This document shows positions 1 to 64,000 of a stretch of 64,000 bases of DNA, in pieces. Origin of the DNA: an uncultured Opitutia bacterium (GTDB lineage Bacteria > Verrucomicrobiota > Verrucomicrobiia > Opitutales > Opitutaceae); NCBI GenBank assembly GCA_903873805.1, contig CAIQQB010000015.1, positions 1 through 64,000 of the forward strand. The letters are read 5' to 3'. The position numbers and the translations under genes are program-made. The notes below the pieces were generated by a model. It saw nothing but the letters and a program-made list of their open reading frames with translations. It had not been told where the DNA came from and searched no databases. Position 1 is the stretch's first letter. Each line of letters opens with the position of its first letter.

Positions 1-16
1 TCCATTACCACCCCAA

Positions 17-508
17 ATGAACCACCCCGCCGCCACCTCGCCCCTGGCAACGTCGCTCGACCCCCGCAATCCGCCCCTGTCTTCGCCGGTTTCAACGCCG
101 GCGAACGGCCCGGCCGGAGCGCCGGTCAACGCCACCTTCGCGGAGGCGTTCTGCGCCCGCCACGGCGTCGCGCGGAAAGATTACCTTTCCAACGTTTTCC
201 GCCGCGTCCTCTATCCGCATGCCGGGCTCCTGGCGCGGCTGATCCGGCTTCTGAATGCCGATTATTTTTCCCCGGATGACGAACTGGTCGAGGCTGCGGC
301 GCAGCTCAAAACCGTGCAGGATCTCCGGGATTTCAGCATGGACGTGAAAGAGTTCATCCACCACCCGACCAACCAGCGTCACGGAATTCTGCGTGGGCTG
401 CTGCACCTGCGGATCTCCGCCCAGCGGCTGCAGGTCCTGATCAAGGACACGCTGCCCCAGACGGAAAATCTCACGGATAACTCGGCCAGCCCCTGGAAGC
501 GGCCCTGA
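17..508 (+). CDS. hypothetical protein, 163 aa
   Basis: I do not recognise this protein. The first 45 residues are a low-complexity Pro/Ser/Ala tail without a convincing signal peptide. Residues 45-150 look like a compact, mainly helical cytoplasmic domain rich in charged and Leu/Arg residues, including LLARLIRLLN and FIHHPTNQRHGILRG. There is no membrane segment and no catalytic signature. The start is the first ATG of the frame and lies 16 bp from the window edge, so upstream context is missing. Third-position GC preference matches the neighbouring genes, which supports it as a real native gene. Confidence 0.6.
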   Translation: MNHPAATSPLATSLDPRNPPLSSPVSTPANGPAGAPVNATFAEAFCARHGVARKDYLSNVFRRVLYPHAGLLARLIRLLNADYFSPDDELVEAAAQLKTVQDLRDFSMDVKEFIHHPTNQRHGILRGLLHLRISAQRLQVLIKDTLPQTENLTDNSASPWKRP

Positions 509-616
509 GCGGGGCGTTTTTCCCAAGCCGAGCTCGCCTCAATCCGCCCGAAACGCCCCGACCCCGCCGGACAAATTTGGAGTTTCCTCCGCCCCGCGGG
601 TCCGCCAAGCTGGGGT

Positions 617-1300
617 ATGAAGCGTTACCTCCTCTGCCTTCCGCTCCTGCTCAGCATGGCGTTTGCCGCCGAACCGGCCACCCCGGCCGCCGCGCCGGCC
701 ACCCCCGCTCCCGCCGTCACCGACCAACCCCTGTTCAACGGCAAAGATTTCACCGCCTGGGAGATGGTCACATCCCCCGCCACCGACATCGCCACCGTCT
801 GCCACTACACGGCGGATGGAGTGATTGCCTGCACCGGCAAACCGGTCGGCTTCTTGGTCAACGCCGCAATCCAGGAAAAAGACTACCGCCTGCACGTCGA
901 ATGGCGCTTCACGCAGAAGACTGGTACGCCCAACGGTGGCGTCCTCCTGCACATCAGCTCCGGCCCCAAGGACCGCCAGTGGCCGCTCAGCTTCCAAATT
1001 CAGACCAAGTTCAAGTCGGTCGGGGACGTGCTGCCGATGGCCGGCGGCCTCTGCGCCGAACTGCCCACTCCGCCCCAGACGACGCCCACCGTGCTGAAAC
1101 AGAAAGCCGACAGCGAAAAGCCCCTCGGCGAATGGAACGCCTGCGACATCGTCTGCCGCGGCGACACCATCGAGGTGACTGTCAACGGCGTGGCGCAGAA
1201 CAAGGTGACCAAGTGCGTCCCCCACACCGGCAAGATCGGCTTCCAGTTCGAGGGCTTCCCGTTCGAGCTGCGCAACGTCCGGTTCGCCCCGCTCAACTGA
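617..1300 (+). CDS. secreted DUF1080 (3-keto-disaccharide hydrolase fold) protein
   Basis: The 227-aa protein starts with a signal peptide (MKRYLLCLPLLLSMAFAAE) and an Ala/Pro linker. The family hallmark LFNGKDFTAWEM follows at about residue 40, then a single concanavalin-like beta-sandwich domain (EWRFTQKTGTPNGGVLLH; WNACDIVCRGDTIEVTVNG; GKIGFQFEGFPFELRNVRF). Such proteins are abundant in Verrucomicrobiota and Planctomycetota. Some hydrolyse 3-keto-glycosides, but the substrate here cannot be read from sequence. It is probably periplasmic. It sits alone on the + strand upstream of clpP. Confidence 0.85.
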   Translation: MKRYLLCLPLLLSMAFAAEPATPAAAPATPAPAVTDQPLFNGKDFTAWEMVTSPATDIATVCHYTADGVIACTGKPVGFLVNAAIQEKDYRLHVEWRFTQKTGTPNGGVLLHISSGPKDRQWPLSFQIQTKFKSVGDVLPMAGGLCAELPTPPQTTPTVLKQKADSEKPLGEWNACDIVCRGDTIEVTVNGVAQNKVTKCVPHTGKIGFQFEGFPFELRNVRFAPLN

Positions 1301-1469
1301 GCCGCCAGCGGTCGGGTTGCTCCGCCCCCCGGCCGGAACAAATCGCGCCGGCAGTTTTCTACCGAACGCGCGACGAAGGGTCAGGCCCACGGCGATCCCG
1401 GTCCCCGCAACCAATGGACCCTGCCTGCGCCCTTGCCAAATCCGCCGGGCGCGTCCACGTTTCCCACCC

Positions 1470-2123
1470 ATGCATTTCGACCACCTTACGCCCACCCGCC
1501 CCGCCCCGGTTCCGCGCTTCGATGACGAGGATGATGACGACGAGCAGAGCGATGCCGCGGTGAAAAAAAACGGCGCGCCGGTGGCGATGCTCATCCAGAA
1601 AAAGTTTCTCTCCCAGCGGAAGATTTTCCTCTGGGGACCCGTGACGGATGAATCCGCCAAGGACATCACCGAGAAGCTGCTCTACCTCGAGGCCACCGGC
1701 CCGGGGAAGGAGATCACCTTTTACATGAACACTCCGGGCGGGTCCGTCACCGCCGGCATGGCCGTGTTTGACACGATGCGGATCATCACCTCGCCGATCA
1801 CGGTCGTGGTCACCGGCATGGCTGCCTCGATGGGCTCGATCCTGCTTAGCGCCGCCAAAAAGGGCCGGCGGCTGCTCTACCCCCATGCCCGGGTTCTCAT
1901 CCACCAGCCGCTCATCTCCGGCCATTTCATCGGACCGGCGACCGACATCAACATCCAGGCCCAGGAGATGGAAAAACTGCGGGCCGAGTTGAACGAAATC
2001 CTCGCCCAAGCCTCGGGTCAGCCGTACGAACGCATCAACAAGGACACGGACCGCGACTTTTACCTCAACGCCAAGGAGGCCATCGCCTACGGCCTGGCCG
2101 ACCGCATCGTCGACCAGATCTAG
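1470..2123 (+). CDS. clpP: ATP-dependent Clp protease proteolytic subunit ClpP
   Basis: ClpP is the serine peptidase barrel that degrades proteins unfolded by ClpX, ClpA or ClpC partners in the cytoplasm. The 217-aa product carries the catalytic triad Ser120 (GMAASMGS), His145 (RVLIHQP) and Asp196 (DTDRDFYLNAKEA), plus the family motif MNTPGGSVTAG. The ATG at 1470 was preferred over an upstream in-frame start at 1317 because the extension reads like spacer DNA. An acidic run (FDDEDDDDEQSD) precedes the usual N-terminal loop, so this is a somewhat divergent ClpP and may be one of several paralogues. A candidate ClpC partner lies at 48838-51354. Confidence 0.93.
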   Translation: MHFDHLTPTRPAPVPRFDDEDDDDEQSDAAVKKNGAPVAMLIQKKFLSQRKIFLWGPVTDESAKDITEKLLYLEATGPGKEITFYMNTPGGSVTAGMAVFDTMRIITSPITVVVTGMAASMGSILLSAAKKGRRLLYPHARVLIHQPLISGHFIGPATDINIQAQEMEKLRAELNEILAQASGQPYERINKDTDRDFYLNAKEAIAYGLADRIVDQI

Positions 2124-2155
2124 CGCTCAGTTCCCCGGCCCGGCCCACTTCGCCG

Positions 2156-3802
2156 TCACTTGCCGGGCCGCGCCGAATCCAACACCTCCAGATCCGCCTC
2201 CCAATGGCTGATCAGCCGGAGGTCCTTGGCCGACCGGGCCGTCGCCAGCCCGAGCGGAAGCCAAACCACCCGGTCTTCCCGCGTCAGCCGGGAGCGGTCC
2301 AACAGTTTATCCCACACCTCCAGAGCGGCCTTCTGCTCGCCCAAGGCCTCCAGCTGCCGCGCCCCCGCCACCGCCAGCGGAGCCTCGGCCGCGGTGAAGG
2401 CACCCGGATTCAGCAGCTCTTCCAGGCTTTGCCTCGCCCCCGCTCGGTCGCCGGTGGCCGCCTCGAGCTCCGCCAGGGTCAGCGCCACGGGCAGGCTGGC
2501 CCCGGTCTGTTGGGCCTCCCGCCCGAGGCGAATGGCCTCGGCGCCCTGACCCGCGGCTGTCAGCAGCCGCATTTGCCGCACCAGGACATAGGCTCGTGAC
2601 TCCGCGGGCAACGCCGCCCGGTTGCGCCACTGATCCTCGATTGGCACCCGGAAAGGCCGGTAGAGCGGATCGCCCACGACCACCGTCATCCAGCTGTAAA
2701 CCGGTTGGGCGTAGGCGGCCGCGTCACCCAGGGACCAGCCGCGACTCAGCGCCTCCACCAGCAGTTGGGGTTGCAGGGTGAACTGGAGGTAGGGCTCGTT
2801 GACGTTGCCAAAGGTGGCCGTGACCCCGCGCGCTATGAGCGGACCCACCCAGCCCGCAGTTGCCGAATGCAGGGTCCAGGCGGAATAACTGTAGATGTGC
2901 AGCGCAATCGCCCCGGGCGGAAAGCGGAAGCCCTCCCGTTTGAACGGCCCGTTGAGGTCGCCAATGTACCAGCCGAAATAGACCGCGGGAGCGTCAAAGC
3001 GCGCCTCCGCCGTCATGGTTTCCGGCTTGTGGTCCGTGTCGGTCTCGAAGCCCAGGGCCTCCAGCTTCTTGCCCGCCTCCGCCAGCCAGCCGTCTCCCTG
3101 CGGATGCGGCCCGCCCAGATCGATGTAGGCGCGGCCGATCAATCCGGTGCTTTCCGCCGCCATCGCCTGGTCCACGAGCCGCCGGGCATCCGCCCCGGTC
3201 GGACCGTCCAGGCGGCTGACCTTCACCACCTGGCCCTCGGTGAGCCGCATCGGCGAGGCGTTGTGAAACAGCGGATTGGACACAAAGCCCGTCAGCGGAA
3301 ACCCGCTCTGGGCCAGCAGCGCGAGTTCCGAGTCCACCGCCGCCCCGTTGGTGCGGAGGGCCTGGTTGAGGAGCGGCGGATGCAGGTCCACCGGCTGCGC
3401 CGGGTCGTGTTCGATCCGCAGCGGCACCCCCCGGCAGATGACCAGGTAGGAGATCCGGTGGCCCAGCATGACGTAACGCTTCCGCCCCAGCGCGTCCGAT
3501 TCATCGGTCGCGAGCCCGTCGATCCAGTGTCGTTTCACGAGTTCGTCCTGCAGCGGCTGGCCGAGGGTCGTCTGATATTCCGTGCGGGAAATGATTTCCT
3601 CCTTCGACAACGGGAACGCGATGATATTCTCGGCCGGCACGCCCCGGCGCTGCGCGTAATAACGGGCCAGCGCGACCGAATCGTCAGCCGCGCTGTTGGC
3701 GAGAATGATCACCCGCTGAGCCGGATCGTCCTCGGCTGCGCGCAGGCCGCTGACGGCTGGCAAGACGAACGCGAGCAGTGCGATCAGGGTGCGGGAATGC
3801 AT
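2156..3802 (-). CDS. TIGR03790 family secreted protein
   Basis: The 548-aa product has a signal peptide (MHSRTLIALLAFVLPAVSGLRA). A domain follows that matches the uncharacterised TIGR03790 family, including VIILANSAADDSVALARYY, RRGVPAENIIAFPL and YLVICRGVPLRI. The C-terminal 150 residues are Ala/Leu-rich and TPR-like (LAELEAATGDRAGARQSLEELL) and may be a protein-interaction extension. The function of the family is unknown. The ATG at 3802 was chosen because it starts directly at the signal peptide. It is transcribed divergently from the nuclease gene at 3897, leaving about 94 bp for two promoters. Confidence 0.75.
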   Translation of the reverse strand: MHSRTLIALLAFVLPAVSGLRAAEDDPAQRVIILANSAADDSVALARYYAQRRGVPAENIIAFPLSKEEIISRTEYQTTLGQPLQDELVKRHWIDGLATDESDALGRKRYVMLGHRISYLVICRGVPLRIEHDPAQPVDLHPPLLNQALRTNGAAVDSELALLAQSGFPLTGFVSNPLFHNASPMRLTEGQVVKVSRLDGPTGADARRLVDQAMAAESTGLIGRAYIDLGGPHPQGDGWLAEAGKKLEALGFETDTDHKPETMTAEARFDAPAVYFGWYIGDLNGPFKREGFRFPPGAIALHIYSYSAWTLHSATAGWVGPLIARGVTATFGNVNEPYLQFTLQPQLLVEALSRGWSLGDAAAYAQPVYSWMTVVVGDPLYRPFRVPIEDQWRNRAALPAESRAYVLVRQMRLLTAAGQGAEAIRLGREAQQTGASLPVALTLAELEAATGDRAGARQSLEELLNPGAFTAAEAPLAVAGARQLEALGEQKAALEVWDKLLDRSRLTREDRVVWLPLGLATARSAKDLRLISHWEADLEVLDSARPGK

Positions 3803-3896
3803 GGTGACGGGGCAAGCATGGGAGCTCCGACCCCGGTGGCGAGTCGCGGTTGCATCTTTTCGCCATTGGGCCACGCTCGGCACCGGACCTCCCCCC

Positions 3897-4925
3897 ATGA
3901 AATGTGTCCTGCCGCTCCTCGCCGCCCTGACCCTGACCGCCCCAGGCCTTCACGCCTGGGACTACGCCGGGCACCGCATCGTCAACCAGCTCGCGCTGGC
4001 CGGACTGCCGGCGGAGTTTCCCGCCTTCGTGCACGCGCCCGAGGCGGCCGAGCGGATCGCGTTCCTGTCCGGCGAGCCCGACCGCTGGCGCAGCGTGCCC
4101 GACCTCCCACTCCGGCAATCCGGCAACCTGGACCACTATCTCGACCTCGAGCAGCTCGCCGCCGCCGGGATGAAGCCCGACGCCCTCAGCCCGCTGCGCT
4201 TGGAATTCGCCGCCCAGTTCGCCGCTGCCCGCCTCGCGCACCCGGAACAGTTTCCGTCCTTCGATCCCGCCAAGGACACCGACCACACCCGGGAATGGCC
4301 GGGCTTTCTGCCCTGGGCCATCGCTGAATCCTACGCCCGGTTGAAGTCCGCCTTCGCGTACCTGAAGGCTTTCGAGGAGAACGGCACCCCGGCGGAGGTC
4401 GCCAACGCCCGCGCCGACGTCATCTACTACATGGGGGTGATGGGCCACTATGTCGGCGACGGGGCGCAGCCGCTGCACACCACGATCCACAACAACGGCT
4501 GGGAGGGTGACAACCCGCACGGCTACACGACGTGGAAGGGCTTTCACGCCTGGATTGACGGCGGCTTCATCGCGCGGGCTGGCATCAATTATCCGGCGCT
4601 GGCCAATCGCGCCCGGCCCGCCCGCTGGCTCGCGGGCCCGCCCGTCCCCGACCAGCGCGACCCGCTTTTCGACTCCGTGATGAAATACCTCGTGGCCCAG
4701 CACGCCCGCGTCGAGCCGCTCTACCAGCTCGATCTGGCGCACAAGATCGGCGCCAACACCACCGACCTCACCGAGGGCCGCGCCTTCATCGAGGAACAGC
4801 TCCTGCGCGGCGGGGAAATGCTCGCCAGCGTGTGGGTCACCGCCTGGCGCAACGCCCCCGTCGACGTCTATCTCCGCGCCCAGCTGCTCAAGCGGAAGGC
4901 CGACGCCGCGGCCGTCGCGCCTTAA
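3897..4925 (+). CDS. S1/P1-type zinc nuclease, secreted
   Basis: The 342-aa product belongs to the S1/P1 family, which degrades single-stranded nucleic acids outside the cytoplasm using three zinc ions. A signal peptide (MKCVLPLLAALTLTAPGLHA) is followed immediately by Trp. That is characteristic, because the mature N-terminal Trp itself ligates zinc in this family. Further ligands are visible in DYAGHRIVNQ, NLDHYLDLE, MGHYVGDGAQPLHTT and NNGWEGDNPHG. The ATG at 3897 was chosen because only it gives this arrangement. It is divergent from the TIGR03790-type gene. Confidence 0.85.
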   Translation: MKCVLPLLAALTLTAPGLHAWDYAGHRIVNQLALAGLPAEFPAFVHAPEAAERIAFLSGEPDRWRSVPDLPLRQSGNLDHYLDLEQLAAAGMKPDALSPLRLEFAAQFAAARLAHPEQFPSFDPAKDTDHTREWPGFLPWAIAESYARLKSAFAYLKAFEENGTPAEVANARADVIYYMGVMGHYVGDGAQPLHTTIHNNGWEGDNPHGYTTWKGFHAWIDGGFIARAGINYPALANRARPARWLAGPPVPDQRDPLFDSVMKYLVAQHARVEPLYQLDLAHKIGANTTDLTEGRAFIEEQLLRGGEMLASVWVTAWRNAPVDVYLRAQLLKRKADAAAVAP

Positions 4926-5020
4926 TTTCATTTGCAGAGCGGCGGTAGCGAGTGGAGCGACCGATTCTCCCGCCAAGCGAGCGGTGGCTCGGCGCCCTCG
5001 TTGGCTTGATGCTCTCCCAT

Positions 5021-5094
5021 TGTAGGGCCTCATCTCGCGTGAGGCCTTGCGGTTTCCGCTTTCAATCAGGCTCGCCACGAGGTCGAGCCCTACA
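5021..5094. repeat. GTAG-ended palindromic repeat (intergenic)
   Basis: The 74-bp element begins TGTAGGGC and ends GCCCTACA, an exact inverted match. Inside are a hairpin GGCCTC/GAGGCC around ATCTCGCGT and a second short inverted repeat around GAGGTCGAGCC. It lies between the convergent nuclease and EamA genes. It belongs to the same loose family as the elements at 17656, 18280, 38295 and 62811. Confidence 0.7.
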
Positions 5095-5118
5095 CGCAGA
5101 TAACGAAGGCCCAACGCC

Positions 5119-5538
5119 TCATTTCCACGCCAGCACCACCGCCCCGGCCGTGATTAGCGCTCCGCCCACCCCGGTCTTCCACGTCAGCGGTTCGCCGAGG
5201 AAACAAGCGGCGAATCCCAGGACAAAGACGACGCTCAGCTTGTCCACCGGTGCGACCTTCGAAGCCGGCCCGAGCTGCAGCGCGCGGAAATAGCACAGCC
5301 AGGACAGGCCGGTCGCGAGGCCGGAGAGAGTAAGGAACAGCCAAGTGCGGCGCGACAGCCCCGGCAGTGAACCGGCCGTCCGCGTCGCCAGCACCACGCC
5401 CCAGGCAAACACCAGCACCACGGTCGTGCGGATCGCAGTGGCGAGGTTGGAGTCCACCTTTTCCACCCCGAGCTTGGCGAGCACGGCCGTCGCGCCCGCG
5501 AAACCCGCCGAAAGCAGCGCCCAGTAAAACCAGTTCAT
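5119..5538 (-). CDS. EamA/DMT-type small membrane transporter
   Basis: The product is 139 aa with about four to five hydrophobic segments and a single EamA repeat (FYWALLSAGFAGATAVLAK; GLSWLCYFRALQLGPASKV; FAACFLGEPLTWKTGVGGAL). Single-repeat proteins of this size are a known subgroup of the drug/metabolite transporter superfamily and probably work as dimers. The substrate is unknown. The ATG at 5538 puts the first membrane helix at the N-terminus. It lies 58 bp downstream of the DUF190 gene on the same strand, so it may share the fluoride-controlled transcript. Confidence 0.8.
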   Translation of the reverse strand: MNWFYWALLSAGFAGATAVLAKLGVEKVDSNLATAIRTTVVLVFAWGVVLATRTAGSLPGLSRRTWLFLTLSGLATGLSWLCYFRALQLGPASKVAPVDKLSVVFVLGFAACFLGEPLTWKTGVGGALITAGAVVLAWK

Positions 5539-5596
5539 TCCCTCCAGCCAAGGCTCTGGCGCGCCAGAGGGCAAGCCGGCAGGGGGACCGGTCTGC

Positions 5597-5947
5597 TCAC
5601 GCCGCCGGGGCCGTCTCCGGGCTCCGATAGTGCAGCACCCTTACCGATTCAAGCGTCACCAGCCCGCCGCCGATCATGCCATCCAGCTCCGGCAGAAACG
5701 CGTTGATCTTCTCCTCGGTGTCCACGATCTCGATCACGATCGGCAGGTCGACCGAAAGGCGCAGGATCTTGGCGGTGTGCAGCCGGCTCGAACGGCCGAA
5801 GCCCATCGCACCGCGCAGCACGGTGGCCCCGGCGAGATGCCGTTCGCGGGCCTTCAGCACGATCGCTTCGTGCAACGGCTGGTGCTGGTGGCGGTCGGAT
5901 TCGCCGATGAAGATGCGAAGCAGGATGCAGTCGTGGGGGAGTTCCAT
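5597..5947 (-). CDS. DUF190 protein, associated with fluoride exporter
   Basis: This 116-aa cytoplasmic protein of the DUF190 family (CILLRIFIGESDRHQHQPL; LRGAMGFGRSS; VIEIVDTEEKINAFLPEL) has the PII-like size and fold expected of the family. DUF190 genes are frequently located beside crcB, and here it starts 2 bp after the crcB stop codon. That strongly suggests translational coupling and a role in fluoride resistance or its regulation. The ATG at 5947 was chosen because it matches the family N-terminus and the spacing to crcB. Confidence 0.85.
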   Translation of the reverse strand: MELPHDCILLRIFIGESDRHQHQPLHEAIVLKARERHLAGATVLRGAMGFGRSSRLHTAKILRLSVDLPIVIEIVDTEEKINAFLPELDGMIGGGLVTLESVRVLHYRSPETAPAA

Positions 5948-5949
5948 GG

Positions 5950-6348
5950 TCAGGGGCCTTTCAGGGAGTTGAGCGCGGTCGCGGCGACATGGCCGAGCCA
6001 GACGGCGACGAGACAGAGGGTGACGGAGCCGAGAACGTTGCCGCCCGCCCGGGCCCATTCGCCCCCGCGGGCGAGCGTCAGGGTCTGCAGGCTGAAGGAC
6101 GAAAAGGTTGTAAACCCGCCACACACCCCCGTCATGAAGAACTGCCGCCATTCGGTCGGCACAAAGGCGCGCCCCTCCGGCCCGGTGAGCGTGAAGAAGA
6201 ACCCGATCGCGAACGAGCCGGTGACGTTGATGATGAGCGTGCCCCAGGGGAAAGCCTCCCCCCAGTGCTGGGCCACCAAGCCCGACAAGGCGAAACGGGC
6301 CACGCTGCCGAGCGCGCCGCCGATGGCGATAAGGAGATAGATAAACAT
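5950..6348 (-). CDS. crcB: fluoride-specific ion channel/exporter CrcB (FluC)
   Basis: The 132-aa, four-helix membrane protein is of the Fluc/CrcB family, a dual-topology dimeric channel that exports fluoride. The diagnostic motifs are present: GGALGSVARF near the N-terminus, the pore Asn in INVTGSF, and GGFTTFSSFS in helix 3 with the Phe-box residues and the Na+-binding break. It is the first gene after a fluoride riboswitch at 6375-6444 and is followed by a DUF190 gene, which fits a fluoride-induced operon. Confidence 0.95.
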   Translation of the reverse strand: MFIYLLIAIGGALGSVARFALSGLVAQHWGEAFPWGTLIINVTGSFAIGFFFTLTGPEGRAFVPTEWRQFFMTGVCGGFTTFSSFSLQTLTLARGGEWARAGGNVLGSVTLCLVAVWLGHVAATALNSLKGP

Positions 6349-6374
6349 GGTGAATCCTGAGTTTGGTCAGACTT

Positions 6375-6444
6375 CAGGAGTCATCAGCACCGGCGCGCAA
6401 GCCGGGCGGTTTTCCCGGGTGAGGGGAGGGCAAACTCCATTGCC
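6375..6444 (-). promoter_or_regulatory. fluoride riboswitch (crcB motif) leader
   Basis: Read on the minus strand, the crcB leader shows the conserved fluoride aptamer. The 5' part is GGCAATGGAGTTTGCC (6429-6444), followed by the AAACCGCC block, a GC-rich helix (CCGGCTTGCGCGCCGG), and the 3' signature GCTGATGACTCCTG (6375-6388). The pseudoknot between GGAGT of the first hairpin and ACTCC of the last segment can be drawn. The aptamer ends 26 nt before the crcB start codon, so it probably controls translation initiation or early termination and turns crcB on when fluoride is bound. Confidence 0.93.
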
Positions 6445-6497
6445 GACACCAGCCAAACGGCGGGTCGGCCCGATTGTCAAGCGCACGCCGTGGCTGG

Positions 6498-7685
6498 TCA
6501 CTTTCTGGTTCCGGCAAGCTGCGCAAGGTAGGCGGCGACTCCGCTGGCGATGCCCTCGGCGATTTTCTGCCGGTAGGCCGGGGTGGCAATCTTGCGCCCC
6601 TCGGTGTCGCTGGAGATATAGCCCGACTCGATGAGCACGGAGGGACAATTCTCCAGCCGCAGCACTTCAAACCGGGCGTGTTTCAGCCCGCGGTCCATGG
6701 AGCCCAGCTCCGACGTCAGCCGCCGGTGAATCGCATAGCCCAACACCGCATTCAGGGGATCCACCCGGTTCCCGGGATAGGCGGTCGGGATCATCGCCTT
6801 GTCCTTCTCCGCCTGCGTCGAAGCCTGCGACTGCGGCGTCATGATGAAGGTCTCCGTGCCGTGCACGGCCGGCGGGGCGGCATTGAAATGGACGCTGATG
6901 AACAGGTCCGCACCCACCCGACCCGCCAGCTCCGCCCGCATGGACAAGTCGGTCGGCTTGTCGGTCGAAAGCTCATGGTCGCTGGTGCGGGTGAGGACCA
7001 CCTTGAAGCCCCGCGCCTCCAGCAGCGTCCGGAGGCGCAGCACCACGTCGAGCGCACAAGTCTTCTCGTTGACATTGAGTGCGGCATTCTGCGCGCCGGG
7101 GTCGATACCCCCGTGGCCGGCATCGAGCACGATGGTGTGCACTGGGGGAGTGAACGCGGCAAAGCGCCCGGGCTGCACCAGGGGCGCGAAGAGGTGCTCG
7201 GCGTCAATTTTGCTGATGAACAGCGCCGACCCGCGCATCACCACCGGCTCGCCCAGAAAAACGATCAGGCCGTTGACCAGGGCGTCGTGCTGGTCGGCAT
7301 CGAGCTCGATGACGTTGGCGCCATCCTGCACCCGCAACCGGTGACCGGACTGGAGCTCCGTGGCCTTGAGGCCGTAGCGGGCAAAGAAAACCCGCGCGTC
7401 GGTGTAGTCGATGCCGCCAATGCGCTGAGTGGCCGTCGCGGGCAGCGGGGGCAAACCGGGGAGGCGGTCGGGCGACGGTGCCGGCGGCACGGGCACCGAA
7501 GGCCGCATGCCGGAACGGACCGGACCGGCGGACGGTGACGGGACCGTCGGCGCCGCCGACGGCGGGTTGGAGCAACCCCAGAAACTCAGGGCCGCCGCGA
7601 GCACGGCCACCTGGCACCCCCACCGACCTGGAATCACAGCCCGGGACACGGGCTCAGCCCTGGGCGGACGCGGCGTCCTCGTCAT
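6498..7685 (-). CDS. N-acetylmuramoyl-L-alanine amidase (Amidase_3), exported
   Basis: This zinc amidase cleaves the amide bond between peptide stem and glycan in peptidoglycan. The 395-aa product has an N-terminal hydrophobic segment ending in WGC (Cys38, possible but non-canonical lipobox) and a Pro-rich linker. A small N-terminal domain spans about residues 85-165. The Amidase_3 domain carries zinc ligands His191 (DAGHGGIDPGA), Glu207 and His266 (FISVHFNA), with catalytic Glu353 (LIESGYIS). The ATG at 7685 overlaps the infC 3' end by 32 bp. A GTG at 7649, just after the infC stop, is an equally plausible start. It lies downstream of infC on the same strand. Confidence 0.9.
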   Translation of the reverse strand: MTRTPRPPRAEPVSRAVIPGRWGCQVAVLAAALSFWGCSNPPSAAPTVPSPSAGPVRSGMRPSVPVPPAPSPDRLPGLPPLPATATQRIGGIDYTDARVFFARYGLKATELQSGHRLRVQDGANVIELDADQHDALVNGLIVFLGEPVVMRGSALFISKIDAEHLFAPLVQPGRFAAFTPPVHTIVLDAGHGGIDPGAQNAALNVNEKTCALDVVLRLRTLLEARGFKVVLTRTSDHELSTDKPTDLSMRAELAGRVGADLFISVHFNAAPPAVHGTETFIMTPQSQASTQAEKDKAMIPTAYPGNRVDPLNAVLGYAIHRRLTSELGSMDRGLKHARFEVLRLENCPSVLIESGYISSDTEGRKIATPAYRQKIAEGIASGVAAYLAQLAGTRK

Positions 7686-8325
7686 GGTCGGAACCGGTGT
7701 CGTCGATCGCCTGTTCGTCCGCCGCCATGGTATATTTGCGCTTCCGTTTGTTGATGGGGTGCGGCGTGAGCATGACGTTGATCTGTTTGCCCATCAGCTT
7801 GGGCGAGGAATCGGCGTGGCCCATGCCGTCGAGCTCGGCGAGCGCCTTGGTGATGATGTCGAAGCCCAGCTCGGTGTGGGCGAGCTCGCGGCCGCGGAAC
7901 TTGAGGCGGAGCTTCACCTTGTTGCCATGGTCGAGGAATTCCTCGGCGTGGCGGATCTTGGTCAGAAAATCATTCGGGGCGATGCGGGCGGTGAACTCGA
8001 TCTCCTTGATCCGGCTCGCGGTGGATTTCACGTGGGAGTGCTTCTTCGACTCCTCATAGACATACTTGCCAAAATCCATGATGCGGCACACCGGCGGATT
8101 TGCCGTGGCCGCCATTTCAACGAGGTCGAGGTTGAACTGCAGCGCGAGCGCGAGCGCCTTCTCGGTCTGCATGATGCCGAGCTGCTTGCCCTCGGGGGAA
8201 ATCACGCGAATCTCAGGGACCTTGATGCGCTGGTTGCGCTTGATATGCGCAAACGGGTCGTTGTTGCGACGCTGATAATAGCCGGAGCGGTTGCCGCCGC
8301 CGGCAGAGGGAAACGAATTAGCCAT
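7654..8325 (-). CDS. infC: translation initiation factor IF-3
   Basis: IF-3 binds the 30S subunit, prevents premature 50S joining and checks the start codon. The 223-aa product has an N-domain (RNQRIKVPEIRVISPEGKQL), the linker region and a C-domain (RIAPNDFLTKIRHAEEFLDHGNKVKL; KFRGRELAHTELG). Two extensions are unusual. A Gly/Ser/Arg-rich head of about 20 residues precedes the N-domain, and an acidic tail (TGSDHDEDAASAQG) follows the conserved end. The ATG at 8325 was chosen. No strong Shine-Dalgarno sequence is visible, which is common for infC. Confidence 0.95.
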   Translation of the reverse strand: MANSFPSAGGGNRSGYYQRRNNDPFAHIKRNQRIKVPEIRVISPEGKQLGIMQTEKALALALQFNLDLVEMAATANPPVCRIMDFGKYVYEESKKHSHVKSTASRIKEIEFTARIAPNDFLTKIRHAEEFLDHGNKVKLRLKFRGRELAHTELGFDIITKALAELDGMGHADSSPKLMGKQINVMLTPHPINKRKRKYTMAADEQAIDDTGSDHDEDAASAQG

Positions 8326-8467
8326 CAATAAGGTTTGCTTGCGTGGTGTTGGGTCGGCGGGGTTTCTCGCGGAACAGCCGGCATTTGACAACAACGAAGT
8401 GCAGGGGTGCTCACCCCACCCTGTTGGGCCGAGGCAGCATTCGCCTGGGCGTGTCCCGGCCGGTCCG

Positions 8468-8496
8468 AATGGGGCCGGGGCGCCCTCGCCCCGGTT
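8468..8496. repeat. 29-bp hairpin repeat, copy 1
   Basis: This copy is identical over 29 bp to 11423-11451. The core is a stem CCGGGGC/GCCCCGG around GCCCTC. It sits between the iscA-like gene and infC, outside any coding region. It resembles a REP-type extragenic palindrome. No T-run follows, so it is not a standard terminator. Confidence 0.65.
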
Positions 8497-8587
8497 TCAG
8501 CCCCGGATGTAAATCGCCCGGTATCCGCGAACACAGCAGCCTGAGTCGACGGGCGGGTTGGCGACGACTGCGATGGCCCGGCGCCCC

Positions 8588-8971
8588 TCAGACGCTGAAG
8601 CTCTCGCCGCAGGAGCAGCTGGCTTTCGCATTGGGGTTGGAGAACTTAAACCCGCCCGCAATGAGCTTGTCCGAGTAGTCCAGCTGGGTGCCCTTGAGGT
8701 AGAGCGCGGTCTTCGGATCGACCAGCACCCGCACGCCCGCCGACTCCACCAGGATATCGCCCCGCCGCGGTTCGGGCGTGAAGCGCAGCTTGTAACTGAG
8801 CCCGTTGCAGCCGCCGCCGGCGATCGCGATGCGCAAAAAATCCCCCTGCTGCTCGCGGGCGATGAGGGCGCGCACCTTGTCGCCCGCCGCCGCCGTGAGC
8901 CGCGCCAGCTGCTCGTTGCCCACGCGCACGCCCTCGGGCAGGGTGAGGCAGGAGCTGGTGTGGTCGGGCAT
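8588..8971 (-). CDS. iron-sulfur cluster assembly A-type protein (IscA/ErpA/SufA family)
   Basis: This 127-aa A-type carrier accepts Fe-S clusters from the assembly scaffold and passes them to apoproteins. The three family cysteines are present: Cys55 in GGGCNGLSY and Cys119/Cys121 in CSCGESF. The conserved stretch KTALYLKGTQLDY also matches. No other isc or suf genes are adjacent, so the exact paralogue cannot be assigned. It lies 10 bp downstream of pdxA on the same strand and may be at the end of that operon. Confidence 0.92.
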   Translation of the reverse strand: MPDHTSSCLTLPEGVRVGNEQLARLTAAAGDKVRALIAREQQGDFLRIAIAGGGCNGLSYKLRFTPEPRRGDILVESAGVRVLVDPKTALYLKGTQLDYSDKLIAGGFKFSNPNAKASCSCGESFSV

Positions 8972-8981
8972 GGCAGGAAAG

Positions 8982-9908
8982 TTAGCGCAGCCCGCGGACG
9001 TTTAGCAAGCGGTTCGCCACCTCCACCGCGTTGGCAAAGCTGCGCGGGCTCGCCTTGCCCTGGCCGGCGATGCCGAAGGCCGTGCCGTGGTCCGGACTCG
9101 TCCGCACGTGCCGGAGCCCGAGCGTGACGTTCACCGCCTCGTCAAAGTCCACCGTCTTCAGCGGCGCCAGCCCCTGGTCGTGGTAAAGCGCCACAATCAC
9201 GTCGAACTCGCCCCGCAACATCCGCCCGAACACCGTGTCGCCGGGCAGCGTGCGCGACAGCCCGGGAAGATCGCGGCGCAGGCTGTCGAGGATCGGGTCG
9301 ATAATGTCGCGCTCCTCATGGCCGAGCAGCCCCGCCTCGCCCGCGTGAGGATTCAGTCCGCACACCGCGATCCGCGGCGTACCCACGCCCTCCGCCCGCG
9401 CCAGCTCGTCGGCCGCGCGCACCGTGCGGGTCAGGTTCTCTGCCGTGAGCTGCGCCGGCACGTCACGCAGCGGAATGTGCCACGTCAGCAGCGCCACCCG
9501 CAGCCGGCCGCCGCAGAACGCCATCGTCGGTTCGCCACCCCAGCGCGCCGCAAAAAACTCGGTCTGCCCGGGAAACGCATACCCCACCCGGGCGAGCCAC
9601 TCCTTGCTCACCGGCCCGGTCACGACGCCGGCAAACTCTCCCGACAAGCTGCCGGCCGCCGCCCGTTCCAGCGCCGCCTGCGCCACCCGTGCGCCCGCCT
9701 CCGTCGGCCGGCCCGGCACCGCGGCAAAATCGTCCGGCCCCACCGCCACGCGTTGCCCAGCCCCGGGCGGGAGCGTCGCCAGCCAGCGCGTCGGACCGAT
9801 CACCGCCACGCCGCCGGCCTCGACCGGATGCGCGGCCAGCCAGGCCACGATGATCTCGGGCCCGACCCCCGCCGGATCGCCACAGGTGAAGGCCAGTCTA
9901 ACCGGCAT
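8982..9908 (-). CDS. pdxA: 4-hydroxythreonine-4-phosphate dehydrogenase PdxA
   Basis: PdxA oxidises 4-phosphohydroxy-L-threonine in the DXP-dependent pathway to pyridoxal phosphate. The 308-aa product starts MPVRLAFTCGDPAGVGPEI, the family N-terminus, and carries the metal-binding motifs NPHAGE and YHDQGLAPLK plus the C-terminal RTSPDHGTAFGIAGQG. The ATG at 9908 overlaps the lpxA 3' end by 11 bp, so the two are translationally linked. An upstream in-frame extension was rejected because it lies within lpxA. Confidence 0.95.
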   Translation of the reverse strand: MPVRLAFTCGDPAGVGPEIIVAWLAAHPVEAGGVAVIGPTRWLATLPPGAGQRVAVGPDDFAAVPGRPTEAGARVAQAALERAAAGSLSGEFAGVVTGPVSKEWLARVGYAFPGQTEFFAARWGGEPTMAFCGGRLRVALLTWHIPLRDVPAQLTAENLTRTVRAADELARAEGVGTPRIAVCGLNPHAGEAGLLGHEERDIIDPILDSLRRDLPGLSRTLPGDTVFGRMLRGEFDVIVALYHDQGLAPLKTVDFDEAVNVTLGLRHVRTSPDHGTAFGIAGQGKASPRSFANAVEVANRLLNVRGLR

Positions 9909-10671
9909 CGTCGGCGCCCTCCGTCTGCGCCCGCCGCGCCCGCGCAAAACCGCGTTTGCCGCCGGCAAAGAATTCCAAAAAGCGGCGCACTTCGGGCGGG
10001 GCGCCCGCGTCACTCGCGAGCGCCCGCGCGGCCAGTTCGCGCAGGTTGCCCGGATTGAAATACACCGCGTGAAACGCCGCCTTCAGGCCGCGGATGACCT
10101 CGCGCGAAAAGCCGCGGCGTTTCAAGCCGACGAGGTTGAGGCCGATCACCTGGTTGCGCTCCGCCGCCAGCACGAAGGGCGGCAGGTCGAGGCTCACCAC
10201 CGTCAGCCCGCCCACCATCACGCTCTCCCCGACCTGCACAAACTGGTGGAACGCCGCCGCCCCGCCCACAAATACGTGGTCGCCCAGCTGCACGTGGCCG
10301 GCCAGCAGGGCCGCGTTGGCCATGACCACGTGGTTGCCGACCACGCAGTCGTGCCCGACATGGCAGGCTGCCATGAGAAAACAGTTGTCCCCCACCACCG
10401 TGTCCGCGCCCGCCTTCGTCGCCCGGTTGATGGTAACGTGTTCGCGGACGGTCGTGCCCGCGCCCACGCGCACGCCCGACACCGTGGCGGGATCGAAGCG
10501 CAGGTCCTGCGGCTCGCCGCCGAGCACGGCATGGGCGTGGACCGTGACGCGGTCGCCGAGCCGCGTGCCACGCCGCAGCACCGCGCCGGCGTGGATGACG
10601 CAGCCGGCGCCGAGCGTGACGCCGTCCTCGATGATGGCGGCGGGATGAATCTGGGCGGAGTCGGTCTTCAC
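9898..10671 (-). CDS. lpxA: UDP-N-acetylglucosamine O-acyltransferase LpxA
   Basis: LpxA performs the first step of lipid A synthesis, acylating UDP-GlcNAc in the cytoplasm. The 257-aa product is a left-handed beta-helix of hexapeptide repeats with the catalytic His in ACHVGHDC (His107) and the conserved C-terminal helical part (GLKRRGFSREVIRGLKAAF). Its presence shows a Gram-negative envelope. Its start overlaps the stop of the unknown gene at 10668 (ATGA), and its end overlaps pdxA, giving a tight operon. Confidence 0.95.
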   Translation of the reverse strand: MKTDSAQIHPAAIIEDGVTLGAGCVIHAGAVLRRGTRLGDRVTVHAHAVLGGEPQDLRFDPATVSGVRVGAGTTVREHVTINRATKAGADTVVGDNCFLMAACHVGHDCVVGNHVVMANAALLAGHVQLGDHVFVGGAAAFHQFVQVGESVMVGGLTVVSLDLPPFVLAAERNQVIGLNLVGLKRRGFSREVIRGLKAAFHAVYFNPGNLRELAARALASDAGAPPEVRRFLEFFAGGKRGFARARRAQTEGADDAG

Positions 10672-11303
10672 GGCGTCGCCTTTGGTTTCCGGGGAGCGGG
10701 CCGGTCCGGCAGCAGGTCGAGCTGCGCCTCCCGGAGCAGGTCGTAGTTTTTAAGGATGCGGATGACCTCGAGGGTGTCGCTCTTCAGGTAATTGCGGTTG
10801 ATCTCCACCTTTTCGGTGAGATCGAGCAGCATGGAGCGGAACGACAGGATGGCGTCGACCCCGCGCTCCTTGAGCAGCTGCACGCTCTGCGAACGGTAGG
10901 GCTCCTGGGTCGGCAGGCTGGGCAGCACGAGGATCTTGAGGATCGGGCCGCCGGGGTTCTCCTCCGCCGCCGTGGGAAAAAACCGGGTGACTTCCCGCAG
11001 CACCACGTCCTCGAGGAAGCGGAAGATCTCCGGCGAGCTCTTCAGCATGACCGGGGTGAACACGCCCGTGTGCCAGGGCTTCACCGCCACAATCGCCCGC
11101 TGCACGAACGGCAGCTCGCTGGGAAACAGGAAAAAGTCCGGCCGTCGCGCCCCACCCTCCCAGGCGGGATTGTAGACGAGCAGATCAACCTCCTCGTCGC
11201 TCGTCTTGCGGCGGGCCTGCACCTGGTACTTGCGGACCTGGCGGACGAGAAAACCGTTCTGCTCGAAATATTCGCGGACAATGCCTTCGTCGATGGCGGA
11301 CAT
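10668..11303 (-). CDS. hypothetical protein, 211 aa, operon with lpxA
   Basis: I do not recognise a named family. The protein has no signal peptide or membrane segment. The N-terminal half contains EEVDLLVYNP, DFFLFP and AIVAVKPWHTG. This acidic-plus-Lys spacing is loosely reminiscent of a PD-(D/E)XK nuclease-like core, but that is only a suggestion. The C-terminal part is helical and charged (LLDLTEKVEINRNYLKSDTLEVIRILKNYDLL). The ATGA overlap with lpxA implies co-translation. A lipid A-related or DNA-related role cannot be decided from sequence. Confidence 0.7.
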   Translation of the reverse strand: MSAIDEGIVREYFEQNGFLVRQVRKYQVQARRKTSDEEVDLLVYNPAWEGGARRPDFFLFPSELPFVQRAIVAVKPWHTGVFTPVMLKSSPEIFRFLEDVVLREVTRFFPTAAEENPGGPILKILVLPSLPTQEPYRSQSVQLLKERGVDAILSFRSMLLDLTEKVEINRNYLKSDTLEVIRILKNYDLLREAQLDLLPDRPAPRKPKATP

Positions 11304-11422
11304 GGCTGGAAGCTAGCGGAGGATGGCCCCGAAAGACACGGAAATTTTCAAGGCTGGGGGATCGAAGCCGAACGCGGGTGCGGTCACGTGTTGGTGGGAG
11401 CGGTGAGCATCACGGGTTTTGA

Positions 11423-11451
11423 AATGGGGCCGGGGCGCCCTCGCCCCGGTT
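11423..11451. repeat. 29-bp hairpin repeat, copy 2
   Basis: This is an exact copy of 8468-8496, located 3 bp beyond the aroB stop codon. On the aroB strand it would form a strong hairpin without a downstream T-run. It could stabilise the aroB transcript end or act as a REP-like element. Confidence 0.65.
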
Positions 11452-11454
11452 CTC

Positions 11455-12540
11455 TCACCCCGCGCCCGCCGCCCGGAAGCAGGCCTCCGCCAGTGCGGGA
11501 TCGATGTCGCCGCGGGTGGCGGCGACACCCGGGGCGTTGAGCACAACGAAGCGAAGGCGGCCGGCGCGGACCTTCTTGTCACGAGCCATCGCCGCTGTCA
11601 GCGCGGCCAGCGGCAACGGGGCGCGGAGCCGGACGGGCAGCGCGTGGGCGGCGACGACCGCTTCGACGCGGGCCACGTCACCCGCCGGCACCAGGCCGAG
11701 CAGGTGCGACAGCCGGGCCGCCGCGACGAGGCCGATCGCCACCGCCTCGCCGTGCAGGTAGACGCCGTAACCGGCGACCTGCTCGATGGCGTGGCCGAAG
11801 GTATGACCGAGATTGAGCAAAGCCCGTCCCCCGTCCTTCGCGGTCTCAAATTCGTCGGCCTCGACAATTCGCGCCTTCAGCTCGCAGCAGCGGCGGATCA
11901 CCGCCGCCAGATCGGGGCTGGCGAGGGTGAGCGGGGTGCGCTCCAGCCGGGCGAACAGCGCGGCGTCGCCGAGCAGCCCGCATTTGATGACCTCGGCCAG
12001 CCCGGCCGCGAACTCCCGCGGCGGGAGGGTGGCCAGCACGTTGGTCGAAATGAATACGCCGCGCGGCTGGTGAAATGCGCCGACAAGGTTCTTGCCCGCC
12101 TTGAGATTGATGCCCGTCTTGCCGCCCACGGAACTGTCCACCATTGCCAGCAGCGTGGTCGGCACCTGGTAAAAATCGATCCCCCGCAGGTAGCTCGCCG
12201 CCGCAAAGCCAGCAAGGTCGCCGATCACCCCGCCGCCCACCGCCCACACCGCACCGCCACGATCGAGTCCGTTGGCCGCGAGAAAATCCAGCCCGCGACC
12301 CAGCTCAGCCAGCGACTTGGTCTCCTCGCCCGGCGGCAGCACCAGCACCGGGGCGGCACCGAACATCGCCCGCAGCGCGTCCGACTGGACACGGGCCAGA
12401 TTCGCATCCGTGACTACGGCGGCCTTGCGCCCGGCGGTCGCCGCCGCGGCCGTCAGGGTGCCGACGTCAGGCGACAGATCCGCCCCGAAATGAATCGGAT
12501 AGCTGCGCGCGCCCAAATTGACCGTAAGATGCTCGACCAT
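11455..12540 (-). CDS. aroB: 3-dehydroquinate synthase
   Basis: AroB converts DAHP to 3-dehydroquinate, the second step of the shikimate pathway, using NAD+ and a divalent metal. The 361-aa product shows the NAD-binding segment (GRGLDFLAANGLDRGGAVWAVGGGVIGDLAGF), the motif VGGKTGINLKAGKNLVGAFH and the metal ligands around LNLGHTFGHAIE and LHGEAVAIG. The ATG at 12540 (MVEHLTVNLG) was chosen over an upstream in-frame ATG at 12621 because it fits the family N-terminus. Confidence 0.95.
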   Translation of the reverse strand: MVEHLTVNLGARSYPIHFGADLSPDVGTLTAAAATAGRKAAVVTDANLARVQSDALRAMFGAAPVLVLPPGEETKSLAELGRGLDFLAANGLDRGGAVWAVGGGVIGDLAGFAAASYLRGIDFYQVPTTLLAMVDSSVGGKTGINLKAGKNLVGAFHQPRGVFISTNVLATLPPREFAAGLAEVIKCGLLGDAALFARLERTPLTLASPDLAAVIRRCCELKARIVEADEFETAKDGGRALLNLGHTFGHAIEQVAGYGVYLHGEAVAIGLVAAARLSHLLGLVPAGDVARVEAVVAAHALPVRLRAPLPLAALTAAMARDKKVRAGRLRFVVLNAPGVAATRGDIDPALAEACFRAAGAG

Positions 12541-12685
12541 GCCGGGGTTAAACACGGACCGAGGGTGCGGGTCAATCTTCCGGGCAGGCGATCCATCAAC
12601 CCCGCTCATCCCGCCAGTCAAAAAACCCGCACGATTCCCTGCAAAAAAGTGGCATTCTTTTTCAAAGCTGATTTAGCGGGGTGGC

Positions 12686-15600
12686 GTGAGTCCTGATCCG
12701 GCCAGGCCCCTGCGGCGTCCCCGGTGCCCGAACCAGCGGTGGCAACCGTTGGCGGCGGGAGCGCTGGCGCTGCTTCTCACGGTTCTGATGCCGGGACAGG
12801 TGGTGCTGAACTGGACCGGCGGCGATCTGGTCGCCACCCTCAGCGTGACCACGGTGAGCGGACCCGACACCCTCAACATCACGACGACCGCCGACCACGA
12901 CTTCTACGCCCTCACGGTCGTCAGCAGCGGCACCGTCAATTGGTCCAACGGCTCTCTCCGTTCGGGCGGCGGCGGTTCCTTCTTGAATGCCGGTGCCTTC
13001 AACGACCTCAACCCCGGCGGCTACTCGATCAGCAATCCCTTCGGCGGCACCTTCATCTTCACCAACAACGGCACCTACACCCGCAACGCCGCCGGCACCA
13101 CCTACCTCTCTGCCACCTTCAACAACAACGGGGCCCTGCTCCTCCAGCAGGGTGACCTGCAGTTCGGCGGCGGTGGCACGATGTCCTCCGCCGGCTCCCT
13201 CCTCGCCGCCGCCGGCACCCACGTGTATTTTACCAACGACTACGCTGTCGCCGACGGCGCCTCACTCACCGGCAGCGGCTCCTACCTGCTCACCGGAGGC
13301 ACCTTCACCATTGGCGGCAACACCTCCCTCAGCTCCTTCAGCCAGACCGGCGGCACCCTCGCCGGCACCCAGACGCTCAAGGGTAACCTCAGCTGGTCCG
13401 GCGGCACCTGGAGCGACCCCGGCACCACCACCCTCGGCGCCGCCACCGTTCTCACTCTCTCCAACGCCAACGATGCCTATCGCGACTTCTACCAGCACAC
13501 CATCGTCAACCTCGGCACCGTCAATTGGAACAGCGGCAACCTCCGCTCCGGCAGCGGCGGCGCCTTCACCAACGCCGGCACCTTCAACGACCTCAACACC
13601 AGCGGGTACGCCATCGAAAATCCGTTCGGCGGCATCTTCACCTTCACCAACAACGGCACCTACACCCGCAACGCACTCGGCACCACCTACTTCTATACCA
13701 CCTTCAACAACAATGGGCCCTTGCTCCTCCAGCAGGGCGATCTCCAGTTCAACGGGGGCGGCACCATGTCCTCCGCCGGCTCCATCGCCGCCGCCGTTGG
13801 CACCCACGTGTATTTTACCAACGACTACGCCGTCGCCGATGGAGCCTCGCTCACCGGCAGCGGCTCCTACTTGCTCACCGGTGGCACCTTCACCGTCGGC
13901 GGCAACGCCACCCTCAGTTCCTTCAGCCAGACCGGAGGCACCCTCGCCGGCACCCAGACGCTCAAGGGCAGCCTCAGCTGGTCCGGCGGCACCTGGAGCA
14001 ACCCCGGCACCACCACGCTCGCCGCCACCTCCGTCCTCAACCTCTCCAACGCCAACGACGCCTACCGCGACTTCTACCAACGCACCATCGTCAACCTCGG
14101 CACCGTTAACTGGAACGGCGGCAATCTCCGCTCCGGCAGCGGCGGCGCCTTCACCAACGCCGGCACCTTCAACGATCTTAACGCCGGCGGGTACTCCGTC
14201 GAAAATCCCTTCGGTGGCACCTTCCTCTTCACCAACAACGGCACCTACATCCGCAACGCCGCCGGCACCACCTACCTCTACACCACCTTCAACAACAATG
14301 GGCCCCTGCTCCTCCCGCAGGGCGATCTCCAGTTCAACGGGGGCGGCACCATGTCCTCCGCCGGTTCCCTCACCGCCGCTGCCGGCACCCACGTGTATTT
14401 TACCAACGACTACACCGTCGCCAACGGCGCCTCCCTCACCGGCAACGGCTCTTACCTGCTCACCGGAGGCACCTTCACCGTCGGCGGCAACGCCACGCTA
14501 AGCTCCTTCAGCCAGACCGGTGGCACCTTCGCCGGCACCCAGACCCTCGCCGGTACGCTGAGCTGGTCCGGCGGCACCTGGAGCGACCCCGGCACCACCA
14601 CCCTCGCCGCCGCCACCGTCCTCACGCTCTCCGCCGCCACCGACGCCTACCGCGACTTCTATCTGCGCACCATCGTCAACTTCGGCACCGTCAACTGGAA
14701 CGGCGGCAACCTCCGTTCCGGCGGCGGCGGCGCCTTCACCAACGCCGGCACCTTCAACGACCTCAACGCCGCCGGCTACTCGATGAACAATCCCTTCGGC
14801 GGCACCTTCACCTTCACCAACAACGGCACCTACATCCGCAATGCCGCCGGCACCACCTACGTTTACGCCCCTTTCAACAACAACGGGCCCCTGCTCCTCC
14901 AGCAGGGCGATCTCCAGTTCAGCGGCGGCGGCGGCATGTCCTCCACCGGCTCCATCCTCGCCGCCGCCGGCACTCACGTGTATTTTACCAACGACTACGC
15001 CGTCGCCAACGGTGCCTCCCTCACCGGCAGCGGCTCCTACCTGCTCACCGGCGGCACCTTCAACGTCAGCGGCAGCATCGCCCTCAGCAACTTCGCCCAG
15101 ACGGGCGGCACCGTCGCCGGCACCCAGACCGTCTTCGGCAATTTCAACTGGTCCGGCGGCAACTGGGACGCCGCCGCCACCACCACGCTCGCCGCCACCA
15201 CGGTGCTCAACCTCTCCGATGCCACCGACGCCTACCGCGACTTCACCCAGCGCGCCATTATCAACCTCGGCACCGTCAACTGGAACGGCGGCTACCTCCG
15301 CTCGGGCAGCGGCGGTTCCTTCACCAACGCCGGCACCTTCAACGACCTCAGCACCGCCGGCTATGCGATTACCAATCCCTTCGGCGGCACCTTCACCTTC
15401 ACCAACAGCGGCACCTACGTTCGCAACGCCGCTGGCACCTCCACCATCAGCGTGCCGTTCGTCAACAACCAGGGCACGGTGCTCGTCTCCGCCGGCCTCC
15501 TGCACTTCACCAACAGCTTCACCCAGACCGGCGGCACCGTGGCCGTCAGCAACGGCGCCACCGCCCAGTTCGACCAGGGCCTGAATCTCGCCGCCGGCAC

Positions 15601-16096
15601 CCTGACGGGCACCGGCACCATCGCCGCCACCGTCACGACGCAGGGCCGCATCCTGCCCGGTGACCTCTCCGTCACCGGCGATCTCACGCTTGCCAGCCTC
15701 GCCTCCCTCGACTTCGGGCTGCGTGGCACCACCCGCGGCACCACTTACGACACGCTCCGGGTGGGTGGCGCCGCCACCCTCGGCGGCACCCTCGGCTTCG
15801 TGTTCCAAAACGGCTTTGGAACTGCCGTGGCCCCGACGGATTCGTTCACCCTGCTGTCCGCCGCGAGCCCGCTCACCGGCGCCTTCACCAACGTCAGCAG
15901 CGGCTCGGTCCTCGTCGACGACTCCGGAATCGGCGCTCTCACCGTCTACTACGGAGCCGGCAGTCCGTTCGGGGCGAACAATCTGGTGCTGACGAATTTC
16001 TCGCCCGTGCCCGAGCCCGCCACCTGGGCGCTGCTCCTGTTCGGCGCCGGCGCGGCCGGACTCTATTCCCGGAAGCTCCGGTCAGCCCGGCGCTGA
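12686..16096 (+). CDS. PEP-CTERM surface protein with 195-residue tandem repeats
   Basis: The 1136-aa product appears to start at GTG 12686, because an in-frame TAG lies 12 bp upstream. It has a basic leader followed by a hydrophobic segment ([16 protein letters not shown]). A long Gly/Thr/Asn-rich beta-helical region is made of exact 195-residue repeats. The C-terminus is a classic PEP-CTERM tail: [20 protein letters not shown] followed by SRKLRSARR. Such tails are recognised and processed by an exosortase, so the protein is expected at the cell surface or in the extracellular matrix. The repeats resemble autotransporter-type beta-strand repeats ([31 protein letters not shown]). No exosortase gene is in the window. 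The 3' end overlaps uvrA by 15 bp in convergent orientation. Confidence 0.9.
12860..15540 (+). repeat. 585-bp in-frame tandem repeats in PEP-CTERM gene
   Basis: The block GTCAATTGG and its variants start at 12935, 13520, 14105, 14690 and 15275, and ACGTGTATTT starts at 13221, 13806, 14391 and 14976. All are spaced by exactly 585 bp. There are four full units and a fifth partial one, with no indels. Differences are mostly single bases, so the array has expanded by duplication and diverged little. Confidence 0.95.
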
Positions 16097-19081
16097 TCTT
16101 CCGGTCCAGCGCCGGAGCGCGCGGCCGGTCAGTGAGCGTTCGCAGGTCTCGATGTCGGGACGCGGACCGGCGTAGACCAGCTCGCCGCCGGCGTTGCCGC
16201 CGCCGGGTCCGAGGTCGATCAGCCAGTCGGCGAGGTTGATCACGTCGAGGTTGTGCTCGATCACGATCACGGTGTTGCCCTGGTCGCGCAGCTTGAAGAG
16301 CAGGTCCATCAGGTTCTGGATGTCGACCCAGTGCAGCCCCGTCGTGGGCTCGTCGAGGATATAGAGCGTGCCACCCTGCTGGCGCTTGCTCAGCTCCAGC
16401 GAGAGCTTGAGGCGCTGCGCCTCGCCACCGGACAGCGTCGTCGCCGGCTGCCCAAGCTTGAGGTAGCCGAGCCCCACCGCGTCAAGCGTCGCCAGCTTGT
16501 CGAGCACGCGCGGGATGTTCCGGAACAGCGTGATGGCCTCGCGGACCGTGAGGTTGAGGACGTCGGCAATCGATTTTCCGTGAAATAGGATCTCCAGCGT
16601 CTCGCGGTTGAACCGCCGGCCGGCGCAGCTCGGGCATGGCGCGTACGCGTCGGCCATGAACTGCATGTCGAGCTTGATCACGCCGTCGCCCTGGCAGCGT
16701 TCGCAGCGCCCGCCGCGGACGTTGAACGAAAACCGGCTGGCCTTGTAGCCGCGCACCTTGGCCAGCGGCACCTGCGCGTAGAGGTCGCGCAGGAGGTCGA
16801 GCAGCTTGGTGTAGGTCGCGGGGTTCGACCGCGGGCTGCGGCCGATCGGCTCCTGGTCCACCTGCACCAGTTTCTCAAAAAACTCGAGGTGCTCGAGGTG
16901 GCGGTGCTGGCCCGGGATGATTTTGGCGCCGTTGAGTTTGCGCGCCGCGGCGGCGGCGAGGATGTCGTTGACGAGCGTGCTTTTGCCCGAGCCGCTCACG
17001 CCCGTGACAACGGTGAGCAGGCCGACCGGAAAGCGGGCGTCGATGCCGCGCAGGTTGTTGGCCCGCGCCTCGCGCACGGTGAGGAACGTGCCGTCGGGCG
17101 CCTTGGTCTTCGCCTCCTTCGTGACGGATTGCCGCCGCGAAAGGTAGGGCCCCGTGCGGGTCTGCTTCGCGGGGGCGGCAATCAGCGCCGCCGGCGGCCC
17201 CTGAAACAGCAGGTGCCCGCCCTCGGTACCCGCGCCCGGCCCGAGCTCGATGATCTCGTCGGCCGCCAGCATGGTCTCGGCGTCGTGCTCGACCACCAGC
17301 ACGGTGTTGCCGCGGTCGCGCAGTGCGCAGAGCTGGCCGATCAGGCGCTCGTTGTCGTGCGGGTGCAGCCCGATGCTCGGCTCGTCGAGCACATAGATCA
17401 CGCCCATCAGGCCCATGCCAAGTTGCGTGGCCAGCCGCACCCGCTGCGCCTCGCCGCCGGACAATGTGCCGTAGTCGCGGTCAAGCGTGAGGTAGCCGAG
17501 GCCGGTCTCCTCCAGAAAACGCAGCCGCTGCTCGATCCCGGTGACCACCTCGCGCAGCGCCTCGTTGTCCGCCAGCGTCACCGCGAGCTGCTGCGCGACC
17601 GCGTGCGCCGCGGTGACATCGAGGGCCATGAAGTTAGGAAAGGTGATTCGAATTAATGTAGGCGGGGTGCCCCCACCCCACTCCGAATCGCGGGGTGAGG
17701 GCACCGCGCCTACATAAACCGCCCCGCTTCGCGCGTTCAGGCGCGTGCCATGGCACTCGGGGCACGGCCCGCTGACCATGAAGGTCGTCAGCCGCGCCTG
17801 AAATCCTTCGCTCTCAGTGTGGTAAAAGCTCTCCTCCAGATCGGCGATCACGCCGGCAAACCGCTGGACCTTGGCCGTGCGCATCCGGCGCAGCTTGAAG
17901 GCAAACTCCCGCTCGCCCGCCCCGTGCAGGATGGCGTCGCGCGTCCCCACCGGTAGGTCCTGCCACGGCACGTCGGCGTCGAACGGCAGCTGCTCGGCCA
18001 GCTGTTTGAGCAGGGCGTTGTGTTTGATGATGAGATTTTTTCCGCCGATGCGCCATGGCTTCAGCGCGCCCTCGCGGATGCTCTTCGTCGGGTCGGGCAC
18101 CAGCAGCTCCGGGACGAAGCGCCGCTTGCGGCCCAGCCCGCCGCAGGTCGGGCAGGCGCCCTCGGTGTGGTTGAACGAAAAATGTTTCGGCGTGAGCTTC
18201 TCGAACACGTCGCCGCATACCTCGCAGGACAGCGTCTGCGAGAGGGAAAGCTCCCGCCACTCCGCTGGTCTCAAGTCTGCTGTAGCCGGGGTCGCTGACC
18301 CCGGTTCCGTTTTCGATGGCCTCAGACCGGGGTCAGCGACCCCGGCTACAGGATTCTTCTGCGCCAGCACAATCGCCCGGTCCTGGCCCTCGCGGAACGC
18401 GAGCTCGAGCGAATCGGCGATGCGGCTGTGCTGGTCGGGGTTGGCGACCAGCCGGTCCACCACAAGGTCCACCACCACATCCTTGGTGCCGCCCGGCACG
18501 AGGTTGGGGTCGTCGAGGTTCTTGATCTCGCCGCCGATCCGCACGCGCTGGAAGCCCCGCTGCCGCAGCCGGGGAAGCTCGTCGCGCAGGACGCTGGGCT
18601 TCGCCTGCAACGCGGGCGCGAGGATCATGATCCGTTCCCCGGCGCAGGCGGCGAGCACGCGCCCCACGTTGTCATCGAGCGAGCGCATGACGACGCGGCC
18701 GCCGTCTTTGGGACAAACCTGCGCGCCGTGCAGCGCCCAGAGCAGCCGGGCGTAGTCGGCGATCTCGGTGACGGTGGCGATGGTGCTGCGCGGCGAGTCG
18801 CCGCCCGTGCGCTGCCCGATGGCGAGGACCGGCGAAAGCCCGTGAATGAAGTCGACCTCGGGCCGCGGCAGCTGGTCGAGAATCTGCCGCGCCTGAGTCG
18901 AGAGCGACTCCATGTATTTGCGGTGGCCCTCGGCGTAAATCGTGTCGAACGCGAGCGACGACTTGCCCGACCCGCTCGGTCCGGTGACGACCACAAGCTT
19001 CCCCCGCGGCAGCCGCAACTCGAGGTTCTTCAAGTTGTGCTCCCGCGCGCCTTTGACGTGGAGGTGGGTCGCAGCCGGCAT
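16082..19081 (-). CDS. uvrA: excinuclease ABC subunit A (UvrA family, with inserts)
   Basis: UvrA is the damage-sensing ATPase of nucleotide excision repair. The 999-aa product has two ABC modules: Walker [10 protein letters not shown] (residues 34-42) and GVSGSGKST, and signatures [12 protein letters not shown] and [12 protein letters not shown]. It also has two zinc modules (CEVCGDVF...[14 protein letters not shown]...CPSCAG). It diverges from standard UvrA in places ([22 protein letters not shown]), so it may be a second paralogue. Two palindromic elements sit in frame at about residues 244-268 and 456-476. The ATG at 19081 was chosen at the family N-terminus ([20 protein letters not shown]). 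Confidence 0.92.
17656..17715. repeat. 60-bp GTAG-ended palindrome inside uvrA
   Basis: The element begins ATGTAGGCG and ends CGCCTACAT, with internal inverted GGGGTG/CACC-type blocks. Its 60 bp are a multiple of three and read through in uvrA as roughly 20 extra residues ([18 protein letters not shown]) after the motif [14 protein letters not shown]. Standard UvrA proteins do not have this sequence at that place. Confidence 0.85.
18280..18351. repeat. 72-bp perfect palindromic element inside uvrA
   Basis: The 25-bp arms at 18280-18304 and 18327-18351 are exact reverse complements. Each contains its own smaller hairpin (CCGGGGTC...GACCCCGG), and the outer ends are CTGTAG and CTACAG. The length of 72 bp keeps the uvrA frame and adds about 24 residues ([19 protein letters not shown]) just before the first zinc module. 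Confidence 0.92.
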
Positions 19082-19270
19082 GGGTGGAGACCGCAACTTA
19101 CCAGATTCCGCCGAAGGGCAAACGGTTTTGTTCAACGATGCCTTGCGGGAAGCAATTCGCGCTAGCTCGGTCTCGTATGAATTAGGATAAGATTCAGGAG
19201 ATCTTCAGCACGGGCAGAATCAAGCTGCTGGAGTGTCGCTTTCAGCTGGCGTCTCCCTCGGGGGCGCGGC

Positions 19271-20461
19271 ATGAAGACGGGCATGTCCGCGCCCGATGCT
19301 CCGCCCCGTGTGCTCTCCGACACCCAGCGCAAGCTCGTCGGGTTCGCCGCGGCGCTGCTCGCGGTGGCCGTCATCCTCGCCCTGCTCGTCGGCACGGTCG
19401 CCGGACTCGGCTGGCTCCTCGGGTTCTTCGCCGGCGTGCTCTGGCCGCTCGCCGTCGCCGGCATCCTCGCCCTCATCCTCCGGCCGGCGGTGGACGCCAT
19501 CGGGTCCCGCCTGAAATTCCACCGGGCGACCGCCGTCATCATTCTCTACGGCGCGGCGGCCATCGTGCTGGCCGGCTTCCTGATCGTCATCCTTCCGCCG
19601 CTCCTCGACCAACTCGACGACCTCATCCACTCCCTACCAGAGCTCTGGCAGCGGGCACTCACCTGGACGCGCGGGCACGTGCCGGACTGGGCGGGCAACG
19701 TGGACACGCTCATCGGCAGCCCGAGCGTACGCGACCTCGGCAAATCCCTCTCGGCCGAGGTGCAGAAACTGCTCGGCGGGGCGGGCTCGGGCCTGGCCTT
19801 CGCCGGGGCCGGCGTGCTCGCGGTGGCGGGCTTCGTCAGCCACCTCCTGCTCGTGCCCTTCTATCTGTTTTTCCTCTTGCTGCTGCATCCGGACCGGGCG
19901 CGCGGCCGCGTGCAGGCGCCGGACTTTCTGCCTCCGTCGCTGCGGGAGGACGTCACCTTTCTCACCCGCGAATTTCTGGGCATCGTCGAGTCGTTCTTCC
20001 GCGGCCAGCTGCTCATCGGCGCGATCATGGGGATGCTCTACGCCCTCGGGTTCACGCTCGTCGGCCTGAAGTTTGGCTTCATCCTCGGCCTCGCCCTCGG
20101 GCTGCTCAACGTCGTCCCGTACCTCGGCACCCTCACCGGTCTCGTCACGGCCCTTCCCATCGCACTGCTCCAGGCCGACGGCGGCGGGCGCCTCGCCGGG
20201 CTGGTGCTCGCGGTCATGGGCGCCGTGCAGATGACCGAAGGCTGGGGGCTCACCCCGAAGATCATGGGCCATCGCACCGGGCTGCATCCGATGGCGATCA
20301 CGGTGGCGATCTTCTTTTGGACGACCGCGCTCGGGTGGCTGCCCGGGCTGGTGCTGGCCGTGCCGCTGACCGCGTTTCTCGTCACTGCCTGGCGGCTGGT
20401 GCGGAAGAAATACCTTGCCGCCGCCCCAAAGCAGAAGAATCCAATATCGCCGGAGGGGTGA
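19271..20461 (+). CDS. AI-2E family transporter (PerM/TqsA-like permease)
   Basis: The 396-aa polytopic membrane protein has about eight hydrophobic segments. It shows the pattern of the AI-2E transporter family: two to three N-terminal helices, a soluble stretch (LIHSLPELWQRALTWTRGHVP), then helices with GQLLIGAIMGMLYALGFTLVGLKF, GLLNVVPYLGT and the C-terminal block LTPKIMGHRTGLHPMAITV. Family members export diverse small molecules or act as Na+/H+ antiporters, so the substrate is uncertain. The start is the first ATG at 19271; an ATG four codons later is possible. Confidence 0.9.
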   Translation: MKTGMSAPDAPPRVLSDTQRKLVGFAAALLAVAVILALLVGTVAGLGWLLGFFAGVLWPLAVAGILALILRPAVDAIGSRLKFHRATAVIILYGAAAIVLAGFLIVILPPLLDQLDDLIHSLPELWQRALTWTRGHVPDWAGNVDTLIGSPSVRDLGKSLSAEVQKLLGGAGSGLAFAGAGVLAVAGFVSHLLLVPFYLFFLLLLHPDRARGRVQAPDFLPPSLREDVTFLTREFLGIVESFFRGQLLIGAIMGMLYALGFTLVGLKFGFILGLALGLLNVVPYLGTLTGLVTALPIALLQADGGGRLAGLVLAVMGAVQMTEGWGLTPKIMGHRTGLHPMAITVAIFFWTTALGWLPGLVLAVPLTAFLVTAWRLVRKKYLAAAPKQKNPISPEG

Positions 20462-20597
20462 CACCGAGTGCACAGGGGGCTGGCCTACGACCCCAGCGCG
20501 AGCCCTGATTCTGACCAGTCTGTTCCCGCCTCGGTGAACTCTGCCGTTGCCTCTGTGACCTCTGTGTCCAACTGATTTGTTTGCCTGATTTTTCCCC

Positions 20598-20888
20598 ATG
20601 CCCGACCACCGCCCCCCGCCCGAGAATTGCGCCAACTGCGGCGCCGCCATTCCCCGCAACGCCCGCGCGTGCCCGGAATGCGGCGCCGATGAGGCGATCG
20701 GCTGGCGCGAGGAATCGGTCTATGACGGGACCAACCTGCCCGAGGAGGTCTGGCGCGACACCGACGAGTATGCCGACGGCACGCCCGCCCCGCGCCGCGA
20801 CGTCAACGGTCTCCCCTGGTATTGGTGGGTCGTCGGTGTCGCCCTGCTGCTGCTGCTCGTGCTCGGCACCTTGCAACTTCTCCACTAG
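20598..20888 (+). CDS. small zinc-ribbon membrane protein
   Basis: The 96-aa protein has an N-terminal zinc ribbon (Cys11, Cys14, Cys25, Cys28: CANCG...CPECG), a short acidic linker and one C-terminal transmembrane helix (WWVVGVALLLLLVLGTLQLL). This tail-anchored layout is common in uncharacterised Verrucomicrobiota proteins. It ends 11 bp before the GH53 gene, so the two may be co-transcribed. Confidence 0.8.
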   Translation: MPDHRPPPENCANCGAAIPRNARACPECGADEAIGWREESVYDGTNLPEEVWRDTDEYADGTPAPRRDVNGLPWYWWVVGVALLLLLVLGTLQLLH

Positions 20889-20899
20889 CCCCAGTCCCC

Positions 20900-22057
20900 A
20901 TGCCACTCCCCACCCCGCCCCTGTTTCCCTCCGGCCGAAGCCGGCGGATCTCGTTCTCAACCGGCCTGCTTTTCCTGGGCGTCGTGCTTTCCTCCTGCCG
21001 CTCCGCCGGGGCCGACACGCCGGCGCAGCCGGCCGCCGCGCGGGCCCCTTTCATCATCGGCGCCGACCTGTCCGCGGTGCAGGCGTCGGAGGACCGGGGC
21101 ATGCATTACAGTGACCACGGCGTCCAGCAGGACATCCTGGCGATCATGAAGGCCCATGGGTTCAATTACGTCCGCCTGCGGGTTTTCGTGGAGCCGGCCA
21201 ATCCGGGCGGTTACAGCCGGCAGGGCTACTGCGATCTCCCGCACACCCTCACGATGGCCAAGCGGGTGAAATCCGCCGGGCTGGGGCTGCTGATCGACTT
21301 CCATTACAGCGACACCTGGGCCGATCCGGGCAAGCAGACCAAGCCGCTCGCCTGGCGCGCGCTCACGCTGCCCGAGCTCGTCCAAAAGGTCCACGACTAC
21401 ACGAAGGATGCCGTGGCGCAGCTCAAGGCCGCCGGAGCGACTCCCGACATGGTCCAAATCGGCAATGAAATTACTCCCGGCATGCTTCTGAACCGACTGC
21501 CCGCCGGAGGCCGCGGGGGCGGCGCAGCCCAGACCGTCTCCACCCAGCCCGAGGGCAGCACCAAGGAGTGGGACAATCTCGCCGCGCTGCTCAAGGCGGG
21601 CATCGCCGGCACCCGGGAGGTCGATCCAAAAATCCTCGTCATGCTGCACATCGACAAGGGCGGGAACAACGCCGTTTCCCGCACCTGGATCGACAACGCC
21701 CTCAAGCGCGGCGTGTCGTTCGATATCCTCGGTGAGTCCTGCTATTCGGTCGCCAAGTGGCAGGGGCCCGCCTCGGGCTGGAAGGCCAACTTCACCGACC
21801 TCGCACAGCGTTATCCGCAGCTCTCGTTTGTCATCGCCGAATACGGCTATAGCGACGCCACCTCCGATTATCCCCGTGATATCCGCGAAGCCAACGACGT
21901 GATGCTGACGCTGCCCGGCAAAAAGGGTCTTGGCACGTTCATTTGGGAGCCGACGCAGAACACTAATCACCAGTCGATGTTCGACGGCCAGACAGGCGCC
22001 GCGTTGCCAGTCCTGTCCACCTACGACGAGGTCAGCAAACAGGCGGCGACCTGGTAG
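20900..22057 (+). CDS. arabinogalactan endo-beta-1,4-galactanase (GH53), lipoprotein
   Basis: GH53 enzymes cleave beta-1,4-galactan side chains of pectin. The 385-aa product has a lipoprotein signal (LGVVLSSC, lipidated Cys33) and a TIM-barrel domain. It contains YVRLRVFVEPAN, GLLIDFHYSDTWADPGKQ, the acid/base Glu in VQIGNEITPGM and the nucleophile Glu in FVIAEYGYSD. It is probably anchored to a membrane and faces the periplasm or cell surface. The ATG at 20900 was chosen because it starts at the lipoprotein signal. A longer frame overlaps the zinc-ribbon gene and was rejected. Confidence 0.93.
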   Translation: MPLPTPPLFPSGRSRRISFSTGLLFLGVVLSSCRSAGADTPAQPAAARAPFIIGADLSAVQASEDRGMHYSDHGVQQDILAIMKAHGFNYVRLRVFVEPANPGGYSRQGYCDLPHTLTMAKRVKSAGLGLLIDFHYSDTWADPGKQTKPLAWRALTLPELVQKVHDYTKDAVAQLKAAGATPDMVQIGNEITPGMLLNRLPAGGRGGGAAQTVSTQPEGSTKEWDNLAALLKAGIAGTREVDPKILVMLHIDKGGNNAVSRTWIDNALKRGVSFDILGESCYSVAKWQGPASGWKANFTDLAQRYPQLSFVIAEYGYSDATSDYPRDIREANDVMLTLPGKKGLGTFIWEPTQNTNHQSMFDGQTGAALPVLSTYDEVSKQAATW

Positions 22058-22119
22058 TCGATCCGCGGCCATCATCCGAGCTGCACCGCGATCCAACCGC
22101 ATCCGTCGGGCTCATCCGG

Positions 22120-22494
22120 TCAAGGCCCCGCCAAGATTTCCTGGCGAAGTTTCTCGCGCACTTGGGTCAGGAGTTCCTGCTGGCTGATGCCCTGGCGGCG
22201 GGTCTCGAGCCGGGCCCAGTTCAACAGCCGCCAGAGCTTGAACAGCGGCATGCCCTCCGAAGTGAGCGCCAGCGTGGTGCCGCAGGGACAGTTGGCCAGC
22301 GACACGGCGCCCACCGGCTTGAGCGGATGCCAGCGACCCATTTCCGCATCATACGACATGGGTGAACCGACATTTTTGGTGACCAGCTGATACTCCCGGA
22401 GTGTGGCATACTTGCGCTGGCATTTGGGGCAGACCTTGGGAAAGAGCCCCTCCAGATGCTGCCGGATGCTCTTGATCGCTTCTGCTTCCGTCAT
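22120..22494 (-). CDS. hypothetical zinc-ribbon-like protein, 124 aa
   Basis: This is an unrecognised cytoplasmic protein. It has a CPKC pair at residues 22-25 and a CPCG pair near residue 70, which probably form one zinc site. Its ends are helical and charged (LTQVREKLRQEILAG). It lies 31 bp downstream of the next minus-strand gene (22526), and the two could form an operon. Confidence 0.7.
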   Translation of the reverse strand: MTEAEAIKSIRQHLEGLFPKVCPKCQRKYATLREYQLVTKNVGSPMSYDAEMGRWHPLKPVGAVSLANCPCGTTLALTSEGMPLFKLWRLLNWARLETRRQGISQQELLTQVREKLRQEILAGP

Positions 22495-22525
22495 GGCTGG
22501 AATCTCCCGGAGACTGAAGGCGCGT

Positions 22526-22966
22526 TCATGGGTTCAGCTCCCTCGCCTCGTCATCGAATGAACCGCCTGGTCCGGAAAGAAGTTCGGGATCGTCGTTCGC
22601 GGAGAGTCCAAGCCAGGCCAGGGCCTCCGACCGCTCGCGGAAAATCGCAATTTCCCGCTCTCCGGCCAGATTGCGGTAGGCTTCAAACATCCGGCCGAGG
22701 GCAAACTGCAGGTCCGTTGATACCACAAAGGCGCGCGGGGAGTGTTTGCCGAAAACGTTCGGAACGGCCAGGGTGCGCACATCCTGACTCGTGAGCATGA
22801 GCTCGGTGACCCCGCGAAAGTCGAACAGCTGCCTAAACCGGGGCTGGAAATCCGGGTGGCGGAGCAGGCGTGCGATATGGTCCAGCCCGACGGACACATC
22901 CAGCCGACCGGTCGCCCGGGAAAAAACCACCTCCAGTTTGGTGTCGATGACAAAGTCGGCGGGCAT
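22526..22966 (-). CDS. hypothetical protein, 146 aa, STAS-like
   Basis: The protein has no signal peptide. The pattern of a start strand, VFSRATGRLDVSVGLDHI, FRQLFDFRGVTELMLTSQDVRTLA and AFVVSTDLQFALGRMFEAYR resembles the SpoIIAA/STAS-type alpha-beta fold found in many small unknown proteins. The ATG at 22966 was chosen because upstream residues in the frame are poorly biased. It is divergent from the ExbB operon. Confidence 0.7.
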   Translation of the reverse strand: MPADFVIDTKLEVVFSRATGRLDVSVGLDHIARLLRHPDFQPRFRQLFDFRGVTELMLTSQDVRTLAVPNVFGKHSPRAFVVSTDLQFALGRMFEAYRNLAGEREIAIFRERSEALAWLGLSANDDPELLSGPGGSFDDEARELNP

Positions 22967-23202
22967 GTGATGGAGCTTCGGTAATCGGAATGACAGGTAG
23001 AACCGTGTTTTTTTTGCGGCCCACTTCGGGCCGGCTTTACCCCGTTGTCGAGATAATAGGTAAAACACCCTAGTTATCCGACCCTTGACCGGTGGCTGCA
23101 GGCTCCGGCCAAACCGGCTGAGAATGACGTGGGACAAGAACCGGCGCCCACGGACCGAACCGAAGCTTGCGGGCCCGTCCCGCTGTTTTAGCCTGTGCCA
23201 CC

Positions 23203-23862
23203 ATGACCACGCTCTGCACCCTGGCGTTCCTGATGGGGAAATCCCCGCTGGAACTCTTTTCCAGCGGCGGCCCCCTCATGTGGCCGATCCTCCTGGTTTC
23301 CTTTGTCGTCCTCACGGTCGTGCTGGAACGCACGACCTTCCTGCTCCTTGAGTCGCGACGCCGGAACCCCGCCCTGGTGGAGCAGATCATCGACCGCGTC
23401 GGCGCGGGCGATGCTGCGGGCGCGCTGACCCTCGGCCGGGACAGCCGGGACTTCGTCGTCCGCGTGCTGGTCCACGCCCTGTCGCACCGGGGCCAGTCGC
23501 GCTCGAGTGCATTTTTGCACGCCGCCAACCGCGAATTGAAACGCTTCCAGCACGGCCTCGCCGTGCTCGACACCTGCATCACCGCGGCCCCCCTGCTCGG
23601 GTTGCTCGGCACCGTAACCGGGATGATGAACACCTTTGGCGCCCTCGGTTCGGGGGATATCGCGGCCAACGCCAGCAGCATTACCGGCGGCGTCGGCGAG
23701 GCGCTGATCGCGACGATGTGCGGCCTGGCCATCGCCATCGTCGCCCTGCTGCCCTTCAACATCCTCAACGCCCGGGTCGAGCAGGCCCGGCATGACCTGA
23801 CCGACGCCGCTAACGCCCTGGAACTTTCGCTCCGGGCGGAGGCCGCCACCCCGGTCACCTGA
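23203..23862 (+). CDS. exbB: MotA/TolQ/ExbB proton channel family protein
   Basis: The 219-aa inner-membrane protein has three transmembrane segments: SGGPLMWPILLVSFVVLTVV, then after a cytoplasmic loop TCITAAPLLGLLGTVTGMMN and GVGEALIATMCGLAIAIVALLPF. This is the proton-conducting core of ExbB. With ExbD it energises TonB using the proton motive force. The ATG at 23203 was preferred to a TTG at 23167. It is the first gene of a seven-gene run (23203-27531). Confidence 0.93.
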   Translation: MTTLCTLAFLMGKSPLELFSSGGPLMWPILLVSFVVLTVVLERTTFLLLESRRRNPALVEQIIDRVGAGDAAGALTLGRDSRDFVVRVLVHALSHRGQSRSSAFLHAANRELKRFQHGLAVLDTCITAAPLLGLLGTVTGMMNTFGALGSGDIAANASSITGGVGEALIATMCGLAIAIVALLPFNILNARVEQARHDLTDAANALELSLRAEAATPVT

Positions 23863-23874
23863 GGACTTCCCGCC

Positions 23875-24336
23875 GTGCCGGAGCCGTCCCCACAACCCTC
23901 CCCGCTGACCGCGGGCCTGGCCGCCCTCGGCGGCGGGAAGCGCCGTCGCGCCCGGATCGAAATCATTCCACTGATCGATGTGATTTTCTTCCTGCTCGCG
24001 ACTTTCGTGCTGTTCACTCTGTCGCTCAACCAGTCGGGCGGCCTCCGCGTGGCCTTGCCGACCGCCGCCACCGGCGAGCCGCGGGACGCCCATGGAACCC
24101 TGACGCTGACCGTCACCGCCGACGGCTCCATCGCCTGGAACCGCCAGCCCGTCAGCACCGCGGAGTTCAGCGCCCGGCTGCAGGCGCTGCTCCGGACGGA
24201 GCCCAATCCGCGCGTGCTGATCAACGGGGATGAACACGCCCGGTTTGCGGCGGCAAGGTCGGTGCTCGACGAGCTGCGCAACGCGGGCATTGCCCAGATA
24301 AAGTTTGAAACCCAGGTACGGCCCGCCGGCCCCTGA
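23875..24336 (+). CDS. exbD: ExbD/TolR family protein, copy 1
   Basis: The 153-aa product has a cytoplasmic N-terminus, one transmembrane helix with the proton-relay Asp (IIPLIDVIFFLLATFVLFTL) and a periplasmic domain. The start codon is GTG at 23875, 12 bp after exbB, with AGGA about 10 nt upstream. It is closely similar to the next gene in the helix region (nearly identical RARIEIIPLIDVIFFLLATF), indicating a duplication. Confidence 0.92.
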   Translation: MPEPSPQPSPLTAGLAALGGGKRRRARIEIIPLIDVIFFLLATFVLFTLSLNQSGGLRVALPTAATGEPRDAHGTLTLTVTADGSIAWNRQPVSTAEFSARLQALLRTEPNPRVLINGDEHARFAAARSVLDELRNAGIAQIKFETQVRPAGP

Positions 24337-24344
24337 ACAACTCC

Positions 24345-24779
24345 ATGTCCGATTTTTCCCCAGCTCTGACCGGCCGCGGACCACGTCGGGCCCGCATCGA
24401 GATCATCCCGCTGATCGACGTGATCTTTTTTCTGCTGGCGACCTTTGTGCTGTTCACGCTGGCGCTGAATAAAATCCAGTCGGTGCCGGTGGAGCTGCCC
24501 CGGGCCGGGCTGGCCCCGGCCCCCGAGGCTGCGGACGACCTGGTGATCCTGCAGATTTCCCACCCTGGCACCGCGTATTGGAACCGGGAGCCGATCACCT
24601 CGGCCGAAATCCCCCCGCGCCTGCGCCAGCTGCGCCAAACCTCGCCCCGGCCGCGCGTGCTGGTAGCCGGGGACAACCAAGCGGACTACGGCGATACTAT
24701 CCGCGCCCTTGATGAGGTGCGCCTGGCCGGCATCACCCAGGTGTCGGTCGAAACCACTGACCGCCCCACGGGGCGCTGA
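24345..24779 (+). CDS. exbD: ExbD/TolR family protein, copy 2
   Basis: This 144-aa second ExbD has the same conserved helix and Asp, but a distinct periplasmic part (ISHPGTAYWNREPITSAEIPP). It starts 8 bp after the first exbD. Two ExbD copies beside one ExbB are common in TonB systems and may form a heterodimer within the ExbB pentamer. Confidence 0.92.
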   Translation: MSDFSPALTGRGPRRARIEIIPLIDVIFFLLATFVLFTLALNKIQSVPVELPRAGLAPAPEAADDLVILQISHPGTAYWNREPITSAEIPPRLRQLRQTSPRPRVLVAGDNQADYGDTIRALDEVRLAGITQVSVETTDRPTGR

Positions 24780-24786
24780 ACCGGGC

Positions 24787-25443
24787 ATGTCGCGCTCCCT
24801 CCTCCTCGCCGCCCTCGGATCCGCGTTCCTGCATGCGGCCTTGCTCTGGAGCTTCACCCAACGGCCGGTGGCCCCGGCCGCGGTCGTGCCGCCGGTGCCA
24901 ACCCTTGAGGTCATCCTCGCCCCGGCGCCCGCGGCTGAGCCCGTCCCGGTGGCGGGCGAAACCGCTCCGGCCAGTCCGGCTCCGGTCGAGCCTCTCCCGC
25001 GGCCGACCGCCCCGCCCTCCCTCCGGATCGACTCCACCTTCGTGCAATCCCTGCAGCCTCCCGCGGTCCCGGTGCCATCGGGCACCACCGTCCCGCTTCC
25101 CGCGGCACTGGCCGGCCACGGGACGGGCGGGGACGGAACCCAGGCCCTCTTTGACTTGGCCAGCCTCGATCAGGCATTCGAAGCCTTGGTGCGCGTGCCC
25201 CCGGTTTACCCGGAGGAACTGCGCCGGGAAGGTCTCAATGGATCGGTGCGCGTCAGTTTCATCGTGGACGCCCAGGGCAATGTGCAGGAGCCGCACATTC
25301 TCGAGGCCAGCCATCACGGTTTCGAGGCCCCGGCGCTGCAGGCGATCAGCCAGTGGAAGTTCCGCCCCGGAAAAAAAGACGGCCGGGCGGTGAGCACCCT
25401 CAACGTCCAACAGACTTTCAATTTCACTTTGTCGGATCACTGA
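24787..25443 (+). CDS. tonB: TonB family energy transducer
   Basis: The 218-aa protein has one N-terminal transmembrane segment (LLLAALGSAFLHAALLWSF), a Pro-rich periplasmic stretch and a C-terminal TonB domain (YPEELRREGLNGSVRVSFIVDAQGNV; ALQAISQWKFRPGKKDG). It transmits energy from ExbB-ExbD to outer-membrane receptors. It starts 7 bp after exbD copy 2. No TonB-dependent receptor gene is in the window. Confidence 0.92.
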   Translation: MSRSLLLAALGSAFLHAALLWSFTQRPVAPAAVVPPVPTLEVILAPAPAAEPVPVAGETAPASPAPVEPLPRPTAPPSLRIDSTFVQSLQPPAVPVPSGTTVPLPAALAGHGTGGDGTQALFDLASLDQAFEALVRVPPVYPEELRREGLNGSVRVSFIVDAQGNVQEPHILEASHHGFEAPALQAISQWKFRPGKKDGRAVSTLNVQQTFNFTLSDH

Positions 25444-25446
25444 GCG

Positions 25447-26532
25447 ATGCCAGCCCCGCCCGCCATTTTTCCCGGCCCGACCACCCGCTTCCGCCGCCGG
25501 CGGTTCGGGGTGCTGCTCGCGCTCGCCACCGCTGGCTCCCTCCTCCGGGCCGACCCGCCCCCGGTGGCCGAAATCTCGCCGCCCCTCGCCGCGCAACTTG
25601 TCCCGCTGCACGCCGCGATCGACGGGAAGGACTACCCCGCGGCGCTGGCGCTGTCGGGTCGGCTGCTCGCCGCCGCCCGGCCCGATAGCTATGACCGGTT
25701 TGTGCTGACCGAAGTGCGCGCGCAAATTTTCCTGAACCAGGGCGATCTGGCCTCCGCCGGACCGACCCTCGAGTCCGCCCTGCAGGCGGGGGAGGCCGGT
25801 CATTTCATCGCCCCCGCCGACCGGCTGGAACTGCTTCGCTTGCTGGCGCAGACGCACTACCAGCAGGTGATGTCGGGCACCGCGACTCCCACCGCCCGGC
25901 CGGCCGAACTCGACCGAGCTCTGGACTGCTACCGCCAGTGGCAGGCCGGCACGGGACCGGCCACGACCGACACGGCGCTGCTCGGCGCCTCGATTCTCTA
26001 TCAACGCGCGGTCGCGGGCGGGGCCACGACGCCAGCCGACCGAACCCGGCTGCAGTCGGCCATCGCCGAGACCGACCGGGGCCTGGCGCTCACCGTGAAG
26101 CCGACGGAAAATCTGCTGGTGCTGAAGGCGGCCGCGTTGCAGCAGCTCGGCGATGATGGAGCGGCGGCCGACCAGCTGGAACTGCTGGTCGCGCTGCAAC
26201 CCGGAAATCCCGGCTACTGGCGCCAGCTTTCGTCCATCTATCTCAACGCGGCCGCGGCGGCCACCGATGCCCGGGAGATCCGGCGCCTGAATCACCGGGC
26301 GCTGCTGACGCTCACCCGGGCGCGCTCGCACGGACTCCTGACCGAGCCGCGGTCCACGTTCACACTCGCCTGCCTGTATTTCAACCTCCGCCAATATCCC
26401 GTCGCGGCGGATCTGCTCGGCGCGCTGCGGCAGAGTAATGAGGTACCGACGGCCGAGTTGGAACGGCTGGGACAAGCCCTTGCGGCACTCCCGCCTGACC
26501 GGCCCGATCCATCCGCCCCTGTTCACCCATGA
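25447..26532 (+). CDS. TPR-like protein in TonB operon
   Basis: The 361-aa product has an N-terminal hydrophobic segment (FGVLLALATAGSLLRA) and is otherwise made of Ala/Leu-rich helical repeats of TPR character (YPAALALSGRLLAAAR; QLGDDGAAADQLELLVALQP; YFNLRQYPVAADLLGALR). It probably acts in the periplasm as a protein-interaction scaffold. TPR proteins are repeatedly found in TonB-ExbBD operons of Verrucomicrobiota and related groups. It starts 3 bp after tonB and overlaps the next gene by 4 bp. Confidence 0.8.
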   Translation: MPAPPAIFPGPTTRFRRRRFGVLLALATAGSLLRADPPPVAEISPPLAAQLVPLHAAIDGKDYPAALALSGRLLAAARPDSYDRFVLTEVRAQIFLNQGDLASAGPTLESALQAGEAGHFIAPADRLELLRLLAQTHYQQVMSGTATPTARPAELDRALDCYRQWQAGTGPATTDTALLGASILYQRAVAGGATTPADRTRLQSAIAETDRGLALTVKPTENLLVLKAAALQQLGDDGAAADQLELLVALQPGNPGYWRQLSSIYLNAAAAATDAREIRRLNHRALLTLTRARSHGLLTEPRSTFTLACLYFNLRQYPVAADLLGALRQSNEVPTAELERLGQALAALPPDRPDPSAPVHP

Positions 26533-27032
26533 AGAAATTGTATTTCACCGCCCCGCTGGCCGCGCTGCTCGTGTTCGCCCTGCTGTTCCAGCAATACGAG
26601 GCCCGCGTCGCGGCCCAAGTGCAGCAGCAGGTGGAATCCGACCGGCGGGCCCATGAGGCCCAGCTCCGGCAGGAGGCGTCCAACCGGATCAAACAGCAAC
26701 AGGAGATCGCGGCCGTGCAGGAACGGCAGCAACTCGAGCGGGCGACGCTCGACGCCCGCCGTCACGCGGAGCAATCGGCCCGTGAGACCGTCCTCGCTGC
26801 GCTCGCCCTGGCGCAGACCGAGCAGAACCGTCTCACCGGGCAGGCGGCGCGGCTGCGGCAGGAGGTGACTGCGCGCGAAGCGGACCTCGCCCGCCTGCAG
26901 GCCGATCAGACTTCGCTGGCCGCGGAGCGCACCCGGCTGGCCGGAGTGCTGGCAGCCACCGAGGCAAACCGCCAGGCGCTCAACACCGCGCTCATCCATC
27001 CCGTGAACGCCCCCGCGAGCCCACAACCCTGA
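26529..27032 (+). CDS. membrane-anchored coiled-coil protein, copy 1
   Basis: The 167-aa product has an N-terminal hydrophobic anchor (LYFTAPLAALLVFALLF) followed by a continuous coiled coil of Gln/Glu/Ala/Arg (QQQVESDRRAHEAQLRQEA and onwards) and a short Pro-rich tail. It is unrecognised by family. The ATGA overlap with the TPR gene implies coupling. Its architecture is the same as the next gene, suggesting an old duplication. Confidence 0.75.
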   Translation: MKKLYFTAPLAALLVFALLFQQYEARVAAQVQQQVESDRRAHEAQLRQEASNRIKQQQEIAAVQERQQLERATLDARRHAEQSARETVLAALALAQTEQNRLTGQAARLRQEVTAREADLARLQADQTSLAAERTRLAGVLAATEANRQALNTALIHPVNAPASPQP

Positions 27033-27042
27033 CTCGACGCCC

Positions 27043-27531
27043 ATGAACCGGCTATACGTGATTCTTCCCGCCCTGCTGCTGGCCGGCTTCGGCTTCGTTT
27101 ACCAGCAGCAACTCCGGACCGAGGCGGGCAAGGCAGCCCCGCTTGCCGCCGAGTCCGCCCGGGCTCGTCAGGCTGAGTCCGCGCGAGTGCTCGATGAAGC
27201 GCAACAGTCGAAAACCGAAGCCGAAAAAAATGCGGCCGCACGCACCGAGGCCGAACACCGCGCCGAGGCTGCGACTCACGATGCCTCGGTGGCCGAGACC
27301 CGGCGGCTCACCGACGCCGCTGACGCCGCCCGCGCGGAGTGCGCCCGCCTGGGCGCCGAAACCGTGGCGCTGCAGGAACGCCTGAACTCGCTGCACACTT
27401 CCATTGGCACCCTGGAACACGAGACCTTCGAGCAGGAAAATGCGCTCGAACTATCCCGGATCGATCTCACCACGGCGCAGCTCGAAGTGCAGCGCCTCAC
27501 CGCTTTGCTGATCGCCCGAAGCGCCAAGTGA
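27043..27531 (+). CDS. membrane-anchored coiled-coil protein, copy 2
   Basis: The 162-aa product has an N-terminal anchor (LYVILPALLLAGFGFVYQQQ) followed by an Ala/Glu/Arg-rich coiled coil to the C-terminus. It is the last gene of the ExbB-TonB operon, 10 bp after copy 1. The function is unknown. A long periplasmic coiled coil suggests an envelope-spanning or scaffold role together with the TPR protein. Confidence 0.75.
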   Translation: MNRLYVILPALLLAGFGFVYQQQLRTEAGKAAPLAAESARARQAESARVLDEAQQSKTEAEKNAAARTEAEHRAEAATHDASVAETRRLTDAADAARAECARLGAETVALQERLNSLHTSIGTLEHETFEQENALELSRIDLTTAQLEVQRLTALLIARSAK

Positions 27532-27565
27532 TTCCCCGCGCGAAAATGCGCCAATCACGACCGGC

Positions 27566-28381
27566 CTAACCGCGGGCGTTGCCGGCATCGCGGACGGGTG
27601 CGGCCAGCAGCTTGGTCAGCAGCGGTTCCATCTCCGTGGCCCACAGTTCATATCCCTCGGGGCTCAGGTGCAACCGGTCCCGTCCGAGGCCCTTCCACGT
27701 GTCACCCTGTTTGGGCATTCTGGACGCCAGATCGAAATAGTACACCGTCCGGTCGTCGCCCAGCGGGGCGATGAGCCGGTTGGCGTCCTCCATCTTCTGG
27801 GGCGCCCGGGCGTTGGGCAGGATGCTGACAAGGATGATTTTCACCCCCGCGAATTTTTCCTGGGTCTTCGCCACGACCGCCTTCACCCCGGCGGCAATCT
27901 CCGCGGGCGCGTTGATGTTGTTGTTCGTGCCGATGAGGATGACCGCCACCTTCGGGCGAAACGCGCCGATGGCCATGTTTTCAAGGCGCCACAGCACATG
28001 TTCCGTGCGGTCGGCGCCGACGCCGAAGTTCAAAGCATTGCGGCCCGCGTAATGTTGCTCCCAGACCGCCCGGCCGACCAGATCCCACTGCGGCGTCGGC
28101 GCGGCGGTGAAGTTGTCGGTGATCGAGTCGCCGATGAAGATGATGTCACAGGGCTTGCCCTGCATCGCCGCGACCCGCTGCTCGCAGGCGGCATACCACG
28201 CCGCGTGGGACTTCCGGTTGCCCTCGCTGGGCACGGTGGTGGCGACCGGACGGGCGGCGAGGGCCACAGGTGCTGCAGTCGGCGCGGCCGGGGGTGGAGA
28301 AGCCGGCTGGGAGTGGCCCGCCGGAACGGCGGCCAGCAGGACGGCGGAAAGAAGAAGCAAGTGGCGGGAGAGCGTCTTCAT
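27566..28381 (-). CDS. secreted SGNH/GDSL hydrolase (PAF-acetylhydrolase-like)
   Basis: The 271-aa product has a signal peptide and a Pro/Ala linker, then a lipase/esterase of the SGNH type. The nucleophile is Ser86 in FIGDSITDN, with oxyanion Asn153 in IGTNNN and Asp235/His238 in RDRLHLSPEGY. In Verrucomicrobiota such enzymes often deacetylate polysaccharides. It is placed 21 bp downstream of a GH2 gene on the same strand, which supports a glycan-degradation role. Confidence 0.9.
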   Translation of the reverse strand: MKTLSRHLLLLSAVLLAAVPAGHSQPASPPPAAPTAAPVALAARPVATTVPSEGNRKSHAAWYAACEQRVAAMQGKPCDIIFIGDSITDNFTAAPTPQWDLVGRAVWEQHYAGRNALNFGVGADRTEHVLWRLENMAIGAFRPKVAVILIGTNNNINAPAEIAAGVKAVVAKTQEKFAGVKIILVSILPNARAPQKMEDANRLIAPLGDDRTVYYFDLASRMPKQGDTWKGLGRDRLHLSPEGYELWATEMEPLLTKLLAAPVRDAGNARG

Positions 28382-28402
28382 GGGGTTGTCGTGGGTTCGC
28401 GC

Positions 28403-31261
28403 TCATTCGATCGTAACCGTGCCACCAAGTCCAGCTGGCGTGCCGGGGGCGGCGGACTCGATCAGGATGCTGACGGTCCGCTCCCCTTCGCCCGGCGGAA
28501 ACGGAACGGCGAGCGTGCTCCGGTCGGTCGACGGCTTTTCGCCGGCGAGCTTGCCGTCGATCCAGACCCGAGCCTTGCCGGTGACGTCGCGGAGGATGAG
28601 CTGTCCGCCCGATTTTTGCAGGCCGGCGCGCGGCGTGACCTGCGCGCGGTAGACCGCGAAGCGGCCGCCGGTGAAGGCAGGCAGGCGTCGGCCGGTCTGG
28701 GTGGGCGCCCAGGTGTTCATATCGGTGGCGCCGATCGGCTGGTTGGGATCGGGCCGGTCGGCCGTAAAGGGCGACAGCCGCCAGTTTCGCAGCACCAGCG
28801 CCGGGCTGGCCACCGGGACCGCGGGCCGCGCCGGAACCGCGGCCACGTCGATGCCGGCCTCCGCCGGGGCGAGCCCCTCGCTGGTGGCGCGCAACGTCAG
28901 CCGGCCCCGGCCGCCGAGTCCGCTTTGCAGGATTACCTGGGCCAGGCCGTGAAACACGCTGTGCCGGTCGCCCTTTTCCGGTTCGTGACAATTGGGGTCG
29001 CCGTTGTTCAGACCGATGATGGCTCCCGGACCGGTCAGGGCAAAGGTCACCAACTGGCCCGCGGTCGGCACGACCCGGCCCTGGGCGTCCACGACCTGCA
29101 CGGTGACCGGCTGGGCGTCGTCCCCATCCCCGGCGAGCCCCGGGCGGTCGGGGATGATCCGGAGTCCGGCCGGCGCCCCGGTGGTTTCAACGGCGAAACG
29201 CGCGACCTCCCGGCCGCCGTTGGTGGCGACCGCCTCCAGTTTGCCCGCTGCATAGGGTACGTCGAAGGTGGCCATCGCAAATTTGTCCACGGGTTTGTCG
29301 CCCAGATTTTTCCCGTTGAGGAGCAGGGAAACTTTTTCCGTGTTGGAGGTCACCAGCACCTTGACGGGCTGGCCCTCGCGGCCGGCCCAGTTCCAGTGCG
29401 GGACGAGATGCACCAGCGGACGGTCGGTGATCCACTGCGCTTGGTGAATGTAGTAGGCGGCCTTGGGAAAGCCGCACAGATCCATGATGCCAAAGGACGA
29501 ACCCGCCGCCGGCCAGGACAGGGGCTGCGGCTCGCCGCGATAGTCGAAGCCGGTCCACACCATCGTGCCCGCGACAAACGGCCGGGTGGCGACCTCCTTC
29601 CAGGCATTGCGGTGCGTGAGCCCCCAAGCCAGCGCGGTGTCGTCGTAGGAGTCCAGGACGGGATTGTCCCCCCGGCGGTTGGAGACATATTCGTCGCGCG
29701 TCATCACCGTCGAGGTATCCTCCGAGCTGAAGATCGGCTTCGTCGGATATCGCTGGTGGTAGGCGTCAAAATCGCGGTAGACGTAATTGAAGCCCGCGAC
29801 GTCCGCCGCCTGCGACGCGTTGACGGGATTGAGGTCGGAATTGCTCTGGGCTGCGGTGACTGGCCGGGTGGTGTCGAGGGCCTTGACCGCCGCGCTCATC
29901 CGGCGGACCATTTCGAAGCCCATCTCGCTGCCCTGCGAGGGCTCTTCGTTGAACACCGACCACAGGATGATGCTCGGATGGTTGCGATCGCGCCGCACCA
30001 TCCAGTCGAGCTGCCGCAGGTACTCCGGCGAAGAGCCAAAATTGCGGTTCTCATCCATCACCAGCAGGCCCTGCCGGTCGCAGGCCTCGAGAAACTCGCT
30101 GGCGGGCGGATTGTGGGCGCAACGATAGGCATTGGATCCCATTTCCTTCAGGTGGCGGACGCGAAAATCCCAGATCGAGTCGGGCACCGCCACGCCGACG
30201 CCCGCCATGTCCTGGTGGTTGCACGTCCCGAGCAGCTTGAGCGGGCGGTCATTCAGGAAAAAGCCCAGGTCGGGATCGAACCGGATTGTGCGGAAACCGC
30301 ACCGCGTGGTGACCGCGTCGACCTCGGCCCCGGCGCGCCTCACGACGGTGCGGACGGAGTAGAGCGTCGGCTCGTCCACCGACCAGAGTTTGGGTGAAGC
30401 CACCGTCAGCGTCAGCCGGGCGACCGGCGACTGCAGCGGCGCGACCGTGGCCTGGGTGTGCGCGCTCGCGACCGGCTCGCCGGCGGGATCGAGCAGCGTG
30501 GACTCCACCACCACGTCAGCCGGCTCGTGATCGCTGCTGGCGAGGGTGACCTCGACGGGAACCGTCCACTGACCGGCGGTGCTGCGAACCGGCTGGGCGA
30601 ACACGCCGTCAGTCTCGATGTGGACCGGACTCCGCTTCACCAGCCAGGTGTGGCGGTACAGTCCCGCGCCCTCGTACCACCAGCCTTCCTGGGCCACGGC
30701 GTCGACCTGAACGGCGATCACGTTGACATCGGTGCCATAGTTGGCGAACGGGGTAAAATCGATGTAGACGGAAGTGTAGCCGCACCAGTTGCGGGCGGCC
30801 AGGACCCCGTTGACCCAGACGGTCGCGTGGGTGGCGATGCCGTCGAGCTGGAGCTCCAGGTGCTTGCCGTGGTCGGCGGGATCGAGCCGGAAATATTTCC
30901 GGTACCAACCCATCCCGCGGGCGCGGTAGCCCTGTGAGAGGTTGGCCTTCTGGTCGAACGGCTGCTCGACGGCCCAATCATGAGGCAGGTCGACCGTCTT
31001 CCAGGCCGAGTCGTCATAGCCCGGCGCGGCGGCCCCCCAGGAACTGCCGGCCTTGGCGTTGCTGTAGGACTGCTGGTGCCCGGAAATCACCGGAAACGGA
31101 ATGTCGCCCTCGTGGAACAGCCAGCCCCGGTCGAGGGAGAGGCGTTCCCTCCCCTCCGTGTCGGGCAAAGCTGCGGCCGGCGGAGCGAGGTTCTGCGCCG
31201 GCAGGGCGGGCGCACCAGCCAGCAGGATGAAAGCGATCAGACGGGGAAGGGTAGCGGGCAT
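28403..31261 (-). CDS. glycoside hydrolase family 2 beta-galactosidase-like enzyme, secreted
   Basis: The protein is about 952 aa with a signal peptide. It has the GH2 sandwich domain (LDRGWLFHEGDIPF; YDDSAWKTVDLPHDWAVE; ATVWVNGVLAARNWCGYTSV) and an immunoglobulin-like domain. The TIM barrel follows, with acid/base Glu in WSVFNEEPSQ and nucleophile Glu in IFSSEDTST. C-terminal DUF4982-like and sandwich domains complete it. It probably cleaves beta-galactosides or related sugars in the periplasm. The ATG at 31261 was chosen; 31282, seven codons earlier, is an alternative. It shares a strand with the SGNH hydrolase. Confidence 0.92.
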   Translation of the reverse strand: MPATLPRLIAFILLAGAPALPAQNLAPPAAALPDTEGRERLSLDRGWLFHEGDIPFPVISGHQQSYSNAKAGSSWGAAAPGYDDSAWKTVDLPHDWAVEQPFDQKANLSQGYRARGMGWYRKYFRLDPADHGKHLELQLDGIATHATVWVNGVLAARNWCGYTSVYIDFTPFANYGTDVNVIAVQVDAVAQEGWWYEGAGLYRHTWLVKRSPVHIETDGVFAQPVRSTAGQWTVPVEVTLASSDHEPADVVVESTLLDPAGEPVASAHTQATVAPLQSPVARLTLTVASPKLWSVDEPTLYSVRTVVRRAGAEVDAVTTRCGFRTIRFDPDLGFFLNDRPLKLLGTCNHQDMAGVGVAVPDSIWDFRVRHLKEMGSNAYRCAHNPPASEFLEACDRQGLLVMDENRNFGSSPEYLRQLDWMVRRDRNHPSIILWSVFNEEPSQGSEMGFEMVRRMSAAVKALDTTRPVTAAQSNSDLNPVNASQAADVAGFNYVYRDFDAYHQRYPTKPIFSSEDTSTVMTRDEYVSNRRGDNPVLDSYDDTALAWGLTHRNAWKEVATRPFVAGTMVWTGFDYRGEPQPLSWPAAGSSFGIMDLCGFPKAAYYIHQAQWITDRPLVHLVPHWNWAGREGQPVKVLVTSNTEKVSLLLNGKNLGDKPVDKFAMATFDVPYAAGKLEAVATNGGREVARFAVETTGAPAGLRIIPDRPGLAGDGDDAQPVTVQVVDAQGRVVPTAGQLVTFALTGPGAIIGLNNGDPNCHEPEKGDRHSVFHGLAQVILQSGLGGRGRLTLRATSEGLAPAEAGIDVAAVPARPAVPVASPALVLRNWRLSPFTADRPDPNQPIGATDMNTWAPTQTGRRLPAFTGGRFAVYRAQVTPRAGLQKSGGQLILRDVTGKARVWIDGKLAGEKPSTDRSTLAVPFPPGEGERTVSILIESAAPGTPAGLGGTVTIE

Positions 31262-31696
31262 GAAAATGAGAGCTCGCGGCAAAGCGATGCCGGAGCCGCG
31301 TGGTGTTTTCTAGCGTGATGAAGGAGAGATTCAACCATCGGCGGCGGGGGAGCGGCAAGATTGGCGGAGTCAGGGATGGGTTGGCAGGGACGGTTGATGG
31401 CAAGGTGGCGCAACCGCCGGCATTCGTTCCATGGTTTCATTTTCCCATTCCGACCGCCATGCCTAAAGTGTGATATCCAGCGCAAACCATGGGATGTTTT
31501 GCGCACGAAACGGGATCAGGGAAAAGGTCGTCGTTCATCGGTGTGTCTGCCCGGGATTCCCTGCCGGTCCGCCTCCCCTGACACGGGCGCAGCCGCCAGA
31601 CTTGCGTGGCTGGGAGCCCCGCGCCCTCGTCGTCGCACCTGACGGTCGTCTGCGCGCTTGCCGCCGCCGCCATTTGTTCCCATTTCTGACCGCTTC
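31262..31696. other. intergenic region, no recognisable feature
   Basis: This 435-bp stretch lies between the divergent GH2 and purD genes. It must hold two promoters. I see no convincing sigma-70 hexamers, riboswitch, tRNA, repeat or small gene. The only structure is a weak GGTTG/CAACC inverted pair near 31393-31411. Confidence 0.5.
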
Positions 31697-33010
31697 ATGT
31701 CAGACCTGCCTCAAACCGTCCTGGTCGTGGGTGCCGGCGGACGCGAACACGCGCTCGTCCGCGCGCTCGCCGCCTCGCCCACCCGGCCCCGTCTGCTCTG
31801 CGCCCCCGGCAACGCCGGCATCGCCCTTGACGCCACCTGCCACGCGGTCGCCGCCGACGATGTCGCGGGCCTGGTGGCGCTGGCCCGCCGCGAACACGCC
31901 GGCTTCGTCGTCGTCGGACCCGAGGTGCCGCTTTCGCTCGGTCTGGTGGACGAGTTGGCCAAGGCCGGCATTCCCGCCTACGGCCCCGGCGCCGATGGCG
32001 CCCGGCTGGAAGCCTCGAAAATCTTCACCAAGGAAATCCTGCTCCGGCACCGGATTCCCACGGCGCCCGCCGCCTTCTTTTCCGAGCCGGCGGCGGCGAT
32101 CGCCTACCTCCGCGCCCGGCCTGCGCCCATCGTGGTGAAGGCCGACGGCCTGGCCGCGGGCAAGGGGGTCGTGGTCGCCCAGACCCATGCCGAGGCCGAG
32201 GCCGCCGTCCGCGCGCTGCTCGCGCTGCCGGATCCGCTGGCCGCCCAGGCGAACGTCGCGGCGCCGCCGCGCCAGATCCTGATCGAGGACTGCCTCACCG
32301 GCGAGGAAACCTCCCTGCTGGTGGTGGTTTCCGACCGCGACTATGTGATGCTGCCGACGGCCCAGGACCACAAGCGGATCGGTGATGGCGATACGGGCCC
32401 CAACACCGGCGGCATGGGGGCCTACTCGCCCGCCGAGGTCGTCACCCCCGCCCTGCTCGGGCGCATCGAGCGCGAAATCGTCCGCCCCTCCGTCAACGCC
32501 ATCGCCGACGAGGGCATCGCGTTTCGTGGGACCCTCTTCATCGGCATCATGCTCACCCCTGCCGGCCCGAGCGTGCTCGAATACAACACCCGCTTCGGCG
32601 ATCCCGAAACGCAGGCCGTCCTGCCCCGGCTTGCGACCGATGTGCTTGCGCTCCTCTGGGCCGCCGCCGGCGGCCAGCTCGCCGGCTTCCGGCTGGAGGT
32701 AAAGCCCGACTACGCCCTCTGCGTGGTCATCGCCGCCAAGGGCTACCCTGACCGGTATCCGAAGGGCGACCTGATCGGACTCCCCGTCCCCGCCTCCCTG
32801 CCGCCGGGAGCCTTCATCTATCACGCCGGCACCGCCACGAACGCCGCCGGCCAAACCGTCACCGCCGGGGGCCGGGTCCTCGGCGTCACCGCGCTCGCCC
32901 CCACCCTGCGCGCCGCGGCCGACCAGGCCTACGCCGTCTGTGATCAGGTCCGGTGCGATTCGAAATATTTCCGCCGCGACATCGGCGCCCGCCAGCTCAA
33001 CCGCCAATGA
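31697..33010 (+). CDS. purD: phosphoribosylamine-glycine ligase PurD
   Basis: PurD joins glycine to phosphoribosylamine with ATP, an early step of purine synthesis. The 437-aa ATP-grasp protein shows VLVVGAGGREHALV at the N-terminus, the substrate segment PIVVKADGLAAGKGVVVA, the motif EDCLTGEETSLL, and ATP/metal-binding residues in TGGMGAYSPA and EYNTRFGDPETQ. The ATG at 31697 fits the family start. Its stop overlaps the next gene by 4 bp (ATGA). Confidence 0.95.
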   Translation: MSDLPQTVLVVGAGGREHALVRALAASPTRPRLLCAPGNAGIALDATCHAVAADDVAGLVALARREHAGFVVVGPEVPLSLGLVDELAKAGIPAYGPGADGARLEASKIFTKEILLRHRIPTAPAAFFSEPAAAIAYLRARPAPIVVKADGLAAGKGVVVAQTHAEAEAAVRALLALPDPLAAQANVAAPPRQILIEDCLTGEETSLLVVVSDRDYVMLPTAQDHKRIGDGDTGPNTGGMGAYSPAEVVTPALLGRIEREIVRPSVNAIADEGIAFRGTLFIGIMLTPAGPSVLEYNTRFGDPETQAVLPRLATDVLALLWAAAGGQLAGFRLEVKPDYALCVVIAAKGYPDRYPKGDLIGLPVPASLPPGAFIYHAGTATNAAGQTVTAGGRVLGVTALAPTLRAAADQAYAVCDQVRCDSKYFRRDIGARQLNRQ

Positions 33011-33669
33011 AAATCCTGCGTCTCTCCCTGGCCTTGCTGCTGCCCGCCCTCGCCGTCCGAGCCGATCCCGCCGGACGCACGGAGGACCTCGGCCAGGGGC
33101 TGGCCTACTATCAGCCGGCCGCGGCTGAACCGGCCGTGGCCGCCTTCGCCCAGGCTTGGGCCCAAGGGGCGGTCGTGCTCGATCTGCGTGGGGCGGCCCC
33201 GGGCAGCCCCACCGCGCAAGCCTGGCTCGAGGCGCTGCGCCATCCGCCGGTTGGCCAACCGATCTGCCTGGTACTCATCTCGCCCGTCACGCCCGCCGGG
33301 CTGCTCGCCGCCCTCAACCCCGGTCCGCCGGGCTGCCTGACCCTCGGCGCCGCCACCGCCACGTTTCATCCCGACATCGAAGTGGCCACGCCGCCCGAAC
33401 TGGACCGGCAGGCCAGCACCGCCCTTGCGGCGGGAGCCCCCGTCGCCAGCCTGCTCGACCCCGCCCCGGCCAAGCGGCGCTATGACGAGGCGCTCCTCGC
33501 CCGCGACCGCAACGCCCCGGTCGAGGATCCCGCCACCCCCGAACTTAAACCCGGCGAAAGCGCCGACAAACCCGCGGACCCGCCCCCGCTGGTGGATGCA
33601 GTCCTCCAGCGCGCCGTGCAGATCCATCGCGGCCTGCTCGCACTCCGGCTGAAGCCCGCGAGAGGCTGA
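33007..33669 (+). CDS. hypothetical secreted protein, 220 aa
   Basis: This unrecognised protein has a signal peptide (MKILRLSLALLLPALAVRAD). The fold appears alpha/beta (GAVVLDLRGAAPGSPTAQAWL; QPICLVLISPVTPAGLLAAL), reminiscent of S41-like or rhodanese-like cores, but no catalytic motif is clear. The C-terminus is charged and Pro-rich. It is translationally coupled to purD through an ATGA overlap. Confidence 0.75.
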   Translation: MKILRLSLALLLPALAVRADPAGRTEDLGQGLAYYQPAAAEPAVAAFAQAWAQGAVVLDLRGAAPGSPTAQAWLEALRHPPVGQPICLVLISPVTPAGLLAALNPGPPGCLTLGAATATFHPDIEVATPPELDRQASTALAAGAPVASLLDPAPAKRRYDEALLARDRNAPVEDPATPELKPGESADKPADPPPLVDAVLQRAVQIHRGLLALRLKPARG

Positions 33670-33754
33670 CCGCGGGCAACGGAAAGATAGCTCCCCCGGC
33701 GGCGGTCCCGGGGTTGCCTTTTGCCCCGTTGCAGCCTTCCTTCCCCCCTACCGC

Positions 33755-34243
33755 ATGGCCAAAACCGGTACCATCGTCACCGTTTGCACCGCCAATATCT
33801 GCCGCAGCCCGATGGCGGCCGCCCTGCTCCAGCACGCCCTCCGCGCGCAGCCGGAGCCGCTCCGGTCCCTCCGGGTGGTGTCCGCCGGCGTCGCGGCCCG
33901 CGGCGGCGACCCGGTCTCGGCCAACTCCGTCGAGGCGCTCCGGAAGGTCGGCCTCGATGTGGCCGGCCACACCAGCGTGGCCCTGACGCCGACCATGGTC
34001 AGCGAGGCCCTGGCCGTGCTCTGCATGACCGAGACGCACCGGGCGATGATCGCCCTGATGTTCAACCTGCCGGCCGACCACATCCACCTGTTCCGTGAAT
34101 TCATGCCGCGGGGGGCCGAAAAGGAGATTGCCGACCCCTTTGGCGGCTCGTTGAAGCAATATGAGGCCTGCCGCGACGAACTGGTCGAGGCGCTCCCCTC
34201 GCTGGTCGGCTTCCTGCAGACCCGGGTCGCCAAACCGGCCTGA
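33755..34243 (+). CDS. low-molecular-weight protein-tyrosine-phosphatase family protein
   Basis: This 162-aa cytoplasmic phosphatase carries the P-loop CTANICRSP (Cys11-X5-Arg17) and the general acid in EIADPFGG (Asp127). Related proteins dephosphorylate tyrosine or arginine, and YwlE-type enzymes oppose the McsB arginine kinase. Because mcsB is encoded at 51395-52480, an arginine-phosphatase role is an attractive inference, although the subfamily cannot be fixed by eye. It lies 91 bp upstream of glyA. Confidence 0.88.
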   Translation: MAKTGTIVTVCTANICRSPMAAALLQHALRAQPEPLRSLRVVSAGVAARGGDPVSANSVEALRKVGLDVAGHTSVALTPTMVSEALAVLCMTETHRAMIALMFNLPADHIHLFREFMPRGAEKEIADPFGGSLKQYEACRDELVEALPSLVGFLQTRVAKPA

Positions 34244-34334
34244 GTCCGCCGCTGATTTCGGGTTGCGGATTGCGATATTTGGCTTTCGCCTCTGCCTTTC
34301 CTGACCCGCACCGCAATCCTCCCCGTCCTCCGCA

Positions 34335-35603
34335 ATGCTCAACGCCGCGCCGCTCGCCACGCTCGATCCCGAAATCTACTCCGCCATCGCCGCCGAACTC
34401 GGCCGCCAGCAGAGTCACATCGAGCTCATCGCCTCGGAAAACTTCACCTACCCCGCCGTCATGCAGGCGCAGGGCAGCGTGCTGACCAACAAATACGCCG
34501 AGGGCTACCCCGGCAAGCGCTGGTACGGCGGCTGCGAGCAGGTCGACAAGGTCGAGACCCTCGCCCTCGAGCGCGCCAAACGCCTCTTTGGCGCCGAGCA
34601 CGCCAACGTCCAGCCCCACTCCGGCTCCCAAGCCAACTTCGCGGTCTACACCGCCGTGCTCCAGCCCGGCGACAAGATCCTCGGGATGAACCTCAGCCAT
34701 GGCGGCCATCTGACCCACGGCAACCCGGCCAACTTCTCCGGCAAGCTGTATAAGTTTGTCCAATACGGCGTCCGCGAGGACACCGGCCGGATCGACTACG
34801 ACGAACTCGCCGCCATCGCCGTCCGCGAGCAGCCGAAGATGATCACCGTCGGCGCCAGCGCCTACTCCCGCATCATCGACTTCGCCCGCATGGGCGAGAT
34901 CGCCCGCAGCGTCGGCGCCTTTCTCTTCGCCGACATCGCGCACATCGCCGGCCTCGTCGCCGCCGGCGAGCATCCCTCGCCCCTGGCCCACGCCGACTTC
35001 GTCACCACCACCACGCACAAGACCCTGCGCGGCCCGCGGGGCGGCTTGATCCTCTGCCGCGCGGTCCACGCCAAGGCCATCGACTCCGCCGTGTTTCCCG
35101 GGGCGCAGGGCGGCCCGCTGATGCACGTCATCGCCGCCAAGGCCGTCTGCTTCGGCGAATGCCTCAAGCCGGAGTTCAAGGCTTACTCCGCCCAGATCGT
35201 CAAAAACTCCCGCGCCCTCTGCGCCGCCATGGCCGGCCGAGGCTACAAAATCGTCTCGGGCGGCACCGACAACCACCTCTTCCTGGTCGACCTCCGGGCC
35301 AACCTCCCCGAGCTCACCGCCAAGCGGGCCCAGGAGACGCTCGATCTCGCCCATATCACCTGCAACAAGAACACAGTGCCGTTCGAGACCCGCTCGCCCT
35401 TCCAGGCGTCCGGCATCCGCCTCGGCACCCCCGCCTTCACCACCCGGGGCCTGACCGAACCCGACATGGCCGAGATCGCCGCCTGCATCGACCTCGTGCT
35501 CCGCGCCATCGGCACGCCGACGGAGGCCGACGCCCTCGCCGCCGCCCGGACGCGCGTCGCGGCCCTCACGGCCCGCTTCCCACTGCCGTACCGGAACGTG
35601 TGA
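34335..35603 (+). CDS. glyA: serine hydroxymethyltransferase
   Basis: GlyA interconverts serine and glycine with tetrahydrofolate and PLP. The 422-aa product contains [53 protein letters not shown] and the PLP lysine in [14 protein letters not shown]. All hallmark residues are intact and the length is normal. Together with purD it fits glycine and one-carbon supply for purine synthesis, although the two are separated by unrelated genes. A short low-complexity stretch (34252-34320) precedes it. Confidence 0.97.
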
Positions 35604-35640
35604 ACCCAGCCCGCGGATCCACCATGTTCGCGCCACCGCC

Positions 35641-38247
35641 ATGCCCGGGCGCCTGAGCCGCCATGCGCCGGCGGTGATCGTCATCCTCGCCGGGCTGACG
35701 CTGACCGCCCTCGGCCACCGGCTCGTCCTGGAGGCGGAGGACCGGCGGATCGACGCCGAGTTTCAGCGCCGGGCCGAGGGCGCACAGAACCTGGTCACGG
35801 AGGTGCTCGACAACTACACCGCCGCCCTGCTGGGACTGCGCGGAATCTTCCTCAGCGGCGAGACGGTGACGCGGGCGGAGTTCTCCGCCGTCGCCACGGA
35901 CATCTGCCGGCGCTACCCCGGCATCGCCACGTTGCAATGGATGCCGGTGGTCCCCGCGGCCGACCGCGCGCGGGTCGAGGCGGAGGCCAGTCGCGAACTC
36001 GGCTTCCGTTACGCCCTCACCGAACGGAACAGCCGAGATGAGGTCGTGCCCGCCACCGACCGGCCCCTCTACCTGCCGATCTTGTATGTGACCCCGCTCA
36101 CCAACCACGAGCGCGCCCTCGGCTATGATGTCTCGACCGGCTTCAGCAAGAACATCCTCACCTTCACGCGGACCGACGACCTGCTGCACGTTTCGGCGCA
36201 GTTCCCGCTCGTCGAGGAACCCGATCCCACCAAGCTGGCCATGGTCTGGATCCTGCCGGTGTTCAAGCCGGTGGGCGCCGTCCGCCGCCTGCTCGGCTAC
36301 GTGGAGGCCCTCTTTTACGTCAAGCCGATGCTGGAGGGTCCGTTCCGGCGCTACAACGTGCAGGGCCGCGAAGCGCTGTTTCTGGATCTGGACGAGGCGG
36401 ATCCCGCCCACCGCACCCTGGCCTTCTTCTCCCCCGCGACCCCGGACGCCCCCGCGCCCGAGGTCGCGTCGTTCAGCGCCGGCCTGCATGCCGAATTCAC
36501 CGAGACCGTCGGCGAACGCCACTGGCAGGTGCTCTACCGTCCCAGCGGGGAATGGCTGCCGCAGCAGCGCACCCCGCTGCCCCTGATCGTCCTGTTCGGC
36601 GGCCTCACCTTCACCGGGCTCTTGGGGGCTTTTGTCCATACCCGCGCGCGGCAGCTGGAGCGGATCGAGCAGACGGTCGCGGAACGAACCGCCGAACTGC
36701 GCACCCGGGAGGAGGAGTTGAGCGCGATCATGGAAAACAGCCCGAGCGCCATCTCGGTCAAGGCGCCCGACGGCCGCTACGTCTCTGCCAACCGGCGGTT
36801 CGCCGAGTGGCACGGGCTCGCGCATGGCGACGTTCCCGGCCGCACCGTGGCGGACATCGTTCCGCCGGAGGCCGCCGCCCGGCTGCGCGAACACGACGAC
36901 CATGTCATCCGGACCGGCGAAACGCGCCAGATCGAAGAGGCGATGGAATTGGGTGGGCGGCACCGGACCTTCCTGGTCACCAAGTTTCCCTTGCTCGATG
37001 CCGCCGGGGCGCGCCGGGCCGTCTGCACGGTCGCCACCGAGATCACCGACCACAAGAAGAACGAGGCCGAGCGGCTCGCCGTGGAGCGCCGGATGCTCGA
37101 GGGCCAGAAGCTCGAGAGCCTCGGCGTGCTCGCCGGCGGCATCGCCCATGACTTCAACAACCTGCTCACCGGCATTCTCGGCCACGCCAGCCTCGCTGAA
37201 ATGAAACTCCCGGCCGGGTCCGCCGTGCTCGACGATGTCCGCCAGATCGAGGCGAGCTCCCTCCGCGCCGCCGAACTGTGCCGCCAGATGCTCGCCTACT
37301 CGGGCCGCGGCCGCTTCGTGGTCGGGCCGCTCAGTTTGAGCGACTTGGTGCACAGCACCGTACCGCTGCTGCGGCTGTCCATCAGCAAGCAGGCCGCCCT
37401 CCGCCTGAACCTCGCCCCCGACCTGCCGCCGGTGCAGGCGGACGCCACCCAGCTCCGCCAGATCCTGATGAATCTGGTGATCAATGCCTCCGACGCCGTC
37501 GGCTCCCGCCCGGGCACCATTTCGATCACCACCGCCCGCGTGCACGCCGACCAGGAGTTCCTGCGCGGGGCGGTGTTCACCGCCAGCCTGCCCGACGGGG
37601 ACTATGTGCAACTGGAAGTCGCGGACACCGGCTGCGGCATGGACACGGATACGCGGGCCCGCATCTTCGACCCGTTCTTCTCCACCAAATTCACCGGCCG
37701 CGGGCTCGGCCTCGCCGCGGTGCTGGGCATTGTCCGCGGACACCAGGGCGCGCTGTTTGTCGAAAGCGCCCCGGGCCAGGGCAGCACCTTCCGCCTGCTG
37801 CTGCCGCCGGCCCCGGCCGGATCCCCGGCCGTCTCCGCGGCCAACGCGGCCAACCCCGGGCCTTGGCGCCACAGCGGCCGGGTTCTGCTGGTTGAGGATG
37901 AGGAGGCGATCCGCCTCGTCAGCCGCCAGATGCTGGAATCGTTTGGACTAAGAGTCGATGACGTGGCGGACGGAGCCGAGGCCCTGGCGCATTTGGAGGC
38001 CGAGCCGGCCGGTTACGTCGGCGTCCTGCTCGATCTCACGATGCCCGGACTGCTCGGGGACGAGGTGCTGCGCCGGATCCGAACCCGCCAACCCAACCTG
38101 CCGGTGCTGCTGATGAGCGGTTACGTTGAGCAGGACGCCCTGCAGCGCTTCGGCGGCAGTCTCGACGCTTCCACATCCTTTCTTCAAAAACCCTTCACCC
38201 TTGAGGCCGTGCGCGAAAAGCTGCGCCAGCTGCTCCGGCCGGCCTGA
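35641..38247 (+). CDS. CHASE-domain hybrid sensor histidine kinase
   Basis: The 868-aa product has a first membrane helix (AVIVILAGLTLTALG) and a periplasmic CHASE domain (ICRRYPGIATLQWMPVV; LGYDVSTGF). A second helix follows near residues 310-333 (PLIVLFGGLTFTGLLGAFV), then a PAS domain (EEELSAIMENSPSAISVKAPD). Next come the HisKA dimerisation helix with phospho-His503 (GIAHDFNNLLTGILGHA), a HATPase (DTGCGMDTDTRARIFDPFFS) and a C-terminal receiver with Asp798 (LLDLTMPG) and Lys in FLQKPFT. The ligand is unknown; CHASE domains usually bind small molecules. No separate response regulator is adjacent. Confidence 0.93.
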   Translation: MPGRLSRHAPAVIVILAGLTLTALGHRLVLEAEDRRIDAEFQRRAEGAQNLVTEVLDNYTAALLGLRGIFLSGETVTRAEFSAVATDICRRYPGIATLQWMPVVPAADRARVEAEASRELGFRYALTERNSRDEVVPATDRPLYLPILYVTPLTNHERALGYDVSTGFSKNILTFTRTDDLLHVSAQFPLVEEPDPTKLAMVWILPVFKPVGAVRRLLGYVEALFYVKPMLEGPFRRYNVQGREALFLDLDEADPAHRTLAFFSPATPDAPAPEVASFSAGLHAEFTETVGERHWQVLYRPSGEWLPQQRTPLPLIVLFGGLTFTGLLGAFVHTRARQLERIEQTVAERTAELRTREEELSAIMENSPSAISVKAPDGRYVSANRRFAEWHGLAHGDVPGRTVADIVPPEAAARLREHDDHVIRTGETRQIEEAMELGGRHRTFLVTKFPLLDAAGARRAVCTVATEITDHKKNEAERLAVERRMLEGQKLESLGVLAGGIAHDFNNLLTGILGHASLAEMKLPAGSAVLDDVRQIEASSLRAAELCRQMLAYSGRGRFVVGPLSLSDLVHSTVPLLRLSISKQAALRLNLAPDLPPVQADATQLRQILMNLVINASDAVGSRPGTISITTARVHADQEFLRGAVFTASLPDGDYVQLEVADTGCGMDTDTRARIFDPFFSTKFTGRGLGLAAVLGIVRGHQGALFVESAPGQGSTFRLLLPPAPAGSPAVSAANAANPGPWRHSGRVLLVEDEEAIRLVSRQMLESFGLRVDDVADGAEALAHLEAEPAGYVGVLLDLTMPGLLGDEVLRRIRTRQPNLPVLLMSGYVEQDALQRFGGSLDASTSFLQKPFTLEAVREKLRQLLRPA

Positions 38248-38273
38248 GCCGCTCCTTCCCTCGTGGGTGGTGA

Positions 38274-38357
38274 CTCAGTTTGCTGTTTGCCACCGTAGGT
38301 CGGGCTTCTCGCCCGACGTGTCGGGGATAATACCCAACCTACCATTCGCAAACTGAG
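38274..38357. repeat. nested palindromic repeat between convergent genes
   Basis: The outer arms CTCAGTTTGC (38274-38283) and GCAAACTGAG (38348-38357) are exact reverse complements. Inside them are GTAGGT (38295-38300) and ACCTAC (38337-38342), with a hairpin CGGGC-TTCTC-GCCCG. It lies between the histidine kinase stop and the stop of the 38382 gene, so it could serve both as a bidirectional transcript end and as a member of the GTAG repeat family. Confidence 0.7.
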
Positions 38358-38381
38358 CCAGGATCCCCTCGGGCGGTCCGC

Positions 38382-38951
38382 TTACTGCACATACCAGCGG
38401 CCGTTCACCTTCACGAAAGTCATGGTGTCTCCACTCGGACTGCCGGCCGGAAGCGCAATGGTGGCATGCGTCCCCGAGTCGTCGTAGGTCGGCGGCGTCG
38501 CCAGCATCGCCTGCATCTGCATCTGCCCGGCCGGGGTCTGGGAGGCAGTCTGCATCCGTTGAATCCGCATGGCCAGTTCGTCGGGTGACATCCTCGCCAG
38601 CACATCGGGCGGCACGTACATCTGATACACGGCCGAAAAATTTCCCGCCTGGGCCAGCCGGATCAGATCCGGGACGGCCGTGCTCAGGTCCGCCTGCGGA
38701 TCGGACACCACGGCCGGCGCCGGATCCGCCGCAGCGGGCAACGGCTCGGGCCGCCCCGCGTCCGACGCCGGAGCCAAATCAGGCGCAACGGCGGGTGGCA
38801 CCGCGGGCGGTGCGCCGGCGTCCTCCGCCTCGCTGGCGTGCGGGTGCAGGCTTGGCCCCGCCAAAGGCGTCGAACGGCCGCTCCACCACCAGGCAATAAG
38901 CCCCGCCAGGCAGGCGCCGATGATCGCGTTGGCAAAATACTTTGAGTTCAT
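38382..38951 (-). CDS. hypothetical membrane-anchored protein, 189 aa
   Basis: An N-terminal transmembrane segment (FANAIIGACLAGLIAWWW) is followed by a long Pro/Ala/Asp-rich linker. A C-terminal domain (LIRLAQAGNFSAVYQMYVPP; GDTMTFVKVNGRWYV) then resembles the DUF4878/NTF2-like stress-domain pattern, with a final VNGRWYVQ. The function is unknown. The ATG at 38951 was chosen at the start of the anchor. Confidence 0.7.
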   Translation of the reverse strand: MNSKYFANAIIGACLAGLIAWWWSGRSTPLAGPSLHPHASEAEDAGAPPAVPPAVAPDLAPASDAGRPEPLPAAADPAPAVVSDPQADLSTAVPDLIRLAQAGNFSAVYQMYVPPDVLARMSPDELAMRIQRMQTASQTPAGQMQMQAMLATPPTYDDSGTHATIALPAGSPSGDTMTFVKVNGRWYVQ

Positions 38952-39093
38952 GGCCGCGGGCTGACAAAGGGATTGGTCTTCGAAGGAAAAACGCGCCACC
39001 CGCCCTGTCAATGTCCGTTGCGCGCCCCGGCCGGCCGCCGCCGTTCAGCCTTGCCCCTCCCCGGCGGGCCGCGCTTAACCTTGGCCCCCTCGC

Positions 39094-40371
39094 ATGACGC
39101 TCCTCGAAGACCTGACCTGGCGCGGCCTCATCGCCGACTGCACCGACCTCCCCGCGCTCGCCGCGCGCCTCGCGCAGGGACCGGTCACGCTGTACTGCGG
39201 CTTCGACCCGACCGGCGACTCGCTCCACGTCGGGCATCTCATGGGCCAGCTCACGCTGCGCCGCTTCCAGCTCGCCGGCCACCACGTGCTCCCGCTCGCG
39301 GGCGGCGCCACCGGCATGATCGGCGACCCCTCCGGCAAGTCGGCCGAGCGCAACCTCCTCACCCGCGAACAACTCGACCACAACGTCGCCTGCATCAAGC
39401 GTCAGCTCTCACGCCTGCTCGACTTCGACACGCCCGCCAATCCCGCCCGGCTGGTCGACAACGCCAGCTGGACCGCCGGCATGAGCTACCTCGATTTTCT
39501 GCGCGACATCGGAAAATATTTTTCCCTCAACGTCATGCTCGCCAAGGACAGCGTCCGCTCGCGGATGGAGGGTGACCATGGCATCAGCTACACCGAGTTC
39601 AGCTACCAGCTCCTGCAGGCGTTTGATTTCTACCATCTGCGGCAGGCGCATGGCTGCGAACTGCAGCTCGGCGGATCCGACCAGTGGGGCAACATCACCG
39701 CCGGCACCGATCTCATCCGCAAAAAGCTCGGCGCGCCCGCCTGGGGCCTGACCTTCCCGCTCATCACCAAGAGCGACGGCACCAAGTTCGGCAAGACCGA
39801 GGGCGGCGCCGTCTGGCTCGACCCGGCCAAGACCAGCCCGTACAAATTCTACCAGTTCTTCGTGAACACCGAGGACAGCATGGTGGTGGAATACCTGAAG
39901 AAATTCACCCTGCTCTCCCGCGCCGAAATCGAGCCGCTGGCGGCCCTCCATCTCGCCAATCCCGGCGCGCGCGAAGCCCACCGGGCCCTCGCCCGCGAGG
40001 TCACCACCCTCGTCCACGGCGCGGCCGCCTGTGCCGACGCCCTCCGGGCCAGCGAAATCATGTTCGGCGGCGGACTCGACGGCATCAGCGAAGGCACGTT
40101 TCAGGACGTGGTCGGCGAGGTGCCGACCAAGGACCTGGACCGGGCGAAACTCGCCGGCGCCGGCACCGCGCTGACGGAGCTGCTCGTCCACGCCGGCCTG
40201 TGCCCGTCAAAAGGCCAAGCCCGCAAAGACATCGAAGGCGGCGGCATCTACCTGAACAACGTCCGCGTCACCGAGTCCGCCCGTGCCGTCACGACGGCCG
40301 ACCTTCTGTTCGGCCGGTATTTGCTTTTGCGCAAAGGCAAGCGGACCTACGCCGTGCTGAAGGCCGGCTAG
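39094..40371 (+). CDS. tyrS: tyrosine-tRNA ligase
   Basis: This class I aminoacyl-tRNA synthetase charges tRNA-Tyr. The 425-aa product shows the HIGH-type motif (SLHVGHL), Tyr-binding residues (YCGFDPTGDSLH; QLGGSDQWGNI), the KMSKS-equivalent KFGKTEGGAVWL and a C-terminal S4 RNA-binding domain (KGQARKDIEGGGIYLNNVRV). Length and motifs are typical. Confidence 0.97.
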   Translation: MTLLEDLTWRGLIADCTDLPALAARLAQGPVTLYCGFDPTGDSLHVGHLMGQLTLRRFQLAGHHVLPLAGGATGMIGDPSGKSAERNLLTREQLDHNVACIKRQLSRLLDFDTPANPARLVDNASWTAGMSYLDFLRDIGKYFSLNVMLAKDSVRSRMEGDHGISYTEFSYQLLQAFDFYHLRQAHGCELQLGGSDQWGNITAGTDLIRKKLGAPAWGLTFPLITKSDGTKFGKTEGGAVWLDPAKTSPYKFYQFFVNTEDSMVVEYLKKFTLLSRAEIEPLAALHLANPGAREAHRALAREVTTLVHGAAACADALRASEIMFGGGLDGISEGTFQDVVGEVPTKDLDRAKLAGAGTALTELLVHAGLCPSKGQARKDIEGGGIYLNNVRVTESARAVTTADLLFGRYLLLRKGKRTYAVLKAG

Positions 40372-40399
40372 CCGTTTCGCGTCCGCAGACACTCGCGGG

Positions 40400-40807
40400 T
40401 CAGCGTTTGAGCCGGGCGGTCCAGGGGTCGGTGCGTTTCCAACCGAAGACTTCGCGGCCGATCAGGTGCACCAGCGCTTCCACTGCGGCCCGCTCCGCCT
40501 CCGGCACGACAACTTCGAGCCGGCCCTTCGACAGCCAGCCGCTGCGCCGGTCATGCACCATGCTCCACCATGACGGAATCCCGTAGCCGAGCGTCTGCAG
40601 CCTGGGCAGCAGCCCCCGGCGCTCGGCATGCCGGATGAGCAGACGGTAGCTCTGCCCGTTGAATTCCACCTCGATGCGGCCCGCCCCGGCGGAGCTGGTG
40701 AAAGTGACCGAGCGCCAGGCCTGCCGGCCCACGAGCTCCGCAAAGGCGCGGCATACAACCGGCTCCGGTTCACCCTCGTCCGATTGCCCGGAATCCGGCG
40801 TGCTCAT
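40400..40807 (-). CDS. hypothetical protein, 135 aa
   Basis: This unrecognised protein has no signal peptide. It contains ELVGRQAWRSVTF, RIEVEFNGQSYRLLIRHAERR and a Trp-rich segment IPSWWSMVHDRRSGWL. The start at 40807 overlaps the stop of the upstream lipoprotein gene by 4 bp. The bias and overlap make it a likely real gene of unknown role. Confidence 0.7.
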   Translation of the reverse strand: MSTPDSGQSDEGEPEPVVCRAFAELVGRQAWRSVTFTSSAGAGRIEVEFNGQSYRLLIRHAERRGLLPRLQTLGYGIPSWWSMVHDRRSGWLSKGRLEVVVPEAERAAVEALVHLIGREVFGWKRTDPWTARLKR

Positions 40808-41160
40808 TCCTTCCGGTAATCCGTGGGCCGCCCGCTGCTCCGGGAGTCCCGCTGCCAGGACCACCATTTCACAAAGATGGCTTTTTGGTCGGGCGAGAAG
40901 ACAATCATGGTGCCCACCAACGGTGAGTTTTCCGGCGCGTTCACCCTCAGGGTCAGCGGTTGTTCGGCCACCACGGTGCCCTGCCCCACCGAAACGGTCT
41001 GGTTGCCGGAATGAAAGTGAATCCGCCCTCCAGTCCCGATCTCCACGACTTCGCCCCCGGCCGCCTTGAACCGCCCCACCACCCGGGGGTCAGCCTGCAC
41101 ACCGGTCGCACATGCCGTCAGCGCCGCCCAGCACAGGAGGAAGGGAAGGAAGCGCTTCAT
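40804..41160 (-). CDS. small hypothetical lipoprotein, 118 aa
   Basis: The N-terminus MKRFLPFLLCWAALTACATG carries a lipobox (LTAC), so it is expected to be lipid-anchored. The rest is beta-rich (VVGRFKAAGGEVVEIGTGG; LRVNAPENSPLVGTMIVFSP), similar in style to small lipocalin-like or GLPGLI-like envelope proteins, but I do not recognise a family. It is co-transcribed with the 40400 gene. Confidence 0.75.
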   Translation of the reverse strand: MKRFLPFLLCWAALTACATGVQADPRVVGRFKAAGGEVVEIGTGGRIHFHSGNQTVSVGQGTVVAEQPLTLRVNAPENSPLVGTMIVFSPDQKAIFVKWWSWQRDSRSSGRPTDYRKE

Positions 41161-41358
41161 TGGATGTAAACCGCCCCGATCACGGTGCGCCGTGAGTGCC
41201 ACACCCGGCGGTCGCGAAGCGCGGGCAGATATCGAACGAGGATGATACGCTATCCGACGGGACCAAACCAGCGGCCAGCCAAGCAGGGGTAACTTGAGGC
41301 ATGTTGCATACTAACAGAGACAATGCCGGCTGGCTGTCAGGCGGTGCGCATTTCTTGC

Positions 41359-41375
41359 GTAGGATGGCATCCTAC
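41359..41375. promoter_or_regulatory. 17-bp palindrome, possible operator
   Basis: GTAGGATG-G-CATCCTAC is a perfect palindrome with a one-base centre, in the 278-bp gap between the minus-strand genes at 41160 and 41439. It could be an operator for the downstream lipoprotein operon. A terminator for the metallopeptidase is less likely because no T-run follows on either strand. Confidence 0.35.
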
Positions 41376-41438
41376 ACCATAACACAAACTGCTGACATAT
41401 CGCAGGCCCGAGTGGTTTCTATTTCGCACCTGTCCCGC

Positions 41439-42128
41439 TCAGTTCCGGCGGTTGCCGCCGTTGAGGATCTGCAGCAGATAAAGGAGGTAGCCCAGCGAAG
41501 AGACAAAGGCCGCCACGTAGGTCAGCGCCGCCGCGTCGAGCGTTTCGTTGACCCCGATCATTTCATCGTGGTCGAGGATGCCCAGATTGACGAGCTGGGC
41601 CTTGGCGCGCCGGCTCGCATCAAACTCCACCGGCAGCGTCACCAGCTGAAACACGGTCATCACGAGCAGGGCCGCGATGCCGAAGTGGAGCATCCAGCCA
41701 CCCATGGAGCCGATGAAGTAGAATCCAAAGCCCGTGAAAAAATACGCCACCGGGGCGGCAAACTGCATCACCGGCACCATCGACTGGCGCACGCCCATCA
41801 TGGCGTAGCCTTCCTTCTGCTGGATGGCGTGACCGCACTCATGGGCGGCGACGCCCACCGCCGCGAGACTCGTGCCCCGGTAGTTGGCATCGGACAGCGC
41901 CAATCGTTTGTTGACCGGGTCGAAATGGTCCGAGAGCTGGCCCTCGACCTCGACAATTTCGACGTCGTTGATACCGGCCGCGCGCATGACGGCTGAAGCC
42001 GCCTCGGCGCCGGTGATGCCGCCGCGCGAGGGGATGGCCAGATTGCGCTGATAGGCACTGGTCACGCGCATCTGCGCATAGACACCGAACAAAATGGGAA
42101 TCAGAATGAGGATGAGCCAGAGTTGCAT
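41439..42128 (-). CDS. neutral zinc metallopeptidase, YugP family
   Basis: The 229-aa membrane protein has an N-terminal helix and a zinc-peptidase motif HECGH (His96, Glu97, His100). Three further hydrophobic segments follow (SMVPVMQFAAPVAYFFTGF; MLHFGIAALLVMTVFQLV; VAAFVSSLGYLLYLLQIL). This matches the YugP/DUF2265-type membrane peptidases, whose substrates are unknown. Confidence 0.9.
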   Translation of the reverse strand: MQLWLILILIPILFGVYAQMRVTSAYQRNLAIPSRGGITGAEAASAVMRAAGINDVEIVEVEGQLSDHFDPVNKRLALSDANYRGTSLAAVGVAAHECGHAIQQKEGYAMMGVRQSMVPVMQFAAPVAYFFTGFGFYFIGSMGGWMLHFGIAALLVMTVFQLVTLPVEFDASRRAKAQLVNLGILDHDEMIGVNETLDAAALTYVAAFVSSLGYLLYLLQILNGGNRRN

Positions 42129-42332
42129 GATCGAATGGTTGCAGGGCCAATTAGCAGGAGTCGGCCCAACTTCGCAAGCCGCGGGTGCAGGAGCGACTTA
42201 ACACACAGGTAATTGGACTCCTGCATCTTGCACAGATCGTTGCCGGCGCTGGAAACACCCCGCGGGTTTGTAACCGCGCCGGGGTGGATCAGTGGATTGG
42301 TCGGGACCGGGCGAACCTATCCCAATCCGGGC

Positions 42333-42935
42333 TCAGGCGGCCAGGTAGGGCAGCTTGGTCGCGGTGGCCTTGACGGAGGGCAGACCGTCGAGCAGTTCGC
42401 CGATGGGATCCCAGCGGCCGTTCACGAGCGCATCGCGCGCAGTCTCGCGGAACGCGGCGGGCACCGTCTGGCCGGCAAACCGGATCTCCTGATTCGCGAC
42501 GTCGATCACCACTTCCGTCCGGGGGTCGGCCTCCACGGCGGCGGCGATCTTCGCGATGTCCTCGCGGCTCGCGGTGGCGCAGGGGATGCCCAGCGTGGTG
42601 CAATTGCCGAAGAAGATCTCGGCAAAGCCCTCGGCGACCACGGCGCGGATCCCGTGCTTCTGGATCGCCTGCGGGGCGTGTTCGCGCGAGGAACCGCAGC
42701 CGAAGTTGGCCCCCGAGAGTAGCACCGTGGCGCCTTTGAAACGCGGGTCGTTCAGCGGATGCGGCTTGTCGGTGCCGTCGGCATTCTTGCGCACGTCGTA
42801 GAAGAGAAACTCGCCCAGCCCGTCAAAGGTGACGCATTTCATGAAGCGCGCCGGAATGATGCGGTCGGTGTCGATGTCATTGCCCGGCACGCAGACGGCG
42901 CGCCCGGCGAGGGAGGTGATTTTGGCGAGGGACAT
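42333..42935 (-). CDS. leuD: 3-isopropylmalate dehydratase small subunit
   Basis: LeuD pairs with LeuC to isomerise 2- to 3-isopropylmalate in leucine synthesis. The 200-aa product shows VPGNDIDTDRIIPARFMK, the motif GANFGCGSSREHAP and EIFFGNCTTLGIP, all typical. It is transcribed after leuC with a 123-bp spacer made largely of simple repeats. Confidence 0.96.
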   Translation of the reverse strand: MSLAKITSLAGRAVCVPGNDIDTDRIIPARFMKCVTFDGLGEFLFYDVRKNADGTDKPHPLNDPRFKGATVLLSGANFGCGSSREHAPQAIQKHGIRAVVAEGFAEIFFGNCTTLGIPCATASREDIAKIAAAVEADPRTEVVIDVANQEIRFAGQTVPAAFRETARDALVNGRWDPIGELLDGLPSVKATATKLPYLAA

Positions 42936-43058
42936 GGGGAAATGGTTTAAGGTTTTAGGTTTAAGGTTTTGAGTTCGGAGTTCTGAGTTCCGGGTTGGGG
43001 AAACGGATTGGATTTGAATGGATTGGTTTCTGTAACCCAGAACCCGGAACCGGCAGCG

Positions 43059-44480
43059 TCAGCTGGCCGAACTGACGCTGAAGACCTCGCGGGCGTCGGC
43101 CACGGCGCCGGTGACGGCGGCGGCGGCGACCATGAGCGGGCTCATCAGGAGTGTGCGGCCGGTCGGGCTGCCCTGGCGGCCCTTGAAGTTGCGGTTCGAG
43201 GAACTGGCGCAGAGTTGGTCGCCGATGAGCTTGTCGGGGTTCATCGCCAGGCACATCGAGCAGCCCGCCTCGCGCCATTCAAAGCCGGCCGCGCGGAAGA
43301 TCTTGTCCAACCCCAGTTGCTGGCACTGGAGCGCGACGATCTGTGAGCCGGGCACGGCGATGGCCTTGACTCCCGGGGCGACGTGGCGGCCCGGGAGGTA
43401 TTTTGCCACCTCCTGGAAATCGCTCAGGCGGCCGTTGGTGCAGGAGCCGAGGAAAGCGACGTCGATCCGGGTGCCCTGAATGGCCGCGCCGGGCGTGAGC
43501 TTCATGTACGCGAGCGCCTCCTCGATGGACGATTTCTCGTCCACCGCCGTGGCCTTCGCCGGGTCGGGAATGCACTCGTTGATGGCGACACCCTGGCCCG
43601 GGTTGATGCCCCAGGTGACCGTCGGCGCGATGTCGGCCGCGGCGAGGTTGACCACGTCATCGTAGGCGCAGCCGGGATCGCTCGCGGTGGCCCGCCAGCC
43701 GGCGACGGCGGCGTCCCAGGCGGCACCCTTGGGCGAATAGGGCCGTCCCTTGAGGTAGGCGAAGGTCGTCTCGTCCGGATTGACGTAGCCGGCGCGCGCG
43801 CCGCCCTCGATGGACATGTTGCACACGGTCATGCGCTCCTCCATCGTCATGCGGTCGAAGACCTCGCCGCCGTATTCGTAGGCGAAGCCGGTGCCGCCGT
43901 TGACCCCGAGGGTGCGGATGATGTGCAGGATGACATCCTTGGCGTAGACGCCGGGCCGCAGGCGGCCGGTCACGTTGATCCGGCGGACCTTGAGCCGGCC
44001 GAGCGCCATGGTCTGCGTGGCGAGCACGTCGCGGATCTGGGTCGTGCCGATGCCGAAGGCGATCGCGCCGAACGCCCCATGCGTGCTCGTGTGGGAGTCG
44101 CCGCAGGCGATGGTCGTGCCCGGCTGGGTGATGCCCTGCTCCGGGCCGACGATGTGGACGATGCCCTGCCGGCCGCTGGCGCGGTCGAAGAAGGTAATGC
44201 CGTGGGCCGCGCAGTTCCGGCGCAGGTCGTCCATCATGGCCTGCGCGAGCGGGTCGCGGTAGGGCTCGGCGAACTGGTCAGTGGGGACGATGTGGTCCAC
44301 CGTGGCGAAGGTACGGTGGGGCATCAGTACCTTCAGCCCGAGGTCGCGGAGCATGCCGAAGGCCTGCGGCGAGGTGACCTCGTGGATGAGGTGGGTGCCG
44401 ATGAGGAGCTGCGTCTGACCGTTGGCCAGCGTGCGGACGGTGTGGGCGTCCCAGACTTTCTGGAAGAGGGATTTGGACAT
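43059..44480 (-). CDS. leuC: 3-isopropylmalate dehydratase large subunit
   Basis: This 473-aa aconitase-family protein has the 4Fe-4S cluster cysteines in [12 protein letters not shown] and [10 protein letters not shown], the substrate region [19 protein letters not shown] and the N-terminus [19 protein letters not shown]. The start was set at the ATG at 44480, because the much longer open frame upstream runs antisense through the LysR gene. It is divergent from that LysR-type regulator, which probably controls it. Confidence 0.96.
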
Positions 44481-44511
44481 GGTGAAAGTGTTCGGAGTTT
44501 CGGGTTCTGGG

Positions 44512-44546
44512 TTCGGAGTTCGGAGTTCGGAGTTCGGAGTTCGGAG
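44512..44546. repeat. TTCGGAG heptamer tandem repeat
   Basis: Five perfect copies of the 7-mer TTCGGAG lie in the leuC leader between the leuC promoter and start codon. Related sequence (TTCGGAGTTTCGGG) flanks them. A similar style of repeat sits between leuC and leuD (about 42946-43048). Confidence 0.9.
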
Positions 44547-44613
44547 TTGGCGACCGGACTGCGCAACGCAGTCAACCCGGAACTCAAAACCCGAAACCCG
44601 CAACTGAAAGCGG

Positions 44614-44642
44614 AGTATACCGCAGACTTGCCATGCTTGGAA
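44614..44642 (-). promoter_or_regulatory. candidate leuC promoter
   Basis: On the minus strand a good -10 (TATACT, 44614-44619) lies 17 bp from a weak -35 (TTCCAA, 44637-44642). A strong -10 with a poor -35 is typical of a promoter that needs an activator. The region between the two divergent starts also holds repeated CTTG motifs that could be LysR sites. Confidence 0.45.
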
Positions 44643-44663
44643 ATACTTGTTTGGCTTCCGGTG

Positions 44664-45581
44664 ATGCCCAGGGAGTATCAGTATGATTTCGAGCTGCGCC
44701 ACCTTGTCTACTTCCGCGAGGTGGCCCGGCAGCTGCATTTCCGGCGGGCGGCCGAGGTGCTGGCGGTGGCGCAGCCCGCGCTGAGCCGGCAGATCGCGCA
44801 GCTCGAGGCGGCGCTGGACGCCCCGCTGTTCAACCGCTCGCGGCGGCGGGTCGAGCTGACACCGGCGGGCCGGCTGCTGGCCGAGCGGGTCGAGCCGCTG
44901 CTGCGGTCCCTGGCCGGGATTCCCGGCGAGCTGCGGGCGGTGGCCGACGGCCAGGTGGGCCAGGTGCGCATCGCGTTCACCGGTCTGGCCATGGCGACGG
45001 TGCTGCCGGGCATCCTGCGGGAGTTTCACCGGAACTATCCCGGCATCCGACTGGAACTGAATGAATCGCCGACCTCGGTCCAGCTGGCGGCGCTGCAGGC
45101 CGGAGAGCTGGCGTGCGGCTTCTTCCACCCTGATGCGCCCACGCCCGGGCTGCGCACGCGTCTGCTGCTGCGCGAAAAGAACGGCGTCCTCCTGCCCGCC
45201 GGCCATCCGCTGGTGCGGCGGCCGGCCCTGCGGCTGCGCGAACTGGCCGCCACGCCGTTCGTGCTGTTCCCGCGCACCCACAACCCGGGGTTCTACGACC
45301 GCATTCTCGCCGCTTTCGCCCGCGCCGGGGTGGCCCCGCGCATCGCCGAGGAGGTCTGGCCGCGGGCCAACGGCATCGGCCTGGTGCGCGCCGGGTTTGG
45401 CGCGACCTTCATGTGCCCCTCGGAGGCCCGGCAGCTGCCGCCCGAGGTGGTGTTCCGTCCACTCAACGGCCCGGCACCGGAGAGCCGGCTGGTCGTCGGC
45501 TGGCGAACCACCCCCGCGCCCGAGCCCGCGCTGGCGGCGTTTCTCACCGTGACGGAAGCCGGTGGCCCGCGGACACAATAA
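44664..45581 (+). CDS. LysR family transcriptional regulator
   Basis: The 305-aa product has an N-terminal winged HTH ([35 protein letters not shown]) and a substrate-binding domain of the type seen in CatM/BenM-like regulators. Divergence from leuC with 183 bp between starts suggests it activates leuCD, possibly sensing a leucine-pathway intermediate. The ATG at 44664 was chosen at the HTH start. Confidence 0.92.
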
Positions 45582-45605
45582 AACCGCGGGGTCTTTCCCC
45601 GCAGC
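45577..45605 (-). terminator. intrinsic terminator for the 45689 gene
   Basis: On the minus strand a stem GCGGGG-AAAGA-CCCCGC (45586-45602) is followed by GGTTTTATT, a T-rich tail. It lies 86 bp past the stop of the transglutaminase-like gene and overlaps the end of the LysR gene. Confidence 0.6.
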
Positions 45606-45688
45606 TGACACGGCCGGTCTCCCGGCGCGCACGCGCTGCGCGACCTCTTATTCTTGGCCGCCGGATGAAGAGCGGGATTCGGGCGGTC

Positions 45689-47461
45689 TCATTTCAGCTT
45701 CGCGGCCAGGGCGGTCATCTCCTGGTCAAGCTGACTGCCCGGCTCCGGGGCAAGCGCGGTCCGGGCCTGGGCCAGCCCTTCGCGCGCCGCCAGCAGATCC
45801 TTCCCGGCCAACAGGTGGTTCACAAACGGCCGGACCACCCGGTCGTAAAAGTCCACCCCGCCGCCATGGCCAAACTGGTCCACCATCCGGCGGAAGGTCT
45901 GCTCCTGGACCACCACTGTCTGATCCGTCATCGCCCGCTGCATGATCGTCGCCGCCTCGTCGATCGTCAGATCCGAACGTTGGTCCTGGTTTTTTCTCGC
46001 CAGCATCCGTTCCTCAAAATCCGCCGCACTGGACTCGCCCCGCGCCCGCATGCTGTCAGCCACCTTCTGGGTGAAATGCGCATTGAGGTCCGGATAGCGC
46101 TGAAACGCGAGCGCCGCTTCCCGCAGCGTTGTCTCCCGGACCTTGGGCTCCGTCCCGGCGGCGGCCTGCGCCGCCAGCAACAGTTCCCAGGCCGGCAGAT
46201 TGCGGTGCTCGTAGCCGACCGCCTTGCGCGCCGTCGCCACGGCCTCCGGCACCCGGCCGAGCTGGACGTAGAGTTCCGCCACCGCGGCCTGCAGGCGCGA
46301 CTGCTGGTAGGGCGGCAGCCGGCGGAATCCGTCGGCCAGAAATCCCAGCTCGTGGTCCGAGAGGTTGCCCCAGGTCTGGGGATCCTGCGCCTGGCCGGTG
46401 ACAAAGCGCTGCTCTCCGTACCGGCCGGCATCCAGCTTCCACCGCTGGCTGCCGTCGAGGTAGCCGAACCAGGCGTGCCGCCCGTCCTGCCCCACCCCAT
46501 GAAAATAAATCGTCGGCACCCCCCGTGCCTTGCCCGCCTGGGTCGCAAAATAAGCCTGGTCCACGCAGATGCCTCCTTCCTTCAGGATGCGCGCCAGCTC
46601 ATAGGTCGCGTCGGGCCAGTTCGACTCGTCGTGCAGCCACCGGTCCTGGCGGTAACTCACCGCACTGTAGCTTTTGTCCAGCTCGGCGAGGGAAAAGTGC
46701 ACGTTGGTCTGCGCCCACCTGAGTTCCGGAAAAGGCGCGACGACATCGACGAGAAACTTCAGCTCGCCCGCGTCCAGCCGGGTCAGATGCTGCAGGGCGG
46801 CCGACTTTTCATCGGCCTGCACAAAAAACGCGAAGGCGTCCAGCGGGGCCGGCAGTCGCCGCGGCAGGGCGGTCTGGCTGACCTGCCAGTGCGGCCAGGT
46901 GTGCGGTGGCGGCACATCATAGACCACCGCGATCGCCAGCGCGAGTTGGGCGTAGAGTTGAAACCGGGCCGGATCGGCGGTGTACAGCTGGTCGAGAATA
47001 TCGAACACCGCCGGAAGGTAGTCCAGAGACGAGCGCAGTTCGAAGAATGATTCGGAGAACTTCCGGTCACCCAGCAGCCAGCGGCCCGTGGCCCGGCTGA
47101 GATGGGCCGACAGCGGCGCGGCCGGCGGGGTGAAGCTCCGGGGCATCCCGGAATAGTCGACCTTCGCGGCCGCCACGGCCTTGACCCAGTTTCCCACAAA
47201 CTGCGTTTCGGGTTCGCCGAACAGGGCGCCCCAGCGCGCCACGTACAGCCAGCTCTCAGCCACGTCGGTCCGCCCCTGCTCATAGGCCTGGAGGGCGCCG
47301 GCCTGCACCGCTGCCGTCACCGCCGGCCAGCCCTGTGTTTCGCCCGCCTGCATGAGATCGTCGAGCTCGGCCGGGGTCGGCGCATGCACGAGCCATCCGG
47401 CCGGCAGATCCAACGCCAGCAACTGGCTGCTGCACCAAAGTAAGCAGAAGAGATAGCGCAT
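45689..47461 (-). CDS. secreted protein with transglutaminase-like domain
   Basis: The 590-aa product has a signal peptide (MRYLFCLLWCSSQLLALD). The central part has the Cys-His-Asp pattern of the transglutaminase-like superfamily: Cys299 (EGGICVDQAYFATQ), His329 (GRHAWFGYLDG) and Asp336. Long helical TPR-like segments lie before and after (LQAAVAELYVQLGRVPEAVA; AWELLLAAQAAAG). No close named family is recognised. Possible roles include a protease-like or cross-linking activity in the periplasm. The ATG at 47461 starts directly at the signal peptide. Confidence 0.75.
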   Translation of the reverse strand: MRYLFCLLWCSSQLLALDLPAGWLVHAPTPAELDDLMQAGETQGWPAVTAAVQAGALQAYEQGRTDVAESWLYVARWGALFGEPETQFVGNWVKAVAAAKVDYSGMPRSFTPPAAPLSAHLSRATGRWLLGDRKFSESFFELRSSLDYLPAVFDILDQLYTADPARFQLYAQLALAIAVVYDVPPPHTWPHWQVSQTALPRRLPAPLDAFAFFVQADEKSAALQHLTRLDAGELKFLVDVVAPFPELRWAQTNVHFSLAELDKSYSAVSYRQDRWLHDESNWPDATYELARILKEGGICVDQAYFATQAGKARGVPTIYFHGVGQDGRHAWFGYLDGSQRWKLDAGRYGEQRFVTGQAQDPQTWGNLSDHELGFLADGFRRLPPYQQSRLQAAVAELYVQLGRVPEAVATARKAVGYEHRNLPAWELLLAAQAAAGTEPKVRETTLREAALAFQRYPDLNAHFTQKVADSMRARGESSAADFEERMLARKNQDQRSDLTIDEAATIMQRAMTDQTVVVQEQTFRRMVDQFGHGGGVDFYDRVVRPFVNHLLAGKDLLAAREGLAQARTALAPEPGSQLDQEMTALAAKLK

Positions 47462-47589
47462 CCCATCCGGGAGCCTGCGCGGTCCCGTACGGGCTGCAAC
47501 CCCGGAGAAGTTGGAGGGCGGGAATCCGGTGGCCGGGCCGCCTTCCTCCGCCGCGCCGCGCTCAAGCCGCGGCCGGACGTTGGTCGCCT

Positions 47590-48690
47590 TCACTTGCCCG
47601 GGGTGGCGGAATTGGCGGCCGGAGCGGCGGCGGCTGGCGGCGCAGGGGCCGCGCCACGGGCGGCCCGCCCAACCCGGGGGGTCGCCTCGGCCGCGGTCTG
47701 CACCTTCATCAGCGAAGCTGGCGATGGCGGGATCCAGCCGTTGAATCGCATCCACTCCTCGCAGAGCCTCGGCCACAGGGCGGTGGGGCCGAAGTTGGGA
47801 TCGAGGCCGGAACCGTGGGTGCCCACGGGGTAAAGGTGCAGTTCCGTGGGCACGTTGTGCTTGCGCAGCGCGGCATACAGCTGCAGCTCGTTTTCCAGCT
47901 TCACGGTCGTGTCCCCCTGGGTATGGACCAGAAACGCCGGCGGCGTGTCCGCCGTGACCTGTTGCTCGACGGAGTATTTGGCCATCTGCTCCGGCGTCGG
48001 ACGGGGGCCGAGGAGCGCGCGGCGCGAGGAGGCGCTGGCGTTGGGATCCTCCATGGTGAGTACCGAAAAGAGCAGAATCATGAAGTCCGGCCGGGCGCTG
48101 ACCTGATCAAGAGGCGCGCCGGTTTTGCCGAGGGGGTCGGCAAACAGCGTGCCGGCGCAGGCCGCCACATGGGAGCCGGCCGAGTCGCCCAGCACGCCAA
48201 TGTGCGTAGGATCGAGCCCGAACTCCGCCGCGTGCGCGCGCACGAGGCGCACCGCGCGCAGCACGTCCTGCTGCGGAGCCGGTGCGCCGAATTCCTGGCA
48301 GCGGTAGAGCAGCACAAACACGGTCACCCCGTGCGGATTGAACAGGCCCTGGATGCCGCCGCCAATGTTGACGTGGATGTAGCCGCCGCCCGGACAGAAA
48401 ATGATGGCCGTGCCGCTGGACGGGGTGCCCGCCGGCGGAGGGTAGACGATCAGGCGCGGATTACTGATGTTGGTGTAGGTGGTGCCCGAGACCGTTTCCG
48501 GTCCGATGTCCTTCCATCCGGGCACACCCTCGGGCCAGAGCGGGATGACCTGGCCCTTGGTCAATGGCGTGGGAATGGCCGCGCTAACCGTTGGCGCGGC
48601 AACCGTCTCCGGCCCGGGGACGTCGGCCCCCATAACCCGGCCGGCCAGAATCGTGCAGACAAGCATGGCAAAAAACGGGTGAAATTTCAT
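47590..48690 (-). CDS. secreted alpha/beta hydrolase (acetyl-xylan esterase-like)
   Basis: The 366-aa product has a signal peptide. The esterase fold shows the oxyanion motif CPGGGYIHVN, nucleophile Ser170 in GVLGDSAGSH, Asp259 in HTQGDTTVK and His291 in YPVGTHGSG. This matches BD-FAE-like carbohydrate esterases, which remove acetyl groups from plant polysaccharides. The C-terminus is a low-complexity Ala/Pro tail. It is oriented with the transglutaminase-like gene, 128 bp upstream of it. Confidence 0.9.
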   Translation of the reverse strand: MKFHPFFAMLVCTILAGRVMGADVPGPETVAAPTVSAAIPTPLTKGQVIPLWPEGVPGWKDIGPETVSGTTYTNISNPRLIVYPPPAGTPSSGTAIIFCPGGGYIHVNIGGGIQGLFNPHGVTVFVLLYRCQEFGAPAPQQDVLRAVRLVRAHAAEFGLDPTHIGVLGDSAGSHVAACAGTLFADPLGKTGAPLDQVSARPDFMILLFSVLTMEDPNASASSRRALLGPRPTPEQMAKYSVEQQVTADTPPAFLVHTQGDTTVKLENELQLYAALRKHNVPTELHLYPVGTHGSGLDPNFGPTALWPRLCEEWMRFNGWIPPSPASLMKVQTAAEATPRVGRAARGAAPAPPAAAAPAANSATPGK

Positions 48691-48837
48691 GGCGAGTGCC
48701 ACCCACGAAAGGGAGCCGGCCGCGAAACGCAAGTGGTCAGCGCAGGCGGGCCATCGGGCCGCGGCGGGAGAGCCGGGCCGGCAGGAATGCGCCAACCGGA
48801 CCGGGGCGCCGGGACCGATGCCCGACGCGCCACGGAC

Positions 48838-51354
48838 TTACGAAACCACCCCGGTGTCGGCCGCGGGCTGGCTGGGATGCTGCTGCTTGAACTCCAGCTT
48901 CTCGCCCGTGCGCACCACCAGAACCGGGTCACCCTCCTTGATTTCGCCACGCAGGATGCATTCGGCGAGCGGGTCCTCCAGATAGTGTTCCACCGCCCGG
49001 CGCAACGGACGGGCACCGTACTTCTCGTCGTAGCCCTTTTCGATGAGCAGGGTCTTCGCCTCGGGCGTGAACTCGAGGGTGATTTTCCGGTCGGTCAGAC
49101 GCTTCGCGAACTTGGCCACCTCGAGGTCGACGATCTTGATCAGGTCGGTCTTGTCGAGCGGCCGGAAGAAGACGATGTCCGAGATGCGGTTCAGGAATTC
49201 GGGCTTGAAGATGCGCTTGGCCTCCTCGAGCACCTTCTCGCGCATTTTCTCCGCGTCGCCGAAATTGGAGTTGGCGGCGGCAAAGCCCATCGACGTCTGG
49301 CGCTGCAGGAGCGAAGCGCCGACATTCGAGGTCATGATGATGATCGTGTTGCGGAAATCCACCGTGAGGCCGAGCGAATCGGTCAGGCGGCCGTCCTCGA
49401 GGATCTGCAGGAGGAGCTGGAGCACGTCGGGGTGCGCCTTCTCCACTTCGTCGAAGAGGATGACGGCGTAGGGGCGGCGGCGGACGGCCTCCGTGAGCTG
49501 GCCGCCTTCCTCGTAGCCGACGTAGCCCGGGGGCGAGCCGACAAGGCGGGAGACGGCGAACTTCTCCATGTATTCGCTCATGTCGATTTGGATGAGCGCG
49601 TCCTGGTTGCCGAACATCTGCCCGGCGAGCTGCTTGGCGGTCTCGGTCTTGCCGACGCCGGTGGGGCCGACGAACATGAACGAGCCGATCGGGCGGCGCG
49701 GATCCTTGAGGTCCGCGCGGGAGCGGCGGAGCGCCCGGGCGATGGCCTCGGCCGCGATCTCCTGGCCGATGACGTGCTTGGTGATCTCCTTCTCGAGGGT
49801 GAGCAGTTTTTCGCTTTCCTTCTTCTCCATCCGGGAAAGCGGGATGCCGGTCCAGTCGGCGACCACCTGCATCATCAGGTCGTCGTCGATGGTCACGCGC
49901 TTCTCGTCGCGCAGCTTCTTCCAGTCCTCGGTGGTCTGGTCGAGGCGGGCGCGGAACTGCTTCTCGGTGTCGCGGAACTTGGCGGCCTCCTCGAAATGCT
50001 GCTTGGCGATGGCCTCCTCCTTCTGGGCGCAGACCTGCTCGATCTCCTTCGCCAGCGACTCGAGGTCGGGCGGGCGGATGAGCGAAGTGATGCGGGCGCG
50101 CGAGCCGGCCTCGTCCATCACGTCGATCGCCTTGTCGGGCAGGAAGCGGCCGGTGATGTAGCGCTCGGAGAGCTTGGCGGCGGCCTCGAGGGCCTTGTCG
50201 GTGAAGACCGCCTTGTGGTGGTCCTCATACTTGTGGCGAATGCCCTTGAGGATGGTGATGGTGTCCTCGACGGACGGCGGCTCGACCTTGACCGACTGGA
50301 AGCGGCGCTCGAGCGCGCTGTCCTTCTCGATGTACTTGCGATATTCGTTGAGGGTGGTCGCGCCGACGCACTGGAGCTCGCCCCGCGAGAGGGCGGGCTT
50401 GAAGATGTTGGAGGCGTCCATCGCGCCCTCGGCGGCGCCGGCACCGACGATGGTGTGGAGCTCGTCGATGAAGAGGATGATGTTCTTGGACCGGCGGATC
50501 TCGTCCATCACGGCCTTGATGCGCTCCTCGAACTGGCCGCGGTACTTCGTCCCGGCGACCATGAGGGCGAGGTCAAGGGTGATGACCTTCTTCTCGGCCA
50601 GGATCTCGGGAACGAGGCCGTTGGTGATCTCCTGGGCCAGGCCCTCGACGATGGCGGTCTTGCCGACGCCGGCCTCGCCGATGAGCACGGGGTTGTTCTT
50701 CGTGCGGCGGCAGAGGATCTGGATGACGCGGCGGATCTCATTCTTGCGGCCGACGACCGGGTCGAGCTCGCCCTTGCGCGCCAGTTCGGTGAGGTCGCGG
50801 CCGAACGCCTTCAGGGCGGGGGTCTTGACCTCCTTCTTGTCCTCGGGGGTGGCCCCGCCGCGGGCGGAGGGGGCGGGGGCGGCCTCCTCGCCGCCGGTCT
50901 CGCCGCCGCTGCCGGAAAACTGCGGGTCGAGCTCGCGGAGGATCTCGTTGCGGGTGCGCTCGATGTCGACGTCGAGCGACTTGAGCACGCGGGCGGCGAC
51001 GCCCTCGCCCTCGCGGAGCAGGCCGAGGAGGATGTGCTCGGTGCCGACGTAGGAATGGTTGAGCTGCTTGGCCTCGCGGCCGGCGAGCGCGAGCACCTTC
51101 TTCACGCGCGGCGTGTAGGGGATGTTGCCCTGGGTCTTCGTCTCCGTGCCGGTGCCCACCTGCTTCTCGACGGCGCTGCGCACCGTCTCGAGGTCGAGCC
51201 CCATCTTCTGGAGCACGCTGACCGCCACGCCCTGCCCGAGCTTGATCAGGCCGAGCAGCAGGTGCTCGGTGCCGACGTAATTGTGGTGGAAGCGGTCGGC
51301 TTCCTTGCGGGCCAGCGCCAACACTTGCTGGGCGCGCGGCGTGAAGTTGTTCAT
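48838..51354 (-). CDS. clpC: ATP-dependent Clp protease ATPase subunit ClpC
   Basis: The 838-aa AAA+ unfoldase has a double Clp-N domain (residues 1-145), AAA1 with Walker [10 protein letters not shown] (about 226-234), a UVR-containing M-domain ([20 protein letters not shown]) and AAA2 with Walker [10 protein letters not shown]. It feeds substrates to ClpP. In Firmicutes it recognises proteins tagged with phosphoarginine by McsB, and mcsB and mcsA are encoded just upstream here. The ATG at 51354 was chosen at the family N-terminus ([19 protein letters not shown]). Confidence 0.96.
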
Positions 51355-51394
51355 TGGTCCTTCCATGTGATAAAAGTGGGTGCGTGTCGGGGGG

Positions 51395-52480
51395 TCAGTT
51401 GCGGCCGCTGAGGATGAAATTGGGCCGGCTGAAGGCGGCGAACTCGGTGCGCAGACGCTCGGCCCTCAGCAAGTCCCGGGCCGCGGCATCAAGGTCGTGC
51501 GGGGCAGAATGCCGGATGTGGCCGGGCTGGGTCTCGATGAACAGCCGGTCGATCACCGCGCGGGTGTCGTCGGGAAACACGCCCAGGTCGATGCCGAGGC
51601 GAAGCAGGGAGAGGAGGTTCATCGCCTCGCCGGAACTGAGGAGGTGGCTGTTCTGGAGGATGCCGTAGGCGCGGCCGATCTTGTCGAACAGCTTGCCGGC
51701 GTCGGTCTCGAGCAGCCGGGCGCGGGCATTCATCTCGTGCTCGATGATGGTCTGGAGCACGTTGCCCAGGCAGCGGAGAATCGCCTCCTCGGATTCGCCG
51801 AGAGTGGTCTGGTTGGAGATCTGAAAGATGCTCCCGGAGGCGTCGGAGCCCTCGCCAAACAGCCCGCGCACGACCATGCCGAGCTGGTTTACCGCGCGCA
51901 CGACCTTCTCCATGTGATTGGAGATGACGAGTGCCGGAAGGTGCATCATGGCGGAGGCGCGCATGCCGGTGCCGAGGTTGGTCGGGCAGGCGGTCAGATA
52001 GCCCAGGGTCGGGGAAAACGCGTAGTCGAGGCGGTCCTCGAGCTCGCCGTCGAGTTCGTTGATGGCGGCCCAGCTCTTCTTGAGCTGGAAGCCGGCCCGC
52101 AGCACTTGGATGCGGAGATGGTCCTCCTCGTTGATCATGACCGAGAGCGTCTGGTCCTTGTTGATCACGACCCCGGAGCCGGCGGCCGAGCCGCTGAGCT
52201 CGCGGGAGATGAGGTGGCGCTCGACCAGCATCTGCTTGTTGAGGTCGGACAGCTCCTCAACGGTGACATTGGCCGCGCGCTTCATCGGCGTGGTGGCCGC
52301 GACGGCGGCGCGACAGGTCTCGAGCACGGCGAGCCGCTGGGCCGCGCGCGCCCAGCCGGGAAACGACTGGCCCGCGAGGTTGCGCGCGAGCCGGATGCGC
52401 GTCATCAGGACAATCGCGCACTTGCTGCTCGCGGTGTCCGTGAGCTCCGAAGGGGTGGCGAGAAGGGAGGAGATCATCAT
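51395..52480 (-). CDS. mcsB: protein arginine kinase McsB
   Basis: The 361-aa phosphagen-kinase-fold protein includes IVLMTRIRLARNLAGQSFPG, VMINEEDHLRIQ, CPTNLGTGMRASAMMHLP and TLGESEEAILR. McsB phosphorylates arginines on client proteins and so marks them for ClpC-ClpP. The ATG at 52480 lies 4 bp after mcsA, giving coupled translation. Downstream is clpC, with a 40-bp gap. Confidence 0.94.
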   Translation of the reverse strand: MMISSLLATPSELTDTASSKCAIVLMTRIRLARNLAGQSFPGWARAAQRLAVLETCRAAVAATTPMKRAANVTVEELSDLNKQMLVERHLISRELSGSAAGSGVVINKDQTLSVMINEEDHLRIQVLRAGFQLKKSWAAINELDGELEDRLDYAFSPTLGYLTACPTNLGTGMRASAMMHLPALVISNHMEKVVRAVNQLGMVVRGLFGEGSDASGSIFQISNQTTLGESEEAILRCLGNVLQTIIEHEMNARARLLETDAGKLFDKIGRAYGILQNSHLLSSGEAMNLLSLLRLGIDLGVFPDDTRAVIDRLFIETQPGHIRHSAPHDLDAAARDLLRAERLRTEFAAFSRPNFILSGRN

Positions 52481-52484
52481 GGGC

Positions 52485-52994
52485 TCAGGGTGCGGCCTTG
52501 CCGGGCTCCTCGGCCACCTGCTTGACCTGGTGGATTTCATCCCGGTAGCGGGCGGCGTCCTCATAGCGTTCGGACTTGATCGCCTCGTCGAGATTGGTCT
52601 CCAGCGCGGTCAGACGGTCGTGGAGGGACTTGCGGGCGAGGGCCTTTTGCGGAACCTTGCCGGCGTGGACGGTGCCCTTGTGCATATTCTCAAGCATCGG
52701 GTCGAGGATCGCCCGGAAGGCTTCGTAGCACTGGGGGCAGCCGAAGCGGCCTTGCTTCTTGAAGTCGCCCTGGGTGAAGCCGCACTGCTCGCAGCGCATG
52801 CCGCCGGCCGGCTCGGGGTTGAGCGAGGCCTTGTGCAGGAGGTCGGCCAGCGAGAAGCCGCTGGGATCGGTCACGCCCTTGGCCTGCGCGCACGCCTCGC
52901 AGAGGTCCACTTTGTGAACCTTGTTGTCCACAATTTGCGTGAGGTGGACGGTCGCAGGCTTGCTGCAAAGGTCACATTTGAGCGGGCTGGCCAT
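52485..52994 (-). CDS. mcsA: UVR-motif zinc-finger protein McsA
   Basis: The 169-aa product has four CXXC pairs (C7/C10, C32/C35, C68/C71, C86/C89) that make two zinc sites, then a UVR-like C-terminal coiled motif (LDEAIKSERYEDAARYRDEI). McsA activates the McsB kinase. It is the first gene of mcsA-mcsB-clpC. No ctsR repressor is present, unlike in Firmicutes. Confidence 0.93.
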   Translation of the reverse strand: MASPLKCDLCSKPATVHLTQIVDNKVHKVDLCEACAQAKGVTDPSGFSLADLLHKASLNPEPAGGMRCEQCGFTQGDFKKQGRFGCPQCYEAFRAILDPMLENMHKGTVHAGKVPQKALARKSLHDRLTALETNLDEAIKSERYEDAARYRDEIHQVKQVAEEPGKAAP

Positions 52995-53231
52995 AGGGGA
53001 AAATTGACGGATCCGGGCGGGACATCGACACAAAAGACGTGGAAGATTGGCCGGGAAGCAACATTTGGGAGCAGTTTTCCTGCAGCGATCATGCCAAAGC
53101 CGATTCCGACCGCAAGCCCCGGGGCGGGCCCCTCCGCCCGCCCGCCGGGTGCGCCAGCCGGTCGCAGGGGGGCCGGCCATCCGGGCGGGTTTGGCACAGC
53201 CCGGGCCGGCGCGACCGCCGCCCCGTCCGGC

Positions 53232-54098
53232 TCAAATGCGCGTGCCCTCGGTCAGCACGCGGCGGCGGAACGAGGCCAGCACCCGGGCGGTGATTTCGCC
53301 GGGCCGACCCGTGCCGATTTCGCGGCCGTCGAGCTTCACGACCGGAATGACCTCGGCGGCGGTGCCGGTGAGGAAGCACTCGTCGGCGTTCCAAACGTCG
53401 TAGCGGGTGAGGTCGGCCTGGCGCAGCGGCAGGCCCAGCTCCTGGGCGATGTCGAGGATGGCCGAGCGCGTGATGCCGCGCAGCGCGCCCTGGGAGGCGG
53501 CCGGCGTGATCAGCTCGCCCTTGTAGACGATGAAAATGTTGTCGCCCGTGCACTCCGCCACGTAGCCCTGGTCGTTGAGCATGATGGCCTCAAGGGCGCC
53601 GAACTGCCGCGCCTCGATCTTGGCCATGATGTTGTTCAGGTAGTTGAGCGACTTCACCGTCGGGGGCAACGCGGCCGGGTTGATCCGGCGCGTCGGCACC
53701 GTCACGATCGCCAGTCCGGTGGTGTAGTGCTCAGCCGGATACAAGGCGATCTTGCTCGCGATGATGAAGATCGACGGCACCGGGCAGAGCCAGGGCGACA
53801 GGCCGAGGTCGCCCACGCCGCGGGTCACGACCAGCCGGATATAGCCGTCGGCCAGCCCGTTCTGGCGGCAGGTCTCGCAGGTGAAGCCGGCGATCTCCGC
53901 CCGGGACCAGGGCAGCGACAGCAGGATGGCCTTGGCCGACTGCTCCAGCCGCTCCAGATGCTCGTCGAGCCGGAAGATATTGCCCTGGTAGATGCGGATG
54001 CCCTCGAACACGCCGTCGCCGTAGAGCAGACCGTGGTCGAACACGGAGATCCGGGCCTCGGCCGCATCCACAAATTTTCCATCGAGAAATATCTTCAT
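53232..54098 (-). CDS. ilvE: branched-chain amino acid aminotransferase (class IV)
   Basis: This 288-aa PLP enzyme of fold type IV transfers the amino group in leucine, isoleucine and valine synthesis. Features are DHGLLYGDGVFEGIRIYQGN, the PLP lysine in TVKSLNYLNN, ECTGDNIFIV and the cofactor loop DECFLTGTAAEVIPV. A D-amino-acid transaminase is an alternative, but the sequence fits IlvE better. A transposon sits 43 bp upstream of its start codon, so its promoter may be displaced. Confidence 0.92.
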   Translation of the reverse strand: MKIFLDGKFVDAAEARISVFDHGLLYGDGVFEGIRIYQGNIFRLDEHLERLEQSAKAILLSLPWSRAEIAGFTCETCRQNGLADGYIRLVVTRGVGDLGLSPWLCPVPSIFIIASKIALYPAEHYTTGLAIVTVPTRRINPAALPPTVKSLNYLNNIMAKIEARQFGALEAIMLNDQGYVAECTGDNIFIVYKGELITPAASQGALRGITRSAILDIAQELGLPLRQADLTRYDVWNADECFLTGTAAEVIPVVKLDGREIGTGRPGEITARVLASFRRRVLTEGTRI

Positions 54099-54133
54099 GG
54101 CGACAAGGGTAAAAATGGCGGGTCAAATTTGTC

Positions 54134-54141
54134 GAGCTTTG
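54134..54141. repeat. 8-bp target-site duplication, left copy
   Basis: GAGCTTTG directly precedes the left terminal inverted repeat and is identical to 57122-57129 just outside the right one. Confidence 0.93.
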
Positions 54142-54163
54142 GGTACTGGGGTCGTTTGAATTT
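54142..54163 (+). repeat. left terminal inverted repeat
   Basis: This 22-bp end matches the reverse complement of 57100-57121 at 21 of 22 positions. The only mismatch is at the 13th base. Confidence 0.92.
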
Positions 54164-54180
54164 ACCCCAACCCAAAAGGG

Positions 54181-54411
54181 TTAAGTGCCAAGCGGAGGTT
54201 GGGATTGCCCGAGACGCCGGAATGCAACAGAAGTGCGAGCCCAGTAACGGGTCTGGATGGCCGCTTTTAGCTTTCTAGCTTTGTCTGGATCACCCTTGGC
54301 GGCCTGTGCCATTGCGGCATCAAAAGCGTCCTTTTTAACAGCCTGTTCTGAGGCATCGCATTCCTCCATGGCACCGTAAAGCGCCATCAACGCCTCAATC
54401 TGAGGGTTCAT
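54181..54411 (-). CDS. transposon cargo, hypothetical protein 76 aa
   Basis: This unrecognised small protein is helical and charged (DASEQAVKKDAFDAAMAQAA; KARKLKAAIQTRYWARTSV). Its start overlaps the stop of the 54408 gene by 4 bp, implying co-translation, and its stop is only 17 bp from the left inverted repeat. Base composition matches the element, not the chromosome. Confidence 0.65.
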   Translation of the reverse strand: MNPQIEALMALYGAMEECDASEQAVKKDAFDAAMAQAAKGDPDKARKLKAAIQTRYWARTSVAFRRLGQSQPPLGT

Positions 54412-54899
54412 GCCCCAGCCGCAGTCGGGCTAGGCTCAAACATGGCCGTAATCTCTGGGTCTTCTTTTTCGAGAAGCCCCAATTCAAGGATCACATCATC
54501 TTCTACGATTTCTTCGAGACAAGCGACGAGATTTCTCTTGGTAACACCCAAGGGAGACAGGTCGATTTTTTCCGTTTCAATCTGGAGCAAAAGCGCCTTA
54601 CCCGCTGATTTCAACCCAGCGATCATGCAGCCATATCCCAAAAGGCCATTGCCCTCAGGAACACCCGCAACACGGCGAAGGGTCTTGAAAGCAGTAAACG
54701 CACTCAGCCATGAGGCGACGGCCATCAAGGGAACGACCTTTGGTTGGCGAGTGGTTTCTAGGAGTGACGACATCACCACGTCAGCTCCATTAGCCATATT
54801 TTCTCGGTTGGAACCGTAAGCAAAAAACTGCATTCCCCTGGTCTCGGCTGGCAGCCGAGGGGTGCGCAACGGAGGAGATTCGAGCGTTCCTGTGGGCAT
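54408..54899 (-). CDS. transposon cargo, hypothetical protein 163 aa
   Basis: This unrecognised protein has no signal peptide and is probably cytoplasmic, with a helical body (VVPLMAVASWLSAFTAFKTL; LVACLEEIVEDDVILELGLL) and an acidic C-terminus. The ATG at 54899 is 71 bp past the transposase stop codon. An ATG 22 codons later (MQFFAYGS) is an alternative start. It is co-directional with the transposase and the 76-aa gene, so the three may form one transcript. Confidence 0.65.
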   Translation of the reverse strand: MPTGTLESPPLRTPRLPAETRGMQFFAYGSNRENMANGADVVMSSLLETTRQPKVVPLMAVASWLSAFTAFKTLRRVAGVPEGNGLLGYGCMIAGLKSAGKALLLQIETEKIDLSPLGVTKRNLVACLEEIVEDDVILELGLLEKEDPEITAMFEPSPTAAGA

Positions 54900-54970
54900 G
54901 GTGTTGTGGCGAACCTCCCATTTTACGGGTGCGGAGTCAAGCCCCCAGCCATGATTTCCCCTAGGCCGTC

Positions 54971-55816
54971 TCATGCCGCTTTGGCCTCTTGCCAGTCCAA
55001 GAGGGCGATGACCTCGGACAACTCCCAAACATGGTCCGTCACCCCTGCCTGCATGGCGGGGGTGCAACGGATGGTCGAGTGAACCTTGCAAAAGTTGTAA
55101 TGCATGGCGAACAGAGCGAAGGCGTGTTCGTGGTTCTCGGCCTTCTTGCTGTGGGCGTTCGTGAGGCGGGTAAAGCGGCGATTGCCCATGCGGATGGAGA
55201 GGTTGAGCCGTTCAACGTGCGACGTGCTGACGTGGCGGAAATCAGGCTCGCCCGTCACAACGGCCTTGCGTGCGCCCATGCAGACGGCGGGAGAGTAACG
55301 GGCTTCGGTCTTTGGGCCTTCGCCGTAAATCTTAATCAGTCGGGCGTAGTCGATCTCAGAGCCGAAAGCGGACTCAACCGCCGCAAGGTAAGGCGAGTGC
55401 CCGTCGCTGGTAAGCTGCACACGATGGGCGAGCCGCCCGGCAACGTCATGCATGAAGTGGTAGGCCGCGCCAGCGTCGCGGGTGCCGATAAACCAGCACA
55501 GGAGGAGCTTTGATTCGGGGTCAATGGCCGTCCAAGTCCAAATGTCACCCCAGCCTTTGCCCTCATGCTGCGGGCCGACGTTCTTGGCCTTGCATCCGCA
55601 AAACGCCCAAATCTCGTCAACCTGCACGCGCTTGCATTGGAGGTTCACCAGCGCCGCGTCTTGGTAGGCCGTGCAGGCTTTGCCGAGGGCGACGCCAAGA
55701 CGGGAAACGGTTTTCTTGGTGACGCCGCAAATGCGGGCGGTGGCACGGCCGCTGTTTCCGTCGATCAGGCAGGCGATGATCTGGGCGCGTTTTTCAGAGG
55801 GAAGAATGTTTGCCAT
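54971..55816 (-). CDS. IS1-family-like DDE transposase
   Basis: The 281-aa product has an N-terminal HTH (GNSGRATARICGVTKKTVSR) and a DDE core with Asp67 (QVDEIWAFCG), Asp138 (LTSDGHSPY) and Glu202 (TSHVERLNLSIRMGNRRFTR). The sequences GWGDIWTWTAIDPESKLLL and HYNFCKVHSTIRCTPAMQAG are hallmarks of the widespread IS1-type transposases found in environmental genomes. The reading frame is intact with no frameshift, unlike classical IS1 (insA/insB). It lies near the centre of the element. Confidence 0.9.
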   Translation of the reverse strand: MANILPSEKRAQIIACLIDGNSGRATARICGVTKKTVSRLGVALGKACTAYQDAALVNLQCKRVQVDEIWAFCGCKAKNVGPQHEGKGWGDIWTWTAIDPESKLLLCWFIGTRDAGAAYHFMHDVAGRLAHRVQLTSDGHSPYLAAVESAFGSEIDYARLIKIYGEGPKTEARYSPAVCMGARKAVVTGEPDFRHVSTSHVERLNLSIRMGNRRFTRLTNAHSKKAENHEHAFALFAMHYNFCKVHSTIRCTPAMQAGVTDHVWELSEVIALLDWQEAKAA

Positions 55817-55828
55817 GCTGAAACCCTG

Positions 55829-55893
55829 TGCGTGCTAGCACGCATAAGCAAGCAGAAACTTAGAATTAAGTTGACGTGCGTGCAGAAGCGTGC
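55829..55893. promoter_or_regulatory. divergent control region with GCGTGC operators
   Basis: Between the divergent transposase (start 55816) and P63C gene (start 55908) lie a perfect 16-bp palindrome TGCGTGCTAGCACGCA (55829-55844) and two direct GCGTGC boxes 10 bp apart (55878 and 55888). Four copies of the same hexamer in 64 bp imply a repressor binding site controlling both promoters. Confidence 0.65.
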
Positions 55894-55907
55894 AAGCTGG
55901 CAGCACT

Positions 55908-56930
55908 ATGACCGACCATCCATCCATCCAATCCCTCGGCGGCAAAGCCCGTGCCGAGAGCCTCACACCAGAAGAGCGCAGCGCCAGCGCCCGTGTTGCC
56001 GCTATCGCCCGCCATGCCAATAAAGCCGGAGTTCCAACAGCAACCCATGGCTCACCTGATCATCCTTTGAGGATTGGGGGGCAAGAAATCCCATGCTACG
56101 TCCTCGACAACGGAAAGCGGGTGATCACCCAAGGAGGTGTTTTGGCCGCTCTGTCCATGAGCCAAGGAACCGCCACCAAGGGGGGTGGTGATCGAATCGC
56201 CAATTTCATCAACACAAAGGCGATTAGTCCACACGCCAGCAATGCTTTACGCGAGATGATCACGGAGCCGATAAAGTTCCGGGCGCAAGGAACCTTGGCC
56301 TACGGCTACGACGCGACAATCCTACCGGAAATCTGTGATGCGGTTCTGGAGGCGCGCAATAGCGCTGCCGGCATCAACCACCAGCAGGAGCATATCGCCA
56401 AGCAAGCCGAGATGCTCCTGCGCGCTTTTGCCCGCGTCGGTATCATTGCCTTGGTGGATGAGGCTACCGGCTTTCAATATGACCGGCCTAGGCGCGACCT
56501 GGAGGAACAGCTAAAGCGGTTCTTGTCTGAGAGCCTTCGGCAGTGGGTTAAAACCTTTCCCGCCGATTATTTTAAGCACTTGTGCCGTCTAAGGGGCGTT
56601 GAATTGCGCTCCGACATGAAGCTTCCACAGTATTTCGGGAAGCTTACCAACAACTTGATTTATCGGCGTATTGCGCCGGGGCTTCTAAAGAAACTCAAGG
56701 AGCGGAAGAAAGAGCGGGGGCATTCTAGCGACAAACTCCATTCTTGGCTGAGTGAAGACATCGGATTTCGCAGCGTCTTGGTTCACCTTGGAACCGTCGT
56801 CGGCCTCATGAAGATCAACACCGATTATGACGCCTTTGAAGCCCAGCTTAATCAGGTGGCCCCTCTGTATCCGGAAACCCCCGGTCTTTTCGACAATCCC
56901 GCCGACTGGGACGAACCCAAAGAGGGTTAA
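55908..56930 (+). CDS. P63C domain protein (transposon cargo)
   Basis: The 340-aa product matches the phage- and plasmid-associated P63C family. The N-terminus has GGKARAESLTPEERSASARV followed by PLRIGGQEIPCYVLDNGKRV, typical for the family. The middle includes GYDATILPEICDAVLEARNS, and the C-terminal P63C part includes WVKTFPADYFKHLCRLRGVE. Function is unknown; links to phage regulation have been suggested. The ATG at 55908 was preferred to a GTG at 55890, which would overlap the control boxes. It is divergent from the transposase. Confidence 0.88.
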   Translation: MTDHPSIQSLGGKARAESLTPEERSASARVAAIARHANKAGVPTATHGSPDHPLRIGGQEIPCYVLDNGKRVITQGGVLAALSMSQGTATKGGGDRIANFINTKAISPHASNALREMITEPIKFRAQGTLAYGYDATILPEICDAVLEARNSAAGINHQQEHIAKQAEMLLRAFARVGIIALVDEATGFQYDRPRRDLEEQLKRFLSESLRQWVKTFPADYFKHLCRLRGVELRSDMKLPQYFGKLTNNLIYRRIAPGLLKKLKERKKERGHSSDKLHSWLSEDIGFRSVLVHLGTVVGLMKINTDYDAFEAQLNQVAPLYPETPGLFDNPADWDEPKEG

Positions 56931-57061
56931 CGCGTCGCCTTCTGGACCGCCGCAAACGCCCGCTGGAACACGTCGGGGCGTGCGGCGCGCTTAGGGGCTG
57001 TCTTGCCCTTGGCGGGCTTGGCTGCGGGCTTCTTGGCGGTCTTGCGGGTGGGCTTGGGCAT
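56927..57061 (-). CDS. small Lys/Ala/Pro-rich basic peptide, 44 aa
   Basis: A short ORF begins MPKPTRKTAKKPAAKPAKGK, continues with KRAARPD and FQRAFAAVQK, and ends at TAA 56927-56929. The histone H1-like composition suggests DNA binding. It converges on the P63C gene with a 4-bp overlap and starts 38 bp inside the right inverted repeat. Its shortness leaves doubt, but the strongly biased composition argues for a real gene. Confidence 0.5.
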   Translation of the reverse strand: MPKPTRKTAKKPAAKPAKGKTAPKRAARPDVFQRAFAAVQKATR

Positions 57062-57099
57062 GAGCCGAGGTTACGCCCGGCCTACCGCCCGGCAACCGG

Positions 57100-57121
57100 A
57101 AATTCAAAAGACCCCAGTACC
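57100..57121 (-). repeat. right terminal inverted repeat
   Basis: This is the reverse complement of the left end (54142-54163) with one mismatch; its outer end reads CCCCAGTACC. Confidence 0.92.
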
Positions 57122-57129
57122 GAGCTTTG
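57122..57129. repeat. 8-bp target-site duplication, right copy
   Basis: GAGCTTTG is identical to the left copy at 54134-54141, directly outside the right inverted repeat. Confidence 0.93.
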
Positions 57130-57194
57130 GCGGGACTTTCTTCTTGTAATGCCGCCGGATCCGCCCAAGTTTTCCCCTGAAACCTCCCCCCCTT

Positions 57195-57941
57195 ATGTTG
57201 AAAACTACCCGGCGCCCCCTCGCGGGCTTCACCCTCATTGAACTTCTGACGGTCATCGCGATCATCGGTATCCTCGCGTCGATCATCATCCCGTCCGTGG
57301 GGGCCGTCCGCATTTCGGCCCAAAAAGCCGCCGAACGCGCGAATCTCGGGACCATCGGCAAATCGGCCACCATCTACGCCACCGACAACAGCGATTATCT
57401 ACCCGACCCGCTTTCCAAGTCCGGCCAGAGCCTCAACGCCAGCGGCGGTCTGTTTAAGTGGATGCTGCTGCTCGCGCGCGCCGGCACCTTGACCGGCCCG
57501 AGCTTCTATTTCTCGAAGATCGACCAACCCCAGTACCAGTGCAGGGTGGAAGACCTGCCCGGCACCATCTATAACCCGACCAACCACCTGGCCCTCGCCA
57601 CCGGCATCGGGACCTTCACCCCGAACGTCGAGTTGGTTGGGGGGCTCAAGACCGACTATCTTCCCACCACTCCCATCGCCTTTATCCGCGGTCTGCGCAC
57701 CGACGGCCAGTGGGACAAGGATCAGGGAGTCTACGGTGAAAGCGGCGGGGCGATTGTCTTCCTCGGCGGCAACGTGCAGCAGTACACCTCCATCGATTCC
57801 AAGCTGACCCGCCCCAGCGGCAAGCCCACCAACAATATCCTCGAGACGATCCCGTACCCTCCCGGTGGCAACCAGCGCGTTTATGGCAAGAACGCCAAGA
57901 TCGGCACCGAAGGCGGTACCAAGCCCCAGCTCGCGAACTGA
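57195..57941 (+). CDS. prepilin-type N-terminal cleavage/methylation pseudopilin
   Basis: The 248-aa product has a type IV/II prepilin leader: RRPLAG then F12TLIELLTVIAIIGILA, with cleavage after Gly11 and the conserved Glu at position 5 of the mature protein. The C-terminal domain is of the single-gene GspG/DUF1559-like kind common in Verrucomicrobiota (SGGAIVFLGGNVQQYTS). No secretion-system genes are adjacent. It is exported by a general pilus or secretion machine encoded elsewhere. The 5' region is abutted by the transposon. Confidence 0.9.
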   Translation: MLKTTRRPLAGFTLIELLTVIAIIGILASIIIPSVGAVRISAQKAAERANLGTIGKSATIYATDNSDYLPDPLSKSGQSLNASGGLFKWMLLLARAGTLTGPSFYFSKIDQPQYQCRVEDLPGTIYNPTNHLALATGIGTFTPNVELVGGLKTDYLPTTPIAFIRGLRTDGQWDKDQGVYGESGGAIVFLGGNVQQYTSIDSKLTRPSGKPTNNILETIPYPPGGNQRVYGKNAKIGTEGGTKPQLAN

Positions 57942-57965
57942 TCCGGACCTCCCGTCCCTTTTTTC

Positions 57966-57993
57966 AGCCCCGTCCCCGCGACGGGGCTTTTTT
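57966..57993 (+). terminator. intrinsic terminator after pseudopilin gene
   Basis: A perfect 9-bp stem AGCCCCGTC / GACGGGGCT with loop CCCGC is followed by TTTTT. It lies 25 bp past the stop codon. Confidence 0.92.
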
Positions 57994-58056
57994 ATTTATA
58001 TCGTCCCGGGCTCCGCCGCCTGCTGGCGTTGCCCCCCTCGCCCACGCTCCCCCTCC

Positions 58057-59799
58057 ATGACCGTCTCCCCTCACGCCCTCGCCACCGGCACCACGTGCAT
58101 CATCGGCCACCGCAATCCGGACGCGGACTCCATCTGCTCAGCCATCGCCTACACCGCCTTCAAGGAAGCGTGCGGAGAAAAGGGTTACGTGGCCGCTCGC
58201 TGCGGCAACTCCAACGCCCGCATTGACGGCATCCTCACCCGATTCCGCCATCCGCTCCCGCTCTATCTCAGCGATGTCTCACCCCGCGTCCGCGACCTCA
58301 TGGCCGCCGACGTTATCACAGTGGCTGACCACGCCACTTGCGCCGAAGCGCTCGATCTCATCGACCGTCATGACCTCCGTGTGCTCCCGGTGCTCGCCCC
58401 GGACCGCCGCCTGGTCGGTACCGTCTCCGTCTTCCAGCTCGGTCATTTCTTCATGCCGAAGATCAGCGCCCCCAAGCTGATGCGCCAGGTGCACACCACC
58501 CTCTCCGGTATCGTCCGCGCCCTCGGCGTCAGCCCGCTGCATCTGGTCGACGGGGACCGCATCGAGGACCTTTACCTGCGCATCGGGGCCATGGCTGTCG
58601 CCTCCTTCTGGCGCCTGTCCGAGGCCGAGGGTATCCCGGCCGCCCAGTGCCTGATCATCGTCGGCGACCGCCGGGAGATCCAGGAGAAGTCCATCGAACT
58701 CGGTGTCCGTGCCCTCATCATCAGCGGTAACCACTCGGTGGACGCGGATGTCCAGGCGCTCGCGCGCGCGCGCGGCGTCAGCCTGCTCGTCAGCCCCTAC
58801 GATACCGCCACGACGGCCTGGATCACCCGCACCGCCATGCGGCTCGAGCGCCTCATCGACCGCGCTTACAGCCCGCTCCACGCCGATACGCGCATCGCCG
58901 ACGTCCGCCGCCAAGTCGCCACCGCCAGCGTCGCGGCCTTCATGGTGCTCGACGACCAGCAGCGCCTCCTCGGCGTGCTTTCCAAGGGCGACGTCCTCCG
59001 CCCGCCCGCCACCCGCCTCGTCCTCGTCGACCACAATGAACTCGCCCAGGCCGTGCCCGGCGCCGCCGAAGTCGCCATCACCGAGATCATCGACCACCAC
59101 CGGCTCGGCGCACCCGCCACCACCCAGCCCATCCTGTTCATCAATGAGCCGGTCGGCTCCACCTGCACCATCGTCGCCGACCTCTTCCGCCGCCGCGGCC
59201 TCCGCCCCTCCGCCGACCTCGCCGGCCTCATGATGGCCGGCCTCATCTCCGACACCCTGCTGCTCCAAAGCCCCACCTCCACCCCCAAGGACGCCGAGGT
59301 CCTCGCCTGGCTCGAAACCCACGCCGACATCACCGGCCGCGCCCTCGCCGACCTCATTTTCAGCTCCGGCTCGCTCATCCTCACCAACCCCGCCGCCAAG
59401 GTCGTCCGCTCCGACTTCAAGATCTACGAGGAGGAGTCTGCCCGCTTCGCGGTCTCCCAGGTCGAGGAGCTGGGCTTCGACAACTTCTGGCAGCATGCCC
59501 GCGCGCTTTCGGCCGCCCTCGCCGAGCTTCGCGCCGAGGAAAAGCTGACGTTTGCCGTCCTGCTCGTCACCGACATCAACACCCAGAACTCGCTCATGCT
59601 GGTCAAGGGCGACGAGGGCGTCATCCGCCACATTTCCTACGCCCACGTCGAACAAAACGAGATCTTCGACCTCCCCGGCATCGTCAGCCGCAAAAAGCAG
59701 CTCATTCCCTACCTTTCGGGCATCCTCCGCGAGATGGCCGCCGAGGGCAGCTTGGCCAAACCCGGCACCCCCGCGCCCTTCAGCAAGCCCCGCCGTTGA
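58057..59799 (+). CDS. manganese-dependent inorganic pyrophosphatase (family II) with CBS domains
   Basis: This 580-aa DHH-family enzyme hydrolyses pyrophosphate. The N-terminal motif GHRNPDADSICSAI supplies metal ligands (His18, Asp22, Asp24), and DHH lies in EIIDHHRLGAP. A regulatory insert between them holds a pair of CBS domains (MAADVITVADHATCAEALDL; ATASVAAFMVLDDQQRLLGV) and a DRTGG-like segment. CBS-regulated pyrophosphatases are typically inhibited by AMP/ADP and activated by ATP or diadenosine polyphosphates. The ATG at 58057 was chosen to start at the core domain. Confidence 0.93.
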   Translation: MTVSPHALATGTTCIIGHRNPDADSICSAIAYTAFKEACGEKGYVAARCGNSNARIDGILTRFRHPLPLYLSDVSPRVRDLMAADVITVADHATCAEALDLIDRHDLRVLPVLAPDRRLVGTVSVFQLGHFFMPKISAPKLMRQVHTTLSGIVRALGVSPLHLVDGDRIEDLYLRIGAMAVASFWRLSEAEGIPAAQCLIIVGDRREIQEKSIELGVRALIISGNHSVDADVQALARARGVSLLVSPYDTATTAWITRTAMRLERLIDRAYSPLHADTRIADVRRQVATASVAAFMVLDDQQRLLGVLSKGDVLRPPATRLVLVDHNELAQAVPGAAEVAITEIIDHHRLGAPATTQPILFINEPVGSTCTIVADLFRRRGLRPSADLAGLMMAGLISDTLLLQSPTSTPKDAEVLAWLETHADITGRALADLIFSSGSLILTNPAAKVVRSDFKIYEEESARFAVSQVEELGFDNFWQHARALSAALAELRAEEKLTFAVLLVTDINTQNSLMLVKGDEGVIRHISYAHVEQNEIFDLPGIVSRKKQLIPYLSGILREMAAEGSLAKPGTPAPFSKPRR

Positions 59800-59852
59800 C
59801 CGGCAACTGCGGCGTTGCCTCCCCCGGTTCCTTTTCTGCATCGTTCCCGCCC

Positions 59853-61679
59853 ATGACCGCCGCCCATCAGGAGCCCGCCGCCCCCGCCCCCAGTGATTTC
59901 ATCCGCGACCTCGTCGCGCAGGATGTCGCCCACCGGCGCTACCCGCGGATCGTCACCCGCTTCCCGCCGGAGCCGAATGGCTACCTGCACATCGGGCACG
60001 CAAAATCCATCTGCCTGAACTTCGGCATCGCCCGCGAGAACGGCGGCCAGTGCAACCTCCGCATGGACGACACCAACCCGGCCAAGGAGGAGGTCGAATA
60101 TGTCGACTCCATCATCGCCGACGTCCAGTGGCTCGTCGCCGGTTGGGCCGACCACTGCCTCGGCTTCAAGCCGAAGGGCGCCACCCCCGCCGCCGTCACC
60201 ACCAACGGCCAGCCCGACTTCTACCTCGCCCCCGCCCCAAAATCCAAAGTCCAAATTCCAAATTCCAAAATCGGGACCGAACCCTTCTTCGCCAGCGACT
60301 ACTTCGGTCAGATCTACACCTACGCCGAGGCGCTGATCGAAAAGGGTCGGGCCTACGTCTGCGATCTCACGCCGAAGGAAACCGAGGAATACCGCGGCTC
60401 GCCCGACCGCCCCGGCCGCGACTCGCCGTTCCGCCAGCGCTCCGTGGCCGAGAACCTCGACCTCTTCCGGCGCATGCGGGCCGGCGAGTTCCCCGACGCC
60501 GCCCGCTCCCTCCGCGCCAAGATCGACATGGCCTCGCCCAACATCTGGCTGCGCGACCCCCTGCTCTACCGCATCCGCCATGTCGCCCACCACCACACCG
60601 GCGACGCCTGGTGCATCTACCCGCTCTACGATTTCGCCCACTGCCTGAGCGACTACCTCGAGGGCATCACCCATAGCATCTGCACGCTGGAATTCGAGGT
60701 CCACCGCCCCCTCTACGACTGGATCCTCGAGAACCTCAACCTGCCCCGCGCCCTGCCGCACCAGTACGAGTTCGCCAAGCTCAACCTCGGTTACACCATC
60801 GTCAGCAAACGCCGGCTCCTCCAGCTCGTGCAGGAGAAGGTCGTCACCGGCTGGGACGACCCGCGTATGCCGACCATCTCGGGCCTCCGCCGCCGCGGCA
60901 TCCCCGCCAGCGCCCTCCGCCGCTTCGCCGCCACCATCGGCGTCACCAAATACGACAGCGTCACCGACGTCGCCCTCTTCGAGCACGCCGTCCGCGAGGA
61001 GCTCAACCCCGCCGCCCCCCGCCGCCTCGCCGTCCTCCGCCCGGTGAAGATTGTTCTGACCAACCTCCCGGCCGGCGAAACCGTCACGTGCGACGCCGTC
61101 AACCATCCCGCCGATCCCGCCGCCGGCACCCGCCCGGTGCCGCTCACCCGCGAGGTGTTCATCGAGGCCGACGACTTTGCTGAGGTCCCCCCGCCAAAAT
61201 ATTTTCGCCTCCGGCCGGGCGGCGAGGTCCGCCTCAAATACGCCTGCATCATCAAGTGCGACGAGGTCGTCAAGGATGCCGCCGGCCGGCTGGTCGAGCT
61301 CCGCTGCACCGCCGATCTCACCACCCGCAGTGGCGGCCCGAACGCCGACAAGAAGGTCAAGGGCACCATCCACTGGGTCAGCGCCACCCACTGCCTCGAC
61401 GCCGAGGTGCGCCTCTACGACCGCCTGTTCACCGTCCCCGAACCCGCCGCCGCGGAGGACTTCCTCAAGGTCGTGAACCCAAAATCTGTCGAGGTCGTCG
61501 CCGCCAAACTGGAATCAACGCTCGCCACCGCCCGCGCGGGCGAGTGCTTCCAGTTCGAACGCCTCGGCTATTTCACCCCCGACGCCAAGGACTCCCCCGC
61601 CCCGGCCTCCGGCTCCCGCCCCGTCTTCAACCGCACCATTTCGTTGAAGGACGCCTGGGGCAAGGGACCCGCAGCCTAG
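59853..61679 (+). CDS. glnS: glutamine-tRNA ligase
   Basis: The 608-aa class I synthetase has the HIGH motif NGYLHIGHAKSICLNFG, the KMSKS-type motif IVSKRRLLQLV and a C-terminal anticodon-binding beta-barrel. It is slightly longer than usual. Part of the extra length is a simple-repeat insert near residues 129-141 (PKSKVQIPNSK), where the encoding DNA has the form of a low-complexity repeat. The ATG at 59853 was chosen. Confidence 0.95.
   Translation: MTAAHQEPAAPAPSDFIRDLVAQDVAHRRYPRIVTRFPPEPNGYLHIGHAKSICLNFGIARENGGQCNLRMDDTNPAKEEVEYVDSIIADVQWLVAGWADHCLGFKPKGATPAAVTTNGQPDFYLAPAPKSKVQIPNSKIGTEPFFASDYFGQIYTYAEALIEKGRAYVCDLTPKETEEYRGSPDRPGRDSPFRQRSVAENLDLFRRMRAGEFPDAARSLRAKIDMASPNIWLRDPLLYRIRHVAHHHTGDAWCIYPLYDFAHCLSDYLEGITHSICTLEFEVHRPLYDWILENLNLPRALPHQYEFAKLNLGYTIVSKRRLLQLVQEKVVTGWDDPRMPTISGLRRRGIPASALRRFAATIGVTKYDSVTDVALFEHAVREELNPAAPRRLAVLRPVKIVLTNLPAGETVTCDAVNHPADPAAGTRPVPLTREVFIEADDFAEVPPPKYFRLRPGGEVRLKYACIIKCDEVVKDAAGRLVELRCTADLTTRSGGPNADKKVKGTIHWVSATHCLDAEVRLYDRLFTVPEPAAAEDFLKVVNPKSVEVVAAKLESTLATARAGECFQFERLGYFTPDAKDSPAPASGSRPVFNRTISLKDAWGKGPAA
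60238..60273. repeat. in-frame simple repeat inside glnS
   Basis: About 36 bp of alternating AAATCCAAAGTCC / AAATTCC motifs sit in the coding sequence, far lower in GC than its surroundings. The frame is kept, coding roughly PKSKVQIPNSKI. Confidence 0.8.
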
Positions 61680-61697
61680 GCGCAACGCTTACCCCGC

Positions 61698-62774
61698 ATG
61701 AAATCCCTGCTCTGCCTCAGCGCCCTGCTCGCCACCACCACCCTCGCGCAGGCGGCCGCCAGCGGCATCGACACCGTCGTCCGCGGCATTCCGGCCGACG
61801 CCACGGAGGTCGTCCTCGTCGTCGACATAGTCGCCCCCGCCCCGGCCGCCAACCCCGACGATCCCGCCGCCGCTCCGGCCGCCGGACAGCGCGGCCAGCG
61901 GGGTCAGCGCGGCGGACGCCGCCAGGCGCAGGCCCCCGCGGCCGATGCTCCGGTCGCCGCCGCGCCAGCCGCCAATCAACCCCCGGCGGCCGCCGCGGAT
62001 CCAGCCCAGCCAGCCCCGGCCGCAGACGCTCCCCCGGCCGATCCCGCCCTCGCCAAAGCAGCCGCGCCCGCCCCACCCGCTCCCGCCCCGGCTGCCTTCG
62101 GTCAGCGCCGCGGCCGGCGGGGTGGCGCCGGCGGCATGGCGGGCGGCGGCAGCACCTTCACGCCCATCCGCACCGCCACCCCAACCAAGGGCGCCACGGA
62201 ACTCACCCTGCACTCCGACGTCCCCGCCGGTGACAACTATCAGGTCCGCGTCATCGCCATCGGTGGCGACGGCAACTTCCCCTCCGTGCTGGCCGGCGGC
62301 CACATCCGCGGGATCAAGGTCGCCGCCGACAATGTCACCCCCGAGCAGCTCGCCCTCACGCCGCCCAAGCTCACCCTCAATCCCGCCCTACCCGCCGCCG
62401 TGGCCGCCGGCACCCATTATAAGATCTCCGGCGTTTTCACCGATGCCGCCGAGGCGCTCGGCAGCAAGACCCGGATGCGCGTCTGGGTCAGCCAAGGTAC
62501 CCCGCCCGCCGAAAACTACGCCGGTGCCCAGGTCTCAACCGTCGACGTGACGATCAAGGACGATGACGTCTCCTTCAATTTCGACCTGACCGCGCCCGCC
62601 GCCCCCACCACGCTCTACCTCCAGTTTGGCGAACTCCCGCCCGACTTTGTGCGGGCCGACAATCGGCAGGCCCCGTTTCTCGTGCTGCCGGATTTAAGCC
62701 GCAAGGCGGCCCCGCTCGCCCTCGCTGTAACTGCCGCCCCTGCCGCCAAGGCCGTGACGGCCACGAGCCGGTAA
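61698..62774 (+). CDS. secreted Ala/Pro-rich hypothetical protein, 358 aa
   Basis: A signal peptide (MKSLLCLSALLATTTLAQA) is followed by a short conserved stretch (VVRGIPADATEVVLVVDI), then a long Ala/Pro/Gln-rich low-complexity region with GQRGQRGQRGGRR. C-terminal beta-rich domains follow (TELTLHSDVPAGDNYQVRV; KISGVFTDAAEALGSKTRMR). It is unrecognised by family and likely periplasmic or surface-exposed. It starts 18 bp after glnS. Confidence 0.7.
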   Translation: MKSLLCLSALLATTTLAQAAASGIDTVVRGIPADATEVVLVVDIVAPAPAANPDDPAAAPAAGQRGQRGQRGGRRQAQAPAADAPVAAAPAANQPPAAAADPAQPAPAADAPPADPALAKAAAPAPPAPAPAAFGQRRGRRGGAGGMAGGGSTFTPIRTATPTKGATELTLHSDVPAGDNYQVRVIAIGGDGNFPSVLAGGHIRGIKVAADNVTPEQLALTPPKLTLNPALPAAVAAGTHYKISGVFTDAAEALGSKTRMRVWVSQGTPPAENYAGAQVSTVDVTIKDDDVSFNFDLTAPAAPTTLYLQFGELPPDFVRADNRQAPFLVLPDLSRKAAPLALAVTAAPAAKAVTATSR

Positions 62775-62810
62775 CGCAGCTCGTATGATCACCTGAGGAA
62801 AGCCCAAATT

Positions 62811-63109
62811 CCCTGCGCTCACGCGCAGGGCTACATTTCCGAGGTAGCCCGCCGCGTGAGCGGCGGGACTTGTGGCACCAACTAGGTCAGGCTAAAGCAC
62901 GAGCCTCCGCAGGTGCAATCGGGCTCGTACCGTTGCGCTGAATTCCCACTGTAGGCCAGGTCACTGACCTGGCTCGCCACCCGGAACCAGCTCAACGAGC
63001 CGGCCTGCCATGTGATTGATATCAACAGTTCCTTGAAAAGAGACTGAGGTTGGTAGGACGAGGCGTCCCTGCCGAGCCGTGGCTCAACCGGAGGATTCGC
63101 CCTACCCAA
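62811..63109. repeat. cluster of GTAG-type palindromic repeats
   Basis: The 368-bp gap 62775-63142 holds no gene, but it contains several hairpins: CCCTGCG...CGCAGGG (62811-62830), CCCGCCGC...GCGGCGGG (62848-62867), CCAGGTCA...TGACCTGG (62956-62972) and an element with TTGGTAGG (63050) and CCTACCCAA (63101). They share GTAG/CTAC ends and CTCACGCG-type cores with the elements at 5021, 17656, 18280 and 38295. Confidence 0.7.
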
Positions 63110-63142
63110 AGGCCAAAAACCAAAGGAAGTTGGGAGGTTGCC

Positions 63143-63889
63143 TCACGGCGTCGCCGGGACCGGGGGAGTCGAAACCGGTTGGGACGCCGCCGTCGCTTGC
63201 GGCTTCATCGCATGCAACACCTTCGTCAGGGGCGGAATCATCGCGGCCATCATCTTTTGGCTCAATTCCGACTGCTTGTTAATCAAAGCCTGACCGGTCG
63301 GCGTGCCATAAAAATCGGCCAGCCCATGCAATTCGTCGGCAGTGAAGACCTCCGAGTAGGCCTGGGCGACACCCGCCCGCACCTCGTCGGAATTCATCGC
63401 CGCCGCCATCGCCTCCATCACCTTACTCTGCGCCGCCTGCTGGTCCGGGGTGAGGGCTTTGCCCCCGCCCATCTTCTTTATCATGTCGAACATGCTCTGC
63501 ATCCGGGCCTGCGTCATCATCTGGCCGAACTTCATTTTGTTCAACACGTCTTCCGCATCGGCCAGCGTCGCGGGTGTCGCCGGCGCGGTTTCCGTGGTGC
63601 CGATGACGCTGGAAGAAAGGTGCACGGTCACCTGCTTGCCGTCCCGGCTCAGCACGATGCTGTCGTCCGCCGCATGATATTCGGCGACTTTCCACCCGGC
63701 GAAAGTTTCGCCGACTGCGACCCAGCCGGTCTGGTCGCTGCCCACCGTCGCGAGGGCAAAGCGCCGTTCGCCGCCGGCTGCGAGCATGCCGCGCAGTTCG
63801 GGCGGACTGCCGCCGTCGGCGGCCCGGGCACCCGGGATGGTGAGCGCGAGCAATAGAATCAGGACGCGACTGGTCATTTTGTTTTTCAT
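63143..63889 (-). CDS. secreted DUF2059 domain protein, 248 aa
   Basis: A signal peptide (MKNKMTSRVLILLLALTIPGARA) is followed by a beta-rich N-terminal part with GWKVAEYHAADDSIVLSRDG. A C-terminal DUF2059 helical domain (VAQAYSEVFTADELHGLADF and the YGTPTGQALINKQSELSQKM block) completes it. DUF2059 proteins are exported and of unknown function. The ATG at 63889 was chosen at the signal peptide. Confidence 0.85.
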   Translation of the reverse strand: MKNKMTSRVLILLLALTIPGARAADGGSPPELRGMLAAGGERRFALATVGSDQTGWVAVGETFAGWKVAEYHAADDSIVLSRDGKQVTVHLSSSVIGTTETAPATPATLADAEDVLNKMKFGQMMTQARMQSMFDMIKKMGGGKALTPDQQAAQSKVMEAMAAAMNSDEVRAGVAQAYSEVFTADELHGLADFYGTPTGQALINKQSELSQKMMAAMIPPLTKVLHAMKPQATAASQPVSTPPVPATP

Positions 63890-64000
63890 GGTTGGAAAAG
63901 GGAAAGAAAAATGTGGGCGCCGAAAAGCCGGAGCGGGATCTGCCCGCACTGGCACCGGACGCCGACGACGGATCAGGCGCCGGTGGCACCATCCGGGGTC

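Follow-up and report, generated by a model that had tools for sequence, protein, structure and literature searches.

The segment 54142-57121 of the window, the 64,000-nucleotide stretch of DNA that was analysed, is very probably a complete transposon, one of a large family of compact elements that combine an IS1-like DDE transposase with exchangeable cargo. Comparison of the members shows that the backbone of the family is composed of two ends of about 20-22 bp, a gene for a transposase of about 280 residues and, in most members, a gene for a basic protein of about 80 residues. Outside the ends, the transposase and the small gene, everything varies among the elements, the cargo being located between these genes and behind them. 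The member in the window is 2,980 bp long. Its organization, read along the transposase (minus) strand, is left end, 44-residue open reading frame, P63C gene on the opposite strand, transposase, a coupled pair of genes, and right end (Table 1). The cargo of this copy comprises a phage-type P63C gene and a two-gene unit with no assigned function. The products of the two coupled genes have no significant match in Pfam, NCBIfam, PHROG or PADLOC, and no relatives of the larger product were found in viral contigs.

Table 1 Features of the transposon and of its insertion site in the window.
Feature	Position	Strand	Remarks
Target-site duplication, 8 bp, copy 1, GAGCTTTG	54134-54141	+	Identical to copy 2
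Terminal inverted repeat GGTACTGGGGTCGTTTGAATTT, transposase 3' side	54142-54163	+	Fits family consensus end
Cargo gene, 76 residues, function unassigned	54181-54411	-	Start overlaps stop of preceding gene by 4 bp (ATGA)
Cargo gene, about 163 residues, function unassigned	54408-54899	-	Reading frame open further upstream; ATG at 54899 is clear of the transposase
IS1-like DDE transposase, single reading frame, 281 residues	54971-55816	-	D67, D138 and E202 invariant in 13-row alignment
P63C-domain cargo gene, 340 residues	55908-56930	+	Divergent from transposase; PF10546 79.8 bits, phrog_2384 342 bits
Lysine-rich left-end gene, 44 residues	56927-57061	-	Position and strand as in the small gene of 107 other elements
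Terminal inverted repeat GGTACTGGGGTCTTTTGAATTT, left end, transposase 5' side	57100-57121	-	Agrees with the other end at 21 of 22 positions
Target-site duplication, 8 bp, copy 2, GAGCTTTG	57122-57129	+	Identical to copy 1

Transposase and its relationship to IS1

The transposase is encoded by one uninterrupted reading frame of 281 residues, and the two overlapping frames insA and insB of classical IS1 are not present. Residues D67, D138 and E202, which are kept in 13 of 13 aligned relatives, are read as the DDE triad. The matches of the window transposase to Pfam and NCBIfam models are weak; IS1 is the best of the NCBIfam models, with a score of 46.5 bits that lies below the equivalog cut-off of 100. 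All 13 transposases match NF033558. A hidden Markov model of the transposase relatives, compared with a database of the two IS1A proteins of E. coli, matches InsB over the catalytic part (E = 7.2e-9) and InsA over the helix-turn-helix part (E = 7.4e-8). Because both proteins are matched, the transposase seems to unite InsA and InsB in a single reading frame. Three other assignments have been rejected: the IS6/IS26 family (33.2 bits against a cut-off of 125 for NF033587), the IS1595 family (20.2 bits against 75 for NF033547) and, given the 281-residue transposase and 22-bp ends, the Tn3 family.

Target duplications in the IS1 family are 8-9 bp long, a range into which the 8-bp duplication of the window falls, and some long members of the IS1 family are listed in ISfinder. 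The ends have the GGnnnTG form of IS1 ends, with GGTACTG in the window and GGTAGTG in the family consensus; this rule has been reported for IS1 (PMC6807381). The original prediction of an IS1-type DDE transposase is supported. The family resembles IS1A of E. coli in its ends and in having a DDE transposase related to InsA and InsB. However, IS1 is 768 bp long and encodes InsA and InsB, whereas the members of the family are 1.3-6.7 kb long, use a single reading frame, and add a conserved small gene and exchangeable cargo. The transposase would bind the GGTAGTG-type ends and join them to the target at cuts staggered by 8 bp.

Extent of the transposon family

Transposase scans yielded at least 577 related loci when run on genome contigs and 248 when run on viral contigs. 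From each of the two sets 80 were retained, and plasmid copies were added. Ends were searched for around the transposase, first without a motif and then with weight given to GGTAGTG. Among 134 distinct loci with a related transposase, this de novo search identified 102 with matching ends and a perfect 8-bp duplication; the consensus end is GGTAGTGGGTCAGTTTGAAWTT. The sizes of the 134 distinct elements are mostly 1.3-6.7 kb. In the motif-free test, 97 of the 134 loci passed with their true flanks, whereas none of the 134 passed when the right flank was taken from another locus. Other copies of the transposase were also checked for ends placed elsewhere, and the ends proposed for the window element were not refuted. 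The named hosts, mainly metagenome-assembled genomes, belong to at least 12 phyla; one family copy is carried by Oxalobacter.

No genome was found to hold nearly identical copies at two places (best pair, 87%), and current activity is therefore inferred from the clean duplications and empty sites. The ends are regular enough for many further copies to be excised exactly, and the cargo recovered in this way could be read as a natural set of candidates for toxin-antitoxin and anti-phage genes, following the example of Tn7-like elements. In many phyla, genes annotated singly as "IS1 family transposase" turn out to form one end of a small cargo carrier with sharply defined limits. A literature search for ISMhu11 gave no match.

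The 102 target duplications have a symmetric bias, with C or G at both outer positions, T nearly absent from position 1 and A from position 8. Three family transposase copies, two of them partial, lie within 6 kb of contig 54 of genome G541 (68673-74443), in a nested or repeated insertion. Elements L155, L157 and L172 form a subgroup of 1.5-2 kb that lacks the usual small gene and has a gene for 100-127 residues behind the transposase; in L155, the product of this gene begins much like a zinc ribbon and shares the KPKRPRD motif with the small protein.

Small left-end protein

Of 126 elements, 107 have the gene for the basic protein of about 80 residues; it occupies their left end and has the same orientation as the transposase gene. 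The protein is not in Pfam, and a fold search gave no match in the PDB. Its structure, predicted from an alignment without plasmid-record rows, contains three helices (mean pLDDT 86). By our own count in 17 transposase-bearing genomes, 27 of 31 full-length matches to the small protein are positioned upstream of a transposase gene of like orientation, no more than about 3 kb away. The position, conservation and predicted fold of the protein suggest that it may bind DNA and assist or regulate transposition. If so, the family would offer an opportunity to test how an IS1-type transposase works with a very small conserved partner.

The 44-residue reading frame at the left end of the window element resembles, by eye, the left-end reading frames of L021, L052, L057 and L106; its match to the hidden Markov model of the small protein is not significant (E = 11). 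It is probably a remnant or variant of the N-terminal half of the small protein, and the left-end reading frames of the four other elements likewise seem to keep only this half.

The C-terminal hairpin of the small protein is related to the N-terminal hairpin motif of P63C, GGKARAESLTPEERSASARVAA, with which the window P63C protein begins. The hairpin is also found at the start of RhuM-type cargo and of phage P63C proteins generally, and within the window it is present only on P63C. These occurrences speak for the small protein being an independent passenger, either a nucleoid or silencing protein or a partner of the hairpin-bearing cargo. Such a role is possible but rather unlikely, as the small protein stays with the transposase when the cargo changes and is rarely encountered away from it. 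A part in transposition remains the preferred reading. One RhuM-family cargo protein with the shared motif at its start is encoded at L083:4706-5983; the occurrence of the hairpin in RhuM, P63C and the small protein suggests a shared docking or DNA-binding module. The host genome also encodes an 86-residue small protein with the GGKARA hairpin motif and no nearby transposase (G000 contig 67, approximately 4437-4697; L307:2938-3198).

Cargo and its exchange

The most frequent cargo is a PD-Lambda-2_B-like HigA/IrrE gene, which is present in 18 elements with a nearly constant unlabelled partner. It is followed by RosmerTA-type RmrA with toxins (12 cases by clustering, 10 proteins by PADLOC; the name RosmerTA is from PMC10440598) and P63C (11 of 126 elements). 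Further recurrent cargo includes RelE-like proteins (7, labelled from sequence), family c9 (5-7), Panacea (5-6), a ClpP-like protease (5) and AAA_21 (4), and single cases include BglII, zeta toxin and RhuM. When the interiors of the elements were compared with 1,000 kb of flanks from the same loci, using models built from the inside copies, PD-Lambda-2_B-like genes were found 18 times inside and once outside, and RmrA-like genes 16 times and once. Cargo of other elements matches PADLOC models, whereas no window protein does, so that no anti-phage defence system was recognized among the window cargo. The PADLOC "RmrA" matches were considered as possible P63C proteins and rejected, because they are XRE-ImmA proteins. 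A protein of about 160 residues without a known family, encoded at L007:2284-2763 and by homologues in about 17 other elements, is nearly always located beside the PD-Lambda-2_B-like antitoxin and is probably its partner.

Labels of the cargo are scattered across the transposase tree. Elements L169 and L175 have ends that are 100% identical, small genes that are 88% identical and transposase genes that are 84% identical, and they have no other DNA in common. L169 carries RosmerTA-type cargo and L175 an AAA ATPase, and the breakpoints of this clean exchange are visible. L052, L057 and L106 behave in the same way, with related backbones and differing cargo. Cargo may be replaced by recombination between elements through their common backbone sequence. 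Cargo of the toxin-antitoxin or anti-phage kind could keep an otherwise low-copy element in its host, by addiction or by protection from phages, in analogy to the toxin-antitoxin genes of Tn3 (PMC7157771) and the defence cargo of Tn7-like elements (PMC8649781).

Insertion-sequence-like elements with passenger genes that do not serve transposition, called tIS, are already known and occur in several insertion-sequence families (PMC7986276). The window element, which is present as a single copy in its host genome, might accordingly be taken for an ordinary IS1-family insertion sequence that picked up neighbouring genes once and has no wider cargo group behind it. This account is highly improbable and is already refuted by the approximately 126 delimited elements with the same backbone, nearly all of them with extra genes, from at least 12 phyla. 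The family shares with tIS and IS1595-type elements the carriage of genes unrelated to transposition; however, its transposase is not of the IS1595 type, its members carry cargo as a rule, and a conserved accessory gene goes with this cargo.

In Tn3-family transposons, too, toxin-antitoxin genes recur as exchanged parts, but these transposons have a TnpA of about 1,000 residues and ends of 38-40 bp (PMC7157771). By contrast, the family described here has a 280-residue transposase, ends of about 20 bp and a total length of about 3 kb. A similar cargo, rich in toxin-antitoxin and defence genes, is carried across phyla by the backbone of Tn7-like elements (PMC8649781), which have median lengths of 14-29 kb, TnsC and TnsD, and arrays of binding sites, whereas the family is far smaller and employs one transposase. 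Text searches in a collection of open-licence papers did not reveal an IS1-type group described as carrying toxin-antitoxin or defence cargo. We give even chances to the broader proposal that these are undescribed cross-phylum transposons of about 3 kb, in which an IS1-like transposase and a dedicated helper of about 80 residues form a general vehicle for toxin-antitoxin and anti-phage cargo. If this is the case, P63C and the other uncharacterized cargo genes of these elements are candidates for new defence or addiction genes.

P63C gene

The P63C protein of the window scores 79.8 bits with PF10546, for which the Pfam gathering cut-off is 26.1, and 342 bits with phrog_2384, a family of unknown function, over residues 1-321. 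It is a full-length member of both families; it differs from them in being encoded by a transposon and not by a phage or plasmid. The structure model of the protein is of moderate quality (pLDDT 75, pTM 0.53), and its best match in the PDB, the DNA-binding protein DdrC, is weak (E = 0.048). An identification as a known defence gene was rejected, as P63C has no PADLOC match. The protein is probably a DNA-binding regulator or a phage-interfering protein.

Genes for P63C are common in viral contigs and were found in two of 289 genomes of the host phylum; in the second of these genomes, the gene lies near relaxase-like and recombinase-like genes and not in this transposon. Despite this rarity, P63C is present in 11 of 126 elements, which speaks for a conserved role in transposition itself. 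Such a role is very unlikely, since 115 of the elements do without P63C and none of 80 viral P63C loci has a transposase of this kind nearby. On the transposase tree, the 11 P63C elements require 10 changes, against a mean of 9.9 after shuffling of the labels, and L052, L057 and L106, the transposase DNA of which is 79-84% identical, carry a different P63C or none. P63C is, on this evidence, one recurrent and repeatedly acquired cargo. The original prediction had proposed a new cargo-bearing IS1 group in which P63C belongs to a conserved module. Because closely related backbones carry unrelated cargo, the group, with matching ends and a perfect 8-bp duplication at 102 of 134 loci, is supported, whereas the conserved module is not.

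Insertion of the element as a unit

The ends GGTACTGGGGTCGTTTGAATTT and AAATTCAAAAGACCCCAGTACC (57100-57121) agree at 21 of 22 positions as an inverted repeat. The chance expectation for such a repeat together with an 8/8 direct repeat is estimated at about 1e-9 over some 25 million position pairs, and a coincidental origin of the ends and the duplication, already refuted by the mismatched-flank controls (0 of 134) and by an independent empty site, can be dismissed. The end pattern occurs at two sites in the 3.78-Mb host assembly, both of them ends of this element; further copies or solo ends were not found elsewhere in the genome, and the element is single-copy.

The insertion point is situated between a gene for a class-IV aminotransferase and a prepilin-like gene, which are adjacent in several relatives from the same family. 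In one of these, L183, the two genes are separated by 110 bp; in the window, 109 bp are left between them when the element and one copy of the duplication are subtracted. The joined flanks of the window align to L183 straight through the insertion point, with 68% identity over the whole stretch and a loose intergenic part, so that the alignment demonstrates the absence of the element and not the exact junction. The ends and the duplication had been noted from the window with coordinates that are exact to the base, and the accompanying claim of insertion as a unit agrees with the perfect duplication; a lack of an empty site at 54134 in relatives would have told against it, but L183 has such a site. 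Because the duplication is perfect and the transposase intact, the insertion is inferred to be fairly recent. An uninterrupted site is also available for the 3,370-bp copy of Mesorhizobium loti (L007 1799-5168): two other Mesorhizobium plasmids align with its joined flanks over 232 bp without gaps, at 97% identity.
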